A stretch of DNA of 52,244 bases from Candidatus Zymogenus saltonus (GTDB lineage Bacteria; Desulfobacterota; Zymogenia; Zymogenales; Zymogenaceae), in the NCBI GenBank assembly GCA_016929395.1, contig JAFGIX010000033.1, forward strand, positions 1-52,244, given 5' to 3'. The position numbers and the translations under genes are program-made. The notes under the pieces were generated by a model. The model saw only the letters and a list, made by a program, of their open reading frames with translations. It was not told the DNA's origin and ran no database searches. The first letter of the stretch is position 1. Every line of letters starts with the position of its first letter. This document shows, piece by piece, positions 1 through 52,244 of the stretch.

Positions 1-38
1 AAATTTTAAATGATTTTGTCGGTTTTTTTAGGCCGTCC

Positions 39-67
39 TTGACTAAAGGCGGATTGGGTATTATAAT
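39..67 (+). promoter_or_regulatory. Sigma70-like promoter of the moxR operon
   Basis: TTGACT (39-44) and a perfect TATAAT (62-67) are separated by 17 bp. The predicted transcript start falls at about 74, which is the A of the moxR start codon, so the mRNA would be leaderless. Boxes are seen in the sequence; the start site is inferred. Confidence 0.6.
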
Positions 68-73
68 AAAGCG

Positions 74-1084
74 ATGGAATTGAAAATATCTGAAAAGGAT
101 AACGGCTTAGAGATAGAGGGACAGGGGGAACAGGGAGGGCACAAGGCGCCGGAGAGGCTGATTGACGAGCTGTCCCGAAACGTCGGGAGCGCCATAATAG
201 GGAAGGCGGACGTCATAAGACATGCGCTGATAACGCTTCTCTCGGCCGGTCACCTCCTCATCGAGGACATCCCCGGGGTGGGAAAATCCACCCTCGCCCA
301 CGCCATAGCGAGGTCCGTGGGGGGGAGCTTCATGAGGATCCAGTTCACCTCCGACATGCTCCCCTCGGACATTATCGGCGTTTCGGTCTACAGGAAAGCG
401 GGGGAGGACTTCGAGTTCATCCCGGGCCCCATCTTTCACAACTTCGTCCTCGCCGACGAGATAAACCGAACGTCCCCGAGGACACAGAGCGCGCTTCTGG
501 AGGCTATGAGCGACGGGAGGGTTTCGGTGGAAAACCGCACCTACGACCTTGAGAGGCCGTTCATGATCCTCGCCACCCAGAACCCCCTCGAATATCACGG
601 GACCTACCCCCTGCCGGAGTCTCAGCTCGACCGCTTTATGATGACCATCGAGATAGGGTATCCCGAAAACGATGAGGAAAAAAAGGTTGTTACAAGCCAA
701 GGCATAGGGTCGAGGGTCGACGGCCTGAGGCCGGTCTTGACGACGGCCGAGCTGATGGCGCTTCAGTCCCTTGCCGACCGGGTTACAATAGAGGACACCC
801 TTGTCGATTATCTGATGAGGCTTGTCAAAGCCACGAGGGGATCGAAGTATTTGAGGCTCGGGGTCTCGACGAGGGGCGCTATATTCCTTAAGAGGGCGGC
901 CAAGGCCGCGGCGCTGATCCGGGGGAGGGGCTTCGTTGTCCCGGACGACATCAAGGAGATGGTGCTGCCGGTCTTTTCCCACAGAGTAGTCTTGAAATCG
1001 TCCTCCGTTGTCCCCCACGGGAGATCGAGGGAGGCGAGAAACGTCCTGATGGAGATCACCGAGTCGGTTCCCGTTCCACTCTGA
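74..1084 (+). CDS. MoxR-family AAA+ ATPase
   Basis: This 336-residue protein is a MoxR-type AAA+ ATPase, a cytoplasmic chaperone-like ATPase that works with DUF58/VWA partners in protein or complex maturation. Walker A is GVGKST (residues 68-73), Walker B is LADEIN (126-131), and the family hallmark ATQNPLEYHGTYPLPESQLD region follows (about residues 175-195). The C-terminal lid domain is intact and length is typical. It is followed by a DUF58 protein and a transglutaminase-like membrane protein, the usual moxR-DUF58-tgpA set, after a 175-bp spacer. The ATG at 74 has no Shine-Dalgarno and coincides with the predicted transcript start, so it may be translated from a leaderless mRNA. The first 30 residues are not conserved and the substrate is unknown. 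Confidence 0.93.
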   Translation: MELKISEKDNGLEIEGQGEQGGHKAPERLIDELSRNVGSAIIGKADVIRHALITLLSAGHLLIEDIPGVGKSTLAHAIARSVGGSFMRIQFTSDMLPSDIIGVSVYRKAGEDFEFIPGPIFHNFVLADEINRTSPRTQSALLEAMSDGRVSVENRTYDLERPFMILATQNPLEYHGTYPLPESQLDRFMMTIEIGYPENDEEKKVVTSQGIGSRVDGLRPVLTTAELMALQSLADRVTIEDTLVDYLMRLVKATRGSKYLRLGVSTRGAIFLKRAAKAAALIRGRGFVVPDDIKEMVLPVFSHRVVLKSSSVVPHGRSREARNVLMEITESVPVPL

Positions 1085-1139
1085 GTCGACCGGTCGGTTA
1101 AGGTCTTGCGGTTGTCAAGGATGTCGGAGGGGGGCCCAG

Positions 1140-1171
1140 GAGCGATTTTATGATTCGGCTCTAAATCGCTC
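1140..1171 (+). terminator. Hairpin between moxR and DUF58 gene
   Basis: GAGCGATTT (1140-1148) and AAATCGCTC (1163-1171) form a perfect 9-bp stem with a 14-nt loop, followed by a short T run (1178-1182). It may be a weak terminator or an mRNA-stabilising hairpin after moxR. The T run is 6 nt away from the stem, so termination is uncertain. Confidence 0.4.
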
Positions 1172-1259
1172 TCGTCGTTTTTCCGACTTTGTCAAATGTC
1201 CCGTAGATTGTCAGGCCGCATGGTTTTTGCCCTTCTACCCTTCTACTAATATATAAGAG

Positions 1260-2264
1260 ATGTCTGACTTTACCCGCCGAACAAAAAAATGGCTGATTAG
1301 GTTCATCACACCGCCGCGAACCCTCAAGATCACGAAGGTGGGATGGTACTTTATCGCCCTTACCTTTGCGGTGGGGTTTGCCGCCGTAAACTCCGGAAAC
1401 AACCTCCTCTACATCATCCTCGGCGCCATGCTCTCCTTTATCGTGGCGTCAGGCGTCATGTCCAACATTGCCCTCAGAGACCTCGTAATTACAAGGGAAA
1501 TATCGGATCGGGCCTTTGCAAAGACCCCGACCCTCTACCGGTTCGGCGTGAAAAACAAGAAGAGGTTCTTCCCGTCGTACCTTATCCTGCTTAAGGACGA
1601 GGCGCCCTTTATGACAGGGGGTTTTCTCACGTATTTGGGGCCCAAGGGGGAGGAGTTTCCCGTGGTGGAGGCTCTATTTCCGAAGCGAGGCCCTTTTGCT
1701 CTCGGCAACGTGGCGGTCTCAACGAGCTTCCCATTTGGGCTCTTCACCAAGGGGATGAAGAGGAGCATAGATGAAGAGATCCTCGTCCTCCCGAGGATCA
1801 GGGAGGTTGATCCGGAGGGGTTCGATCTCAGGGGGTGGGAGGGCGAGGTGGTCGTAAGCAAGTCCGGTCACGGGGGGGAGCCCTGGGGGGTTACCGAGTA
1901 TTTCCCGGGGGACAATCCGAGACATATCCACTGGAGGAGCACTGCGAAGAGAGGTGATATAATGAGAAAGGAGTTTGCCGAGGAGAGCGAGCGGAAGATC
2001 ACGATAAGGCTCATCGTATCGGACAGTAACTCGGAGGACGAGATCGAGTACAAGATCGAGGCGGCCGCATCCGTGGCGGTCCGCTTTATCAGGGGTGACT
2101 ACGCCGTCGGGCTGATTATCGGGAGCGAATTTCTAAAGCCGGCCAAGGGGATGGGACAGCTTGAAAAGATCCTCGAGGCGCTGGCCCTCTTCAGCCCTGG
2201 AAGGGTAACGGCCGCCCCGCCCGTGATCGACGAGGCGGATACTGGGGCGATAATCGATGTCTGA
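1260..2264 (+). CDS. DUF58 domain protein
   Basis: This is a 334-residue DUF58 family protein, the usual partner of MoxR ATPases. Two hydrophobic segments (about residues 25-65, with FIALTFAVGFAAVNSGNNLL and the following helix) anchor it in the inner membrane. The DUF58 core signature, with the stretch FPGDNPRHIHWRSTAKRGD at about residues 216-234, is complete. A VWA-like fold is known for the family, but the exact biochemical role is not. The gene lies between moxR and a TgpA-like transglutaminase gene (49 bp upstream of it). There is no clear Shine-Dalgarno before the ATG, only AAGAG directly abutting it, so the start could be SD-independent. Function is assigned from family and context. 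Confidence 0.9.
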   Translation: MSDFTRRTKKWLIRFITPPRTLKITKVGWYFIALTFAVGFAAVNSGNNLLYIILGAMLSFIVASGVMSNIALRDLVITREISDRAFAKTPTLYRFGVKNKKRFFPSYLILLKDEAPFMTGGFLTYLGPKGEEFPVVEALFPKRGPFALGNVAVSTSFPFGLFTKGMKRSIDEEILVLPRIREVDPEGFDLRGWEGEVVVSKSGHGGEPWGVTEYFPGDNPRHIHWRSTAKRGDIMRKEFAEESERKITIRLIVSDSNSEDEIEYKIEAAASVAVRFIRGDYAVGLIIGSEFLKPAKGMGQLEKILEALALFSPGRVTAAPPVIDEADTGAIIDV

Positions 2265-2312
2265 CCTTTTTGACAGTCATTTCACGGCGAATCCTCTCTT
2301 TGGGTGGGCATA

Positions 2313-4415
2313 ATGGAAGGTCTGAGAAGGACGTTCAAGATACTCACTTTCGCCGTTTGCACCTCCGGTTTCGCGGCGATGTTGTTCACCGGAGAGCTGG
2401 GGCTCCTTGAGCACGCGGCCATCTTCTCGTCGCTGATAGTCGGCTGGTTCTGGGGCGAGAGGCTCTCCAAGATTCCCAGGGCCGCGGGCGTGGCCACCGC
2501 CTCCATCATAGCTATCCTCTTCCTCTCGGTGATCGGCCTCTTCTTTTTTCACCGCTCCTTTGTAACCACGACAATAAGCTTTCTCATCTACGTCCAGGCG
2601 GTGAGGATCCTCTTTTTGAGCGAGATGAGGCACCACCTTCAGGTATATATGATAAGCCTCGCCTCCGTCCTTGCGGCGACGATCCTAACCTTTTCGCCCC
2701 TTTTCCTGCTCTCATTTCTGGTGTATCTCTTCCTGGCCACGGGCACGATGATCACATACAATTTTATCCAGAATATCGAATCGAACAATCGTTTGAGAAA
2801 TAGAGAGGACGACTTTCCGGTTGACCTGAAGGGCTCGTCCCTCTTGACAATAGCGGCCGCTACCACATCATTCATACTCATTTTCTCGGCCTTTCTCTTT
2901 ATCTTTTTCCCCCGTATCTCCGCCGGCTTCCTCCCTTCGGAGCTTGTCGAGCCGGTTCGCGTATCCGGCTTCTCGAAGAATGTGGAGCTGGGGGAGGTGG
3001 GAAGCCTGAAGGTCAGCTCGGCCGTCGTCATGAGGGTCGTTGTCGACAAGGGGGAGATGGAAAAGGCGGGTGTAAAAGACGTCTATCTTCGCGGCACCGC
3101 CTTTGACGTTTTCGACGGGAGATATTGGGAAAAAACGGACTACCGGAAAAACGTCATGAGAAGGATCGGCATGACCTTTATCAGCGGCGGAGAGGTCTCC
3201 GGGACGACAGTTAACCAGGAATTTTTCCTGGAGCCGACGGACGGCAGGGTCCTCTTTTCGATGACGGAGCCGGTCTCCTTCGAGGGGCCGTTTTTCAACC
3301 TCCTCGAAGACAGGTACGGCACGGTCGAGACGAGGAGGTTTTTCAACGACAAGTTGAGGTACAGGGTGAGGTCGGTGATTAATCCCGTCAGGGTAAAGGA
3401 GACCTATCTCACGCCCGGCGAGACAAAGGCCTATCTTCAGCTGCCGGGCAATATCGACGGGAGGATAAGGCCCCTAGTCGATGAGATTACGGAGGGGGCC
3501 GAAACCGACGAGATTGAGGCGGAGCGGATAAAAGATTATCTTCTCAATAATCTCTCGTACGATCTAGATCCTGGGGATGCGGGGGACGATCCCCTGGCCG
3601 CCTTCCTTTTCGTGAACAAGAAGGGCTACTGCGAGCACTTCGCAACGGCGATGGTGATGATGCTGAGGAGCGCCGGGATAAGGTCGAGGCTCGTCACCGG
3701 GTTTCTCGCCGGGGACTACAACGAGTACGGCTCTTTCTACACGGTGAGGGCGAGCGACGCCCACGCCTGGGTGGAGGCGTATTTTAAGGGGAAGGGGTGG
3801 GTAACTCTCGACCCGACCCCGCCGGCCGGGCTCGTTATGTTGAAGGAGGTGTCGGCGATAGGCAGGCTTTTCGAAAATCTCAAGATGAAGTGGAACATAT
3901 ATATCGTCAATTACGAGATGATCGACCAGATGGAGATGATCAAGGATGTAAGGGACATCTCGATAAAGGGGAGAAACAGCGTGTCCGACCTGAGAGAAAA
4001 GACGGGCGGCTGGATTTCGGGAATGAAAGAGGAGGGGAGGGCCTTTCTCCTCCCGATCATTGGTGTAGTAATTATCTTTATTGTAGCTATTATCGTCTAT
4101 GTAGTAGTTTCTTTTGTGTTTTCCAAGGACAGCTTCTCGAAAAGAAAAGGGGAGGGGGCCGTCCGGGCGTATTTGGATGCGCTGAATCTCCTCTCCAAAA
4201 AGGGAGTGAGCAGAGATAGGTTAATGACTCCAGGGGAGTTCGGCGATCTGGTCAAAGAAAGGCTCCCGGACCTCGAAGACGATTTTTCATCCCTCAACGG
4301 GGCCTATCTGGCCGAACGCTTCGGGGACGTGGAACCCTACGGGGAGACCACCGAAGACGCCCTTCGCTCCCTTGCCAACATCAGGGAAAGGCTCAAGTGG
4401 AGCGGGGGAAAATAG
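2313..4415 (+). CDS. TgpA-like transglutaminase membrane protein
   Basis: This is a roughly 700-residue inner-membrane protein with the TgpA layout. About six N-terminal transmembrane helices (DUF3488 region, to about residue 205) are followed by a large periplasmic part with a transglutaminase-like core, one further helix near residue 590 and a C-terminal DUF4129-like tail. The Cys-His-Asp triad is visible as GYCEHFATAM (Cys about 440), DAHAWVEAYF and LDPTPP. In Pseudomonas the homologue is essential, but its natural substrate is unsettled. It closes the moxR-DUF58 operon. I prefer the ATG at 2313 to the GTG at 2304, because GGTGGG lies 5 nt before the ATG. There is no gene loss or frameshift. 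Confidence 0.9.
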   Translation: MEGLRRTFKILTFAVCTSGFAAMLFTGELGLLEHAAIFSSLIVGWFWGERLSKIPRAAGVATASIIAILFLSVIGLFFFHRSFVTTTISFLIYVQAVRILFLSEMRHHLQVYMISLASVLAATILTFSPLFLLSFLVYLFLATGTMITYNFIQNIESNNRLRNREDDFPVDLKGSSLLTIAAATTSFILIFSAFLFIFFPRISAGFLPSELVEPVRVSGFSKNVELGEVGSLKVSSAVVMRVVVDKGEMEKAGVKDVYLRGTAFDVFDGRYWEKTDYRKNVMRRIGMTFISGGEVSGTTVNQEFFLEPTDGRVLFSMTEPVSFEGPFFNLLEDRYGTVETRRFFNDKLRYRVRSVINPVRVKETYLTPGETKAYLQLPGNIDGRIRPLVDEITEGAETDEIEAERIKDYLLNNLSYDLDPGDAGDDPLAAFLFVNKKGYCEHFATAMVMMLRSAGIRSRLVTGFLAGDYNEYGSFYTVRASDAHAWVEAYFKGKGWVTLDPTPPAGLVMLKEVSAIGRLFENLKMKWNIYIVNYEMIDQMEMIKDVRDISIKGRNSVSDLREKTGGWISGMKEEGRAFLLPIIGVVIIFIVAIIVYVVVSFVFSKDSFSKRKGEGAVRAYLDALNLLSKKGVSRDRLMTPGEFGDLVKERLPDLEDDFSSLNGAYLAERFGDVEPYGETTEDALRSLANIRERLKWSGGK

Positions 4416-4593
4416 CGGATACAAGGCCATTCAGGCTTTCCCGATTCTTTTCTCATTTTTCTCTCTTTTACGTTTTCACTTTTTTAATATTGCCAATGGA
4501 TGAAAAAGGTGATAATACCCTTTTAAGTAAAGTCTATTTCTAAAATTATCGTTTTTTCTTTCGGGATCGTATTGATAAAGGAGGTTAAGAAAA

Positions 4594-5364
4594 ATGGGAA
4601 AAGATACTTTTTCACTTAAGGGTAAAAACGTCCTCGTAACGGGGGGTAGCCGCGGGATCGGCATCTCGCTGGCGCTGGGGTTTGCGGATGCCGGGGCGGA
4701 AAATATCGCCATTTGTTCCAGGAAGGAGGACACGCTTCTCGATGCAAAGGGCAAAATAGAGGAGAGGGGGGCGAAGGTCATCGCCGTTCCCGCCCACCTG
4801 GGCAAGTTGGAGGATATAGACGGCCTGTTTGAAAAGATAAAGGGGGAGATGGGAACGCTCGATATTCTGGTAAACAACGTGGGGATGAATATCTTTACCC
4901 CCGCGGTCACCGATGCGGACGAGTCGCTCTGGGACAAGATAATCGACACCAACCTCAAGTCGGTCTTTCTGGTCAGCCAGAGGGGCGCCAGGATGATGAA
5001 GGATGCGGGGAAGGGGGGAAAGATCATCAATATCAGCACGGTCGCCGCGAGGAGGGCAACGCCGGGCCTCGGGATATATGGAGTGGCCAAGGCGGGGGTG
5101 GAGATGCTGACAAAGGTGCTGGCGCAGGAGCTGGCCCCCTTCAACATTCAGGTCAACGCCATCGCCCTCGCTATGATAAAGACGAAGTTCTCGGAGCCGC
5201 TCTGGTCGAATCCGGATATTTTAAAGCAGATTGCCGCCACAAATCCGATGGGGAGGATAGGCGACCCGGAAGAGGTTGTGGGGGCCGCTCTCTTTCTGGC
5301 GTCCGAGGCGTCGAGCTTCGTGACCGGGAGCGTAATACTCCTCGACGGGGGGACGACCGCTTAA
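4594..5364 (+). CDS. SDR-family NAD(P)-dependent oxidoreductase
   Basis: This is a classical short-chain dehydrogenase/reductase of 256 residues. Its Rossmann nucleotide site is TGGSRGIG near residue 16, a NNVG motif replaces the commoner NNAG, the catalytic Ser lies in INISTVAA, and the Tyr/Lys pair is in YGVAKAG. The C-terminus (PEEVVGAALFLASE, then GSVILLDGG) is typical of the FabG/gluconate dehydrogenase-like group. The substrate cannot be read from sequence. Translation starts at an ATG 8 nt after a strong AAGGAGG (4579-4585). The next gene, a creatininase-family hydrolase, follows after 178 bp of G-rich repeats, so co-transcription is possible but not shown. Confidence 0.9.
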   Translation: MGKDTFSLKGKNVLVTGGSRGIGISLALGFADAGAENIAICSRKEDTLLDAKGKIEERGAKVIAVPAHLGKLEDIDGLFEKIKGEMGTLDILVNNVGMNIFTPAVTDADESLWDKIIDTNLKSVFLVSQRGARMMKDAGKGGKIINISTVAARRATPGLGIYGVAKAGVEMLTKVLAQELAPFNIQVNAIALAMIKTKFSEPLWSNPDILKQIAATNPMGRIGDPEEVVGAALFLASEASSFVTGSVILLDGGTTA

Positions 5365-5404
5365 GTTCCTTGGCCGATGGGTGGGAGAATTATATTTAAG
5401 AGAG

Positions 5405-5515
5405 TCGGCAGAGTTGGGGGGGGGGTTGCAGGAAAGAGATCGGCAGGAGTCAAGGGGGTTGGCAGGGATTAGAGGGATTGACAAGAATTGGGGGGATCGG
5501 CAGGAGGAGTTGTCC
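5405..5515 (+). repeat. Degenerate 19-bp tandem repeat, G-rich
   Basis: Four consecutive units of exactly 19 bp start at 5440, 5459, 5478 and 5497, each opening with TCGGCAGG, TTGGCAGG or TTGACAAG and ending in a G-rich run. Two looser units precede them (TCGGCAG at 5405, TTGCAGG at 5426). The array fills the spacer after the SDR gene and ends 28 bp before the next start codon. Confidence 0.7.
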
Positions 5516-5542
5516 TTAAAGGGGTTGGAAAAGGAGCAATAA

Positions 5543-6253
5543 ATGATAATCGAGCAGATGACCACGGTAGATTTTTCCAAGGGATTAAAAAAGACCAGAA
5601 CGGTAATCGTCCCCATGGGTTCCATCGAGGAGCACGGCCCGCACCTCCCCATGAACACCGATATCCTCCACGCCTACGAGATCGCAAAGAAGGCGGCGGA
5701 TAAGGTGCCGGTTTTTGTGGCGCCGCCCATCAACTTCGGTGTGTGCCGGAGCACGGCGGATTTCCCCGGCACGGTGGCGGTCAGGTCTACGACGCTCGTT
5801 GCTGTAGTCCTTGACGTGGTCGATTCCCTCTACAGGCACGGCATAAAAAATTTCATCCTCTACTCCGGACACGCGGGGATGAACCACGTTGCGGCAATCC
5901 TTGACGCCGCGGACCAGATAATGAACAAATACGACGATACGAGATTTTCGGTTATAACCGACCTGGAGCTGACCGACGCCGAGTTTTTCAAGCTTGTCGA
6001 GACTCCGGCGGACTCCCACGCCGGGGAGATCGAGACCTCCTTGATCATGAGTCTTGCCCCGGAGCTTGTGGGAGAGCCGGCCGAGCCCGATTTCCCGAAG
6101 TTCCCGAAGCCGTTTTTGGTAAGAGATACACAAGAGTACTGGAAGACGGGGGTCTGGGGCGATCCGAAGCGCGCCGGCAGGGAGAAGGGCGACAAGATGG
6201 TCGAGATACTCGTCAGGAATCTCGTGCGTTTGGTAGAGGAGATTGGCGGCTGA
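5543..6253 (+). CDS. Creatininase-family amidohydrolase
   Basis: This 236-residue protein belongs to the creatininase family, metal-dependent amidohydrolases acting on cyclic amides and similar substrates. It has the family metal and active-site motifs: GSIEEHGPHLPMNTD near residues 24-38, SGHAGMN near 111 and DSHAGEIETSLIMS near 157, with the Glu, His and Asp ligands all present. Family members include creatininase, the MftE-like peptidases and FAPy deformylase, so the actual substrate is open. The start ATG follows AGGAG (5531-5535). The upstream neighbour is an SDR oxidoreductase; downstream there is a promoter for the amino-acid transporter, so this gene probably ends its transcription unit. 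Confidence 0.88.
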   Translation: MIIEQMTTVDFSKGLKKTRTVIVPMGSIEEHGPHLPMNTDILHAYEIAKKAADKVPVFVAPPINFGVCRSTADFPGTVAVRSTTLVAVVLDVVDSLYRHGIKNFILYSGHAGMNHVAAILDAADQIMNKYDDTRFSVITDLELTDAEFFKLVETPADSHAGEIETSLIMSLAPELVGEPAEPDFPKFPKPFLVRDTQEYWKTGVWGDPKRAGREKGDKMVEILVRNLVRLVEEIGG

Positions 6254-6326
6254 TCTGATCATATATTTGCAATGAAGAAAGTTAAAGAATTTTGCCGGGA
6301 AGTTGTCATTTATATAAATTTATCTA

Positions 6327-6355
6327 TTGACATAAGTGCTTTTTATTGGTATCAT
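6327..6355 (+). promoter_or_regulatory. Sigma70-like promoter of the amino-acid ABC operon
   Basis: TTGACA (6327-6332) and TATCAT (6350-6355) are separated by exactly 17 bp. The predicted start near 6362 gives a leader of about 190 nt before the binding-protein gene. The first part of that leader (6366-6440) is very G-rich, with repeats resembling GGATTTA-GTGGGG. Confidence 0.65.
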
Positions 6356-6552
6356 CCCCCAATCTGGTTGTGGGTGTGAGGATTTACTACGGGGTGGGGG
6401 ATTTAGTGGGGGGAGATTAGTACGGAGGGGGAGGGGGGATTGACGGCTTTTTATGTGAATATTGTTTTAAATGGAGTTGTAATCCATTTGAATATATGGT
6501 AGAAGAAGGGGAAATAGTAAGTTTTGTCTACAAAACATGGAGGAGAATTTTT

Positions 6553-7353
6553 ATGAACAAGAAACTTTTAGCGCTGTTTTTTGTTTTTGCACTGGCCATT
6601 GGCTCGATCATAATGGTGCAGGGATGCGCCCCGAAAGAAGAGGTAGCGGAAGGGACTGGAGAAGTGGTTAAGATTAAGGTAGCCACGGATGCCGCATATC
6701 CCCCGTTTGAGAATGTGGATCCGACATCGGAGGAGATAGTCGGATTTGACATCGATTTCATGAATGAAATCGCAAAGGCCGCCGGTTTCGAGGTGGAGTT
6801 TGTCAACGTCAACTGGGACGGTATTTTTATCGGCCTGGATGCGGACAAATACGATGCAGTTATTTCCGCTGTCAGCATTACCGACGAGAGGAAGGAGAAA
6901 TACGACTTCTCCGATCCCTACTACGCCATCAGCCAGGCACTTATTCTCAACAAAGCGGATGCCGAGAGCATCAAGGTCCTTGACGACCTGGCCGGAAAGA
7001 AAATCGGTGCGCAGATCGGAACCACCGGCGCCATCTTTGTCGGCAAGAACGACAAGGTGGAGCTCGTGAATTACGACGATAACGCACTCGCCATCGAGGC
7101 TCTGGTCAGGGGAGACGTCGTAGCGGTTGTCTGCGATCATCCCGTCGCTTTCGACTACGCCCTGAAGAACGAGGCCTACAAAGAGAAGCTGGTAGTTGTC
7201 AACGCCGATCTGAACAAGGGCGATCTTGAGGACTACGGAATAGTCGTCAAGAAGGGCAACGCCAAGGTCCTCGATCTGATCAACAAGGGACTGGCGGAGG
7301 TCAAGAAGGGCGATACGATTTCCACTCTTGAGAAGAAGTGGGGTATCAAGTAA
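6553..7353 (+). CDS. Amino-acid ABC transporter substrate-binding lipoprotein
   Basis: This is a family 3 (polar amino acid) extracellular solute-binding protein of about 266 residues. The N-terminal signal peptide MNKKLLALFFVFALAIGS ends in a lipobox VQGC, so the mature protein should be lipid-anchored. Typical SBP_bac_3 motifs are AAYPPFENVD, GFDIDFMNEIAK, DAVISAVSITDERKEKYDFS and DLAGKKIGAQIGTTGA. I take the ATG at 6553, preceded by GGAGGAGAA (6540-6547), rather than an upstream in-frame ATG at 6496, because the lipoprotein signal starts there. It heads an operon with a permease, an ATPase and a second binding protein. The ligand is a polar amino acid by family only. Confidence 0.92.
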   Translation: MNKKLLALFFVFALAIGSIIMVQGCAPKEEVAEGTGEVVKIKVATDAAYPPFENVDPTSEEIVGFDIDFMNEIAKAAGFEVEFVNVNWDGIFIGLDADKYDAVISAVSITDERKEKYDFSDPYYAISQALILNKADAESIKVLDDLAGKKIGAQIGTTGAIFVGKNDKVELVNYDDNALAIEALVRGDVVAVVCDHPVAFDYALKNEAYKEKLVVVNADLNKGDLEDYGIVVKKGNAKVLDLINKGLAEVKKGDTISTLEKKWGIK

Positions 7354-7368
7354 AAAATGCCCTATAAT

Positions 7369-7401
7369 TTCGGCGGGGTTGAAAGGCCCCGCCGAACTTT
7401 T
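7369..7401 (+). terminator. Strong hairpin between binding protein and permease genes
   Basis: TTCGGCGGGG (7369-7378) pairs perfectly with CCCCGCCGAA (7387-7396) around an 8-nt loop, followed by CTTTTA. It lies 15 bp after the binding-protein stop. Such hairpins often raise the amount of binding protein relative to permease by partial termination or 3'-end protection; that role is inferred. Confidence 0.7.
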
Positions 7402-7434
7402 ATGTAGAATCAAAAATCGCAAAAGAACGGCAAA

Positions 7435-9288
7435 ATGACCACAATTAGTCTTCTTGAAATCTCTTTCTTCGTGTTCTGGCTCTGGACCCTGATGGATTTG
7501 ATAAATCAGGAGGGAATGAAGGAGATAAGGAAGGCCAGACTTGTTATCTTTCACACATTTCTGGGATTCATCGGAATAGCATTCTACTTCTTCCTTTTGA
7601 TCTCATCCTTTGCGTCAAAAGAGGTTTTCGGTCTGACGGGAACCGTCACAAATATAAACGGGCCCGCATTCAGGCTGATTACGGAGAGGCTTAGGCCCTC
7701 TCTTTTTATCGCATTCGTCATCATAATAATCTTCCCGGCCGTGGCGGCCCTTAATTTCAAATTCAAGGGGAATCTCAGGGCAAAACGCTTCCTTGCTATT
7801 ATCAACATCTTTGAGTTACTATCCATCCTGACGAGTTTTATCTATATCCTTGTTATCGCTTCTTATATCGATAAGATCAACGGTACCATGCCGTTTCCAT
7901 ATCACGTTAACGATGTGGCGTATAGTCGTGCAAATGTGTTCGGCCTGGACTTCGGAATTACCACGCTCAGCTTTACGTTCAACTTCGTCCTCTACCTGTT
8001 TGCCATAACGATTATCATCTGGTTTATCTCTACGTTGTACTATATCTTTTTATTAAAGATACCGATAACCAGGAGAAAGGTGGTAATCCTCAATACCGAT
8101 GAGATCAGAAAACTGACGTCGATGGCGAAAATATACAAAAACGCCCTCTATTTTCTGATCCCCATCGCCCTTATATTAATGAGAAATGTATGGGATTGGA
8201 TGACCGGCTTTAGGATCAAAAAGTTCTTTATCTCGGTCGGAGACGGACTTTTAGACGGCGGCTCCAGTATAACGGAATCGGCCGTTAAAAACGGCGAATC
8301 AGCCGCGAATTTATGGTCACGGCTCTTCGAATGGATATCAGGAAAGATCCACATCCTGAAGGTCGGGCTTGGCTCGTTGATATCTGGTATCGGAGACAAC
8401 TTTTTTGCAGGACATCCAGGCGACGTTTTCTCGGCGGGCTTTGTAATAGCTGTGATCCTGATTGTATTCGCATTAGTTGTGTGGCTCCTCCTTCGATACA
8501 TAAACCTTGACCTTGAAGCGATGCAGGAGACGCACGAGGTCCAGATGGGCGGCCTCAGGCACTCCTTTTATATGAACTTCTTCGATGCGTGGAAGGTCTC
8601 CCTCTTCGCCGCCCTGACGACCATACTGCTTCTCGTCTACTTTTACAACAATCCCTATTTCAACGTTCTAAAATTTGTCAGATCCGGGATCGTCATCACC
8701 TTTGAGGTCACCGTGGCCGCGATGATCCTCTCTTTGATATTGGGTCTTCTGGCGGGGCTGGGCAAGCTTTCCAACAACGCCTTTATAAAAGGGATCGCCT
8801 CGGTTTACATCGAGGTCATAAGGGGCGTGCCGCTCCTCGTTCAGTTATTCTACATACACTTCGGCCTCGGGAGATTTTTTCAACTTCCACCCCTCGGATC
8901 GGCTATCTCCGCCATGGCCATATGTTACGGGGCCTACATGGGGGAGATCTTTAGGGCGGGAATACAGTCTATATCCCACGGGCAGGTCGAGGCGGCGAAG
9001 TCCCTCGGGATGACCAACTACCAGACCATGAGCAAGGTCATCCTACCCCAGGGATTCAAGGTGATTTTGCCGCCCATCGGAAACGAGTTCATCGCCCTTT
9101 TGAAGGATTCCTCCCTCGTATCGATCATAGCGGTTGCCGATATCCTCCGAAGGGCCAGGGAGTATGTGTCGATATACTTCATCCCCTTTGAGGCCTACAC
9201 CCTTGTGGCCCTGGTCTATCTCGTGATAACTCTGGTGCTCTCAAAGGTTGTGTGGAACATGGAAAAGATAATGGCTACGGACGAGTAG
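7435..9288 (+). CDS. Amino-acid ABC permease with extra N-terminal membrane domain
   Basis: The C-terminal ~210 residues (about 405-617) are a normal HisM/GlnP-type permease: [20 protein letters not shown], then the EAA cytoplasmic loop [20 protein letters not shown] and [19 protein letters not shown]. Before it are about 400 residues not found in ordinary permeases of 220-250 residues. They include several hydrophobic helices (about 5-25, 38-60, 85-103, 120-145, 175-205, 238-255, 340-360) and a region near 275-330. The reading frame is continuous, so this is a fusion or N-terminal extension. The gene follows the binding-protein gene and precedes the ATPase. The N-terminal domain's role is unknown; it may couple the carrier to the binding proteins or sense something in the membrane. 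Confidence 0.9.
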
Positions 9289-9352
9289 TTATTTTTCAAT
9301 AGAAATATTAAATGCTGGATTTGGGGCAAATATTAAATTTGGGGAGTTGGCG

Positions 9353-10087
9353 ATGGCCGAACCCATCATTATAGCCAAAAATGTTTACAAAAATTTCGGT
9401 CACATCAGGGCGTTGGTGGATGTAAGCACAGACATCCAACCGGGGGAGGTGGTTGTCGTTTGCGGGCCGTCCGGGTCCGGGAAATCGACGTTCTTGAGGT
9501 GCTTGAACAGGCTCGAGGAGATAGACAAGGGGACGATAATTATCGATGGAGTCGACATAAGCCAGGCAAATGTCAAGATTCATCACGTCAGGGAAGAGAT
9601 AGGGATGGTCTTCCAGCACTTCAACCTATTCCCGCACAAAACCGTGATGGAAAACATCACGCTGGCCCAGACAGTTGTCAGGAAGAGGACTCACGAAAAC
9701 GCCGAGGAAATAGCGAAAAAACTCCTTGAAAAGGTCGGAATCAACGAGAAGGCGGACGTCTTCCCGTCCCAGCTCTCCGGCGGCCAGCAGCAGAGGGTGG
9801 CGATCGCAAGGGCCCTTGCCATGCAGCCGAAGATGATGCTCTTTGATGAGCCGACATCGGCGCTCGATCCCGAGATGATCGGCGAGGTCCTCGACGTCAT
9901 GAAGACGCTCGCCAAGGAGGGGATGACAATGGTTGTGGTCTCCCACGAGATGGGCTTCGCCCGGGAGGTTTCTGACAGGATAATCTTCATGGACGAGGGA
10001 CAGATCATCGAAGAGGGAACCCCCGACAATTTCTTTAAAAATCCAAAGAGCGACAGGACAAAGCTGTTCCTGAGCCAGATACTTTAA
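9353..10087 (+). CDS. Amino-acid ABC transporter ATP-binding protein (GlnQ/HisP type)
   Basis: This is the ATPase of the polar amino-acid importer, about 244 residues, full length for the GlnQ/HisP/ArtP group. Walker A is GPSGSGKST (near residue 38), the Q-loop region is [14 protein letters not shown], the signature is [14 protein letters not shown], Walker B is [14 protein letters not shown] and the H-loop is [10 protein letters not shown]. It acts on the cytoplasmic face with the fused permease encoded just upstream. Start: the ATG at 9353 follows GGGGAG (9341-9346) with 6-nt spacing; a TTG at 9347 is also in frame but too close to that site. Specificity among polar amino acids is not readable. 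Confidence 0.95.
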
Positions 10088-10138
10088 TCCCTCCCGTTAA
10101 AAAAACGCCCATGAATCGCCAATAGATCGGATTAAAAA

Positions 10139-10990
10139 ATGAAAAATCGCATAGTAAAATACATATTGCTGTTTTTATATCTTCTGCTCCTGTCTTCCTG
10201 CTCGGATGACAACGGGGGGTTAGTTGCGGTAACTCCAGAGACGATCGCCGAAAACTCGACGTTGAACACGATCTTGAAGAGGGGAAAGCTGATAGTGGGG
10301 ATGGACATAGCCGATATACGGTATCAGCCGTTCGAGATGAAGGACGCAAACGGGAAGATCATAGGCTTTGATGCGGATCTTGCCCAGATGATGGCCGACG
10401 AGCTGAACGTCACCCTGGAGATCGTGGAGTCGAACTGGGACGGAATTATATCCGACCTCGTGAATAAGAAGTTCGACATCATCATATCAGGGATGTCCAT
10501 CACCACCGAGCGCAACAAGGCCATTAACTTCTCCAGGCCGTACTACCTTTCGGGCAAATGCCTCCTCGTAAATATCGAGTACGCCGGCAGGGTCATGACC
10601 TATCACGACCTCAACCGCCCGGGGGTTGTAGTCACCACCACGTTCCACGACGACATGGTGTTGGACAGATACCTCCCGGACGCCACCATAGTACGCCATG
10701 AGAAGGCGGATGACGCAGCCCTTGAGGTTTCCGAGGGGAGGGCGCAGGCGTTTATCGTGGACAAGGCGCTTCTCGCGACCTTTGCGAAGAAGTATCCCGA
10801 CACGACCTTTTCGATCGTAACGCCCTTCACGTACGAGCCTGTCGCCATGGGGACAAGAAAGGGCGACCCAGACCTGCTGAACTGGATAAACAACTTCATA
10901 GAGATCATCAGCGGGGACGGGAGGCTGGCACTCCTGGAACAGAAGTGGATGCTCGAATTCGTTCCGGCCGGAGACCTTGAGGATAAATAG
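10139..10990 (+). CDS. Second amino-acid ABC substrate-binding lipoprotein
   Basis: This 283-residue protein is a second family 3 solute-binding protein in the same operon. The signal peptide MKNRIVKYILLFLYLLLL is followed by a lipobox LSSC, so it should be lipid-anchored. Recognisable motifs are RGKLIVGMDIADIRYQPFEM, GFDADLAQMMADELNV, ESNWDGIISDLVNKKFDIII and SGMSITTERNKAINFSRPYY. It is only distantly similar to the first binding protein at the start of the operon, so the two probably offer different ligands to one permease, or one is a sensor. The ATG start lacks a strong Shine-Dalgarno. No terminator was seen directly downstream. Confidence 0.9.
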   Translation: MKNRIVKYILLFLYLLLLSSCSDDNGGLVAVTPETIAENSTLNTILKRGKLIVGMDIADIRYQPFEMKDANGKIIGFDADLAQMMADELNVTLEIVESNWDGIISDLVNKKFDIIISGMSITTERNKAINFSRPYYLSGKCLLVNIEYAGRVMTYHDLNRPGVVVTTTFHDDMVLDRYLPDATIVRHEKADDAALEVSEGRAQAFIVDKALLATFAKKYPDTTFSIVTPFTYEPVAMGTRKGDPDLLNWINNFIEIISGDGRLALLEQKWMLEFVPAGDLEDK

Positions 10991-11159
10991 AGCACTTTTT
11001 TTCACGCCTCAACAACATTTCTCTATTAAAATCGGATTTTGCTGTATAAAAATTTCACCCTATAAAATTTGGCAGGGATGTGATATTATAGGATGGATTG
11101 ATATATCGGTTCGTACTTTTGCATTAAGAACGGAAATGGGTTTCATTTGAGGGGGTGTT

Positions 11160-11561
11160 TTGAGGATATTGGGACTCGATGTGGGAGAGAGGCGGATAGG
11201 AGTCGCCATAAGCGACCCGACGAATACGATAGCCCAGCCCCTGATCGTCATAGAGAGGGACGGCAAAGAGCTCGACCGCCTCTCCGTTATCGTCAGGGAC
11301 AACGACGTTGGGGAGATCGTAATAGGCTACCCGAGGAACATGGACGGGAGCTCAGGGGCGACGGCGGAAAAGGTGAAGGAATTCGCGGAAGGGCTGTCCA
11401 AAATGATCGATGTCCCGTTTGTATTTGTCGACGAGAGGCTATCCACAGCGGAGGCGGAGAGGATGATGATCACGGCCGATCTGTCGCGCAAAAAAAGGAA
11501 AAAATCGATCGACAAGGTGGCGGCGGCGATAATCCTCGAGGGGAGACTTAGGAGGATATGA
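11160..11561 (+). CDS. ruvX: Putative pre-16S rRNA nuclease / Holliday junction resolvase RuvX (YqgF)
   Basis: This is a 133-residue RNase H-fold YqgF/RuvX protein. The family motifs are all present: LGLDVGERRIGVAISDP at the N-terminus with the catalytic Asp, VIGYPRNMDGSSG in the middle, FVDERLSTAEAE, and the C-terminal IDKVAAAIILEG. YqgF processes the 5' end of pre-16S rRNA in Escherichia coli; RuvX-like resolvase activity is known in others. It starts with TTG, preceded by GAGGGGG (11149-11155). mltG follows after 187 bp, an arrangement common in many bacteria where yqgF and mltG lie close together. Confidence 0.93.
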   Translation: MRILGLDVGERRIGVAISDPTNTIAQPLIVIERDGKELDRLSVIVRDNDVGEIVIGYPRNMDGSSGATAEKVKEFAEGLSKMIDVPFVFVDERLSTAEAERMMITADLSRKKRKKSIDKVAAAIILEGRLRRI

Positions 11562-11748
11562 CGGCATCTGGTTAAGGTGGGATTCCCTTTGTGTGCGGGT
11601 GGGGATGGCTGTTGGATACCAAAGAGGAGTAGGTTTTTAAAAGTCCCTTCTTCTCGGTTTTATATCATAATAGCTTTAAATATTTTGGTCTAATATGAGG
11701 CCGGGGTGTCTCGGCAATATTTATAAGGAGTTATAAGGAGACGGCGGA

Positions 11749-12768
11749 TTGTTTAAAAAGATCTTAAAATGGTTCTTCTTGATGGTCCTTTTTCTGGTTG
11801 TCTTTGCAGGCGTCGCCGCAGGGGTGGCCTATAAGATGTTTCTGACGCCGACCGGCGGCGTAAAGGAGCCGGTCGTCATCGAGATAGAGAGGGGCGATAC
11901 GCTGATGAAGACCGCAAAAAACCTCGAGGATCTGGACGCCATCAAGGACGGGCGGATATTCATCGCGGCCGCAAAGATAATCGGCGTCGAGCGCACCATC
12001 AGGACAGGCGAATACGAGATCACCCCGGAGATGTCGCCCAGAGACATCCTTTTTTTGATCCTCAAAGGGAGCGTCGTGGAGTATCATGTAACGGTTCCGG
12101 AGGGGTACAATATCTACCAGATCTCCGAACACCTCGAAAACTTGGGCTTCGTAGACGGATCGAAATTTCTCGATCTGTCGAGGGACAGGTACTTCATGGC
12201 AAAGCTCGGAATCGATGCGCCCGTAATCGAGGGCTACCTCTTTCCCGACACGTATAACCTCAACAAGGGGATGGACGAGAGGGATATCATTACGCTCATG
12301 GTCAGGCGGTACTTTTCTGTTTTTAACAAGGAGAAGGAAAGGTCGACAGCTGACAGCGGACTTAACGATTACGAGGTACTGATTCTGGCGTCGATCGTGG
12401 AGAAGGAGGCAAAGGCCGAAAACGAGCGCTCCCTCATATCGGCTGTCTTTGTCAATCGCTTGAAGAAAAAGATGAAGCTCGACAGCTGCGCCACCGTCAT
12501 ATACGGGATGTGGGACGATTTCGACGGCAACCTGACAAAGGAGCATTTGGAGAGGATGACGCCGTACAACACATATATTATCGCCGGGCTTCCCCCGACC
12601 CCGATCTGTAATCCGGGAAGGGCGGCCATAAGGGCCGCCCTTAATCCCTCGGATTGCAATTACCTGTTTTTCGTCTCGAAGAACGACGGCACCCACCATT
12701 TTTCCGAGACCCTCTCCGAGCATAACATGGCGGTTTACAAATACCAGAAGCTGAGGACCTACAGGTAG
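11749..12768 (+). CDS. mltG: Endolytic transglycosylase MltG
   Basis: This 339-residue protein is a YceG/MltG endolytic murein transglycosylase, which cuts nascent glycan strands at the inner membrane and so helps set strand length. One N-terminal transmembrane helix (about residues 6-27) is followed by a LysM-like region and the catalytic domain with ILASIVEKEAKAENERSLI (catalytic Glu within IVEKEA), VFVNRLKKKMKLDSCATVIYG and NTYIIAGLPPTPICNPG. Length is normal. The start is TTG at 11749, 8 nt after AAGGAG (11735-11740); the preceding bases hold a second copy (ATAAGGAGTTATAAGGAG). It lies convergent with the Spy-like gene. Confidence 0.94.
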   Translation: MFKKILKWFFLMVLFLVVFAGVAAGVAYKMFLTPTGGVKEPVVIEIERGDTLMKTAKNLEDLDAIKDGRIFIAAAKIIGVERTIRTGEYEITPEMSPRDILFLILKGSVVEYHVTVPEGYNIYQISEHLENLGFVDGSKFLDLSRDRYFMAKLGIDAPVIEGYLFPDTYNLNKGMDERDIITLMVRRYFSVFNKEKERSTADSGLNDYEVLILASIVEKEAKAENERSLISAVFVNRLKKKMKLDSCATVIYGMWDDFDGNLTKEHLERMTPYNTYIIAGLPPTPICNPGRAAIRAALNPSDCNYLFFVSKNDGTHHFSETLSEHNMAVYKYQKLRTYR

Positions 12769-12799
12769 TTCGGGTCGGGGCCTGATGAATCGGGGTCTT

Positions 12800-13309
12800 C
12801 TATTTGTTCTTCGTGCGGTTGTCCCTCTTAACGCGGTCGGCGCCGTTTCCTGCAACTAACCCCCTCATCTGCCTGTTGAACCTCTCGTTGAATACGATGT
12901 AGCGGGCGAACTGTTCCGTGGTCAACATCCTCGATATCTCTTTTTCCTCCTGTTTGCGAAGGCTCGACATTTCGTCTTCGAGGCTGGTACGCTTGTTCAG
13001 GATCGATTTCAGCTCCGATTCGTTTACCGTCTCTTCCCTCAGGGCCTTCGAGAGGGCCCTGCTGTTTTCAATCCGTTCCTTGAAGAGGGCCATCCTCTTT
13101 TCCCTGTACTTCTTGTTGATGGCTGTAATTTGAGAAACCTCGGATTCGGTAAGCCCGACCTTGGAAACCAAAATCTCCTTCCTCAGCTCCTCCACCCTGG
13201 CTTCTACCCTGTCTCTCTTTATCTTTCTGTCTTCGATCTCTTGGGCGAATACGGCGAGCGCCGATAGTATTATCCCAAGCGAGATGATTACGGCTGTTAG
13301 TTTCTTCAT
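12800..13309 (-). CDS. Spy/CpxP-like periplasmic protein
   Basis: This is a 169-residue exported protein. It has a cleavable signal peptide (MKKLTAVIISLGIILSALAV, then FAQ), followed by an almost entirely helical, highly charged mature part. Two LTxxE/Q-type motifs, LTESEVSQITAINKKY and LTTEQFARYIVFNERF, resemble those of Spy, CpxP and ZraP, which are small periplasmic chaperones or stress/metal sensors. It is encoded 22 bp downstream of the zinc-finger anti-sigma gene and is followed by convergent mltG. The likely job is envelope-stress buffering or input to the anti-sigma factor. Sequence similarity is weak and rests on signal, length, motif and context. Confidence 0.72.
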   Translation of the reverse strand: MKKLTAVIISLGIILSALAVFAQEIEDRKIKRDRVEARVEELRKEILVSKVGLTESEVSQITAINKKYREKRMALFKERIENSRALSKALREETVNESELKSILNKRTSLEDEMSSLRKQEEKEISRMLTTEQFARYIVFNERFNRQMRGLVAGNGADRVKRDNRTKNK

Positions 13310-13331
13310 TTTGTTCCTCCTGTTTCAATTG

Positions 13332-13949
13332 TTAGCTTAAAAACCTCTTTTTGAGTATCTGCAGGATCTCTTCAAATTCCTCCTCAGTGATGTAGTATCT
13401 CTCGGCCTCGATGTAGGCGTTGACGGTCTCCTCATCGATATAGTAATCGTCGAGGTAATCGTCGGTGTATGACGACGTGTAGTAAGGATCGTCTCCGGAG
13501 GCCTCGTAGGCCTCGGACACCTCGATTATCGGATCAATCTGATCAATCAGACCGTTTTCGTAGACCTCGACAATATTTACTCCTCCCGTTTCCGATGTGA
13601 CGGGCGGCTTGACGGGATTGACAAGAACGAAAACCATCAATAAGATGACGGCGGCGACGGCCACCGCGGCCCAAACAGGGCTTAAGAGACGCCGCCTTTC
13701 GGCGATTTCACTCCCATTGCTTTTCTTGAATCTTTCCATGACCCGGGACGGAAACCGCTCGAAGTAGTATTCGGGCGGGAGTTTTGCCCCGGAGCTTGAA
13801 ATATCATCGAAGACTTCCCTTAAACTCTTAAGCTCCCCGGAGCACTCGGGACAGGCTTCAATATGTTTTTCGACCGACTTCGCCTCGATTTCGGAGAGCT
13901 CTCCCAAAAGGTAGTCGGGGATTATCTTTTTCACAGTGCTGCATTTCAC
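13332..13949 (-). CDS. Zinc-finger anti-sigma factor
   Basis: This is a 205-residue single-pass membrane protein with an N-terminal anti-sigma zinc-finger domain (zf-HC2): MKCSTVKKIIPDYLLGELSE then KHIEACPECSGELKSL, giving the Cys...His-x3-Cys-x2-Cys zinc-binding pattern. A transmembrane helix lies at about residues 97-118 (VAVAAVILLMVFVLV). The periplasmic tail is very acidic and tyrosine-rich. It should hold the ECF sigma factor encoded upstream at the membrane until an envelope signal arrives. Unusually, it is separated from that sigma gene by 407 bp. A clear GGAGG Shine-Dalgarno precedes the ATG. The Spy-like gene follows 22 bp later, suggesting one operon. Confidence 0.85.
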   Translation of the reverse strand: MKCSTVKKIIPDYLLGELSEIEAKSVEKHIEACPECSGELKSLREVFDDISSSGAKLPPEYYFERFPSRVMERFKKSNGSEIAERRRLLSPVWAAVAVAAVILLMVFVLVNPVKPPVTSETGGVNIVEVYENGLIDQIDPIIEVSEAYEASGDDPYYTSSYTDDYLDDYYIDEETVNAYIEAERYYITEEEFEEILQILKKRFLS

Positions 13950-14356
13950 TTTTTTACCTCCGTAAGCGGCGGCCTTATTTTGATGATCTTATAAAGCCTT
14001 GATTTTACAATGTTTTTGAGATGCTCATTCCTTTATGATCGAGGCGCCTTTAAAGTCCGCTCTCCCTTTTTCCCATTTGACCCGAGTACACATGAAGTTT
14101 GGCTTCACGTTGATATTCTTATAATCGAGGCGCCTTCAAGCTTTACTCTCACCTGCTGTAATTTAATTCGGGTGTTCTATATTGAGCAATCTAACGTTGC
14201 CCCGCGTTGATATTTCCGAATTCATCCAGCAATTATTCCCTTTTCACGCTATTTCCATGTCGTTTAACAGAAATCCTTATATACTAAAATCTTTATAACG
14301 CGAACCCCCCGGCTTATAACCTGATTCCTGCAACGCCCATTCCCCCTTCTTGTCGT
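13950..14356. other. 407-bp gene-free interval with duplicated motif
   Basis: No convincing gene is seen between the sigma and anti-sigma genes; a 66-codon plus-strand frame (14010-14210) has no family resemblance or Shine-Dalgarno. The stretch holds two similar segments (14029-14095 and 14116-14178), each with CGAGGCGCCTT and an adjacent TTAT-ATC element. AGGCGCCT is palindromic. They may be regulatory. Confidence 0.5.
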
Positions 14357-14917
14357 TTAACGCTTTATCGTCTTGACCCTGTCGTCGTTCGCCCTTGCGA
14401 CCATCTCCGCCACCCTCTTTATCCCGTAGTGGAAGTTCGTCTTTGCGCTGCCGACGCTGATGTTCATCGCCCGGGAGATCTCCTTGAAAGACAGCCCCTC
14501 GATCAGTCTCAGCGTGACGGCCAGGCGCTGTTTCAACGGGAGGAGATTAAGCGCGCTTGACGCCTCGCGTCCTTCTTCCCAGATGATGTAGTCTGTGAGG
14601 GCGTCCCTCCCGCCGTCGGGAAGTTGGCCGATATTGTCGGAGTTGACGGCGCCGTTTTTCTTCCTCAGGTGATCTTTCGCCTGATTTATGGTGATCCTTG
14701 TGATCCACGTCTTAAAGGTCGAATCGCCCCTGAACTTGCTTAAAGCCCGGTACGCCTTGATGAAGCTCACCTGGGCCACGTCATCGGCGTCGAAGTGGTC
14801 CTTGACCACAGCGAGAGCCGTTGCGTATACGTGCCGCATATTGCCTCTCACAAGCGTTTCAAATGCCCCGTCGTCTCCGGCAATTGCCAGACGGACGAGT
14901 TCTCTTTCAGATTCCAT
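14357..14917 (-). CDS. ECF-type RNA polymerase sigma factor
   Basis: This 186-residue protein is an extracytoplasmic-function sigma factor (RpoE-like). Region 2 covers about residues 10-75 (DGAFETLVRGNMRHVYATAL, DADDVAQVSFIKAYRAL, FKTWITRITINQAKDHLR). Region 4 covers about 120-175 (LPLKQRLAVTLRLIEGLSFK then EISRAMNISVGSAKTNFHYG, the helix-turn-helix binding the -35 element). Length is normal. A zinc-finger anti-sigma gene lies downstream on the same strand after a 407-bp gap. A possible self-recognised promoter lies just upstream (14937-14964). The start ATG is preceded by AGGG at about 8 nt. The signal it answers to is unknown; the Spy-like gene suggests envelope stress. Confidence 0.92.
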   Translation of the reverse strand: MESERELVRLAIAGDDGAFETLVRGNMRHVYATALAVVKDHFDADDVAQVSFIKAYRALSKFRGDSTFKTWITRITINQAKDHLRKKNGAVNSDNIGQLPDGGRDALTDYIIWEEGREASSALNLLPLKQRLAVTLRLIEGLSFKEISRAMNISVGSAKTNFHYGIKRVAEMVARANDDRVKTIKR

Positions 14918-14936
14918 TAAACACCCTGTTTGAAAA

Positions 14937-14964
14937 TTAGACGTTTATGTCGTTGAAAAGTTAA
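14937..14964 (-). promoter_or_regulatory. Candidate ECF-sigma autoregulatory promoter
   Basis: Reading the minus strand, TTAACTT (14964-14958) and TCTAA (14941-14937) are separated by 16 nt. This resembles the sigma-E consensus GGAACTT-N16-TCTGA and would start transcription about 13 nt before the sigma gene start codon. Autoregulation is usual for this class; the match is partial. Confidence 0.4.
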
Positions 14965-15041
14965 AAATCTTTTTCAGGCAGGTTATAATATCACGATTCA
15001 AAATATGACGCATGGGTAATGCAGTTATTTTAACAAAATTA

Positions 15042-15068
15042 TTGACTATTTGAATATGAAGTGATAAT
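15042..15068 (+). promoter_or_regulatory. Sigma70-like promoter of serS
   Basis: TTGACT (15042-15047) and GATAAT (15063-15068) with a 15-bp spacer, or TAATAT (15065-15070) with 17 bp, lie about 65-70 nt before the serS start. The leader shows no T-box-like sequence. Confidence 0.45.
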
Positions 15069-15136
15069 ATCAGTGGACATGTTTGGGACCCTGTTTGATT
15101 CCCGTTTGATTAATTACAAGTTGATGTTTTAGAAAA

Positions 15137-16408
15137 TTGCTTGATCCAAAATTCCTCAGAGAAAATACAGATCTTGTTATCGAGAGAATCTCCCTCAGGG
15201 GCGAGGAGATTGACGTCTCCGGGTTCAAGGAGTTGGACGAAAAACGAAGGACGCTCTTGGTCAAGGTGGAGACCCTGAAGCACGAAAGAAATTCCGTGTC
15301 GGACGAGATAGCCAAAATAAAGAAGGAGAAGGGGGACGCCGGGGAGTTCATACATAAGATGAAGGGCGTCTCGAACGAGATAAAGGCGCTGGACGAAGAG
15401 CTGAACAGTATTGACGAAGAGCTTAAAAAGGCCCTTGCTCTCATACCGAATATCCCCCATGAGTCGGTCCCCGTCGGGACTTCCGACGAGGATAACGTGG
15501 AGGTGAGGAAATGGGGCACGCCTCCCAAGTTCGAGTTTACGCCCCTCGACCATGCGGACATCGGAGAGAGGCTTGGGATAATAGATTTTACCGGAGGGGC
15601 AAAGCTCGCCGGGGCGAGGTTCACGCTGTCGAAGGGGCAGGCGGCGCAGCTCGAAAGGGCGCTGATAAGCTTCATGCTCGATATCCACACGAGGGAGCAC
15701 GGCTACACGGAGATGCTGCCGCCCTTTATGGTAAACACAAAGACGATGACGGGAACGGGCCAGCTCCCCAAGTTCGTCGACGACCTCTTCAAGGTAGAGG
15801 ACACCGACTACTGGCTTATCCCTACGGCGGAGGTCCCCCTGACCAACGTCTTTCAGGATGAGATCATTGACGGCGACGAGCTTCCGATCTACATGACGGC
15901 TTACACGCCCTGCTTCAGGAAAGAGGCGGGCTCCTACGGCAAGGACACGAGGGGATTGATAAGACAGCACCAGTTCAGCAAGGTGGAGCTGGTAAAGTTC
16001 ACTAAGCCCGAGGATTCCTACGACGAGCTCGAGAAGCTACTTGCAAACGCGGAGGAGATACTGAAGAGGCTGAACATCCACTACCGGGTGGTGAACCTCT
16101 GCACCGGCGATATAGGCTTCTCCTCATCGAAGACCTACGACATAGAGGTGTGGCTTCCGGGGCAGAATGAATACAGGGAAATATCCTCCTGCAGCAACTG
16201 CGAGGACTTCCAGGCGAGGAGGGCGAACATCAGGTTCAGGGAGAAGGGCAAGAAGGGAACGGCGTATGTGCACACCCTGAACGGCTCCGGCCTGGCCGTG
16301 GGAAGGACGCTGATAGCGATCCTCGAAAACTACCAGAGACCGGACGGGAAGGTGGAGGTTCCGGGCGCCTTAAGGCCCTACATGGGTGGGCTCGAGCTGA
16401 TTGGTTAA
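15137..16408 (+). CDS. serS: Serine--tRNA ligase
   Basis: This 423-residue class II aminoacyl-tRNA synthetase charges tRNA-Ser (and tRNA-Sec) with serine. The N-terminal antiparallel coiled coil that grips the tRNA long arm covers about residues 25-105 (Lys/Glu-rich). The catalytic core shows [18 protein letters not shown], motif 2 with [17 protein letters not shown] and motif 3 with [17 protein letters not shown]. Length and N-terminus ([10 protein letters not shown]) match the family, fixing the TTG at 15137 as the start despite a weak Shine-Dalgarno. Two tRNA-Ser genes lie 374 and 566 bp downstream on the same strand, so enzyme and substrate genes are clustered. Confidence 0.97.
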
Positions 16409-16781
16409 CATAGGGGGATTGGGGGGGGGTGAGAGAATTATTTGTAAAAAGGGGGGAGGCGGATTACACCTACTGGGTTGATATGCGGTGCGGGGTTGCA
16501 GGGGGAAAGTGGATTGGATATAGTTGATTGATGTGCGGGGTGGGGTAGGAGATAGAGTTATATTAAATGTAGTGGGTCAATATGCGGTGCGGGGTGGGCA
16601 AACTCGTTTGGGGGAAGGGGGGGGTGGAAAAATATCATGGGAGTGAGATGATGATTGGGGCAGGGGGGTAGGGGAAAAGTTGTATTAAATGTAGTGGGTT
16701 GATATACGGCGCGGGGTGGGGGGAGGTCGATAAACATTTTAGGTAGTGAATTTAGGATTAGAATAAAGTCATTATAATTAC
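16409..16781. repeat. G-rich intergenic repeats after serS, including a 43-bp direct repeat
   Basis: No gene is seen. The plus strand is extremely G-rich. Two 43-bp copies (16556-16598 and 16678-16720) begin AGTT-TATTAAATGTAGTGGG and end GCGGGGTGGG. They differ at five positions, all transitions. Two shorter relatives carry TTGATATGCGGTGCGGGGT (16478-16496) and TTGATGTGCGGGGTGGGG (about 16528-16545). Confidence 0.75.
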
Positions 16782-16867
16782 GGAGGGATGGCCGAGTGGT
16801 TTAAGGCGGCGGTCTTGAAAACCGTTGAACGAAAGTTCCGTGGGTTCAAATCCTACTCCCTCCGCCA
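16782..16867 (+). tRNA. tRNA-Ser (anticodon TGA)
   Basis: The acceptor stem GGAGGGA pairs with TCCCTCC, the discriminator is G and the CCA end is encoded (16865-16867). The anticodon loop CTTGAAA gives anticodon TGA. A long variable arm, as expected for a class II tRNA, precedes the T arm with GGGTTCAAATCC. It reads UCA and related serine codons. It lies downstream of serS. Confidence 0.97.
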
Positions 16868-16973
16868 TTTAACCGTCGGGGTCGATGGAAGGGTTGGATA
16901 AGAAGAACGTCGTGCTAAAATTTAAGGTTCTGCTCTGTAGCAAATAGTTATTTTCACAGACAAAATCGGATCC

Positions 16974-17067
16974 GGAGAGATGGCCGAGCTGGCTGAAGGC
17001 GCTCGCCTGCTAAGCGAGTGTAGGGGGTAAACCCCTACCGAGGGTTCGAATCCCTCTCTCTCCGCCA
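16974..17067 (+). tRNA. tRNA-Ser (anticodon GCT)
   Basis: The acceptor stem GGAGAGA pairs with TCTCTCC, with an encoded CCA end. The anticodon loop CTGCTAA gives GCT, reading AGC/AGU serine codons. The long variable arm (TGTAGGGGGTAAACCCCTAC) marks it as class II. It lies 106 bp after the first tRNA-Ser and 46 bp before a TPR lipoprotein gene. Confidence 0.97.
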
Positions 17068-17113
17068 TAACCCCCCGGGGTCGATTGTAATCTTAATTGG
17101 ATATTTACTTAAA

Positions 17114-18394
17114 ATGAAAAGAATAACGCCGACAGCGGCCTTAACGGCATTACTCTTCATATTTCTCCTGGGCGCCTTCTCCTGCAGGAAGAGCGTCATG
17201 GGCGACGCCAAGACCTATTTCCTGAGCGGCGAGAGATACTACAAGCAGATGATGTATGAAGAGGCGATGGTCGAATACAAAAAGGCTATCGAGGAAAAAC
17301 CCTCTTTTGCGCCGGCTCATCTCGGGATGGGAAAGTGCCTCTATTCCCTAGGGAGATTCGATGAGGCGATAAAGGAATACAAAAAAGCGATGGACCTCGA
17401 CCCGAAGAACGGAGAGATAATGGCCGAGGTGGCGCTGGTCTATATAGAGAGGGGACTTGATGAGGAAGGGTTGATGATGCTCGAGAAGGCCAGAGATCTG
17501 GATCCCGACAACGTCAAGGTCTATATGTATATGGGCGCATACCACATAAAGGAGAAGGAATACGCAAAGGCCATAGAGGATTTCCTTGCCGCGGCGAGAA
17601 AGGACAAGAAGTCGGTCGAACCACTCATTCGCCTGAGCCTCCTTTACAGTCAGGCTGAAAATCCCTCTTATATAAACGGTAACCTCGCTGAAAAGTACGC
17701 CTTGAAGGCGATGGAGCTGTCTCCGGAAAACCCCATGGTGCTCGACGCCCTTGCCGCCGCCCATTTCGCCAAGGGGGAATACGACCTTGCCTTAGCAAAG
17801 GAGAAGGAGGCGCTAAAACTCTCCCCTGAGAATACGCTCTTGAAGGAGCATCTGGCAAAATACGAATTGACCGTAAAGGGCACAGCCGAGGAGCACAACA
17901 TCGAGGGGGCGAGGCTCTTGGAAGAGGGAAACTATTCCGCCGCCGCCGAGGAGTTCAAGATGGCCGTGACCTTGGACCCCACTTTTTCGGACGGGTACTA
18001 CAATCTCGGCAAGGTGTATTCTCAGCTGGGGAACTACCCCGAGGCCGAAGCGAATTACCAGAAGGCGATCGAGCTTTCGCCCGACGACGCCCGTTACCAT
18101 TATAATCTCGCTATCGTTTACTCAAGGACCAACGAGCTGGAGAAGAGCGAACAGGAATATCTTTATGCGCTGAATATCGATCCATATTACGACAAGGCCT
18201 ACAACAACCTCGGGGTGCTGTACGTGAAAATGGAGAAATACGAGGAGGCTCTAACTCAATTCAAAAAAGCGTTTGACATCAAGCCGAAGAGTAACTATAA
18301 AGTTAATATAGATATGGTCAAAAAAAAGCTGGGAAGTGATGTGGAGACACCGGAATCTCCCGCACCTATGGACAGTGACATTGAACAATTTTAA
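17114..18394 (+). CDS. TPR-repeat lipoprotein
   Basis: This 426-residue protein has a signal peptide ending in a lipobox (LLGAFSC, Cys near residue 24), so it should be lipid-anchored and exported. The mature part is almost wholly tetratricopeptide repeats, about nine to ten units of 34 residues. Clear examples are EEAMVEYKKAIEEKPSFAPA, DEAIKEYKKAMDLDPKNGEI, PEAEANYQKAIELSPDDARY and EEALTQFKKAFDIKPKSNYK. TPRs are protein-protein scaffolds; no enzymatic domain is present. A DUF4388-receiver gene follows 21 bp downstream, so the two are probably co-transcribed. The ATG has no obvious Shine-Dalgarno. The partner is unknown. Confidence 0.87.
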   Translation: MKRITPTAALTALLFIFLLGAFSCRKSVMGDAKTYFLSGERYYKQMMYEEAMVEYKKAIEEKPSFAPAHLGMGKCLYSLGRFDEAIKEYKKAMDLDPKNGEIMAEVALVYIERGLDEEGLMMLEKARDLDPDNVKVYMYMGAYHIKEKEYAKAIEDFLAAARKDKKSVEPLIRLSLLYSQAENPSYINGNLAEKYALKAMELSPENPMVLDALAAAHFAKGEYDLALAKEKEALKLSPENTLLKEHLAKYELTVKGTAEEHNIEGARLLEEGNYSAAAEEFKMAVTLDPTFSDGYYNLGKVYSQLGNYPEAEANYQKAIELSPDDARYHYNLAIVYSRTNELEKSEQEYLYALNIDPYYDKAYNNLGVLYVKMEKYEEALTQFKKAFDIKPKSNYKVNIDMVKKKLGSDVETPESPAPMDSDIEQF

Positions 18395-18415
18395 CGGAAG
18401 AGACGAGGTATTGTC

Positions 18416-19387
18416 ATGGAAGACTTAGAGGGAAAAGTCCCGCAGATCGAGGGAAATTTTACGGCGCTTTCTCTGGTGAGTCTCATCCAGGGTATCTCCA
18501 ATAACAGAAAGATGTTGATAACCCTTTACTCCAACGACGGCAGTGATGGAACGCTTTTCTTCGATAACTCGAATATTGTCGGCGCTTTCGTCGGGGATGT
18601 CCTGACAGGGAAAAAGGCGTTTTTTAGAATGATAGAATGGGAAGACGCCCGATTTCAGGCATACGATATTGAAGATATCAAAAAAGACCGTTATAATATA
18701 AACCTTGATGTTTCACACCTTCTCTTGGAGGGGCTTCGTCAGAAGGATGAGAAAAACAAGCTCAAAGAGAGCGTCCTTCCGATATACAAGATAAAAAAGG
18801 CGGAGGGATCGTTTGAGTTGATAGATAAGGAGAAGGAGCTTTGGAACCTCATTCCGCCCGAGGGGATTTTCATCAACACATTGGTCAACAGGACGTCCAT
18901 GACCGATTGGGAGGCGTACGCCTCTCTTTCCGACATGATGAGAAAGAAGGCCCTCCTCTTCATGAAGATCAAGACGATGGTGATAGATGACAGCGAGTTT
19001 ATGACCAAGATATTGGAAGATATCTTGAAAAAGATTTACAAGGATATGATGCTCGTGAAGACCTTCCATACGGGGGCGGAGGCGATAAAGGTTATCAACA
19101 ACCCTGACAAGAAAAACCACCCCGATGTAATCTTCACCGACATAATGATGGAGCAAACGAGCGGAATGGAGGTTATAAAAGCAGCCCGGAGTCAGGATCC
19201 GCCGATAGGCATCATCGCCGTAACATCCCTTCAGAGGGAGATAAAAGATATATTGGATGCGGGGGCAAACTACCTCCACAAGAACTGGATTACAAAAGAC
19301 AACGTCGGCGAGATCATCGAGGATTTGCTCGAGCGGACGATCTGCGGAGAGCTCTCGGTCATCGGCGGCGAGTCGGTCGAGATCTGA
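18416..19387 (+). CDS. DUF4388 (PATAN) plus response-regulator receiver protein
   Basis: This is a two-domain signalling protein of 323 residues. Residues 1-110 form a DUF4388/PATAN-type domain (GNFTALSLVSLIQGISNN, GTLFFDNSNIVGAFVGD, GKKAFFRMIEWEDARFQAYD). Residues about 185-310 form a CheY-like receiver with VIDDSEFM (acidic pocket), VIFTDIMME (phospho-acceptor Asp), IAVTSL and LHKNW (conserved Lys). There is no DNA-binding or catalytic output domain, so it probably acts by protein contacts, as CheY-like regulators with PATAN domains do in motility and polarity systems. A GAGG site lies 7-8 nt before the ATG. It is co-oriented with the TPR lipoprotein gene, and no kinase is nearby. Confidence 0.88.
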   Translation: MEDLEGKVPQIEGNFTALSLVSLIQGISNNRKMLITLYSNDGSDGTLFFDNSNIVGAFVGDVLTGKKAFFRMIEWEDARFQAYDIEDIKKDRYNINLDVSHLLLEGLRQKDEKNKLKESVLPIYKIKKAEGSFELIDKEKELWNLIPPEGIFINTLVNRTSMTDWEAYASLSDMMRKKALLFMKIKTMVIDDSEFMTKILEDILKKIYKDMMLVKTFHTGAEAIKVINNPDKKNHPDVIFTDIMMEQTSGMEVIKAARSQDPPIGIIAVTSLQREIKDILDAGANYLHKNWITKDNVGEIIEDLLERTICGELSVIGGESVEI

Positions 19388-19405
19388 ATAAGGTAAAGAT
19401 TTTAA

Positions 19406-19424
19406 GCCCTAAAAAATATTAGGC
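19406..19424 (+). other. Hairpin upstream of the queT-like gene
   Basis: GCC(C)TAA and TTAGGC form a short bulged stem around an A-rich loop, directly after the receiver gene. A second stem, GTCCTG/CAGGAC, follows (about 19442-19462). The A-rich run with a following TTAGG vaguely recalls the 3' half of preQ1-I riboswitches, which would fit a queuosine-precursor transporter, but the 5' stem is poor. Confidence 0.25.
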
Positions 19425-19521
19425 ATGCATAATAAATTTGGGCGTCCTGAAGGCCTTGCAGGACATCCGTGTCGATGAATCCGGCAAATCTCTTAAAATA
19501 TCCCATCTTATACTACAGCCG

Positions 19522-20082
19522 ATGACAGTGAAAAAATCCACTCATGTTTCAGATTTGTCCGAAAATCGAGTGGAAAACGCCAATCCGACGGGGGGGCCAA
19601 GACGCTCCATACACCCAATAACCGAGATAGCCGTAATCAGCGCCCTCTACGTGGCACTGACCGTTTACGTGTACCCGATAAGCTACGGCCCGATACAGTT
19701 TAGGATAAGCGAGGCCGTGGTCATACTCGTTGCAACCAGTCCGTACCTTATAGTCTTCGTCCCGATAGGGTGTTTCATAGCGAACCTCCTCTCACCCTAT
19801 GCCGGTTTTTGGGACCTGATCTTTATGCCATTGGTGAGCACCGTCGGGGCGATACCGATGGCGGTTTTCGGGAGGAGATACCTTCTCTTCACATCGTGGT
19901 TCTATGCGGTCGTTACGGCGGCGGGGGTGGGCTTGATGCTCTCGGTCATTCTCGAAAAGGGGTATATCGTCCTTACCGTGCCCGTCCTCGTAAGCCAGAT
20001 GATAATCATGACCATCGCCTTTTTCATGCTCAAGGGATATTCCCGTTATCAGAAGCACAGGGAAGGGGGAGCGGTTAAATAG
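19522..20082 (+). CDS. QueT-family transporter (queuosine precursor uptake)
   Basis: This is a small multi-pass membrane protein with the QueT family pattern: YGPIQFRISEAVVILV after the first helix, IGCFIANLLSPYAGFWDLIF in the middle and five to six hydrophobic helices overall. QueT proteins import precursors of the tRNA modification queuosine (preQ1 or queuine) as small integral membrane components, often riboswitch-controlled. The start is uncertain: TTG at 19438 (214 aa), ATG at 19522 (186 aa) and GTG at 19570 (170 aa) are all in frame and none has a good Shine-Dalgarno. Only the part from about 19612 resembles the family, so I use the first ATG. No other que genes are in the window. Substrate is by family only. 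Confidence 0.78.
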   Translation: MTVKKSTHVSDLSENRVENANPTGGPRRSIHPITEIAVISALYVALTVYVYPISYGPIQFRISEAVVILVATSPYLIVFVPIGCFIANLLSPYAGFWDLIFMPLVSTVGAIPMAVFGRRYLLFTSWFYAVVTAAGVGLMLSVILEKGYIVLTVPVLVSQMIIMTIAFFMLKGYSRYQKHREGGAVK

Positions 20083-20267
20083 CCGCGCGAAATGCCGGTT
20101 CGCCGTTTCTGTAAGGCTCCTGTCCCCACTGGTCTGATGATGATAGGTGAGAAATCGGCGGCGGAGGCCAGTTCGTTCTCTCCGCAGAACATCCATTCAC
20201 GGCAAAACGGCGTAGACCGGCAAGGTAAAGGATGATGCCGATTCGCTGCTTAAGCAGTCCTTCCAGA

Positions 20268-20301
20268 AAGGGCGGAGCGTAAGAAGTAGTAAGGCATCTA
20301 T
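20268..20301 (+). repeat. 34-bp core repeat, copy 1
   Basis: This core begins AAGGGCGGAGCGTAAGAAGT and is repeated at 20532-20565 with a single G-to-A difference. Flanks on both sides align more loosely for a total of over 100 bp. Confidence 0.85.
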
Positions 20302-20531
20302 AGCGGAAGCTCGATCGTTATTCCTGCTGAACCTTAACTTCGGATATAGAGGCGGTGGCTGGTGAACCATTTGCGTCCGAAATTTAAGAAGGCTTTTTAT
20401 TCACGAAAAAGCAGTGATGGCTGATAAGACATTTACAGTTTGGGTTTGTTCACTGTTTTAGTACCGGCAGGACGGGCGATGCCGCTGAAGCATCAGCGAA
20501 TGCCAAACCGTTATTTAAGCAAATCTTGATT

Positions 20532-20565
20532 AAGGGCGGAGCGTAAGAAGTAGTAAAGCATCTAT
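20532..20565 (+). repeat. 34-bp core repeat, copy 2
   Basis: Second copy of the core, 264 bp after the first, differing at one base. The upstream flank contains the strong hairpin at 20475-20504, which the first copy lacks. Confidence 0.85.
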
Positions 20566-20802
20566 GGCTGGGACGTCTTCGTCATTTCACCAGACCCTCC
20601 GTTTCCATAAAAGCTAAAAAGACCGATAAGGGGGCCGCGCCGAATACCTTAATCCAAGGAGGTCTCTCCTCCTCGATTGTCTCTATATTAAATAGTGCTC
20701 TCTCGATTGTCGCTCCCTCTCGATCTCTGCTGTCTTAATTGCCGTTCCCTCAATTGGCCCCCATCATCATCACCTTATCAAAAGCGTCGTCACCTCACCA
20801 GA

Positions 20803-20879
20803 ATCGCCCCTTCATCAGCATCGCCCCGTTACTAACATTGACCCGTCACAGGCATCGCCCCACCAACATTATCGCCCCA
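20803..20879 (-). repeat. 17-bp tandem repeat abutting purC
   Basis: Units start at 20803, 20820, 20837, 20854 and 20871, exactly 17 bp apart. Each opens with ATCGCCCC (ATTGACCC in the third) followed by 9 variable bases. More degenerate units continue upstream to about 20700. The array ends at the purC stop codon. Read on the purC strand it is G-rich. Confidence 0.8.
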
Positions 20880-21767
20880 TCATATGTCGCTATTGATCTT
20901 ACGGATCACCTCGAGTATCTTGCGGTACTTGTCCCTCGTTCCCAAAACTATATCATCGGGGAGCTTGGGAGCCGGCGGCGTCTTGTCCCAGTCGGTCGTC
21001 TCGAGGAAGTCCCTCACGAACTGCTTGTCGAAGCTGGGTGGAGACTCTCCCACTCTGTAGGAGTCCATCGGCCAGTAGCGGGAAGAGTCGGGCGTCAGCG
21101 CCTCGTCTATAAGGATTATCTCTCCGTTAATCAGGCCGAACTCAAACTTGGTGTCCGCCAGGATTATCCCCTCCCTCTCCATCTTGTCGTGGGCAAAGCT
21201 GTATATTGAAAGGCTCAGCTCCTCTATCTTGGAAAAGAGGTCCATGCCGATCATGTCTCTCGCCTCATCCTTCGTGATGTTCTCGTCGTGTCCCACCTCC
21301 GCCTTGGTCGACGGGGTGAAGATCGGCTCCGGGAGCCTCTGGGCGAGCTTGAGACCCTTCGGTAGCTTCGTCCCTGAGATCATCCCGGTATTTGTGTAGT
21401 CCTTGTAGCCGGAGCCGGCGAGGTACCCCCTCGTAATGCACTCCATGTCGATCCGATCCGCCTTTTTGACGTAGACGCTCCTCCCCTTGAAATTCTCCTG
21501 GGAGTTGAAGGGGGCTGGGAATTTTTTGATGTCCGTTTCTATTATATGGTTCTCGACGAAGTCGAGCATAGAAAACCAGACGTTTGATATCTCGGTCAGG
21601 ATTATCCCCTTTTCCGGAATCCCGTCCGTGAAGACTACGTCGAAGGCGGAGAGGCGGTCGGTGGCCACGATAATCAGCTCGTCCCCGAGATCGAATATCT
21701 CCCTGACCTTCCCGGAGTAGTCCGGCTTTCGGCCCCCTATCTCAACCTTGGTAATTGTCTTTTTCAT
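20880..21767 (-). CDS. purC: Phosphoribosylaminoimidazole-succinocarboxamide synthase
   Basis: This 295-residue SAICAR synthetase joins CAIR and aspartate with ATP in purine biosynthesis. Motifs of the family are clear: SGKVREIFDLGDELIIVATD at the N-terminus, the substrate region ECITRGYLAGSGYKDY, LADTKFEFGLINGEIILIDE and the C-terminal DSSRYWPMDSY. It is the longer form (about 295-300 residues) rather than the 237-residue E. coli form. It stands alone, without other pur genes. The ATG start is fixed by homology, but there is no Shine-Dalgarno and the predicted transcript start lies only about 4 nt upstream, suggesting near-leaderless expression. Confidence 0.97.
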   Translation of the reverse strand: MKKTITKVEIGGRKPDYSGKVREIFDLGDELIIVATDRLSAFDVVFTDGIPEKGIILTEISNVWFSMLDFVENHIIETDIKKFPAPFNSQENFKGRSVYVKKADRIDMECITRGYLAGSGYKDYTNTGMISGTKLPKGLKLAQRLPEPIFTPSTKAEVGHDENITKDEARDMIGMDLFSKIEELSLSIYSFAHDKMEREGIILADTKFEFGLINGEIILIDEALTPDSSRYWPMDSYRVGESPPSFDKQFVRDFLETTDWDKTPPAPKLPDDIVLGTRDKYRKILEVIRKINSDI

Positions 21768-21777
21768 AATGTAGAAG

Positions 21778-21805
21778 ATTTTACCAAAGAATTGGATTTT
21801 GTCAA
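21778..21805 (-). promoter_or_regulatory. Sigma70-like promoter of purC
   Basis: On the minus strand TTGACA (21805-21800) and TAAAAT (21783-21778) are separated by 16 nt. The -10 box ends 10 nt before the purC ATG, so transcription would start within a few bases of the start codon. Confidence 0.6.
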
Positions 21806-21979
21806 AGGATTTATAGATATGAAAAATCTTTAGCCGAACTGTCGTGAAAACTATTTATGAACAAAAGAAAGTGCAAACATTTAAGCTTAATGTGCAATAA
21901 TTGTAATGCAATAAATGATAATATGTTACAATAAAGTACAAATTGTATGTAAATTATACATTAAATTGCTATAATTCCC

Positions 21980-22008
21980 TTGACAAACGGCCGATTCGTT
22001 GTTATACT
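21980..22008 (+). promoter_or_regulatory. Sigma70-like promoter of the lytic transglycosylase gene
   Basis: A perfect TTGACA (21980-21985) and TATACT (22003-22008) have the ideal 17-bp spacer. The predicted start is near 22015. This rules out the in-frame TTG inside the -35 box (21980) as a translation start. Confidence 0.75.
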
Positions 22009-22024
22009 ATATAAAATTTACAAT

Positions 22025-22741
22025 ATGATCTTTCTGAAGTTGAGTTTACTTATGCAAATCGTCAAGAATTTGAAGGGAAAAGTGAGGTGGCTTAAGATCC
22101 CATTCTCGGGATTTAAGCGAGGGGCGCTTAAAATGTGCCTTGCCATATTGGCAATAACAGCCTTGGCCCTGCCGGGGCTTTTTTTTAGGCCTGAAAATCC
22201 ACCAGTCGGACTCGGTGAGATATCGTACAAGATTTTGATCGACCGGAAAAGCGGGGAGGAGATCGACAACTTTGACATCCTCGAATATATACGCTCCTTC
22301 GAGACCGGATTGACCGAGGAGGAGGAAAGGGAGCTCGCCTCTCTTATATATTTCGAGTCGATGAAGTACGGCTACGATCCTGAGTTCATCCTCGCCATCA
22401 TTCAGATAGAGAGCGCCTTCAATCCGACGGCGATCTCCGTTGTGGGGGCGAGGGGGCTCATGCAGATCATGCCGGCGACTGGAAGGGAGATAGCCAGCGA
22501 GGTAGATATCGAGTGGGAGGGGACAAAGACCCTCTACGACCCGGAGAAAAACATCAGCATGGGGATGTACTACCTCTTCAAGATGCTCCTGAAATATCGG
22601 GATTTGAGGCTCGCACTGGTGGCCTACAACGCCGGCCCCGGTTACGTGGACGGGATGTTGAAGAGGGGAAGAAGGCTCCCCGACAAGTATGTCGACAAGG
22701 TCATGGGGGCCTACGAGAAGATAAAGCTTCAGGGACTGTAG
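22025..22741 (+). CDS. Lytic murein transglycosylase (SLT domain)
   Basis: This is a membrane-anchored soluble-lytic-transglycosylase-like enzyme that cleaves peptidoglycan between MurNAc and GlcNAc. After a basic N-terminus and one transmembrane helix (CLAILAITALALPGLFF) the SLT domain covers roughly the last 145 residues. The catalytic Glu is in IIQIESAFNPTAIS, followed by GARGLMQIMPATG and LALVAYNAGPGYV. Possible starts are ATG 22025 (about 10 nt after the predicted transcript start), ATG 22052, and ATG 22133, the last with a good GAGGGG Shine-Dalgarno 8 nt upstream. I list the longest that lies inside the transcript. It is convergent with the AIR-synthase-like gene. Confidence 0.9.
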   Translation: MIFLKLSLLMQIVKNLKGKVRWLKIPFSGFKRGALKMCLAILAITALALPGLFFRPENPPVGLGEISYKILIDRKSGEEIDNFDILEYIRSFETGLTEEEERELASLIYFESMKYGYDPEFILAIIQIESAFNPTAISVVGARGLMQIMPATGREIASEVDIEWEGTKTLYDPEKNISMGMYYLFKMLLKYRDLRLALVAYNAGPGYVDGMLKRGRRLPDKYVDKVMGAYEKIKLQGL

Positions 22742-22837
22742 TATCTCCAGGAATTGCCGGGCCGGTTGTCTTCGCGGAACACGCCAATGCCCTGGTTTTT
22801 CGTGCGGGTGGATTAAGCGCCACCTGATGGGAAATCC

Positions 22838-23875
22838 TTATCCAAATATCTTTAATATCTCGTCCCTCTCGATGTAGGGGAGGGAGGCGCGGGACAGGCC
22901 CGCCGATCCCTTCTCTATGATGTAGACCCTCTCCGCCGAAGGCTTCTCGACGCCGCCGATCACGCTCAAGGGGATACCCTTTTCCCCAAAGGCCGCCTCG
23001 AGCCTCTCCCTGTATTCGGGGGCTGCGGTGAAGAGGAGAGCCCCCGAGGAGATCGTGCCGATCGGGTTTATGTCGAAGATTTTGCAGAGTGCCTCCCCCT
23101 CGGGGTAGACGGGGATACTGTCCTTTTTCACCGATATGGTCACGTTCGCCGCGATCGCCAGCTCGTTGAGCCCCGCGGCGAGTCCCCCCTCAGTCGGGTC
23201 GTGCATAGATGTTATCGGAGCCGCTTCTGCGGCTATCCGGGTGTCCTCGACGACGCTTATCCCGGGCCTCATTAAGAAATTCTTCGCGTCGGCGATTACC
23301 TTCGGATCTACCCCCTCCTTCAAGAGCAGCTCTTCCTTCTCCGCGGCGATTATCGCCGTTCCCTCTATCGGTATTCCCTTTGTGAGAAATAAGAGATCCC
23401 CGGGCTTCGCGCCTCCGGTGGTTATTAGGAATGCTGGTTCGACCTCACCCATCATGACGCCGCTGATTACGGGGCGGGTGACGGAGTCGGTCACCTCCGT
23501 GTGCCCTCCGATGAGGGATATACCAAGGGGCCTCATAGCCTCCTTCACCTGATCGAAGATCCCCCTCACAGAATTTTCGTCGGTCTCCCCCTCCGGCAGG
23601 AGGAGGGTCACGAGGAACCACTTCGGGACGGCCCCATGTACGGCTATGTCGTTGGCGTTGACGTTTATGGAGTAGTGGCCGATGTTTTCCGCCGTAAAGG
23701 TGATGGGGTCGGTAGTGACGACGAGGCATCTATCGCCCATGTCTATCACCGCCGCGTCCTCGCCGACCCTGGGGCCGAGCCTGACCCTCGGGTCGTCCGA
23801 AGAAAATCCCTTCAGTATGGAATCCAGAAGGTCGTATTTGAGCTTACCGCTCGGCAATGATTCGTCTTTCTTCAT
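22838..23875 (-). CDS. AIR synthase-related protein (HypE/ThiL-like)
   Basis: This is a roughly 345-residue ATP-dependent enzyme of the PurM/AIR-synthase superfamily. The N-terminal domain has VGEDAAVIDMGDRCLVVTTD and NVNANDIAVHGAVPKWFLVT; the C-terminal domain has MHDPTEGGLAAGLNELA and NPIGTISSGALLF. These patterns are closest to HypE, which dehydrates the thiocarbamoyl ligand for NiFe hydrogenases. However, the protein ends in EILKIFG and lacks the C-terminal PRIC-type cysteine of HypE, and no other hyp genes are near. It is therefore an AIR-synthase-like protein of unknown substrate. Start ATG 23875 is preferred to TTG 23896. The HAD phosphatase gene lies 28 bp upstream. Confidence 0.85.
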   Translation of the reverse strand: MKKDESLPSGKLKYDLLDSILKGFSSDDPRVRLGPRVGEDAAVIDMGDRCLVVTTDPITFTAENIGHYSINVNANDIAVHGAVPKWFLVTLLLPEGETDENSVRGIFDQVKEAMRPLGISLIGGHTEVTDSVTRPVISGVMMGEVEPAFLITTGGAKPGDLLFLTKGIPIEGTAIIAAEKEELLLKEGVDPKVIADAKNFLMRPGISVVEDTRIAAEAAPITSMHDPTEGGLAAGLNELAIAANVTISVKKDSIPVYPEGEALCKIFDINPIGTISSGALLFTAAPEYRERLEAAFGEKGIPLSVIGGVEKPSAERVYIIEKGSAGLSRASLPYIERDEILKIFG

Positions 23876-23903
23876 AAAAAACCGGTGACCTCTCAAAAAA
23901 CTC

Positions 23904-24563
23904 TCAATTTATCTCATCCATTAATCTCGTTGCGTCGGCGAGGATTAACTCGGCGCCCGCATCGAGGAGCTCCTCCTCGGTCGAGTGCCCCGTCAGGACG
24001 CCCACGGGGATCATGTTTACCCTGATCGCCGACTTGATGTCGATGGGGTGGTCCCCCACCATGAGGCAGCGGGTATCGGCCACACGGAGGGCGTTAAGGG
24101 CCTCGATAAGGTGCTGGGGGTCCGGCTTTATCCGCTTCACGCTGTCCCTGGGCAAAAAGAGATCCACCTCCCTTTTAACCTCCGGATAGACCGAGAGGAC
24201 CGCTTCGGCGCAGTTCCTCGTCACTATGCCTACCTTTATTCCCATTTCCTTAAGCCATAAGATAAGCTCCCTGGTGCCGGGAAAGAGGGAGGCCTCCCTT
24301 GCCGAGACGAGCTCCTCGGCCACGACGATCTTAATCGCCGTCTCGTAAAATCTCTTTCCGGCCTCTCCCCCCAGAATGGAGGTGATCTCCTCTATCACCT
24401 CTATAAGATAGGTCTCCTTGAGCTTTGAGGCGTCCATCCCGTACTCCCCCGTCAGCTCGTAGACCTTGGTGTATATCGAGGGGAAGTCGATCTTCATCTC
24501 CGCCAGCGTTCCGTCGAAGTCGAATATGACTCCCTCAATCCCTTTCAGCTTTGTCCTCTTCAC
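23904..24563 (-). CDS. HAD-superfamily hydrolase, phosphoglycolate-phosphatase-like
   Basis: This 219-residue haloacid-dehalogenase phosphatase has motif I VIFDFDGTLAEM (nucleophile and general-acid Asp), a helical cap domain, motif II IVTRNCAE (Thr), motif III Lys in SVKRIKPDPQHL and motif IV MVGDHPIDIKSA. The pattern is that of Gph/PpaX-like phosphatases acting on small phosphorylated metabolites. It overlaps the upstream DUF763 gene by 29 bp and is followed 28 bp later by the AIR-synthase-like gene, forming a three-gene minus-strand unit. The exact substrate cannot be told from sequence. Confidence 0.88.
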   Translation of the reverse strand: MKRTKLKGIEGVIFDFDGTLAEMKIDFPSIYTKVYELTGEYGMDASKLKETYLIEVIEEITSILGGEAGKRFYETAIKIVVAEELVSAREASLFPGTRELILWLKEMGIKVGIVTRNCAEAVLSVYPEVKREVDLFLPRDSVKRIKPDPQHLIEALNALRVADTRCLMVGDHPIDIKSAIRVNMIPVGVLTGHSTEEELLDAGAELILADATRLMDEIN

Positions 24564-25701
24564 TCTTAAAATTCCTGTGACATCGTTCTTTAAAAGCGTT
24601 CTCTAAAAGCGTTCTGTAAAAACGATCCAGCCTTTTCAGTGCATCCATCTTTTCGGTCCTGCCGACCTTCGCCAACTTTGCCGCCCGTCTCAGCGTCTCG
24701 ATGGATCTGTCGTAGTTCTCCCTGTCGACCGGGTAGGGGTGACCGTCCTTGCCGCCGTGGGCGAAGCTGAATCGGGCGGGATCGGTGAATGACGCCTCGG
24801 CTCCGTAGATCACCTCCGCGATCAGCGTAAGGGCCCGGAGCGCCTTCGGCCCCACCCCCTGGGATACCAGCAGCGCCTCGAAGTCCTTGGGCCTTCTCTC
24901 GTATGTGGAGAGGAATATCTTGTAGAGCCTCTTCGGATCGATGTCGTCGGCTGTAACCGCGTGGCGCCGGGGAAGCGTAAAGTCGTTGTCTTTTGCCTTA
25001 CCCTTTATCTTTGTAAGTTCCTTCACGATCGTCTCGGGGCGTTCGACAGCGAGCCTTGCCGCCACCTCCCTTGCGTTTTTCGCCCTGCCGTCGGTCAGGT
25101 TTGTGATAATCCCCTCCCTCCTGTCGCAGCATATCGCGGCCTGCGGGTCGGAGACCATGTCGTCAACCGCCTCCCCGAGCCAGTGGTAACGGCGTGCCGT
25201 TCTGCACTTCTCGTTCATCCCCTGCTGAACCACGGCCCAGCTCCCGTCCCCCGTGAAGATGAAATTATGGAGGTAGATCTGGTAGCCGTCCATGACGGCG
25301 TTGTTGTCGACCTTGGCCGAGAACCGGGAGAGGTATACGAGGTCTTCGGGATCGACTGATATATCCGCGCCGCGGCTTGCTATCTCATCGGGCGTCTTTC
25401 TCGACCTAGCCCCTTTCCCGCCGGCGACGTAGAGGTCGAGCTCCCTCTCGATGCCGGAGATTCCACCCTTTACCGCGGCGGTCACCGTTGTGGTGACGCC
25501 GCTGGAGTGCCAGTCAAACCCGAGGAGACAGCCGAAGGACTGGAACCAGAAGGGGTCGGACATCCTCCTTAAGACCTCCTTCGAGCCGAAATCGGACACG
25601 ATGATAATGATAATCTCCCTCGCCAGGCGGATCATTCGATCCATCAGCCACCTGGGCGCCCTGCCGCCGTGGAGGGGGAGGATTGCCGTCCCTCTCTTCA
25701 T
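24535..25701 (-). CDS. DUF763 domain protein
   Basis: This is a 388-residue member of the DUF763 family, found in archaea and some bacteria and without a defined activity. The N-terminus MKRGTAILPLHGGRAPRWLM and the internal PFWFQSFGCLLGFDWHSSGV, VQQGMNEKCRTARRYHW and the C-terminal HPYPVDRENYDRSIETL region match what I know of the family. Some authors suggest a nucleic-acid role, but nothing here proves it. The last 29 bp overlap the HAD gene start. The ATG (fixed by homology) has no Shine-Dalgarno in front. The gene is divergent from hflX with a 193-bp spacer. Confidence 0.85.
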   Translation of the reverse strand: MKRGTAILPLHGGRAPRWLMDRMIRLAREIIIIIVSDFGSKEVLRRMSDPFWFQSFGCLLGFDWHSSGVTTTVTAAVKGGISGIERELDLYVAGGKGARSRKTPDEIASRGADISVDPEDLVYLSRFSAKVDNNAVMDGYQIYLHNFIFTGDGSWAVVQQGMNEKCRTARRYHWLGEAVDDMVSDPQAAICCDRREGIITNLTDGRAKNAREVAARLAVERPETIVKELTKIKGKAKDNDFTLPRRHAVTADDIDPKRLYKIFLSTYERRPKDFEALLVSQGVGPKALRALTLIAEVIYGAEASFTDPARFSFAHGGKDGHPYPVDRENYDRSIETLRRAAKLAKVGRTEKMDALKRLDRFYRTLLENAFKERCHRNFKSEEDKAERD

Positions 25702-25824
25702 AATTTTAGCGCAAAATTGTTTGTTTATTTCTGATTGTAAGTAACTAGATAATATGTAAATTCTTTAAACGGAGATTCTGTTAGCATTAAATTCACCATC
25801 TTATCTACCGATGTCGCAAAAGCC

Positions 25825-25852
25825 TTGAAAATTTTTAGATAGAGCGTATACT
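25825..25852 (+). promoter_or_regulatory. Sigma70-like promoter of hflX
   Basis: TTGAAA (25825-25830) and TATACT (25847-25852) have a 16-bp spacer. The predicted transcript start near 25859 leaves a 36-nt leader carrying AAAGAGG (25881-25887), which points to a start codon near 25895 rather than 25970. Confidence 0.6.
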
Positions 25853-25894
25853 ATATCAGGGGGGAGAAAATCGCAAGGGGAAAGAGGCAACCCA

Positions 25895-27562
25895 ACGAAA
25901 CTTTACGGTAATATCACGGGCCTAAAGGCCAATCAGGTTAGACGACTGGAGAACCTCTACAAGAGGCGGGTGCCGCCGAATGTGGTTGTATCGCCGGAGC
26001 TCGCCAGGGCGATGACGGAGCTCTCCCTTGAGACGGGAAGGCAGGTCTGCATCCTGATAGACAGAAGGGGCAACATCGAGTTCGTTATCGTCGGGGACGC
26101 CCAGATGGTCGTGATCCCCGACCTATCGAGGCACAGGGCGGGTGGGACGAGGCTTCGGGGGCTCCGCTCCGTACACACCCACCTGAAGGGGGAGGGGCTT
26201 ACCAGAGACGACCTGGTCGACCTGGCGCTTCTGAGATTTGACCTCATAGGCGCCGTCGAGGTCAAGGATCATGGACTCCCGGGAGACATATTTATCGCCC
26301 ACCTCATCCCCGAGAACAGCACGGGGGAGGTCTGGGAGAAGCTACCCCCGGAGAGCATTCACAATCTGAATCTCGATTTCACCGAGCTGATAGCGTCCCT
26401 TGAGAACGAGTTTATAAGGAGCTTCAGGGCCAAGGAGGTCAAGGCGGGGGAGGGGGCGATCCTCGTCATGTGCCACGACGGCAGGAACGACGACCCGGAC
26501 GACTGCATGGCGGAGCTTATCGAGCTTTGCAAGAGCTCAGGGCTCTCCGTCCTCGATACCATCATACAGAAAAGAAACGCGCCCGATCCGAAGTGGGTTT
26601 TAGGGAAGGGGAGGCTCTCCGACCTCGTCATAAGGGCGATGCAGCTGGGGGCCGACCTCGTCGTCTTCGACGGGGAGCTGAAGCCCGCTCAGATAAGGAC
26701 GATCACCGACTACACGGAGCTCAAGGTAATAGACCGCACCCAGGTGATACTCGACATCTTCGCAAAGCGGGCTAAGAGCCGGCAGGGGAAGATTCAGGTG
26801 GAGCTTGCCCAGCTCAACTACATGCTCCCTAGGCTCATAGAGAAAAACACGGCGATGAGCAGGCTCACCGGCGGGATCGGGGGGAGGGGGCCGGGGGAGA
26901 CGAAGCTCGAGATCAACCGGCGCCGGGCAAGGGACAGGATAAACAGGCTGGAGAAGGAGCTTGAGGGGATAGGAAGGGACAGAGGTCAGCAGAGGTCTAA
27001 GCGGGTCAAGAAGGAGCTTCCCGTCATCTCGATAATCGGCTACACGAACGCCGGCAAGTCCACGCTGCTGAACACCCTTACCAAGAGCAACGTCGATGCG
27101 AGGAACATGCTCTTCGCCACCCTCGACCCTTCGAGCAGGAGGCTTAGATTCCCACGGGATATAGAGGTGATTATCACCGACACGGTGGGGTTTATAAGGG
27201 AGCTGCCCAAAGAGCTTCTGGCGGCGTTTTCCGCCACCCTGGACGAGCTCAAGGTCGCCGACCTTCTCCTTCACGTGGTGGACTCCTCCGACTCCCACTA
27301 CATTGCCAGGATCGAGGCGGTGGACGCTATCCTGACCGAGCTTGGGCTCGATGACATCCCCAAGCTCGTTGTCTTCAACAAGATGGACCTTGTCGATCCC
27401 GACACCCTTTTAAGCCGCACGAGGGGATATAACGCCGTTACAGCCTCCGCGGTCGATTCATCGACCCTTCTGCCATTAATTGGAAGGATGGAGGGGGAGA
27501 TGGTAAGGATTATGAAGGGCGGGCGGCGGACCAATATGGACGTCTCTCACGAGGCACATTAG
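25895..27562 (+). CDS. hflX: GTPase HflX, apparent ACG start
   Basis: This ribosome-associated GTPase (about 555 residues with the start proposed here) helps rescue or split stalled ribosomes. The N-terminal glycine-rich HflX domain and a linker (GGIGGRGPGETKLEINRRRA) precede the G domain with G1 GYTNAGKSTLLNTL, G3 DTVGFIRELP and G4 VFNKMDLV. It belongs to the long form with an extended N-terminal region. The first conventional start (GTG 25970) would cut off LYGNITGLKANQVRRLENLY, which is family-typical. An in-frame stop at 25826 limits the frame, and no ATG, GTG or TTG lies between. ACG at 25895, 7 nt after AGAGG (25883-25887), sits where the initiator Met is expected (then KLYGN). A sequencing error (ATG read as ACG) is possible. 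Confidence 0.88.
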   Translation, partial: TKLYGNITGLKANQVRRLENLYKRRVPPNVVVSPELARAMTELSLETGRQVCILIDRRGNIEFVIVGDAQMVVIPDLSRHRAGGTRLRGLRSVHTHLKGEGLTRDDLVDLALLRFDLIGAVEVKDHGLPGDIFIAHLIPENSTGEVWEKLPPESIHNLNLDFTELIASLENEFIRSFRAKEVKAGEGAILVMCHDGRNDDPDDCMAELIELCKSSGLSVLDTIIQKRNAPDPKWVLGKGRLSDLVIRAMQLGADLVVFDGELKPAQIRTITDYTELKVIDRTQVILDIFAKRAKSRQGKIQVELAQLNYMLPRLIEKNTAMSRLTGGIGGRGPGETKLEINRRRARDRINRLEKELEGIGRDRGQQRSKRVKKELPVISIIGYTNAGKSTLLNTLTKSNVDARNMLFATLDPSSRRLRFPRDIEVIITDTVGFIRELPKELLAAFSATLDELKVADLLLHVVDSSDSHYIARIEAVDAILTELGLDDIPKLVVFNKMDLVDPDTLLSRTRGYNAVTASAVDSSTLLPLIGRMEGEMVRIMKGGRRTNMDVSHEAH

Positions 27563-28519
27563 ATGATAGAGGTAGACAGGTTAGTAAAGAAATTCGATGA
27601 AGTGACCGCCGTAGACGACATATCGTTTGAGGTCAAGGAGGGGGAGTCGTTCGGCTTTTTGGGGCCGAACGGCGCCGGAAAGACCACCACCATAAGGATA
27701 CTCACCACGCTTATCCTGCCGACGAGCGGAAGGGGAAGGGTTAACGGATACGATATTGCAAAGGAGTCGGACAGGGTCAGGGAGAGCATAGGGATCATCT
27801 TTCAGGAGCCGAGCCTGGACGAGCGCCTAACCGCCTACGACAACCTATACTTTCACGCCGCCCTCTACCGGGTGCCGAAGAGGGAAATAAGGCCGAGGAT
27901 AGAAAAGGCGCTGACGATGGTGGAGCTTAGGAAATTCAAGGACAAGGTTGTAAATACCTTCTCGGGCGGAATGAAGCGCCGCCTCGAGATCGCGAGGGGA
28001 TTCCTTCACATGCCGAGGGTCCTATTTTTGGACGAGCCGACCCTGGGTCTCGATCCCCAGACGAGGAGGGTGATCTGGGAATATATCCGAAAGCTCAAGG
28101 ACGACTTCGGTGTGACCCTATTTCTCACGACCCACTACATGGAGGAGGCTGAAGAGTCGGACAGGGTCGGGATCATCCACAAGGGAAAGATAGTCGCGGT
28201 CGATTCCCCGGAGAACATGAAAAAGAGTATCGGAAGGGACACGATCGTCCTTTCCAACAGCGACGGCAACGAGAGGGCCGTAAGGGCCCTCGGGTTCGAT
28301 GTCGTGAGAGCCGGCGACAAGCTCATGATAGGCGTCGACAGCTCCGAGGATGCGCTGAGAAAGATTCTCAATGGAGGGGTATCCCTGGAAAACCTTATGA
28401 TAAAGAGGCCCACCCTGGAGGATGTCTTCATCGAGATTACCGGAACGGCGATCGCAGACGAGCCGGGAAACTCGATGAGTCTTATCAAGCGGGCGGTGAG
28501 AATGAGGAGGATGAAATGA
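27563..28519 (+). CDS. ABC transporter ATP-binding protein (DrrA-like)
   Basis: This 318-residue ATPase belongs to the ABC-2 (drug/polysaccharide/Nod-factor type) exporters. Walker A is GPNGAGKTTTIR (near residue 34), the signature is FSGGMKRRLEIARG, Walker B is VLFLDEPTLGLDPQ and the H-loop is LTTHYMEEAEESD. A C-terminal DUF4162-like tail follows (about residues 220-300). Its ATG directly follows the hflX stop codon, and it overlaps the permease gene by 4 bp (ATGA), so all three are translationally coupled. The exported substrate is unknown. Confidence 0.93.
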   Translation: MIEVDRLVKKFDEVTAVDDISFEVKEGESFGFLGPNGAGKTTTIRILTTLILPTSGRGRVNGYDIAKESDRVRESIGIIFQEPSLDERLTAYDNLYFHAALYRVPKREIRPRIEKALTMVELRKFKDKVVNTFSGGMKRRLEIARGFLHMPRVLFLDEPTLGLDPQTRRVIWEYIRKLKDDFGVTLFLTTHYMEEAEESDRVGIIHKGKIVAVDSPENMKKSIGRDTIVLSNSDGNERAVRALGFDVVRAGDKLMIGVDSSEDALRKILNGGVSLENLMIKRPTLEDVFIEITGTAIADEPGNSMSLIKRAVRMRRMK

Positions 28520-29322
28520 GCGGCCAAGGGAGGATGATGGAAAGGGAGAAAACGGGGGAGGACTGGGGGATTCTCGGGAAATTCCTCTACGGTACGTACA
28601 TCATCTGGCTGAGGGACATGAAGAGGTTGCTCCGGGACAAGCACCAGTTTTACGGCTCGTTAGCCAGGCCGATCCTATGGCTCTTGATCCTCGGGATGGG
28701 GCTGAGGCCTGTCTTCACGGTGACCAGCGGCGTGGACTACATCCAGTACATCTTCCCAGGGATCGTGGTGATGTCCCTTATCTTCTCCGGGATGTGGGCG
28801 GGAATATCGGTGATCTGGGACAGGGAGTTCGGTTTCTTGAAGGAGATACTGGTCGCCCCCATCCCCAGAACTTCCATCGTCGCCGGCAAGGTGATGGGGG
28901 GCGCGGCCCAGGCCCTTCTCCAGGGATCCATAACTCTTATATTCGCTCCGATAATCGGCCTCAGGTTTGCGCTCATGGACATTTTTTTGATGATCGCCGT
29001 AATGCTGATAATCTCGATAGCGCTGGCCTCCCTGGGGATAGTCATCGCCAGCAGGATGCACTCCTACGAGGGATTCGGGACAGTGTCAAATTTCGTCATA
29101 ATGCCGCTGTTCTTTCTCTCCGGGGCGATATACCCCGTGGAGACCCTGCCCGGGTGGCTTAAGGTTATGGTGAGCCTCAACCCGGTGACGTACGGGGTCG
29201 ATCTTATGCGGGGCGTCGTCCTGGGGATGAGGAGCTTCCCCCTCGTTGACGATATTACGTACATCGTGGGATTCGGCGTCGCCATGGGGGGGTTGGCGGT
29301 GATCCTCTTCAGGAGGCACTGA
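28516..29322 (+). CDS. ABC-2 type transporter permease
   Basis: This 268-residue permease is of the ABC-2 family (DrrB/NodJ-like). It has six hydrophobic segments, with a cytoplasmic N-terminus rich in charge (WLRDMKRLLRDKHQF) and the ABC-2 motif region MPLFFLSGAIYPVETLPGWL followed by LNPVTYGVDLMRGVVLG. It pairs with the ATPase encoded just before it (4-bp overlap) to form an exporter. A terminator follows at 29381-29406. Nothing in the neighbourhood (hflX upstream, a small membrane protein downstream) fixes the substrate. Confidence 0.93.
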   Translation: MSGQGRMMEREKTGEDWGILGKFLYGTYIIWLRDMKRLLRDKHQFYGSLARPILWLLILGMGLRPVFTVTSGVDYIQYIFPGIVVMSLIFSGMWAGISVIWDREFGFLKEILVAPIPRTSIVAGKVMGGAAQALLQGSITLIFAPIIGLRFALMDIFLMIAVMLIISIALASLGIVIASRMHSYEGFGTVSNFVIMPLFFLSGAIYPVETLPGWLKVMVSLNPVTYGVDLMRGVVLGMRSFPLVDDITYIVGFGVAMGGLAVILFRRH

Positions 29323-29380
29323 CAGGAATCGCGGGAATCGATATAAGTAGGGACGGTGCAGGGGGTGAAGTGGACTAATG

Positions 29381-29406
29381 GGATTGAGGTTCCCAATCCT
29401 TTTTTT
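29381..29406 (+). terminator. Intrinsic terminator after the ABC-2 operon
   Basis: GGATTG (29381-29386) pairs with CAATCC (29394-29399) around a 7-nt loop, followed directly by seven T (29400-29406). It lies about 60 bp after the permease stop. Confidence 0.75.
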
Positions 29407-29477
29407 GTTTCACCTTTGGAGAGCCTTAAATAGAAGTCTCAGTCTCAAATTAACCGATTGAACCGGGAGTAACTTTC

Positions 29478-29753
29478 GTGAGTCTATTTGAAATCTTCAT
29501 GCTCGTATGCTTCGGCGCGGCGTGGCCGTTTTCTATATACAAATCATACAAATCGAGGTCGAATCTGGGGAAGAGCGTCTTTTTCCTCTTCGTGGTGTTT
29601 GCCGGCTACATGTTCGGGACCGTCCACAAGATGCTCTACAACTTCGACCCGGTGATCTACCTCTACATGCTGAATGCGACGATGGTCCTCGCCGATATCG
29701 CCCTGTACTTCAGAAACGACTATCTAAGACGTCTATTTAAAGATATTCTCTAA
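29478..29753 (+). CDS. Small PQ-loop/SemiSWEET-like membrane protein
   Basis: This is a 91-residue, three-helix membrane protein (MSLFEIFMLVCFGAAWPFSI, then a second helix near 33-50 and a third near 60-80). The WPFSIYKSYKSRS motif after helix 1 and the final helix ending ADIALYFRN recall single-bundle PQ-loop proteins such as SemiSWEETs, which act as dimers, but family membership is tentative. The start is GTG with GGGAG (29465-29469) upstream. Its last 21 bp overlap the convergent AsmA-like gene. Substrate or role is unknown. Confidence 0.72.
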   Translation: MSLFEIFMLVCFGAAWPFSIYKSYKSRSNLGKSVFFLFVVFAGYMFGTVHKMLYNFDPVIYLYMLNATMVLADIALYFRNDYLRRLFKDIL

Positions 29754-31271
29754 TATCGACTTGCCCAGTTCTTTGAGGGCCTTCGAGCCGCCTTCACTTC
29801 CCAGTCCAAAAAGCCCTTCGTACTCGATCTTGAACTTCACGTTGTCCAAGGTTCCGGTGACGGTAAAGGGGATCTTGTCGAGCTTTCCCCCCATCCCGAT
29901 TGAGGAGGTGAGCTTCTCAAAGCTGGAGGTCCTCACGACCTCTTCGCTGGGGTAGATGTTTCCCGAAAAGTCGAGCACGCCGTTAAACCCGAGATAACCC
30001 TGGGTCATGGAGTTGTACGATGGCCCTTCGGTCTTGAAGTCATTGGTAAAGAGCTTTCCCGAATCTATGGTATAGCTTCCGCCCATGTAGCTGAAATCGC
30101 CCGTGTCCAGCTCCGCCGGGAGCGTGGCGGGCGGGATTTTAAGCGACTTTGCCAACTCCTTCCGGATACTGAAATCGGGCACCGTCCCGTCGGTCACAGA
30201 GACGTTGCCCTTCCCTTTAAGGTCGCTGGTAAAGGCCTTCCCCCCTTTTATGGGAAAGGCGAAGTTCCCGTCTAACTTGAGCGTCCCAACGATAAGGTTT
30301 TCCTCGTCGGAAATGCTGTTCAAAAGCTCGTGGAACCTGATCCCGCTCGCCCTGATCGAGAGCTCCCCTGATGGACTTTCGGAGGCGTATCTGAAAATCC
30401 CCTCTGCGCCGACAATCCCGCCGTAGATCGAAAAGACGAACTCCTTGATAACCGCCTCTCCCCCCCCGACCGAACAGGTAAAATCGACCTTGGATACTCT
30501 GGTCTTGTTAAAGGATGCGTTTTCGATTTCTCCCACGATCTTTCCTTCGATCTCTTTAGATTCGAGAGAATTTTTATCTCCCGTAAATACTGTCGGGAGG
30601 TTTATCGATGAGACATCGAGGTCAACTCCCGAAAGCTCAACAATCTTTACGGGTTGATGGGTCTTCGCCCCGGACCTTTCGGAGGAGTAGACAAACCGTC
30701 CCCCTACGATCTCTATCGACCGTATGGATACACTCCTTATCTTGAAGAGGCTTTTCACACTGTCCCCGGGAGAGGGCGCCGGAGCGATCTCATTGTCGCC
30801 GGTCGATGGCGAAAAATCTTTCTCCCCTTCCGGCGCGCCCCGGTCTCGGTCAACCGCGTTTGACTCGGCGATGTTGAGAGTACCGTCCCTGTACTTTACG
30901 ATGTTGAATTCCGGCCCCTTCAGGACGACCTTTTTTATCCCGAGCTCCCCCTTGAGCAGGCGGATGAGGGATATCCTTGCCGTGATCGAAGATGTGGAGA
31001 GTATGTTTTTGTCTTTGATTTTAGGGTCTTTGACCGAGACGTCCTTTGCCTTCAGCCCGACGCCGCCGATTAGGGACAGTGAGAGCTTTCCGATCTCGAC
31101 CTCTTTTCCTGTCTTCTCCTTTATCTTGCTTATGATCTCGGGGCGGTATCCGTCCATGTCGACAAAAAATGTGACAATGGCCGGAATGACAACGAAGACG
31201 AGAACTACAAAAATTACTGCAAGGATAGCAACGATTTTCAATGCTCTCGCCTTTGGTTTTGAGATTTTCAT
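29733..31271 (-). CDS. AsmA-family envelope protein
   Basis: This 512-residue protein has one N-terminal transmembrane helix (IVAILAVIFVVLVFVVIPAI, about residues 12-33) and a long, beta-rich periplasmic part typical of AsmA-like proteins. Near the start, YRPEIISKIKEKTGKEVEIG and the KDVSVKDPK region match the AsmA N-terminal pattern, and the C-terminal part carries the AsmA_2-like domain. Bacterial AsmA-like proteins are relatives of the lipid-bridge (VPS13/chorein-like) proteins and take part in phospholipid transport between membranes. A 21-bp convergent overlap with the small membrane protein gene is seen. Exact cargo is unknown. Confidence 0.85.
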   Translation of the reverse strand: MKISKPKARALKIVAILAVIFVVLVFVVIPAIVTFFVDMDGYRPEIISKIKEKTGKEVEIGKLSLSLIGGVGLKAKDVSVKDPKIKDKNILSTSSITARISLIRLLKGELGIKKVVLKGPEFNIVKYRDGTLNIAESNAVDRDRGAPEGEKDFSPSTGDNEIAPAPSPGDSVKSLFKIRSVSIRSIEIVGGRFVYSSERSGAKTHQPVKIVELSGVDLDVSSINLPTVFTGDKNSLESKEIEGKIVGEIENASFNKTRVSKVDFTCSVGGGEAVIKEFVFSIYGGIVGAEGIFRYASESPSGELSIRASGIRFHELLNSISDEENLIVGTLKLDGNFAFPIKGGKAFTSDLKGKGNVSVTDGTVPDFSIRKELAKSLKIPPATLPAELDTGDFSYMGGSYTIDSGKLFTNDFKTEGPSYNSMTQGYLGFNGVLDFSGNIYPSEEVVRTSSFEKLTSSIGMGGKLDKIPFTVTGTLDNVKFKIEYEGLFGLGSEGGSKALKELGKSILENIFK

Positions 31272-31477
31272 TTTTTTGACTATACAAAAAGTTTGGATAC
31301 AAAAAACGGGTCGAATAAAAGGGGCGTCTTCTTAAAAGATATTGCTCCTCTCATGCTCCCTTATGCCAATCGGTATCCATACAATATCTTCAATATTTTT
31401 AATACTTTATCCCATTTTTCCCTTGACTCTCGACATTGCGCAATATACAGCGGGTGACCCCGACACAATCGAGAGCG

Positions 31478-32050
31478 TCAGCCCAGCTTCTTCAAAAGCC
31501 ACGCCATATTCCGGCCGAGATTCTTCATGATCTCCACCCCCTCGGCGTCGCCTTTCACGTCACCCTTTTCAAGGCCGAAACCCATGTTCCAGTAGGACGA
31601 TCCGGGGACGATCATCTGGGAGATGAGGAAGAAGTGGTTTATGGAGTCGAAGGTGGGAAGGGAGCCCGCCCTCCTTGCGGCCACCACCGCGGCCCCCACC
31701 TTCCGTTTGAACATATCGTCGTTCCCCTTGGCGACGTATCCCGCGCGGTCGATCAAAGACTTGATATTTGACGTATAGTTCGAAAAATAAACAGGGGAGC
31801 CGATAATGATCCCGTCAGCATTGAGCATTGCATCGATATAGCCGTTCATCTCGTCTTTTGTCATCGAGCAATGCTTGTCCTTGTTGGTTTTACATTTGCG
31901 GCAGGCCTGACAATCGATCAGGTTTTTGCCGGCAAGACTGATCAGCTCGGTCTCTATCCCCTTGGCTTTCAGCTCATTCAATACGAGGTCGATCAAGACA
32001 GCGGTATTTCCGTCTTTCCTTGGGCTTCCGTTGAAGGCGACTACTTTCAT
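31478..32050 (-). CDS. Iron-sulfur flavoprotein-like NAD(P)H-dependent oxidoreductase
   Basis: This 190-residue flavodoxin-fold protein (FMN reductase family) starts MKVVAFNGSPRKDGNTAVLI, the FMN phosphate loop. It carries a compact cysteine cluster CQACRKCKTNKDKHC (residues about 49-63), CX2CX2CX7C, which fits the 4Fe-4S motif of iron-sulfur flavoprotein (Isf) of Methanosarcina and anaerobic bacteria. The second FMN-binding stretch is GIIIGSPVYFSNYTSNIKSL. Length agrees with Isf (about 190). Isf transfers electrons and detoxifies oxygen species in anaerobes, so this suits an anaerobe. It lies between prfB and an AsmA-like gene on the minus strand. Confidence 0.85.
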   Translation of the reverse strand: MKVVAFNGSPRKDGNTAVLIDLVLNELKAKGIETELISLAGKNLIDCQACRKCKTNKDKHCSMTKDEMNGYIDAMLNADGIIIGSPVYFSNYTSNIKSLIDRAGYVAKGNDDMFKRKVGAAVVAARRAGSLPTFDSINHFFLISQMIVPGSSYWNMGFGLEKGDVKGDAEGVEIMKNLGRNMAWLLKKLG

Positions 32051-32114
32051 CTCTTTATCTATTCTCCTTTAACCGAGATTGGTATCGGTGCATGATGGCG
32101 GTGACGTCCTTAAG

Positions 32115-33219
32115 TTAATTGCTGGATAGCAGATATGTCTCGATAAACTTGTCTATCTCCCCATCGAGGACCGCGTCGACGTTTCCGACCTCGATCCCCG
32201 TCCGGTGATCCTTGACGAGCCTGTAAGGCTGCATGGTGTAGGTCCTGATCTGACTCCCCCAGGAAATATCCTTCTTCTGGCTGTGGAGCTCTTCCTGCTT
32301 CTTTCTCTCCTCCTCGAGCCTGTTCTCGTAGAGGCGCGACTTCAATATCTTAAGGGCTATCGCCTTGTTTCTGTGCTGGGACTTTTCGTTGCTGCAGGTG
32401 ACAACGATGTTTGTGGGGAGATGGGTAATTCTGACGGCGCTGTCGGTCTTGTTGACATGCTGTCCCCCCGCCCCGGAGGCCCTGAAGGTGTCGATCCTCA
32501 GGTCGCTCTCGTTTATCTCGATGTCGATGTCGTCATCCACCTGGGGGCTCACGAAGACCGAGGCGAAGGAAGTGTGCCTTCTCTTTCCTGTGTCGAAGGG
32601 AGATATGCGAATCAGCCTGTGTACGCCCACCTCCGCCTTTAAGAGACCGTAGGCGTAATCGCCCTCTACGAGAAAGGTTATGTTTTTTATTCCGGCCTCG
32701 TCCCCCGGAAGGAGGTCGACGACCTCCAGCTCAAAGTCCCTCGACTCGATCCACCTGCTGTACATCCGAAAGAGCATTTCGGCCCAGTCTTGCGCCTCCG
32801 TTCCGCCGGCGCCGGAGTTTATCTGGACTATGGCGGAGTTCCTGTCGTTTTCGCCCGAAAGCATCCGCCTTGTCTCCATCTTGTCGATCTCTCTTTCGAG
32901 ATTATCGAGCTTCTTTAAGATCTCGTCCGCGGCATCCTTTTCGCCGTCGTCCAGCATCTCGGTTAGGATCGTCAGCTCCTCGAAGTCCTTCTCCAGGCCG
33001 GATATCCAGCTCAGCTGATCCTCGACGGCGGTTTTTTCCCGCCCGATCTTTTTGGCCCTCTCCGTGTCGTTCCAGAAGTCGGGCGAGGACATGATCTCTT
33101 CAAGCTCGCCGAGACGCCTTTTCAGTGCCTCCGGCTCAAAGAAACCCCCGTAATGTATAAAAACGCTCCTCAAAATCCCTGAGGCTGTCGGTGAAATCCG
33201 AAGATAGATCGACTATCAT
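32115..33219 (-). CDS. prfB: Peptide chain release factor 2, +1 programmed frameshift
   Basis: RF2 (367 residues after frameshift) reads UAA and UGA stop codons. Its tripeptide SPF is in RISPFDTG and the GGQ motif is in GAGGQHVNKTD. The gene is in two frames. ORF1 begins with ATG at 33219 after GAGGAGAGGAG; its 27 codons end CGG-GGG-TTT-CTT, then an in-frame TGA (33138-33136). After CTT, skipping one base (33138) gives GAG and continues EPEALKRRLGELEE to 32115. The slippery CTT-TGA, the upstream G-run acting as an internal Shine-Dalgarno and the 3-nt spacing match the classical prfB autoregulatory frameshift. The join is complement(33139..33219) and complement(32115..33137). Confidence 0.95.
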
Positions 33220-33264
33220 CTCCTCTCCTCCTCAAATAGTGTGAAAATGGATTATACTTTTAGT

Positions 33265-34836
33265 TTACTTTTTCTTTCTTTTCTTATTCAGCGATCCTCT
33301 GATTATACCAGAAATGCCGACCAGAAGGGGGAAAATAAAGGCGAGGGTTACGAGCTGGGCGAAGATGTCGCCGAACCTCGTGTAAAAGGTCAGCCGGTTT
33401 CCTATCTTCACCTTATCGGTCACGGCCGTTCTCTTGAAGATGGGAGTCTGGCTTTTTACCCTGCCTATGGTGTCGACAAAGGCTGACACCCCGGTGTTGG
33501 CGCACCGGACAAGCGGGATCCTTGTCTCTATCGCCCTGATTCGGGACATCGAAAAATGCTGGTAGGGGGCGCTGGTCTTCCCGAACCAGGCGTCGTTGGT
33601 AATGTTGATGAAGAGGACGGCGCCGTCTTTTGCATAATCTCTGGTCATGTAGGGAAAGATCGCCTCGTAACAGACGAGAGATCCCAAGCCGCCGAAGCCG
33701 GTCTCAAGGGGCTCTCTCTTCTCACCGGGGAGATAATCCCCAACGCCCTCGACTATCTTGTCAACGAAGAAGAAGAGCCGCTTTAAGGGCACGTATTCCG
33801 CAAAGGGGACGAGGTGGGTCTTGTCGTACTTGCCGACCAGTGAGCCTTCGGGATTCAGGAGATAGGCGCTGTTCTGGTATCTGTATTGTTCGCCGATGAT
33901 CTTGTAGTCGACGGTACCGAAGAATAGGTACGCCTCTGTAATCATCGCCAGCCCCTCCACCCTGGGGCGAAAGTATGGGTGGTCTTTGAAGAAGAAGGGG
34001 GTTGCCGTCTCCGACCAGACGATCAGGTCGGGATTTGATTTTTCGGTGGAGAGCGTCAATTCCTCGTAAATCGATACGGTCTCGTCCTGGTAGGCCGGGT
34101 TCCACTTTATGTCCTGGCGGATATTTCCTTGGATCAGGGAGACTGTTATCCCCGGTGCAGAAGATGCCCTTTTCGTCTCCCTGTTTATGGCGTAAAGGCC
34201 GTAGGCGATGAGGATTGCGACGAGGGAAGCCGAAACGGCGACCTCGGCCCAAGGAAATTTCTTCCTTGCCCCCACTATCTTCAAGAAGACGAGGTATACG
34301 GCGGCGTTGACAATAGCTATCGTGAAGGTTACGCCGAAGACGCCGGTGATATCCAAGACCTGTACGACGGGAAGAAAGGGAATCTGGGAGTGGCCGATGA
34401 AACACCAGGGGAATCCCGTGAAGAGTGTACCCCTGAGATACTCCAGGGCGGTTAAGGCTATAGGCACCGATACGATTTCGGAGGTGCCGAATCTCTCCCT
34501 CGTCCAAGAGACGAAGGCTGAAAAGACGCCGGCGTATATGGAGACGTAAAGCACCAGGAGTACTGTGATGAGAATTCCAAGGTATATCGGGACTCCGCCG
34601 TATCTGGAGGCGGGAAGGGCGGTCCAATAGAATACGCCGAGATTTGCGAACAGGCCGAAGACAAATCCCAATATCGAGGCCCTGTACGGCGAGTAGTCCT
34701 TTACGGCGAAGAGGAGGGGCACAAGGCAAATCCAGGCCAGAATCGAGATCGAGGGGGCGGGCAGAGACAGGAAAAAGAGGCAGCCCCCGAATCCGGCGAG
34801 GATAACGTCTTTTATCCACTTCGGCCTGTCTTCCAT
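33265..34836 (-). CDS. lnt: Apolipoprotein N-acyltransferase
   Basis: Lnt (about 523 residues from the chosen ATG) adds the third acyl chain to the N-terminal cysteine of lipoproteins in the inner membrane. About seven N-terminal helices (to about residue 225) are followed by the nitrilase-like domain. The Glu-Lys-Cys triad is in VWSETATPFF (Glu), KTHLVPFAEYVP (Lys) and LVCYEAIFP (Cys). I prefer ATG 34836, with GAAGG just upstream, to the longer frame (start 34953), whose extra 39 basic residues are not family-like. It lies upstream of prfB on the minus strand, in a phoH-pgpH-ybeY-lnt-prfB arrangement; CorC is absent. Confidence 0.93.
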   Translation of the reverse strand: MEDRPKWIKDVILAGFGGCLFFLSLPAPSISILAWICLVPLLFAVKDYSPYRASILGFVFGLFANLGVFYWTALPASRYGGVPIYLGILITVLLVLYVSIYAGVFSAFVSWTRERFGTSEIVSVPIALTALEYLRGTLFTGFPWCFIGHSQIPFLPVVQVLDITGVFGVTFTIAIVNAAVYLVFLKIVGARKKFPWAEVAVSASLVAILIAYGLYAINRETKRASSAPGITVSLIQGNIRQDIKWNPAYQDETVSIYEELTLSTEKSNPDLIVWSETATPFFFKDHPYFRPRVEGLAMITEAYLFFGTVDYKIIGEQYRYQNSAYLLNPEGSLVGKYDKTHLVPFAEYVPLKRLFFFVDKIVEGVGDYLPGEKREPLETGFGGLGSLVCYEAIFPYMTRDYAKDGAVLFINITNDAWFGKTSAPYQHFSMSRIRAIETRIPLVRCANTGVSAFVDTIGRVKSQTPIFKRTAVTDKVKIGNRLTFYTRFGDIFAQLVTLAFIFPLLVGISGIIRGSLNKKRKKK

Positions 34837-35086
34837 CTTTCCTTCAATTTTTACGCTTTTCTTAGCTTTCGGTTTCAAAATGAGCTTCTCCCTGACTCTA
34901 AATATAAAAACTGTTTTTTTGCGGGGTGAAACGATTACATAGCCGCTCGGCATGTTTTCAGCGAAGACAATATTTAGGCCTGCCCCCGATGTTTTGTCAA
35001 AGCTTTTTTGGCCGTTTAGACACCATCATTCCCTTTATGACATGAACCTGTCGTGTTGAATAACAACAGGGGTTAAAATGACCGTT

Positions 35087-35554
35087 TTATATATCGTGGA
35101 TACCTATCAAGGAGAGGAGCCTTGCCTCCTCCTTCAACATGAGCAATTCGTCTTCCGTCGACGCCCCCTCCCTTGGGTCGTGGACGTACCCCAGAAGGTG
35201 CAAAAGGCCGTGGACTGTGAGGATGATGATCTCCTCCGTGAGGCCCACCCCCCTTGTCTTCGCCTGACGTTCCGCCGTGTCTACGCTTACCACAATGTCT
35301 CCAAGGATATAAGGGGGGAGATCCTTTGTGCCTTCAGTTTGCGGCTCACCCTGCCCGAACGACAAGACGTTTGTAGCCCCTTTCCTGTTGAGATATCGCT
35401 CGTTTAAGGAAGATATTGTCTCGTCGTCCGTCAGGAGAATCGAAAGCTCGGCTTTATCTCTTCCCGTTTCTTCGAGGAGGGTTTGCACCTTCAACTCTAT
35501 TGCTTTTGTCTCCACCTTTTTTTGGTGCCTCTCGCTTTTTATTAGGACCGTCAA
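35087..35554 (-). CDS. ybeY: Endoribonuclease YbeY
   Basis: YbeY (155 residues) is a zinc-dependent RNase acting in 16S rRNA 3'-end maturation and ribosome quality control. The zinc motif is HGLLHLLGYVHD (near residue 115), with NVLSFGQGEP and AELSILLTDDETISSLN preceding it; length and N-terminus are standard. It starts with TTG at 35554, about 8 nt after GGAGGG, and therefore overlaps the 3' end of the 7TM-HD gene by 101 bp in another frame. It sits in the conserved phoH - HD hydrolase - ybeY cluster. Translation is probably coupled to the upstream gene. Confidence 0.93.
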   Translation of the reverse strand: MTVLIKSERHQKKVETKAIELKVQTLLEETGRDKAELSILLTDDETISSLNERYLNRKGATNVLSFGQGEPQTEGTKDLPPYILGDIVVSVDTAERQAKTRGVGLTEEIIILTVHGLLHLLGYVHDPREGASTEDELLMLKEEARLLSLIGIHDI

Positions 35555-37934
35555 ACTTCTCGCCCTCCATTTCCGCTTCTTCCCTTTCCCGGTCGATGAC
35601 CGGCTCGGGATAATCGATCCTCTGGTGAAAGATGCCGTTTAGCACCTGAATAAAGCTCCGGCCGATGGCGTCGAGGTCTTTTAGGGTAAGCTCGCACTGG
35701 TCGAGCTGGCCGTCGAGGAAGAGCCTCTCTATTATCGACTGGACCATAGCCGAGACCCTTGCAGGCTTCGGATCGGTAAGCACCTTTGATGCGGCCTCGA
35801 CGTTGTCGGCAAGGAGCACCAGCCCGGCCTCTCGGGTCTGCGGCTTCGGCCCAGGGTATCTGAAGCTCTTTTCGTCCACAGGATTGCCTTTCCCATCGTC
35901 CGACTCCACGGCTCTTTGATAAAAGTAGTTTATCAGGTGTGTTCCGTGGTGCTGCTGTATTACGTTGATGATCTCGTCTCCCAGCTTGTACTTTCTGGCG
36001 AGATCCACGCCGTCCTTCACGTGAGAGATCAAGATTAGACTGGACATATGAGGAGACAGCCTGTCGTGGGGATTGTTGTCAATAGTCGTGTTTTCGATGA
36101 AGTAGTTCGGCTTTTTTATCTTTCCAATGTCGTGGTAATATGCGCTAACCCTGGCGAGGAGGGGATTGGCATGGATCGCAGTTGCACCCGCCTCCGCGAG
36201 GTTTCCTACAATGATGCTGTGATGGTAGGTCCCCGGGGAGCGAATGACCATGTCCTTCAACAGGGGATGGTCGAGGTTGGAGAGCTCCACGAGCTTGATG
36301 TCCGTGGTGTATCCGAAGAGGAGCTCCACAAGGGGGGTAAACCCGAGGACAAGGACAGATGCGATTATAGCCCCGAAAAATCCGAAAAGACTGAAGGCCA
36401 GGGCGGAGAAGACGGTTCCAGGATTGGTGCTGATGCTGGAGAGCACATCGGTGTAAAGGAGCTTAATCTTGCTTACGTTGAGCAAAAAGATCAGCAGGAT
36501 GTTGACAAGCCCTACGACAAAACCCGCATATACGAGGGTGGAGCGCTGTTTTGTCTTCGCCACCAAGTGGGCCCCGAGCAGCGAACCGATAAAGAGATAC
36601 GACATGAATAGGACATCATCGCCCAATATTATGCCGGAGAATATGCTCGATATGATCGCATATATTATCGCCGACTCGGAGTTCAGGACTATCCTTACCA
36701 GCATGGCCCCGGCGATTACGGGGATGGCGAATTTGTATGCAGATTGCGGAATGCTTTCGTATCTGTCGCCAAGGGCGTCGGCCATGAACAATCCGAATTT
36801 TGTAATTATCAGAAATACCAGAATGGTAATGCAGTAGAATATCAAGTCTTTGTTTGACGACTTGAATTTGCTGATATTTTTCGATGCGAAGATGAAGGAT
36901 ACGTAGATCAGAATCGAGATGAGCGTGAGAATTCCAAGAAAAACAAGAAATAGGTTGTAATCCTTTTGGGATTCGGCGATTCCGTTTAAGATCGTCAGAT
37001 GATTCTTGTCTATTCGGTATCCGTCCTCGATTATCATCTGCCCCTTTTCGATCTTGATCGTTATTGGCTTTACGTTTTTCGCCGCAAGCTCTTTTCGCCT
37101 GTCTGTCTCGGTGAGATTATATGTAACGTTCGGCTTGATCAGGAGCTTTGATATCTCCATGGCTGGCTTGACGACCCTTATGGAGATGTCCGGAGACAAT
37201 GACTTGGCCCTGCTGTCTATGACGCCTCTCGCCGTCTCTATGTCGATTACCTTGTCGAGGTTCAGGAGGAGCGTCTCGTTCTTGGTCTGGCTGTTGATGA
37301 GGATGACCCCTTTTCGTCTCACCTCCGCAGATATGGTGTCGTACGATCCGGCTATATAGAGGCCCGAAAGGCTTTCGAGGAGCAGCTTCATACTGTTTTC
37401 AATCTGTTGTTTAAAATTCTGCTTTTTCAGCTCCTCGAAGGTGGTGTCCGGGAGCTTCACGTCGAGGAGGTCAAAAAACGCCCCGCGATTTTCGTCATAG
37501 ATGAGATTTCTCTCCTTTTCGTTTGTTCCCTTGGCCGATACCTCCCGCATCAGGTCAAAGGCCGATTCTATCCTGTCGAAGAGGGAGACAAGCGCGGTTC
37601 CATCGAGGTCAAATACTGATGGGATTGCGTTGACCGCCTCCGTACGCGCTCTCTCCGTGGTCTCCTTGTCCACAATAATGTAATCCTTCGAGGCCTTGAT
37701 GTCTTTGGGGGCGTAGTCGCCCACCTTGTATTCTATTGTCGGGAACCGGGTCTCGGGCGCCATAATCAGGGCCAGTATGATGACGAAGGCGACAAACAAC
37801 AGGATACGCTGGATTCTTGGATTCCTGTAGGTCTCGAGGTCTATGACATAGGCCAAGGGCCTCATGAATCTGACGGAGTTTAGTCCCTTCATCAAATCCC
37901 AGTAGGCGCCGCTTATTTTATCTAATATTTTCAT
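35454..37934 (-). CDS. 7TM-HD domain phosphohydrolase (PgpH-like)
   Basis: This is an 826-residue membrane phosphodiesterase. Its layout is: one transmembrane helix (about 45-62), a large extracytoplasmic 7TMR-HDED domain (to about 330), about seven helices (about 335-545), then a cytoplasmic HD domain with [36 protein letters not shown] and [10 protein letters not shown]. Family members such as Listeria PgpH hydrolyse c-di-AMP. The C-terminal ~60 residues are disordered and rich in Lys/Glu/Arg, and their last codons overlap ybeY. It overlaps phoH upstream by 17 bp. Whether this organism uses c-di-AMP is not shown in this window. Confidence 0.9.
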
Positions 37935-38898
37935 TTGATTCCAAGTCTTTGTCGAGCTTTTCGTAGGCCTTTATTATCTCCCTCACAAGCCGATGACGGA
38001 CTACGTCTTTCTCGTTGAAGTAACAAAAGTCGATCCCTTCGATGTCGCTTAATATCTTTTTTGCCTCCACGAGTCCCGAGATCTTTCCGGGGGGGAGGTC
38101 TATCTGGGTGATGTCACCCGTTATGACGGTCTTGGAGTTGAATCCGAGCCTTGTCAGAAACATCTTCATCTGCTCGCTGGTTGTGTTCTGGGCCTCGTCA
38201 AGCACTATGAACGAGTCATTCAAGGTTCTTCCCCTCATGAAGGCGAGGGGGGCGACCTCGATAATCCCCTTGTGAACGAGGCGCTGGGCCTGTTCGAAGT
38301 CCATCATGTCGTGCAGGGCATCGTAGAGGGGTCTCAGGTAGGGATTAATTTTTTCGTAGATGTCCCCGGGGAGAAAGCCCAGCTTCTCTCCGGCCTCCAC
38401 CGCGGGTCTCGTAAGTATTACCCTGTTGACTTTTCCCCTTGTTATAAGATCCATCGCCATTGCCATGGCGAGGTACGTTTTGCCCGTTCCGGCGGGGCCG
38501 ATTCCAAAGACAATATCAAACTGCCTTATGGAATCGATATACTTCTTTTGAGCAAGGCTCTTGGGCGTTATGCTCCTCTTTTTCGATGAGATATAGACCG
38601 TGTCGAGAAATATCTCCTTGAGGTTGACCTTTCTGTTTGCCTTGAGAATCCTCAGCGCAAAGTCGATGTCGGGCGAGTAGACCGGATACCCCTTCTTTAA
38701 AAGATCGTAAAGCTGAATGAGAAGATTCTCACTGATTTCCACCTCATCCTTATCCCCGGTTATGGTAACCGTTGCGCCCCGTGCCGATATCTTTGTGCCG
38801 GTGTCTTCTTCGATGATTGTAAGGTGGGAGTTGTGCTCGCCGAAGAGGCTGCGGACAAGATTGTTGTCTTCAAAATCAATTTTTGTGGTACTGTCCAA
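37918..38898 (-). CDS. PhoH-like ATPase
   Basis: This 326-residue PhoH-family protein has an N-terminal KH-like stretch ([20 protein letters not shown]) and a P-loop NTPase domain with Walker [19 protein letters not shown] (near residue 138), [19 protein letters not shown] (Walker B, about 220-238) and [13 protein letters not shown]. PhoH proteins act in RNA metabolism with YbeY; the conserved cluster phoH - 7TM-HD - ybeY is seen here. Its 3' end overlaps the next gene by 17 bp and its start is 2 bp after the DUF4388-like gene stop, so it is tightly packed in an operon. Confidence 0.93.
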
Positions 38899-38900
38899 GC

Positions 38901-40049
38901 TTATTCTCTAATATTTAGCTTATATTTTTTCCCAAGTGGCTGGTATTCAAATCTCTCGGCGACATCATCCCTTGTGTTGTTCAGATAACCGCTTCCCTTC
39001 AGCTCATTCAGATCATCGGGATAACGTCCATGTATCAAGTAGAAGGCAGAGAGGGCGGATTTTACGTTGGCCGTTTCCATTGACCGCTGTGAATTTTCAA
39101 AGTCGATCTTGCTTGCATTCGAGATGGTGAAGTTTGATACTATTCTCGGGTAAGAGACCGCAAGTATCAAAAAAAGGGAAAACACGATTCCTCCGAAAAC
39201 AACATAGAAAGATAGATTGGTGGTTTCTTTCTCGGAGGGTGTTGTTACCTTCTCCTCCTCAATTTCAAAAGCGATGTCTATCAGGGTCTTGTCCATCAGC
39301 GACGCCAGGGCCTTGGTCGTCTCAAATTCTCCGAACCTGCTGACGTTGATAAGGTCCCTGACGGTCATGGTTTCGTTCACGAGGTCAAAGACCTTCCTCT
39401 CTTCCGCCGACATGACCATTTTACCCTTTAAAGGCTTATCGTCCTCGTAGAAAAGGTCATCATTCGAGTCTTCGGAGTCCGTCGTCTTCCAGAATTTTAT
39501 TTCTTCCTCGGCCCCCGGCATCTTTTCAAAGACGAGGTTATAGGAATAAATCTTTTCCTTTATCTCCGGCCACTCGTCGGTCATCCTAAGGCTGTCCATT
39601 AGAAAATGCTCGGTGTTGATCAGCTCAAAGGCCCTTTTGTCGTAGTTTATAAGGCGCTGCTGGAAATTGTACGTCCCGCTCTTCAGGTTCAAAAGCTTGA
39701 AGATTGTCTCGTGGGTTTGAAGCTTAAGGACATGTCGCAGATCGTTAATGGTTATAATACCCGATTCGATGAGAATGTCCCCTAATTTCTTTAACGTCTC
39801 CTTCTGGATCTCAAGGGCGTTTCTCAGCTGTGACTTGCTCACCATTTTTGCCGTTAGAAGCATCTCGCCGAGAAATTCGTCGATGTGCTTCCGTTTTGAA
39901 TTTGCCGATATTATCATTCCGCTGTCAAAAAGGACCTCGATTTCCGTCCCCTTATCGATAATATTCAAAACGCCGCTCTTCTGCTGTTGGTATAAAAGCT
40001 GGAGGATGTCCACAACCGAGAAGTCCTTTATGTCACCATGGAGTGCCAC
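38901..40049 (-). CDS. DUF4388 (PATAN) membrane protein
   Basis: This 382-residue protein begins with a DUF4388/PATAN domain ([40 protein letters not shown]). It continues with a stretch like the N-terminal domain of GspE/MshE ATPases ([18 protein letters not shown], then [19 protein letters not shown]). A single transmembrane helix near residue 280 ([20 protein letters not shown]) separates it from a small C-terminal part (about residues 310-382). It lies just upstream of phoH in the same operon and downstream of a large TPR membrane protein. It resembles the window's other DUF4388 protein (18416-19387) only in the N-terminal domain. Exact role is unknown. Confidence 0.8.
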
Positions 40050-40066
40050 TTTATAAAGCTCCTTGT

Positions 40067-42049
40067 CTAAATAGTGGAGATTTCGGACTTAAAGAAATCA
40101 CGCTGTGCAATAATATATACGATGACTAAAAAGAACAAATAGACATATAGATTGTGTATCAGAGGAAATCCGAGTGATGATGCGGGATAGACGATTGTCC
40201 CGTTTATGGTAAAAATCTGAACGAGCAAAAATATGTAAAGCGTAAAAAAGATGAATCCCTTTGCGGTCTTGCCTCGATAGATGTTTCCAAATCCCGGAAT
40301 TAAAATATTTACAATCCTGATAATATAACTGCGGCGGGTGGTGACTCTGTCAACGGTCATCCTGAGTCTGGTCTTGGTTTTCGGGTCCACACCCTCGCGC
40401 CTGATGAAGAGGGAAAAGCACCTGTTACAGGCGTCTCTCTTTTCCATGTGGCTGTGGGATTTCAAGAAGAAGGGTTTCCCGCAGAATTTGCATGCCTTGG
40501 AAAATATGTATCTCTTATTAAGTGTGCCTATTACAAACAGGATAACGGCGGCCAGGATTCCAACCACGGGGGCGCTCCTCAGGGTAGTACCTTTCATCAT
40601 GTTCTTCCACAGTTTGTTTGCCAAATCCTTGTTGTCCGTGGAGTTTATCACCCGTTCCCAGAGGACCGAATCGGATATGTCTTCGTCCATGACGACCCTG
40701 TTGATCAGGGCCAGATAATCCGGCTCTATCGCACTTATGTCTATCTCGATTTCGGCAAATTTAGATATGCGATCATGAGAAAGCTCCAGGGCCTTCTCGT
40801 GGTACTTGTCCGCCTCGTCCTGATCGAACTTTATCATGTAGTACTTGAATAGATTGTAATTGGGCGCTACAAGGTTCGGGTTGTTTGATGTCGACTTCTT
40901 ATACAGCTCGAACGCTCCCTCGTAATCTTTTTGTATGAATTTTATGTTGCCGAGATTGTTCAGGGCCTCGGCATAATTTTCGTCTATGTCCAAGGTTTCA
41001 TTGTAGTAGTAGAGGGCGTCGCTCAGGTATCCGGTCTTCTTGTTCAGGAGCCCGAGGGTAAAGAGGGCGTACTTGTCCTCGAAGTTCTCTTCCACCCAGC
41101 TTTTGAGCTTCCTTTCGGCATCCCAGGTATACATGTCGTTTTTTATCTGGACTATCTCATCGGTGGCTTTTATGTGGGTGGAGAGCATCATCGTTGCGGT
41201 GTATTCGAGGGCCACGGGGGCGATAAGCAGAAAAATGTAAAAGACAACGGCGATCTTCTTTTCGGTGCCCGTATAATAAACGAAAAAGAATAAGTTTAAA
41301 AAGAAGAGGATCCATATAAAGCCGAGGTCAAGGGTGGAAATAAAGATCAGAAAAAGGAGGATCAACACGGAAAAAAGCATGGGATGTATCTCCCATCCCG
41401 ATTTTTCCTTGAGGTCGTTTGACAACAGCGGTATATACTTTGCCGCGAGGGTGACGGCAAACAGCATAAACAGTATAAGGATGAAAAACTCCAGACCGAT
41501 AAGGAGATTGCCAAGAAGCGCCGTATATGTGGCAATGTCGGATACGGCGTCCTGGACGCCCTTTACATAGTGATCTGTGATCTCAAACAACTTGTTTAAC
41601 GGATTGTGTCTCCAGAGAAACGAGGCCTTGTAGAAGTGTATCCTCGCAATATCCGGAGAGAGTCTGATGGACTCGTCGATCAATCTCAGGGCCGTTTTTA
41701 AATCAGCCTCGTTTTCCATCATCCTGGACAGCGTGAGGAGGGAGTAGGAGTAGTACGAGACGTTTTTGTCGCCGTAGTTCAGCTTGGTGTTGTACAGCTC
41801 GTCGAGAAAGTAAAAGGCGTCTATCTTGCTCCCCTCTGCCAGCGATGTGAGGAAGCGAAACCAATTCTGATCGTAGCCCTTGAACTCGTCCCTGATGAAA
41901 AAGAACGAGGGTGTGCCCAGGATGTCCAGGTCGCTGATCGTGGTTTTGCTTTCATCGGCGGCTAAAGAGGGGGTCAAGACGAAGATAAAAATAAAAAGAA
42001 AAATCGCCGATTTTGCCAATGGTCTAAAAAAGCCCACTGTCCTCTCCAA
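40067..42049 (-). CDS. Large TPR membrane protein with zinc-ribbon
   Basis: This 660-residue protein has a signal-like N-terminus (AIFLFIFIFVLTPSLA), TPR-like helices (about 60-150), membrane helices near 185-290, and further TPR units (about 315-420; LSDALYYYNETLDIDENYAE is the clearest). After another helix comes a cysteine cluster, CKFCGKPFFLKSHSHMEKRD then CNRC, that looks like a zinc ribbon. The C-terminus has GFGNIYRGKTAKG and three helices, resembling TM2-type ends. I recognise no named family. It heads the minus-strand operon that runs into phoH, pgpH and ybeY, divergent from mazG. The combination suggests a membrane scaffold, but its function is unknown. Confidence 0.75.
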   Translation of the reverse strand: MERTVGFFRPLAKSAIFLFIFIFVLTPSLAADESKTTISDLDILGTPSFFFIRDEFKGYDQNWFRFLTSLAEGSKIDAFYFLDELYNTKLNYGDKNVSYYSYSLLTLSRMMENEADLKTALRLIDESIRLSPDIARIHFYKASFLWRHNPLNKLFEITDHYVKGVQDAVSDIATYTALLGNLLIGLEFFILILFMLFAVTLAAKYIPLLSNDLKEKSGWEIHPMLFSVLILLFLIFISTLDLGFIWILFFLNLFFFVYYTGTEKKIAVVFYIFLLIAPVALEYTATMMLSTHIKATDEIVQIKNDMYTWDAERKLKSWVEENFEDKYALFTLGLLNKKTGYLSDALYYYNETLDIDENYAEALNNLGNIKFIQKDYEGAFELYKKSTSNNPNLVAPNYNLFKYYMIKFDQDEADKYHEKALELSHDRISKFAEIEIDISAIEPDYLALINRVVMDEDISDSVLWERVINSTDNKDLANKLWKNMMKGTTLRSAPVVGILAAVILFVIGTLNKRYIFSKACKFCGKPFFLKSHSHMEKRDACNRCFSLFIRREGVDPKTKTRLRMTVDRVTTRRSYIIRIVNILIPGFGNIYRGKTAKGFIFFTLYIFLLVQIFTINGTIVYPASSLGFPLIHNLYVYLFFLVIVYIIAQRDFFKSEISTI

Positions 42050-42174
42050 AAAAAATATATTTCATATTTGTATTAATCTATCATTAATTTTGTTGGAAAT
42101 CAAGTCATTATTTTTTACCTTGCCTTTTTCGATTATCTGTCCTATCTTAGTTGAGTTAGATTTCAGGGAGACAG

Positions 42175-42957
42175 ATGAATTTCTACGGACTGGTTGACCT
42201 GATGGCGAGGCTCAGGTCTCCCGAAGGGTGCGCCTGGGACAGGGCGCAGAAGATCGAAGACCTGAGGCCCTATATAATGGAGGAGGCGATGGAGCTCGTC
42301 TCCGCCATCGATTCGGGAGACGAGAAAAAGATCAGGGAGGAGCTGGGAGACCTCCTCTTCGAGATAATCTTCGTGACGAAAATCGAGGAGGAAAAAGGGT
42401 ATTTCAAAATCGATGACGTGATCTCCGCCATAGCCGAGAAGATGATCGAGCGACACCCCCACGTCTTCGGAGATGGCTTTGCTGACGGAAAAGCCCCCAC
42501 GAAGGAGGAGGTAAACAAGAGGTGGGAAGAAATCAAGGCCGAGAAGAGGGGAGGGGGGTCGGTCCTCGACGGCGTCTCCGAGGAGCTTCCCGCACTATTG
42601 ATCGCCGAAAAATACGGCAGGAGGGCGAGCGACGTCGGCTTTGATTGGGAGGATGTGCCGGGCGTTATCGAGAAGATCGAGGAGGAGATAGCCGAGCTCA
42701 AGGGGGCGAAGGCCGAGGGCAGCCAACCCGAGGTCGAGGAGGAAATGGGCGACCTCCTGTTTTCGGTCGTAAACCTCTGCCGGTTCCTCGGTGTCAACGC
42801 CGAGCTCGCCCTGAGGGGCGCAAACAAAAAGTTTTCCAAGCGCTTCAGGGAGGTCGAAAGCATCCTGAATACGAGGGGAGTTCCGGTCAGTGCGATGAAG
42901 GATATGTCAATCGACCAGCTGGAGGAGCTCTGGCGGGAGGCGAAGGATAAAGAGTAG
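42175..42957 (+). CDS. mazG: Nucleoside triphosphate pyrophosphohydrolase MazG
   Basis: This 260-residue all-alpha NTP pyrophosphatase hydrolyses (d)NTPs to monophosphates and removes aberrant nucleotides. Both MazG domains are seen: LRSPEGCAWDRAQKIEDLRP with EEAMELVSAID and EELGDLLFEIIFVTKIE in the first half (ExxE and ExxD metal ligands), and EEMGDLLFSVVNLCRFLG in the second. Length matches E. coli MazG (263). GGGAG lies upstream of the ATG. The gene is divergent from the TPR gene and is followed 34 bp later by a small membrane protein gene, with no MazEF toxin genes nearby. Confidence 0.95.
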   Translation: MNFYGLVDLMARLRSPEGCAWDRAQKIEDLRPYIMEEAMELVSAIDSGDEKKIREELGDLLFEIIFVTKIEEEKGYFKIDDVISAIAEKMIERHPHVFGDGFADGKAPTKEEVNKRWEEIKAEKRGGGSVLDGVSEELPALLIAEKYGRRASDVGFDWEDVPGVIEKIEEEIAELKGAKAEGSQPEVEEEMGDLLFSVVNLCRFLGVNAELALRGANKKFSKRFREVESILNTRGVPVSAMKDMSIDQLEELWREAKDKE

Positions 42958-42991
42958 ATGTTCAAATTACGGATAAATCCGGGAGATTGAA

Positions 42992-43318
42992 ATGAAAAGA
43001 AAATATATGTCGGCGTTGCTCTCCGGCCTACTCTACCCGGGGGCGGGCCAGATTGCAAATAAAGAATATCTAAAGGGGGGCTTTATCATCTTTTTGTGCA
43101 CGGCCCTCTTTGCCGCATTTATGTGTATCTTGATTATGGGCTACGTCTCGGCGTTCAGCGACAAGGAGATGTTTTACGGGACGGCGTTTGATTTTTTGTT
43201 GGAAGGATTGAAAAGAAGCGGGCAGCCGCTGCTTCTCTCCATCCTGGGGCTGGTCGTTGTTTGGGTCTATGCAATAGCCGATGCCCTGATCTTCGGAAGC
43301 GACGCGGACGAGGCTTGA
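42992..43318 (+). CDS. Small membrane protein, TM2-like
   Basis: This 108-residue protein has three or so hydrophobic helices and begins MKRKYMSALLSGLLYPGAGQ followed by IANKEYLKGG, a motif seen in TM2-type small membrane proteins. Its C-terminus SDADEA is acidic. A similar GFGNIYRGKTAKG motif occurs at the end of the large TPR protein (40067-42049). It is probably co-transcribed with mazG. Function is unknown. It converges with the pentapeptide-repeat gene after 4 bp. Confidence 0.75.
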   Translation: MKRKYMSALLSGLLYPGAGQIANKEYLKGGFIIFLCTALFAAFMCILIMGYVSAFSDKEMFYGTAFDFLLEGLKRSGQPLLLSILGLVVVWVYAIADALIFGSDADEA

Positions 43319-43322
43319 GGGC

Positions 43323-44717
43323 TCAGTCCTTCGTCCGCCTGAACTTGCGGTTCATGGCGAGGAGGAAGAGGGTAATAAAGAGAAGGCCGCAAACGTTTTC
43401 CAACAGTATAACAAAATTCGTTATATTGCTCAGGGGGACTAAACCAGTGTCGAAGCTAACACTTAAATATTTTCCGAGTGCAAGGTTGCTCAGGCTGAAA
43501 TAGAAAGTATTGACAATATCCTCCCAGTTTAAATTCTTAATAAAATCTATTATATTGAAAAAGTTACATTCAAGAGGGCGGCTTGGATCCTTATATTTTA
43601 AACCTGACAGTAGATATAGAGGAATAAAAAGGAAAGGAGTCAATAGTATCCAAAGAAACGCCATTATCGGCTGTTCGCCATAAAGAGAAATGTATTTGTA
43701 GAAAAATAACATTAATCTGGTTATAATACTCTCTCTTGTCCCCTTTTTTCTCATCTCCATTGCGCCCACGAAGAAGTCTCCCGCCTCGTGATACCTGCCG
43801 GTTTTTTCGTAGTTTAAGCGAAGTTGATTATAAATATTTTGTACTTCATAGTGTTCGTTTTCCTTGTCTTTATAAAAAATCCCCGTCTTTTTTAATAATC
43901 TCTTGAAGAAACCCGTTTGAAAAGATTCGTCAAAGAGCATGTTTCTTCTTGTAAATCCTCTGGACTTTCTCCAGAAAACTTCTTTAAAATTTATCTTTTC
44001 GACATTTGCTCTGTTAAATCTCACGTTTTTAAGATTAACACCATCAAAAGTAAGATTTGCTTTTTCTCCAAATTTATAAAAATTACTAAAAATTGCTTTA
44101 GATTTATCTTCAAAGATTTTTTTTGTGAAAAATACATTGACTTCTTTGGAAAGTATTATCTCACCGAAATAAGCTTCTCTAAAGAATTTTGCATCATAGA
44201 AATCTACCCATCTAGAAAAAGTCGCTCCTCCAAAGTAAGCATTTTTAATAAATATTGTTCCCCAGAAGTTAGCACCATCTGAAAATGTCGCATCATTAAA
44301 ATTCACATTATCATAAAAAACCGTTCCCAAGAAAATAGCAACTCCATTGAATATTACATCCCTGAAATCAGTCTTACCAAAGAAACTTGAACGCATTAGA
44401 TCGGCGTCTCCCATAAATTCAGCTTTCCAGAAATTAGCATTTTTAAAATCGAAACCTCCGATTTCTACTCTCAAATTTTCAAAGTCCAGACTCTTTGGAA
44501 ATATAAAACCTATGAATTCATGATCACCCGATTCACATTTTTTTTTAAATTCTTTATAAAATTTGTTTACTTTTTTATTATCTTGCCTGCTGTGGAATAT
44601 GCAATATTTTTTCCCGTTATCATCAGGTTTTTTTATTGAATTATGGGGACATTTATACTTTACAAATCCCTTTTCTTTTGAATGCCAATACTCCTTTTTA
44701 TACTCGCACTTCGCCAT
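43323..44717 (-). CDS. Pentapeptide-repeat membrane protein, AT-rich
   Basis: This 464-residue protein has an N-terminal Cys/His region (CEYKKEYWH... CPH... CIFH) that could bind zinc, then about 20 pentapeptide repeats of the A(D/N)LxX type (about residues 80-265, such as FKNANFWKAEFMGDADLMRS). It ends with two helices (near 350-370 and 440-460) flanking a loop with NTFYFSLSNLALGKYL, which recalls the pore-loop region of ion channels, though no selectivity-filter motif is present. The gene is visibly more AT-rich than its neighbours, with frequent AAA/TTT codons, which suggests recent transfer. No Shine-Dalgarno is obvious. The molecular role is unknown. Confidence 0.75.
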   Translation of the reverse strand: MAKCEYKKEYWHSKEKGFVKYKCPHNSIKKPDDNGKKYCIFHSRQDNKKVNKFYKEFKKKCESGDHEFIGFIFPKSLDFENLRVEIGGFDFKNANFWKAEFMGDADLMRSSFFGKTDFRDVIFNGVAIFLGTVFYDNVNFNDATFSDGANFWGTIFIKNAYFGGATFSRWVDFYDAKFFREAYFGEIILSKEVNVFFTKKIFEDKSKAIFSNFYKFGEKANLTFDGVNLKNVRFNRANVEKINFKEVFWRKSRGFTRRNMLFDESFQTGFFKRLLKKTGIFYKDKENEHYEVQNIYNQLRLNYEKTGRYHEAGDFFVGAMEMRKKGTRESIITRLMLFFYKYISLYGEQPIMAFLWILLTPFLFIPLYLLSGLKYKDPSRPLECNFFNIIDFIKNLNWEDIVNTFYFSLSNLALGKYLSVSFDTGLVPLSNITNFVILLENVCGLLFITLFLLAMNRKFRRTKD

Positions 44718-44855
44718 TTCTAAAACCGCCCTAAATTATTATTTAGATATATACGAAGTATATCCAATGCGGATGGAGGAATCAACAACTTTTTTAGTTG
44801 GGATAAAAGGATTTTGCCCCGCCCGTTCGCAATGGACGGCCCCGGGCAAGACCGC

Positions 44856-45638
44856 CTACAGCTTTTTAAGCCTCTTTTTGATCAGCTTCACGATCTTGTC
44901 GTAGGAGGGGGGCGGGCCGGTGTTGACCGACTTCCCGTCTATGAAGAGGCCGTCGGCGATCCCCCACTCGTTAAGTACATCCCGGTTGGAGGTGTCGAAC
45001 TCCTTGAAGACGACCCTGTCGCCTAACTCCTCTGCGGCCCGCTTAGCCCGCTCGTAGGTCGTGTTCTGGCCAGTGCACCAGCCGTTCACGAACGACGTCA
45101 CCGTGACGACGCCGGGCGCCGTCGGCGGCTTCTTTTTCCTCTTTATCCATCTTGGGGGAGAGGCGTCCCTTTCAAACGATTTCCACAGGAGGACGGCCAT
45201 CCCGTCCCTGTCGGCCTTTGAATATCCATGCTTCTTGAACCAGGAGGCCTTCATCCAGACCGGAATCGCCAGGCCCCACGCCGCCATCCCCTTGGCGCCG
45301 AGTTCTTTTGCGTCCGCCTCCGCCGCCTCGATCAGCGCCCTCCCCATACCCTTCCCCTGGATGTTTCCCGGTCCCTGCTTGTGGCCGTGCACCCATATGC
45401 AGTTTATGAAGTAGAGGCCGCTCCCCTCGATGAAGGATTCCTCTATCGGCAGGTACTGTATCATCCCGCCGACATTGCCGCCGTCGTCCACCGCCAGCTT
45501 CACGCGGAGGCCGCGCCCCCGCGTCTTGTCGAACCACTCCTCCTTTTTAGGAACGCCCTCGATTATCTCGTCCGACCATTCCTCGAGGCAGCAGAGGTAC
45601 AACCGCTTGTGCTCATCGTTAAGGTCGATAACCTTCAT
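44856..45638 (-). CDS. GNAT acetyltransferase with YoaP-like C-terminal domain
   Basis: The first ~150 residues are a GNAT-fold acetyltransferase (motif A GKGMGRALIEAAEADAKELG; N-terminal strand MKVIDLNDEHKRLYLCCLEE). The last ~85 residues form a thioredoxin-like domain with SFVNGWCTGQNTTYERA (single Cys) and FKEFDTSNRDVLNEWGIADG, which matches the C-terminal part of YoaP-type proteins. Acetyl-CoA would be the donor; the acceptor is unknown. It is 260 residues, the length of such two-domain proteins. It lies alone between the pentapeptide gene and a tRNA-Glu, with no evident operon partner. Confidence 0.82.
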   Translation of the reverse strand: MKVIDLNDEHKRLYLCCLEEWSDEIIEGVPKKEEWFDKTRGRGLRVKLAVDDGGNVGGMIQYLPIEESFIEGSGLYFINCIWVHGHKQGPGNIQGKGMGRALIEAAEADAKELGAKGMAAWGLAIPVWMKASWFKKHGYSKADRDGMAVLLWKSFERDASPPRWIKRKKKPPTAPGVVTVTSFVNGWCTGQNTTYERAKRAAEELGDRVVFKEFDTSNRDVLNEWGIADGLFIDGKSVNTGPPPSYDKIVKLIKKRLKKL

Positions 45639-45766
45639 CTCCGAGTCCTCCCGCTATTGAGTATCTATCCTTATACTTCCGTTAAGTTCAAATTGTCAAG
45701 GGGATTATTGTTTTGTCATAGGAGGGTTTTCTTGAAGGAGGTCAGGAATGGATTTCAATATGGACC

Positions 45767-45805
45767 AAAAAAAGGGCCGGCAACATTATTTTATTTTGCC
45801 GGCCC
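45767..45805 (-). terminator. Intrinsic terminator of tRNA-Glu
   Basis: GGGCCGGCAA (45774-45783) and TTGCCGGCCC (45796-45805) form a perfect 10-bp stem with a 12-nt loop. On the minus strand it is followed by seven T (45773-45767). It lies 11 bp beyond the tRNA 3' end. Confidence 0.92.
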
Positions 45806-45816
45806 GGCTTGGGCTT

Positions 45817-45891
45817 TGGTAGTCCCAACGGGGATCGAACCCGTGTCTCCGGCGTGAGAGGCCGGTATCCTAACCGCTAGACGATGGGACC
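45817..45891 (-). tRNA. tRNA-Glu (anticodon CTC)
   Basis: On the minus strand, GGTCCCA starts the acceptor stem and TGGGACT-A-CCA ends it, with the CCA encoded. The D arm is CGTCTAGCGGTTAGGATACC, as in other tRNA-Glu. The anticodon loop CTCTCAC gives CTC (reads GAG), and the T arm has GGGTTCGATCC. The intrinsic terminator follows. Confidence 0.97.
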
Positions 45892-46074
45892 GCGCTTTTT
45901 GGCGAGCTTTTTGGATATGTAATCAATTAATCTACTACAGATTCTATGTTCTTGTCAACGAAAAATATTAAGAAGGGTTGGATTTATTTCATGGCCCGCG
46001 GGAACCTTGAGTGTAAAAGTCAGAGATACTCGTGTGATGAAATCTCGAAAGAAAGGGGTACGAAGGCGCGGCCG

Positions 46075-47040
46075 TTAATCCTCTCCTAAAGCCGGATCGT
46101 CCTCGTATTTATAGGCCCGCTTCCACCTCCTGTGGACCCACCACCACTCTTTCGGGTTCGCAAGGATTATCTCCTCCAGCTCCTCGTTTATCCTCTTCAG
46201 AATGTTGTAGACGTCTTTCTCTTCATCAGATGTCAAATTGATCTTGAGCGGCTTTTTGACGACTATCGTGTGATCCATCCAGCCGTTTCGCCTCATATAC
46301 ATGGGAAGTACTGCGGCGCCTGTTTCGGCGATAAGCTCGGCGGGCCCGGGGGGCATCGTGGCCTTTACGCCGAAGAACTCGACGCCGACGGCCCTCCCCC
46401 GTGTGTCCTGATCGAGGGCCACCCAGAGTATCTCCCCCTTTTCGAGCGTCGATTTGGATCTTGCCGCCGCCTCGTTTCTCGGCTTTACCGGAATAACCTT
46501 CAGCTTGATCTTTTCCTGGAGCCTCCGAACGTAGTTTTTGACCCTCTCGTCCTTCGGCTCCTTGTACAGGAAGGATATCGGATAACCCCTCAGGGAGAGG
46601 GAGCAGAGGAGGAGCATGAAATTGCCCACGTGGCTCCCTACGGCAAGGACGCCCCTCCCGCCTTCGAGGGCCTCCTTGAGATATTCTTCCCCCTCGATCG
46701 GTATCTCCTCGGCCACTTCAAAAGGGGGTCTCAGGTAATATCCGAACTCCAAAAACATCCTGACAATGTGTTTGATGCTCGACCTCGCTATCGCCTTGAG
46801 CTCCTTTCGGGTGAGTTTATCCCCGTAGACGAGCCTCAGGTTTCTCATCGCTTGAAATCTCAGGGAAAGGCCGAGCATCCAGATGATAAGGCCCGTGGCC
46901 TCGGTCAAAAAGATGACCAAAAAAGCCGGCATCTTGAAGAAGAGGTAAAAGACGCAGATTGAGATATAAGATAAAATATACTTAAATGGATTGAAGGCTT
47001 TCTTTTTTCTTTCTTCGTTCTGCATGGCTTTTGGGCTCAA
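46075..47040 (-). CDS. Lysophospholipid acyltransferase family (LpxL/HtrB-like) 1
   Basis: This 321-residue protein belongs to the LpxL/HtrB late lipid A acyltransferase family. It has an N-terminal membrane segment (about residues 20-55), the active-site region LAVGSHVGNFMLLLCSLSLR (His near residue 136), VALDQDTRGRAVGVEFFGVK, and the family C-terminus EWWWVHRRWKRAYKYED. The catalytic HX4(D/E) dyad of the family is not intact: the residue five after His is Met. It is the last of three tandem paralogues. The acyl donor (acyl-ACP or CoA) and acceptor (lipid A or another lipid) are not evident. Confidence 0.85.
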   Translation of the reverse strand: MSPKAMQNEERKKKAFNPFKYILSYISICVFYLFFKMPAFLVIFLTEATGLIIWMLGLSLRFQAMRNLRLVYGDKLTRKELKAIARSSIKHIVRMFLEFGYYLRPPFEVAEEIPIEGEEYLKEALEGGRGVLAVGSHVGNFMLLLCSLSLRGYPISFLYKEPKDERVKNYVRRLQEKIKLKVIPVKPRNEAAARSKSTLEKGEILWVALDQDTRGRAVGVEFFGVKATMPPGPAELIAETGAAVLPMYMRRNGWMDHTIVVKKPLKINLTSDEEKDVYNILKRINEELEEIILANPKEWWWVHRRWKRAYKYEDDPALGED

Positions 47041-47131
47041 TATCTACTGGTTATTGTAGTCTACTATTTATCGTAAGCTATTAGCTATCGTAAGCGAAAA
47101 AACAGCTCAACTTTGAACGGGACAGGGGCTG

Positions 47132-48079
47132 TTACTGGTATTTATACGAATTCTTCCACCTGTTGTGAATCCACCACCACTCCGTCGGATTATCGAGGAT
47201 CATCTCTTCGATTATTTGATTCACTACCTTTAGACCGGAGTAGGTGTCCTCATCCATATTTCCGGTGGTCTCAAGGGTGAACGGCTTTTTTATGGTTATT
47301 TTGTGTTTGAGCCAGCCGAGACGCTTTATGGTCATGGGAAGAATCATAGCATTGCTCCAGAGGGCCAAAACCGCCGGCCCCTTGGCGGTCGAGGCCTTTA
47401 CGCCGAAGAACTCCACGCCGATACTACCCTCCCTCACGTTCTGGTCGGCGGCAATCCACAATATTTCCTTCTTTTTTAAGACCCTGAGGCTAAACTTTGT
47501 GGCCCTGCTTCTCGGTTTTACCGGAATCGGGTTCAGGTTTAGATTCCTCATAAGCTTCCAGAAATGGCCGGCAAAGCCCTTGTCCATCGGCTCCTTGTAG
47601 ACGAACGATATTGGATATCCCTTGATTGTAAGGGCTGTAAGCATCAGAAGAAAATTCCCGGTGTGGCTTCCGAGGGCCACCACCCCCTTGCCGTTCTCCA
47701 GGGCCTTTTCTATGTACTCTTCCCCCTCGATATCGATGTCTTCTACAATTTTCAGATAATTTTTCATGATAGGCGGGCATTCAAGGAAGGTCCTGATGAG
47801 ATTTTTCATGCTCTCCTTTGCGATCGCCTTTATCTCCTTTTCGGTCAGGGAGCTTCCGTAGACGAGCTTCAGGTTATTGAGGGCAACCCTTCTTAAACTG
47901 GTCCCGAACAGCCAGATAAGAAGGCCGAAGAGATCCGCCCCTTTCCTTATTACCGGCTCCGGGAGTCCAATCATGATCCAAAACAGGGGCTTTGCGGGCC
48001 AGGAGTAGATTCTTCTGGTGAAGGCCTTGATTTTCCTCTTCAGGTGGTATGTCCTTTTAGACCTCTTCTTTCTTGACAT
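47132..48079 (-). CDS. Lysophospholipid acyltransferase family (LpxL/HtrB-like) 2
   Basis: This is the middle paralogue, 315 residues, basic and membrane-associated. Its active-site region reads VALGSHTGNFLLMLTALTIK and so carries the conserved His but Leu in place of the acidic partner. Other shared motifs are PISFVYKEPMDKGF, KPRSRATKFSLRVLKKKEIL, IAADQNVREGSIGVEFFGVK and EWWWIHNRWKNSYKYQ. It is 91 bp upstream of paralogue 1. A 480-bp gene-free interval separates it from paralogue 3, so it may have its own promoter. Confidence 0.85.
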   Translation of the reverse strand: MSRKKRSKRTYHLKRKIKAFTRRIYSWPAKPLFWIMIGLPEPVIRKGADLFGLLIWLFGTSLRRVALNNLKLVYGSSLTEKEIKAIAKESMKNLIRTFLECPPIMKNYLKIVEDIDIEGEEYIEKALENGKGVVALGSHTGNFLLMLTALTIKGYPISFVYKEPMDKGFAGHFWKLMRNLNLNPIPVKPRSRATKFSLRVLKKKEILWIAADQNVREGSIGVEFFGVKASTAKGPAVLALWSNAMILPMTIKRLGWLKHKITIKKPFTLETTGNMDEDTYSGLKVVNQIIEEMILDNPTEWWWIHNRWKNSYKYQ

Positions 48080-48559
48080 CTCTCTTCACTTGACTCCGTT
48101 TTTCTATTCAGAAACCGAAAATGGAAACAGGGGCGTAAAAAAATGCAAATTCTCAATTGCCTCAATAGAGTCAATTTATGATTTATATATCTGCAGTTTA
48201 CAGATTTTCGGATAATTTTTAAAGGGGAAAGTGGTGATTTGATAAAAAAATAATGGGATAGGTCTATAATATCCTGTATCTAAAATATTTTATAAGATCA
48301 GGGCAATCCGCGTATTCAATATAGGCCCACCCCTGCCGGAATGGCATCTAATGAAAATCCTAAAAGACCGCCGACTTTTTTTTAGTTCATTTCATTTCAG
48401 GTCTTTATTTAATCGAGAGTCTCTCCCGGCATAAGACCACAATCCCGTTGTTATAGTATTATAGGCTAAAACATTTTTTGCAAACGGGTACGTTCGACCT
48501 GTTTATATTGTACCTATTTCCCCATCGTCCGGGTCTGCGGCAAAACAATTTTTTAGTTA
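48080..48559. other. 480-bp gene-free interval
   Basis: The stretch is AT-rich, with no credible gene, tRNA or strong hairpin. The only reading frames are shadows of the neighbouring acyltransferase gene. It could hold a promoter for paralogue 2 on the minus strand, but no clear boxes were identified. Confidence 0.5.
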
Positions 48560-49510
48560 CTACGACATCTCCTTCGTTTCCTCGTCGCTGTATCTGTATG
48601 CCCGCTTCCACCTCCTGTGCACCCACCACCACTCTTCGGGATTTTCGGTTATCTCCTCTTCGAGCACCCCGTTCATCCGCTTCAAGTTTTTGTAGATATC
48701 CATATCCTTGTCGCCGGAATTTACGAGCTTTACCGGCTCCTTGACGATCAGGGTATGTTTCAGCCAACCCTCCCTTTTCGCGTAGATCGGGAGTACCGTT
48801 GACTCCGTCCTCTGGGCCAGGATAGCCGGCCCCCTGGATGTGCCGACCTTTACGCCGAAGAACTCGACCCCGATGTCTCCGAACTTCGTGTCCTGATCGA
48901 GGGCGAGCCACAACATCTCTCTGTCTCTCAATGCCCTGAGGGACCGCTTTGTGGCCTCGCTTCTCGGCTTGACGGGTATGGGTTTGAGCCCGAGGTTTTT
49001 GTTCAGCTCCCTGACGAAATCCCTGAAATTCTCGTCTTTGGACTCTTTTAAAATATAGTGAAGGGGATATCCCTTCTGAGCGAGGGACAAAATCAATAGG
49101 AGGAAGTTGCCCACGTGACTTCCGAGGATCAGGATGCCCTTATCTCCTTTCAGCGCCTCTTTGAGATGATGCTCTCCCTCGATCGGCGTATCTTTTGTTG
49201 TATAACTGGGTCTTATGATAATCGTGAGCTCCGACATCATCCTTACGATGTTTTTCATGCTCTCCTTTGCGATTATCTTTATCTTATCATCGGAGAGGGT
49301 GTTCTTGTAGGCAATTCGGAGGTTTTTTATCGCCATCCTTTTTAAGGGGAACGCAAAGTTGGCAAAACCCCAGGCTATTATCTCGGATAACACGCGAATC
49401 CACGACTCCGGAACCTTGAGCAACAGCGCAAAGATCGGTCTCACCGGCAGGGCCGCTATCTTATTGAAATAGGATTTGACAATCCTCCTCGGCTTTCTCT
49501 TTCTGGTCAT
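48560..49510 (-). CDS. Lysophospholipid acyltransferase family (LpxL/HtrB-like) 3
   Basis: This is the third paralogue, 316 residues. Its active-site region is LILGSHVGNFLLLILSLAQK: the His is kept, and the acidic residue is Leu. Motifs in common with the others are PLHYILKESKDENFRDF, KPRSEATKRSLRALRDREML, LALDQDTKFGDIGVEFFGVK and EWWWVHRRWKRAYRYSDEE. The start ATG directly follows the stop codon of the acyl-CoA-synthetase-like gene (TAA-ATG), so the two are translationally coupled. Function is inferred as acyl transfer to a lipid; the loss of the acidic partner makes activity uncertain. Confidence 0.85.
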   Translation of the reverse strand: MTRKRKPRRIVKSYFNKIAALPVRPIFALLLKVPESWIRVLSEIIAWGFANFAFPLKRMAIKNLRIAYKNTLSDDKIKIIAKESMKNIVRMMSELTIIIRPSYTTKDTPIEGEHHLKEALKGDKGILILGSHVGNFLLLILSLAQKGYPLHYILKESKDENFRDFVRELNKNLGLKPIPVKPRSEATKRSLRALRDREMLWLALDQDTKFGDIGVEFFGVKVGTSRGPAILAQRTESTVLPIYAKREGWLKHTLIVKEPVKLVNSGDKDMDIYKNLKRMNGVLEEEITENPEEWWWVHRRWKRAYRYSDEETKEMS

Positions 49511-51031
49511 TTATGCAAAGGACTCGGTTAGGGTTTTTTTATCAACCTTCCCGGGTCCCACAAGGGGAAGGGCGTCGATGAATTTGACCATCTTTGGAAC
49601 CTTATAGTCCGCTATCCTCTCCCGGCAGTGTTTCATGACCTCCTTATCGGTCAAGTCGATTCCCGGCCTCTTTACTACGACCGCCGCCAGTACCTCGCCC
49701 CGCTTTTCGTCCTGTATCCCCAGAACCGATGCCTCCATTATATTCTCGTGGCCTAGGAGGATGTTTTCCACCTCCGCCGGAAATACGTTAAGCCCCCCTG
49801 TTATTACTATTTCGCTGGAGCGGCCGAGGTGATAGACGAAGCCGTCTTCATCGATCCTTCCGAGGTCGCCCGTATGGAACCAGCCGTCCTTGATGCATTT
49901 CGCCGTCTCTTCCGGCTGCTTGTAGTAGCCCTTCATCACCTGGGGTCCGGATACCACGATCTCGCCCAGCTCGCCCTGCTTGACCTCGTTTCCGTCTTCG
50001 TCGACGAATTTCATCTTTACGCCGCCCACGACCTTGCCGATGGAGCCCATCTTTTCATCGGCGTATTTAAGGGGAAGGAGGGTCAACAGCGGAGACGTCT
50101 CGGTCAGGCCGTATCCCTGGATAACCTTGAGGTGCGGTATCCTCCGACGGTACTCCTCCATCAGCTTCTTAGGCACGCTCATCCCCATCATCGACACGTA
50201 TTTCAGCGATGAAAGGTCGTAGCTCTCCAGCTTGGGATCGGCGAGCATCATCTGCATTATCGGAGGCACGCTGTTGAAAAGCTCGACCTTCTCTCTCTCC
50301 ACAGTCTTCCATACTGTATCCGGGCGCCAGCTTTCAAAGATGACGAGGCTGTTTCCGAATATGAGCTGGTTGTTGACGAGGATCGGGCCCGTTATGTGGC
50401 TCATCGGGAGGATAACCGCCATTACGGTGTTCTCGGTGTTGTACTCGGGGATTATCTCGTGCAGAGTGTTCGGGAAGAGGTCCAGATGTCTGTACTGGAG
50501 GATGACCCCCCTGGGCCTCCCGGTGCTTCCGGAGGTGTAGAGATAAAGGGCCTCGTCCTCCTCGGATGTCTCCGCGTCCGGCTCCTTTGGATCGCCGCCG
50601 GACAAGAACTTCTCGTAATCAATGTCCGGAGCCTTCTCCCCGTCGCCGATGAGCACAATCTTTTCAACCGAGGGATAATTATCCCCCGCAGCTTTTATGG
50701 CTTTCAGCATGTCCACCGTAGTGAAGATCATTTTAGCATCGGAGTCGATGATAATACTCTTGAGCTCATCGCCCGATGTGCGAAAATCTATGGGGACACA
50801 GATTACGCCTATCGAGGTTGCGGCAAGGTATATTTCAACAAATTCCGGTATGTTCGGGAGGTAGACGAATACCTTGTCGCCCTTTTTTATTCCCGATGCG
50901 GTGATTTGCGATGACAGCTTAAAGGCCCTATCCTTGAGCTGTTTGAAGGTGATTCTCCTGTCACCGTAAATAAGGGCCGTTTTGTCGGGGAGCCTGCCTG
51001 CCATCTTATTTAATTGTTTCTTGACGTTCAT
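49511..51031 (-). CDS. AMP-dependent acyl-CoA synthetase-like ligase
   Basis: This 506-residue protein belongs to the ANL superfamily of acyl-activating enzymes. The P-loop is YTSGSTGRPRGVIL, A5 is GYGLTETSPL, A7 is WFHTGDLGRIDEDGFVYHLG, followed by RSSEIVITGGLNVFPAEVEN and a catalytic Lys near the C-terminus (GPGKVDKKTL). It forms acyl-AMP then acyl-CoA (or acyl-ACP). The acid chain length is not evident. It is the first gene of an apparent operon with acyltransferase paralogue 3 (no gap), so it may supply activated acyl groups. GAGGA lies about 7 nt before the ATG. Confidence 0.92.
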   Translation of the reverse strand: MNVKKQLNKMAGRLPDKTALIYGDRRITFKQLKDRAFKLSSQITASGIKKGDKVFVYLPNIPEFVEIYLAATSIGVICVPIDFRTSGDELKSIIIDSDAKMIFTTVDMLKAIKAAGDNYPSVEKIVLIGDGEKAPDIDYEKFLSGGDPKEPDAETSEEDEALYLYTSGSTGRPRGVILQYRHLDLFPNTLHEIIPEYNTENTVMAVILPMSHITGPILVNNQLIFGNSLVIFESWRPDTVWKTVEREKVELFNSVPPIMQMMLADPKLESYDLSSLKYVSMMGMSVPKKLMEEYRRRIPHLKVIQGYGLTETSPLLTLLPLKYADEKMGSIGKVVGGVKMKFVDEDGNEVKQGELGEIVVSGPQVMKGYYKQPEETAKCIKDGWFHTGDLGRIDEDGFVYHLGRSSEIVITGGLNVFPAEVENILLGHENIMEASVLGIQDEKRGEVLAAVVVKRPGIDLTDKEVMKHCRERIADYKVPKMVKFIDALPLVGPGKVDKKTLTESFA

Positions 51032-51494
51032 AGCTTATCCTCTAAAACTTTTTCTATTAAAAATTTATTATAAGCCGGATAAGCCATAAGTATAACCTAA
51101 AAAGTTGGAAAATTCCATAAAAATTTTCTATTTTTCGATTTTTCAGTAACATTTTTGGTTTTTTTTGTATTCACGGTGGAACGTTTAGGGAATTAGATGG
51201 GTCTTATGCCTAATTACAAAAAGAGAACGATCAAAGGCAACGGAGAATGGACTTTTTAAAACCTTCCCTACAAGAGATGCCGACTGCGGCATTAATCGAT
51301 TTTTTGAAAAAACTCGCCCCCTTGGGAAACTGGAATCCGGATGGGTATGAAAAGCCCTCGGATTGGATAAAACTAAGCCTTTGAATCGGCCTTGATTAAG
51401 GCGCTATTGTTATGATGGAAGAGATACATGTCCACGTTCTATTATGCGGGTTCCCTTTTAAGCCCATTCGTAAGGCCACCTGCGGGGAGCTGAA
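51032..51494. other. 463-bp interval between PadR-type and acyl-CoA synthetase genes
   Basis: AT-rich, with no credible conserved gene. A 45-codon plus-strand frame (51247-51384, MDFLKPSLQEMPTAALIDFL...) has protein-like composition but no good Shine-Dalgarno. It may be a small gene or a relic. Confidence 0.4.
51247..51384 (+). CDS. Possible small ORF, 45 residues
   Basis: The frame starts MDFLKPSLQEMPTAALIDFL and ends PSDWIKLSL. Its residue mix, with Trp, Pro and an amphipathic beginning, looks more protein-like than random. A GGAG lies only 1 nt from the ATG, so initiation is doubtful; the frame stays open upstream to 51214 without another start. No family is recognised, and it could be a decayed gene end. 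Confidence 0.2.
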   Translation: MDFLKPSLQEMPTAALIDFLKKLAPLGNWNPDGYEKPSDWIKLSL

Positions 51495-52016
51495 TTATTT
51501 GCCCTTTAGGGATTCGATCAAGTCCTTTAAGAACTCCAGCTCGGTCTGGGCGAGTCTCCTGTTGTGAGAGTAGATTACCTCTTCGCTGCTCTTGGGATCT
51601 TTGCCCCTGGCCTCCTTCTCGGAGCGTTTGAGGATGTAGATGAGCTTTCTCAATTCCTTGGATCTGTTGGATAGGTGTTCGATGGCTTCGTCGGGTTCGA
51701 GAAGGTCAATGAAATAAAGGGAGATGTCGATATTCAAAAGCGGCCTCTTGTTGTTGTTCATATTGTCAATGAGGAGATTTTTCAGCTCAAATTCCCCCTT
51801 TTTTGTCAGAGAGTAGAGGTTCTTTTGGGGCCTCTTGGAGTCTGAGACGGATTTATGGATCACACAACCATCCTCTTCCAGTTTATTCAGCGTGTAGTAG
51901 ATTGAGGTGTTGTCAACGTTAATGAGATTGGTAAGTTCCTTTTCGATAACCTTGCGAAGCTTGTATCCGTGGTTGTCTCCCCGCATAAGGAGTCCCATAA
52001 GCACGATTCTAAGCAT
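51495..52016 (-). CDS. PadR-family transcriptional regulator
   Basis: This is a winged-helix regulator of about 173 residues. The PadR N-terminal domain is clear: MLRIVLMGLLMRGDNHGYKL, then NVDNTSIYYTLNKLEEDGCV (recognition helix) and RPQKNLYSLTKKGEFEL (wing), with a C-terminal dimerisation helix region (about residues 90-173). PadR-like proteins usually repress genes for stress or detoxification. The ATG at 52016 is preferred to a TTG at 52028, since the PadR fold starts right there and GGAAAG lies upstream. An inverted repeat AAGGT-N10-ACCTT (52032-52051) upstream may be its own operator. The target is unknown; the adjacent acyl-lipid genes, 463 bp away, are candidates. Confidence 0.87.
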   Translation of the reverse strand: MLRIVLMGLLMRGDNHGYKLRKVIEKELTNLINVDNTSIYYTLNKLEEDGCVIHKSVSDSKRPQKNLYSLTKKGEFELKNLLIDNMNNNKRPLLNIDISLYFIDLLEPDEAIEHLSNRSKELRKLIYILKRSEKEARGKDPKSSEEVIYSHNRRLAQTELEFLKDLIESLKGK

Positions 52017-52031
52017 TCTTCTTTCCAATAA

Positions 52032-52051
52032 AAGGTTAAAAAAAGTACCTT
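52032..52051 (-). promoter_or_regulatory. Inverted repeat upstream of padR-like gene
   Basis: AAGGT (52032-52036) and ACCTT (52047-52051) flank a 10-bp AT-rich centre, about 16-35 nt upstream of the regulator's start codon. The arms are short, so an operator role is speculative. Confidence 0.3.
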
Positions 52052-52244
52052 GGAGTTAACTTGACATCTTTTTTATCTCCCTTTAATGGGGCCGCAACCT
52101 GTTTATGTGTCTGTTATTGTGCATATCTTCTTGCGGATTGGGGAGATGGAAATAAAAATATTTGGGAATTATAAACGATTTTCCACCAAATTAGTTAGAT
52201 AAGAAACTACAATTTCGAATATATCATCATTATAACGGTTATTA

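Follow-up and report, generated by a model that had tools for sequence, protein, structure and literature searches.

It is unsettled which acid is catalytic in LpxL-type acyltransferases, and relatives point to different residues. In PatA, a phosphatidylinositol mannoside acyltransferase, His126 is bonded to Glu200 and not to the acid of the HX4D motif; the H126A and E200A mutants are dead, D131A retains 37% of the activity, and the authors proposed the same His-acid arrangement for HtrB and MsbB (PMC4792965). In LpxM of A. baumannii (AbLpxM), H122 and D192 lie 2.6 Å apart, and E127 forms a pair with R159 at 2.4 Å (PMC6286764). VexE, the Vi-antigen C-6 β-hydroxyacyltransferase, has a Tyr at the HX4D/E position, yet it is active; the enzyme depends on its His, and mutation of the Asp equivalent to PatA E200 substantially lowers activity (PMC9597891). 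PatA, the AbLpxM structure and VexE favour the downstream Asp/Glu, whereas E. coli LpxL (EcLpxL) favours E137: the activity cost is 3000-fold for E137A and 170-fold for R169A, and only 15-fold for D200A (PMC6286764). Because EcLpxL needs E137 far more than D200, the case for His-Asp catalysis has less force in LpxL than in PatA. Here, we describe three LpxL-like paralogues without the HX4E acid, and the branch of the family to which they belong.

A PadR, ligase and acyltransferase gene group

The window, i.e., the whole stretch of 52,244 nucleotides that was analysed, makes up a complete contig in a genome of 3.76 Mb (G000, the host). Towards its end at 52244, a gene group on the minus strand is transcribed in the order PadR, ligase, P3, P2, P1. 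The first gene of this conserved group encodes a PadR-family transcriptional regulator (51495..52028; PF03551, E=2.2e-15), followed by a FadD/PRK06187-like acyl-CoA ligase with AMP-binding and AMP-binding_C domains (49511..51031; PF00501 E=4e-87, PF13193 E=6e-19), for which the best NCBIfam match was PRK06187 at 446 bits, slightly below the cut-off of 476. The acyltransferases are P3, with the motif SHVGNFL (48560..49510; PF03279, Lip_A_acyltrans, E=5e-37), P2, with SHTGNFL (47132..48079; E=1e-38), and P1, with SHVGNFM (46075..47040; E=1e-43), and they are mutually 44–46% identical. P1 probably starts at the ATG at 47025 rather than at the TTG at 47040, since its orthologue in G001 aligns from MQNE. 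The ligase TAA (49511–49513) immediately precedes the P3 ATG (49508–49510) with 0 bases between them, and P2 and P1 are separated by 91 bases. Between P3 and P2, there is a 480-base stretch without a gene call (48080–48559). A tRNA-Glu (CTC) gene (45817–45891) adjoins the downstream end of the cluster.

The first-pass annotation had reported three LpxL-like genes with Met or Leu at the acid position, coupled to an AMP-ligase through a TAA-ATG junction, and both observations were borne out: five residues after the His, P1 has M, and P2 and P3 have L. Its C-terminal WWW-HRRW motif is present as WWWVHRRW in P1 and P3, and the middle copy, P2, reads WWWIHNRW.

Family membership was assessed by profile and by fold. 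All three proteins matched PF03279 with 128–150 bits against a gathering threshold of 22.3, over model positions from 4, 15 or 23 to 295. An AlphaFold model of P3 (pLDDT 88.4) retrieved LpxM (5KNK, E=1e-17) and PatA (5OCE, E=1e-14) in Foldseek, with no credible match besides these two. The LpxL and LpxM equivalog scores were not reached (at most 102 of 297.8 for TIGR02207, 54 of 336 for TIGR02208 and 124 of 248 for PRK08419), and neither the HX4E acid of these enzymes (EcLpxL E137, AbLpxM E127; M, L, L in P1–P3) nor their Arg (R169/R159) is found in P1–P3. P1–P3 are members of PF03279 by profile and fold, outside the LpxL and LpxM equivalogs.

Active-site residues and descent of the acid-less branch

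The active site was compared in an alignment of 159 homologues from the phylum, the genome_contigs set and E. coli LpxL/LpxM. The His (EcLpxL H132 column) is present in 159/159, and the block-3 position (EcLpxL D200 column) is Asp in 158/159 and Glu in one. The HX4E acid (EcLpxL E137 column) is missing from 55 of the 159 homologues, and in these acid-less proteins the His and the block-3 Asp are both invariant (55/55). Of the 104 acid-bearing proteins, 100 have Arg169, the partner of E137, as against 10 of 55 acid-less ones (joint counts 100/4/10/45; Fisher p=4e-25, with relatedness left uncorrected), a correlation that is not phylogenetically independent because loss in one clade represents few events. 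On the tree, the acid state changes at least three times and the Arg 10 times. Across the aligned sequences, the Glu-Arg pair is mostly lost jointly, the His-Asp pair never. At H+4, the acid-less proteins have F in place of W. They also share a short insertion, which reads K-P-R in P1–P3 and is absent from about 97 of the 104 acid-bearing proteins.

P1, P2 and P3 all retain the His and the block-3 Asp in this alignment, and two alignments concur in placing Q, M and N, respectively, at the Arg position. The key positions in P3 are H132, L137, N170, the insert K181-P182-R183 and D205; when a profile of 13 relatives is aligned with PatA and LpxM, this D205, the invariant Asp of the ‘ALDQ’ motif, falls on PatA E200 and LpxM D192. 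At the sequence level, P1–P3 have counterparts of the EcLpxL H132/D200, AbLpxM H122/D192 and PatA H126/E200 dyads, and would work like PatA and VexE as far as active-site residues tell. The E of ‘VEFFG’, where E. coli has Pro, was also considered as a displaced acid and dropped; this E occurs only in part of the branch.

The first-pass annotation had taken the catalytic acid to be gone. The HX4E acid and its partner Arg are indeed both lost, but the acid to which the His is bonded in PatA (E200), and its LpxM counterpart D192, correspond to the block-3 Asp that all three proteins keep, so that the claim does not hold in its original form. An acid elsewhere in the site and an active acid-less homologue, which that annotation had itself named as evidence against it, are largely what was found, namely the block-3 Asp and VexE with its Tyr. 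Since E137 matters in EcLpxL, the loss of both this acid and R169 nevertheless represents a real remodelling.

The acid-less rows nearest the window fall into one set of 58 (99*), 54 of which are acid-less; the other four rows of the set are acid-bearing, come from the family of the window itself and sit on a long branch. In a constrained tree test from which the four long rows were left out and the motif columns removed, the tree uniting the 54 acid-less rows still included scored 69.9 log units higher (p-AU 0.92). Because the constrained tree scores better, an ancient acid-less branch of single origin is compatible with the data. The nine copies from the family, P1–P3 among them, group within the acid-less branch as a single starred set, which rules out three independent losses in the window. 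The ‘triplication with conserved loss’ of the first reading is thus a loss inherited from an acid-less ancestor, with the expansion coming afterwards.

The acid-less motif is not a chance feature, since orthologues from the same genus (L042), 65% identical to P1 and 67% to P2, keep the M/L motif, and since the acid is absent from the 55 homologues noted above, which cluster on the tree. For P1 and P2 against these orthologues, dN/dS was approximately 0.13–0.15, at a dS near saturation. The acyltransferases are not decaying, because they are under purifying selection; together with the invariant His and Asp, this rules out decay, as the earlier reading had also held.

Gene neighbourhoods and proposed function

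The arrangement PadR–ligase–acyltransferase(s) is kept in 4/4 genomes of the family (G000–G003, with 3, 2, 1 and 3 acyltransferase copies), and the PadR protein in the equivalent place in G001, G002 and G003 is 64–81% identical. Outside the family, a ligase adjoins an acid-less acyltransferase in G004, G137 and Desulfofustis (L090), and lies 1.7 kb away in L062. Of the 11–21 ligase matches in each of the genomes of L062, L065 and L090, the one located near the acyltransferase resembles the window ligase most. Within the genome_contigs set, a ligase was found within 5 kb of 3/7 acid-less and 0/73 acid-bearing loci (p=4e-4), a count that leaves out a single acid-bearing gene with a weak match of 75 bits next to it. 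The coupling to an acyl-activating enzyme proposed from the window is thus conserved. Many acid-less members have no adjacent ligase (f31, f39), so that donor coupling is not general in the branch. G002 and G003 each have, on another contig, one more close homologue of this ligase, 48–51% identical to that of the window (G002:C9:40145-41641; L206:1747-3261); for the G003 copy, no neighbouring acyltransferase was found.

A different layout is seen in family f11 and in L065: PadR is followed by the ligase, here fused to an ABC permease (PF00528), then by genes for NMT1-like binding proteins and for an ABC ATPase, and the acid-less acyltransferase is convergent to these genes. The fusion is one continuous frame of approximately 765 amino acids with the permease at its C-terminus (L201:10590-12884, L200:3480-5765, L065:6769-9060, L198:2623-4908), an apparent uptake-plus-activation protein. 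In f11, judging from these uptake genes, the acid may come from outside.

On balance, we consider it probable that the window holds a PadR–ligase group with three acid-less acyltransferases that are active His-Asp enzymes, supplied with acyl-CoA by the ligase and acting on an envelope (glyco)lipid. It is likely that P1–P3 are functional; the branch to which they belong, within a known family, is widespread and unstudied. By analogy with its family, the ligase would convert a free carboxylic acid, a fatty acid or similar, to acyl-CoA. In P1–P3, the His as base and the block-3 Asp would then let a hydroxyl of the envelope (glyco)lipid attack the thioester, perhaps with one paralogue per position or chain, and PadR would control the ligase and acyltransferase set. 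The loss of Glu-Arg, together with the Lys-Pro-Arg loop after the strand that precedes the Asp strand, could give a different acceptor or donor site with catalysis kept. A bolder version is tentative: the acid-less branch might be a mechanistically distinct subfamily in which the Glu-Arg pair that LpxL/LpxM need is replaced, perhaps by the Lys-Pro-Arg loop, and in f1 and f11 it might serve a regulated pathway that imports or activates a specific carboxylic acid and places it on an unrecognised envelope lipid. The first-pass annotation had suggested a distinct acyl-transfer system rather than decay; the absence of decay and the conserved ligase coupling agree with this, whereas the loss of a catalytic acid does not stand.

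The nature of the acceptor separates the main alternatives. P1–P3 could be the ordinary late (secondary) lipid A acyltransferases of this phylum, which use acyl-ACP and can dispense with the HX4E acid, with the ligase serving fatty-acid scavenging rather than dedicated donor supply, an explanation that we regard as possible but doubtful. The host has lpxC, lpxK and waaA and so makes lipid A; in its waaA (Kdo transferase) frame, Glycos_transf_N is fused at its N-terminal side to a PAP2 phosphatase domain, PF01569 (L279:5259-7127, G000:C76). Lipid A is one candidate acceptor because acid-less relatives adjoin LPS genes: lpxC in G033 and G077, a kdsB/waaA/kdsD-like group in f39, and a gmhA-like SIS gene in L284. 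In G033 and G084, moreover, the sole PF03279 protein is acid-less. The argument that this protein must acylate lipid A is weakened by a DUF374 (LpxJ-like) gene in both genomes, and for this reason lipid A is not proven as the acceptor. The host likewise has one DUF374 protein, and among its eight PF03279 proteins the only acid-bearing one (C85; GHIGNWE, HERD) is the more obvious LpxL candidate; further acid-less copies form two tandem pairs, on C70 (LSNFV/MVDFM; L038:5808-6752 and 7338-8240) and C23 (GNFQ/GSFQ; L040:7005-8000 and 8217-9107). Nor was any lpx or kds gene present among the scanned window genes beside the cluster, and the significant, conserved ligase association also speaks against routine lipid A acylation.

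An acceptor other than lipid A, such as a phospholipid, a glycolipid or a polysaccharide anchor, is a further alternative that we also regard as possible but doubtful; it would receive an acid of an unusual kind, imported or aromatic, after activation by the ligase. PatA and VexE acylate sugars other than lipid A with an equal His/acid dyad, LPLATs occur together with an activating enzyme in aryl polyene clusters, and several acid-bearing and acid-less PF03279 paralogues can occur within one genome. The f11 ligase-permease fusion, near NMT1-like binding proteins and an ATPase, suggests acid uptake, but it belongs to a family other than that of the window, its permease family spans many substrates, and no acceptor-specific gene accompanies the cluster in f1. 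That P1–P3 are catalytically dead proteins with a structural or regulatory role is very improbable: the textbook HX4D/E acid is absent from all three, and E137A costs EcLpxL 3000-fold (PMC6286764), but the His and block-3 Asp persist in every acid-less protein, dN/dS is approximately 0.15, several genomes have an acid-less protein as their only PF03279 member, and VexE provides a precedent (PMC9597891).

Comparison with known systems

Among the papers searched, none describes the acid-less branch or the PadR-ligase-LpxL gene group. The aryl polyene systems resemble the group in placing an activating enzyme, the acyl-ACP synthetase ApeH, beside an LpxL-like domain (ApeJ) and an LPLAT (ApeD). 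ApeJ differs from P1–P3 in retaining the Glu (H-E-A-D), and no ketosynthase, ACP or dehydratase gene was detected among the ORFs examined by Pfam at 38901–52028, in a contig that ends just past PadR at 52244, or in the orthologous loci L042, L046 and L050; an aryl-polyene origin was rejected on these grounds.

The lipid A secondary acyltransferases LpxL/HtrB and LpxM/MsbB (AbLpxM, 5KN7) share with P1–P3 the full-length PF03279 domain, the top fold match and the His with block-3 Asp. Unlike them, P1–P3 lack both the HX4E acid and the Arg paired with it, carry F instead of W at H+4, contain the three-residue K-P-R insertion, score far under the NCBIfam cut-offs, and are encoded beside a ligase rather than in an lpx operon. 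PatA shares the fold and the H126-E200 type of dyad, and its acyl-CoA donor would fit the ligase, but it retains the HX4D acid and R164, and its PIM acceptor is mycobacterial. VexE is like P1–P3 in that the HX4D/E acid is replaced, by Tyr, with the His and the Asp equivalent to PatA E200 in place; it differs in its TPR domain, its capsule locus and its use of an acyl-ACP donor on UDP-GlcNAc. Set beside these systems, the window brings to light a gene group that combines a ligase with acyltransferases, and a large natural branch that has lost Glu-Arg but never His-Asp supplies evolutionary evidence on the catalytic acid of this family, and enzymes with which to test it.
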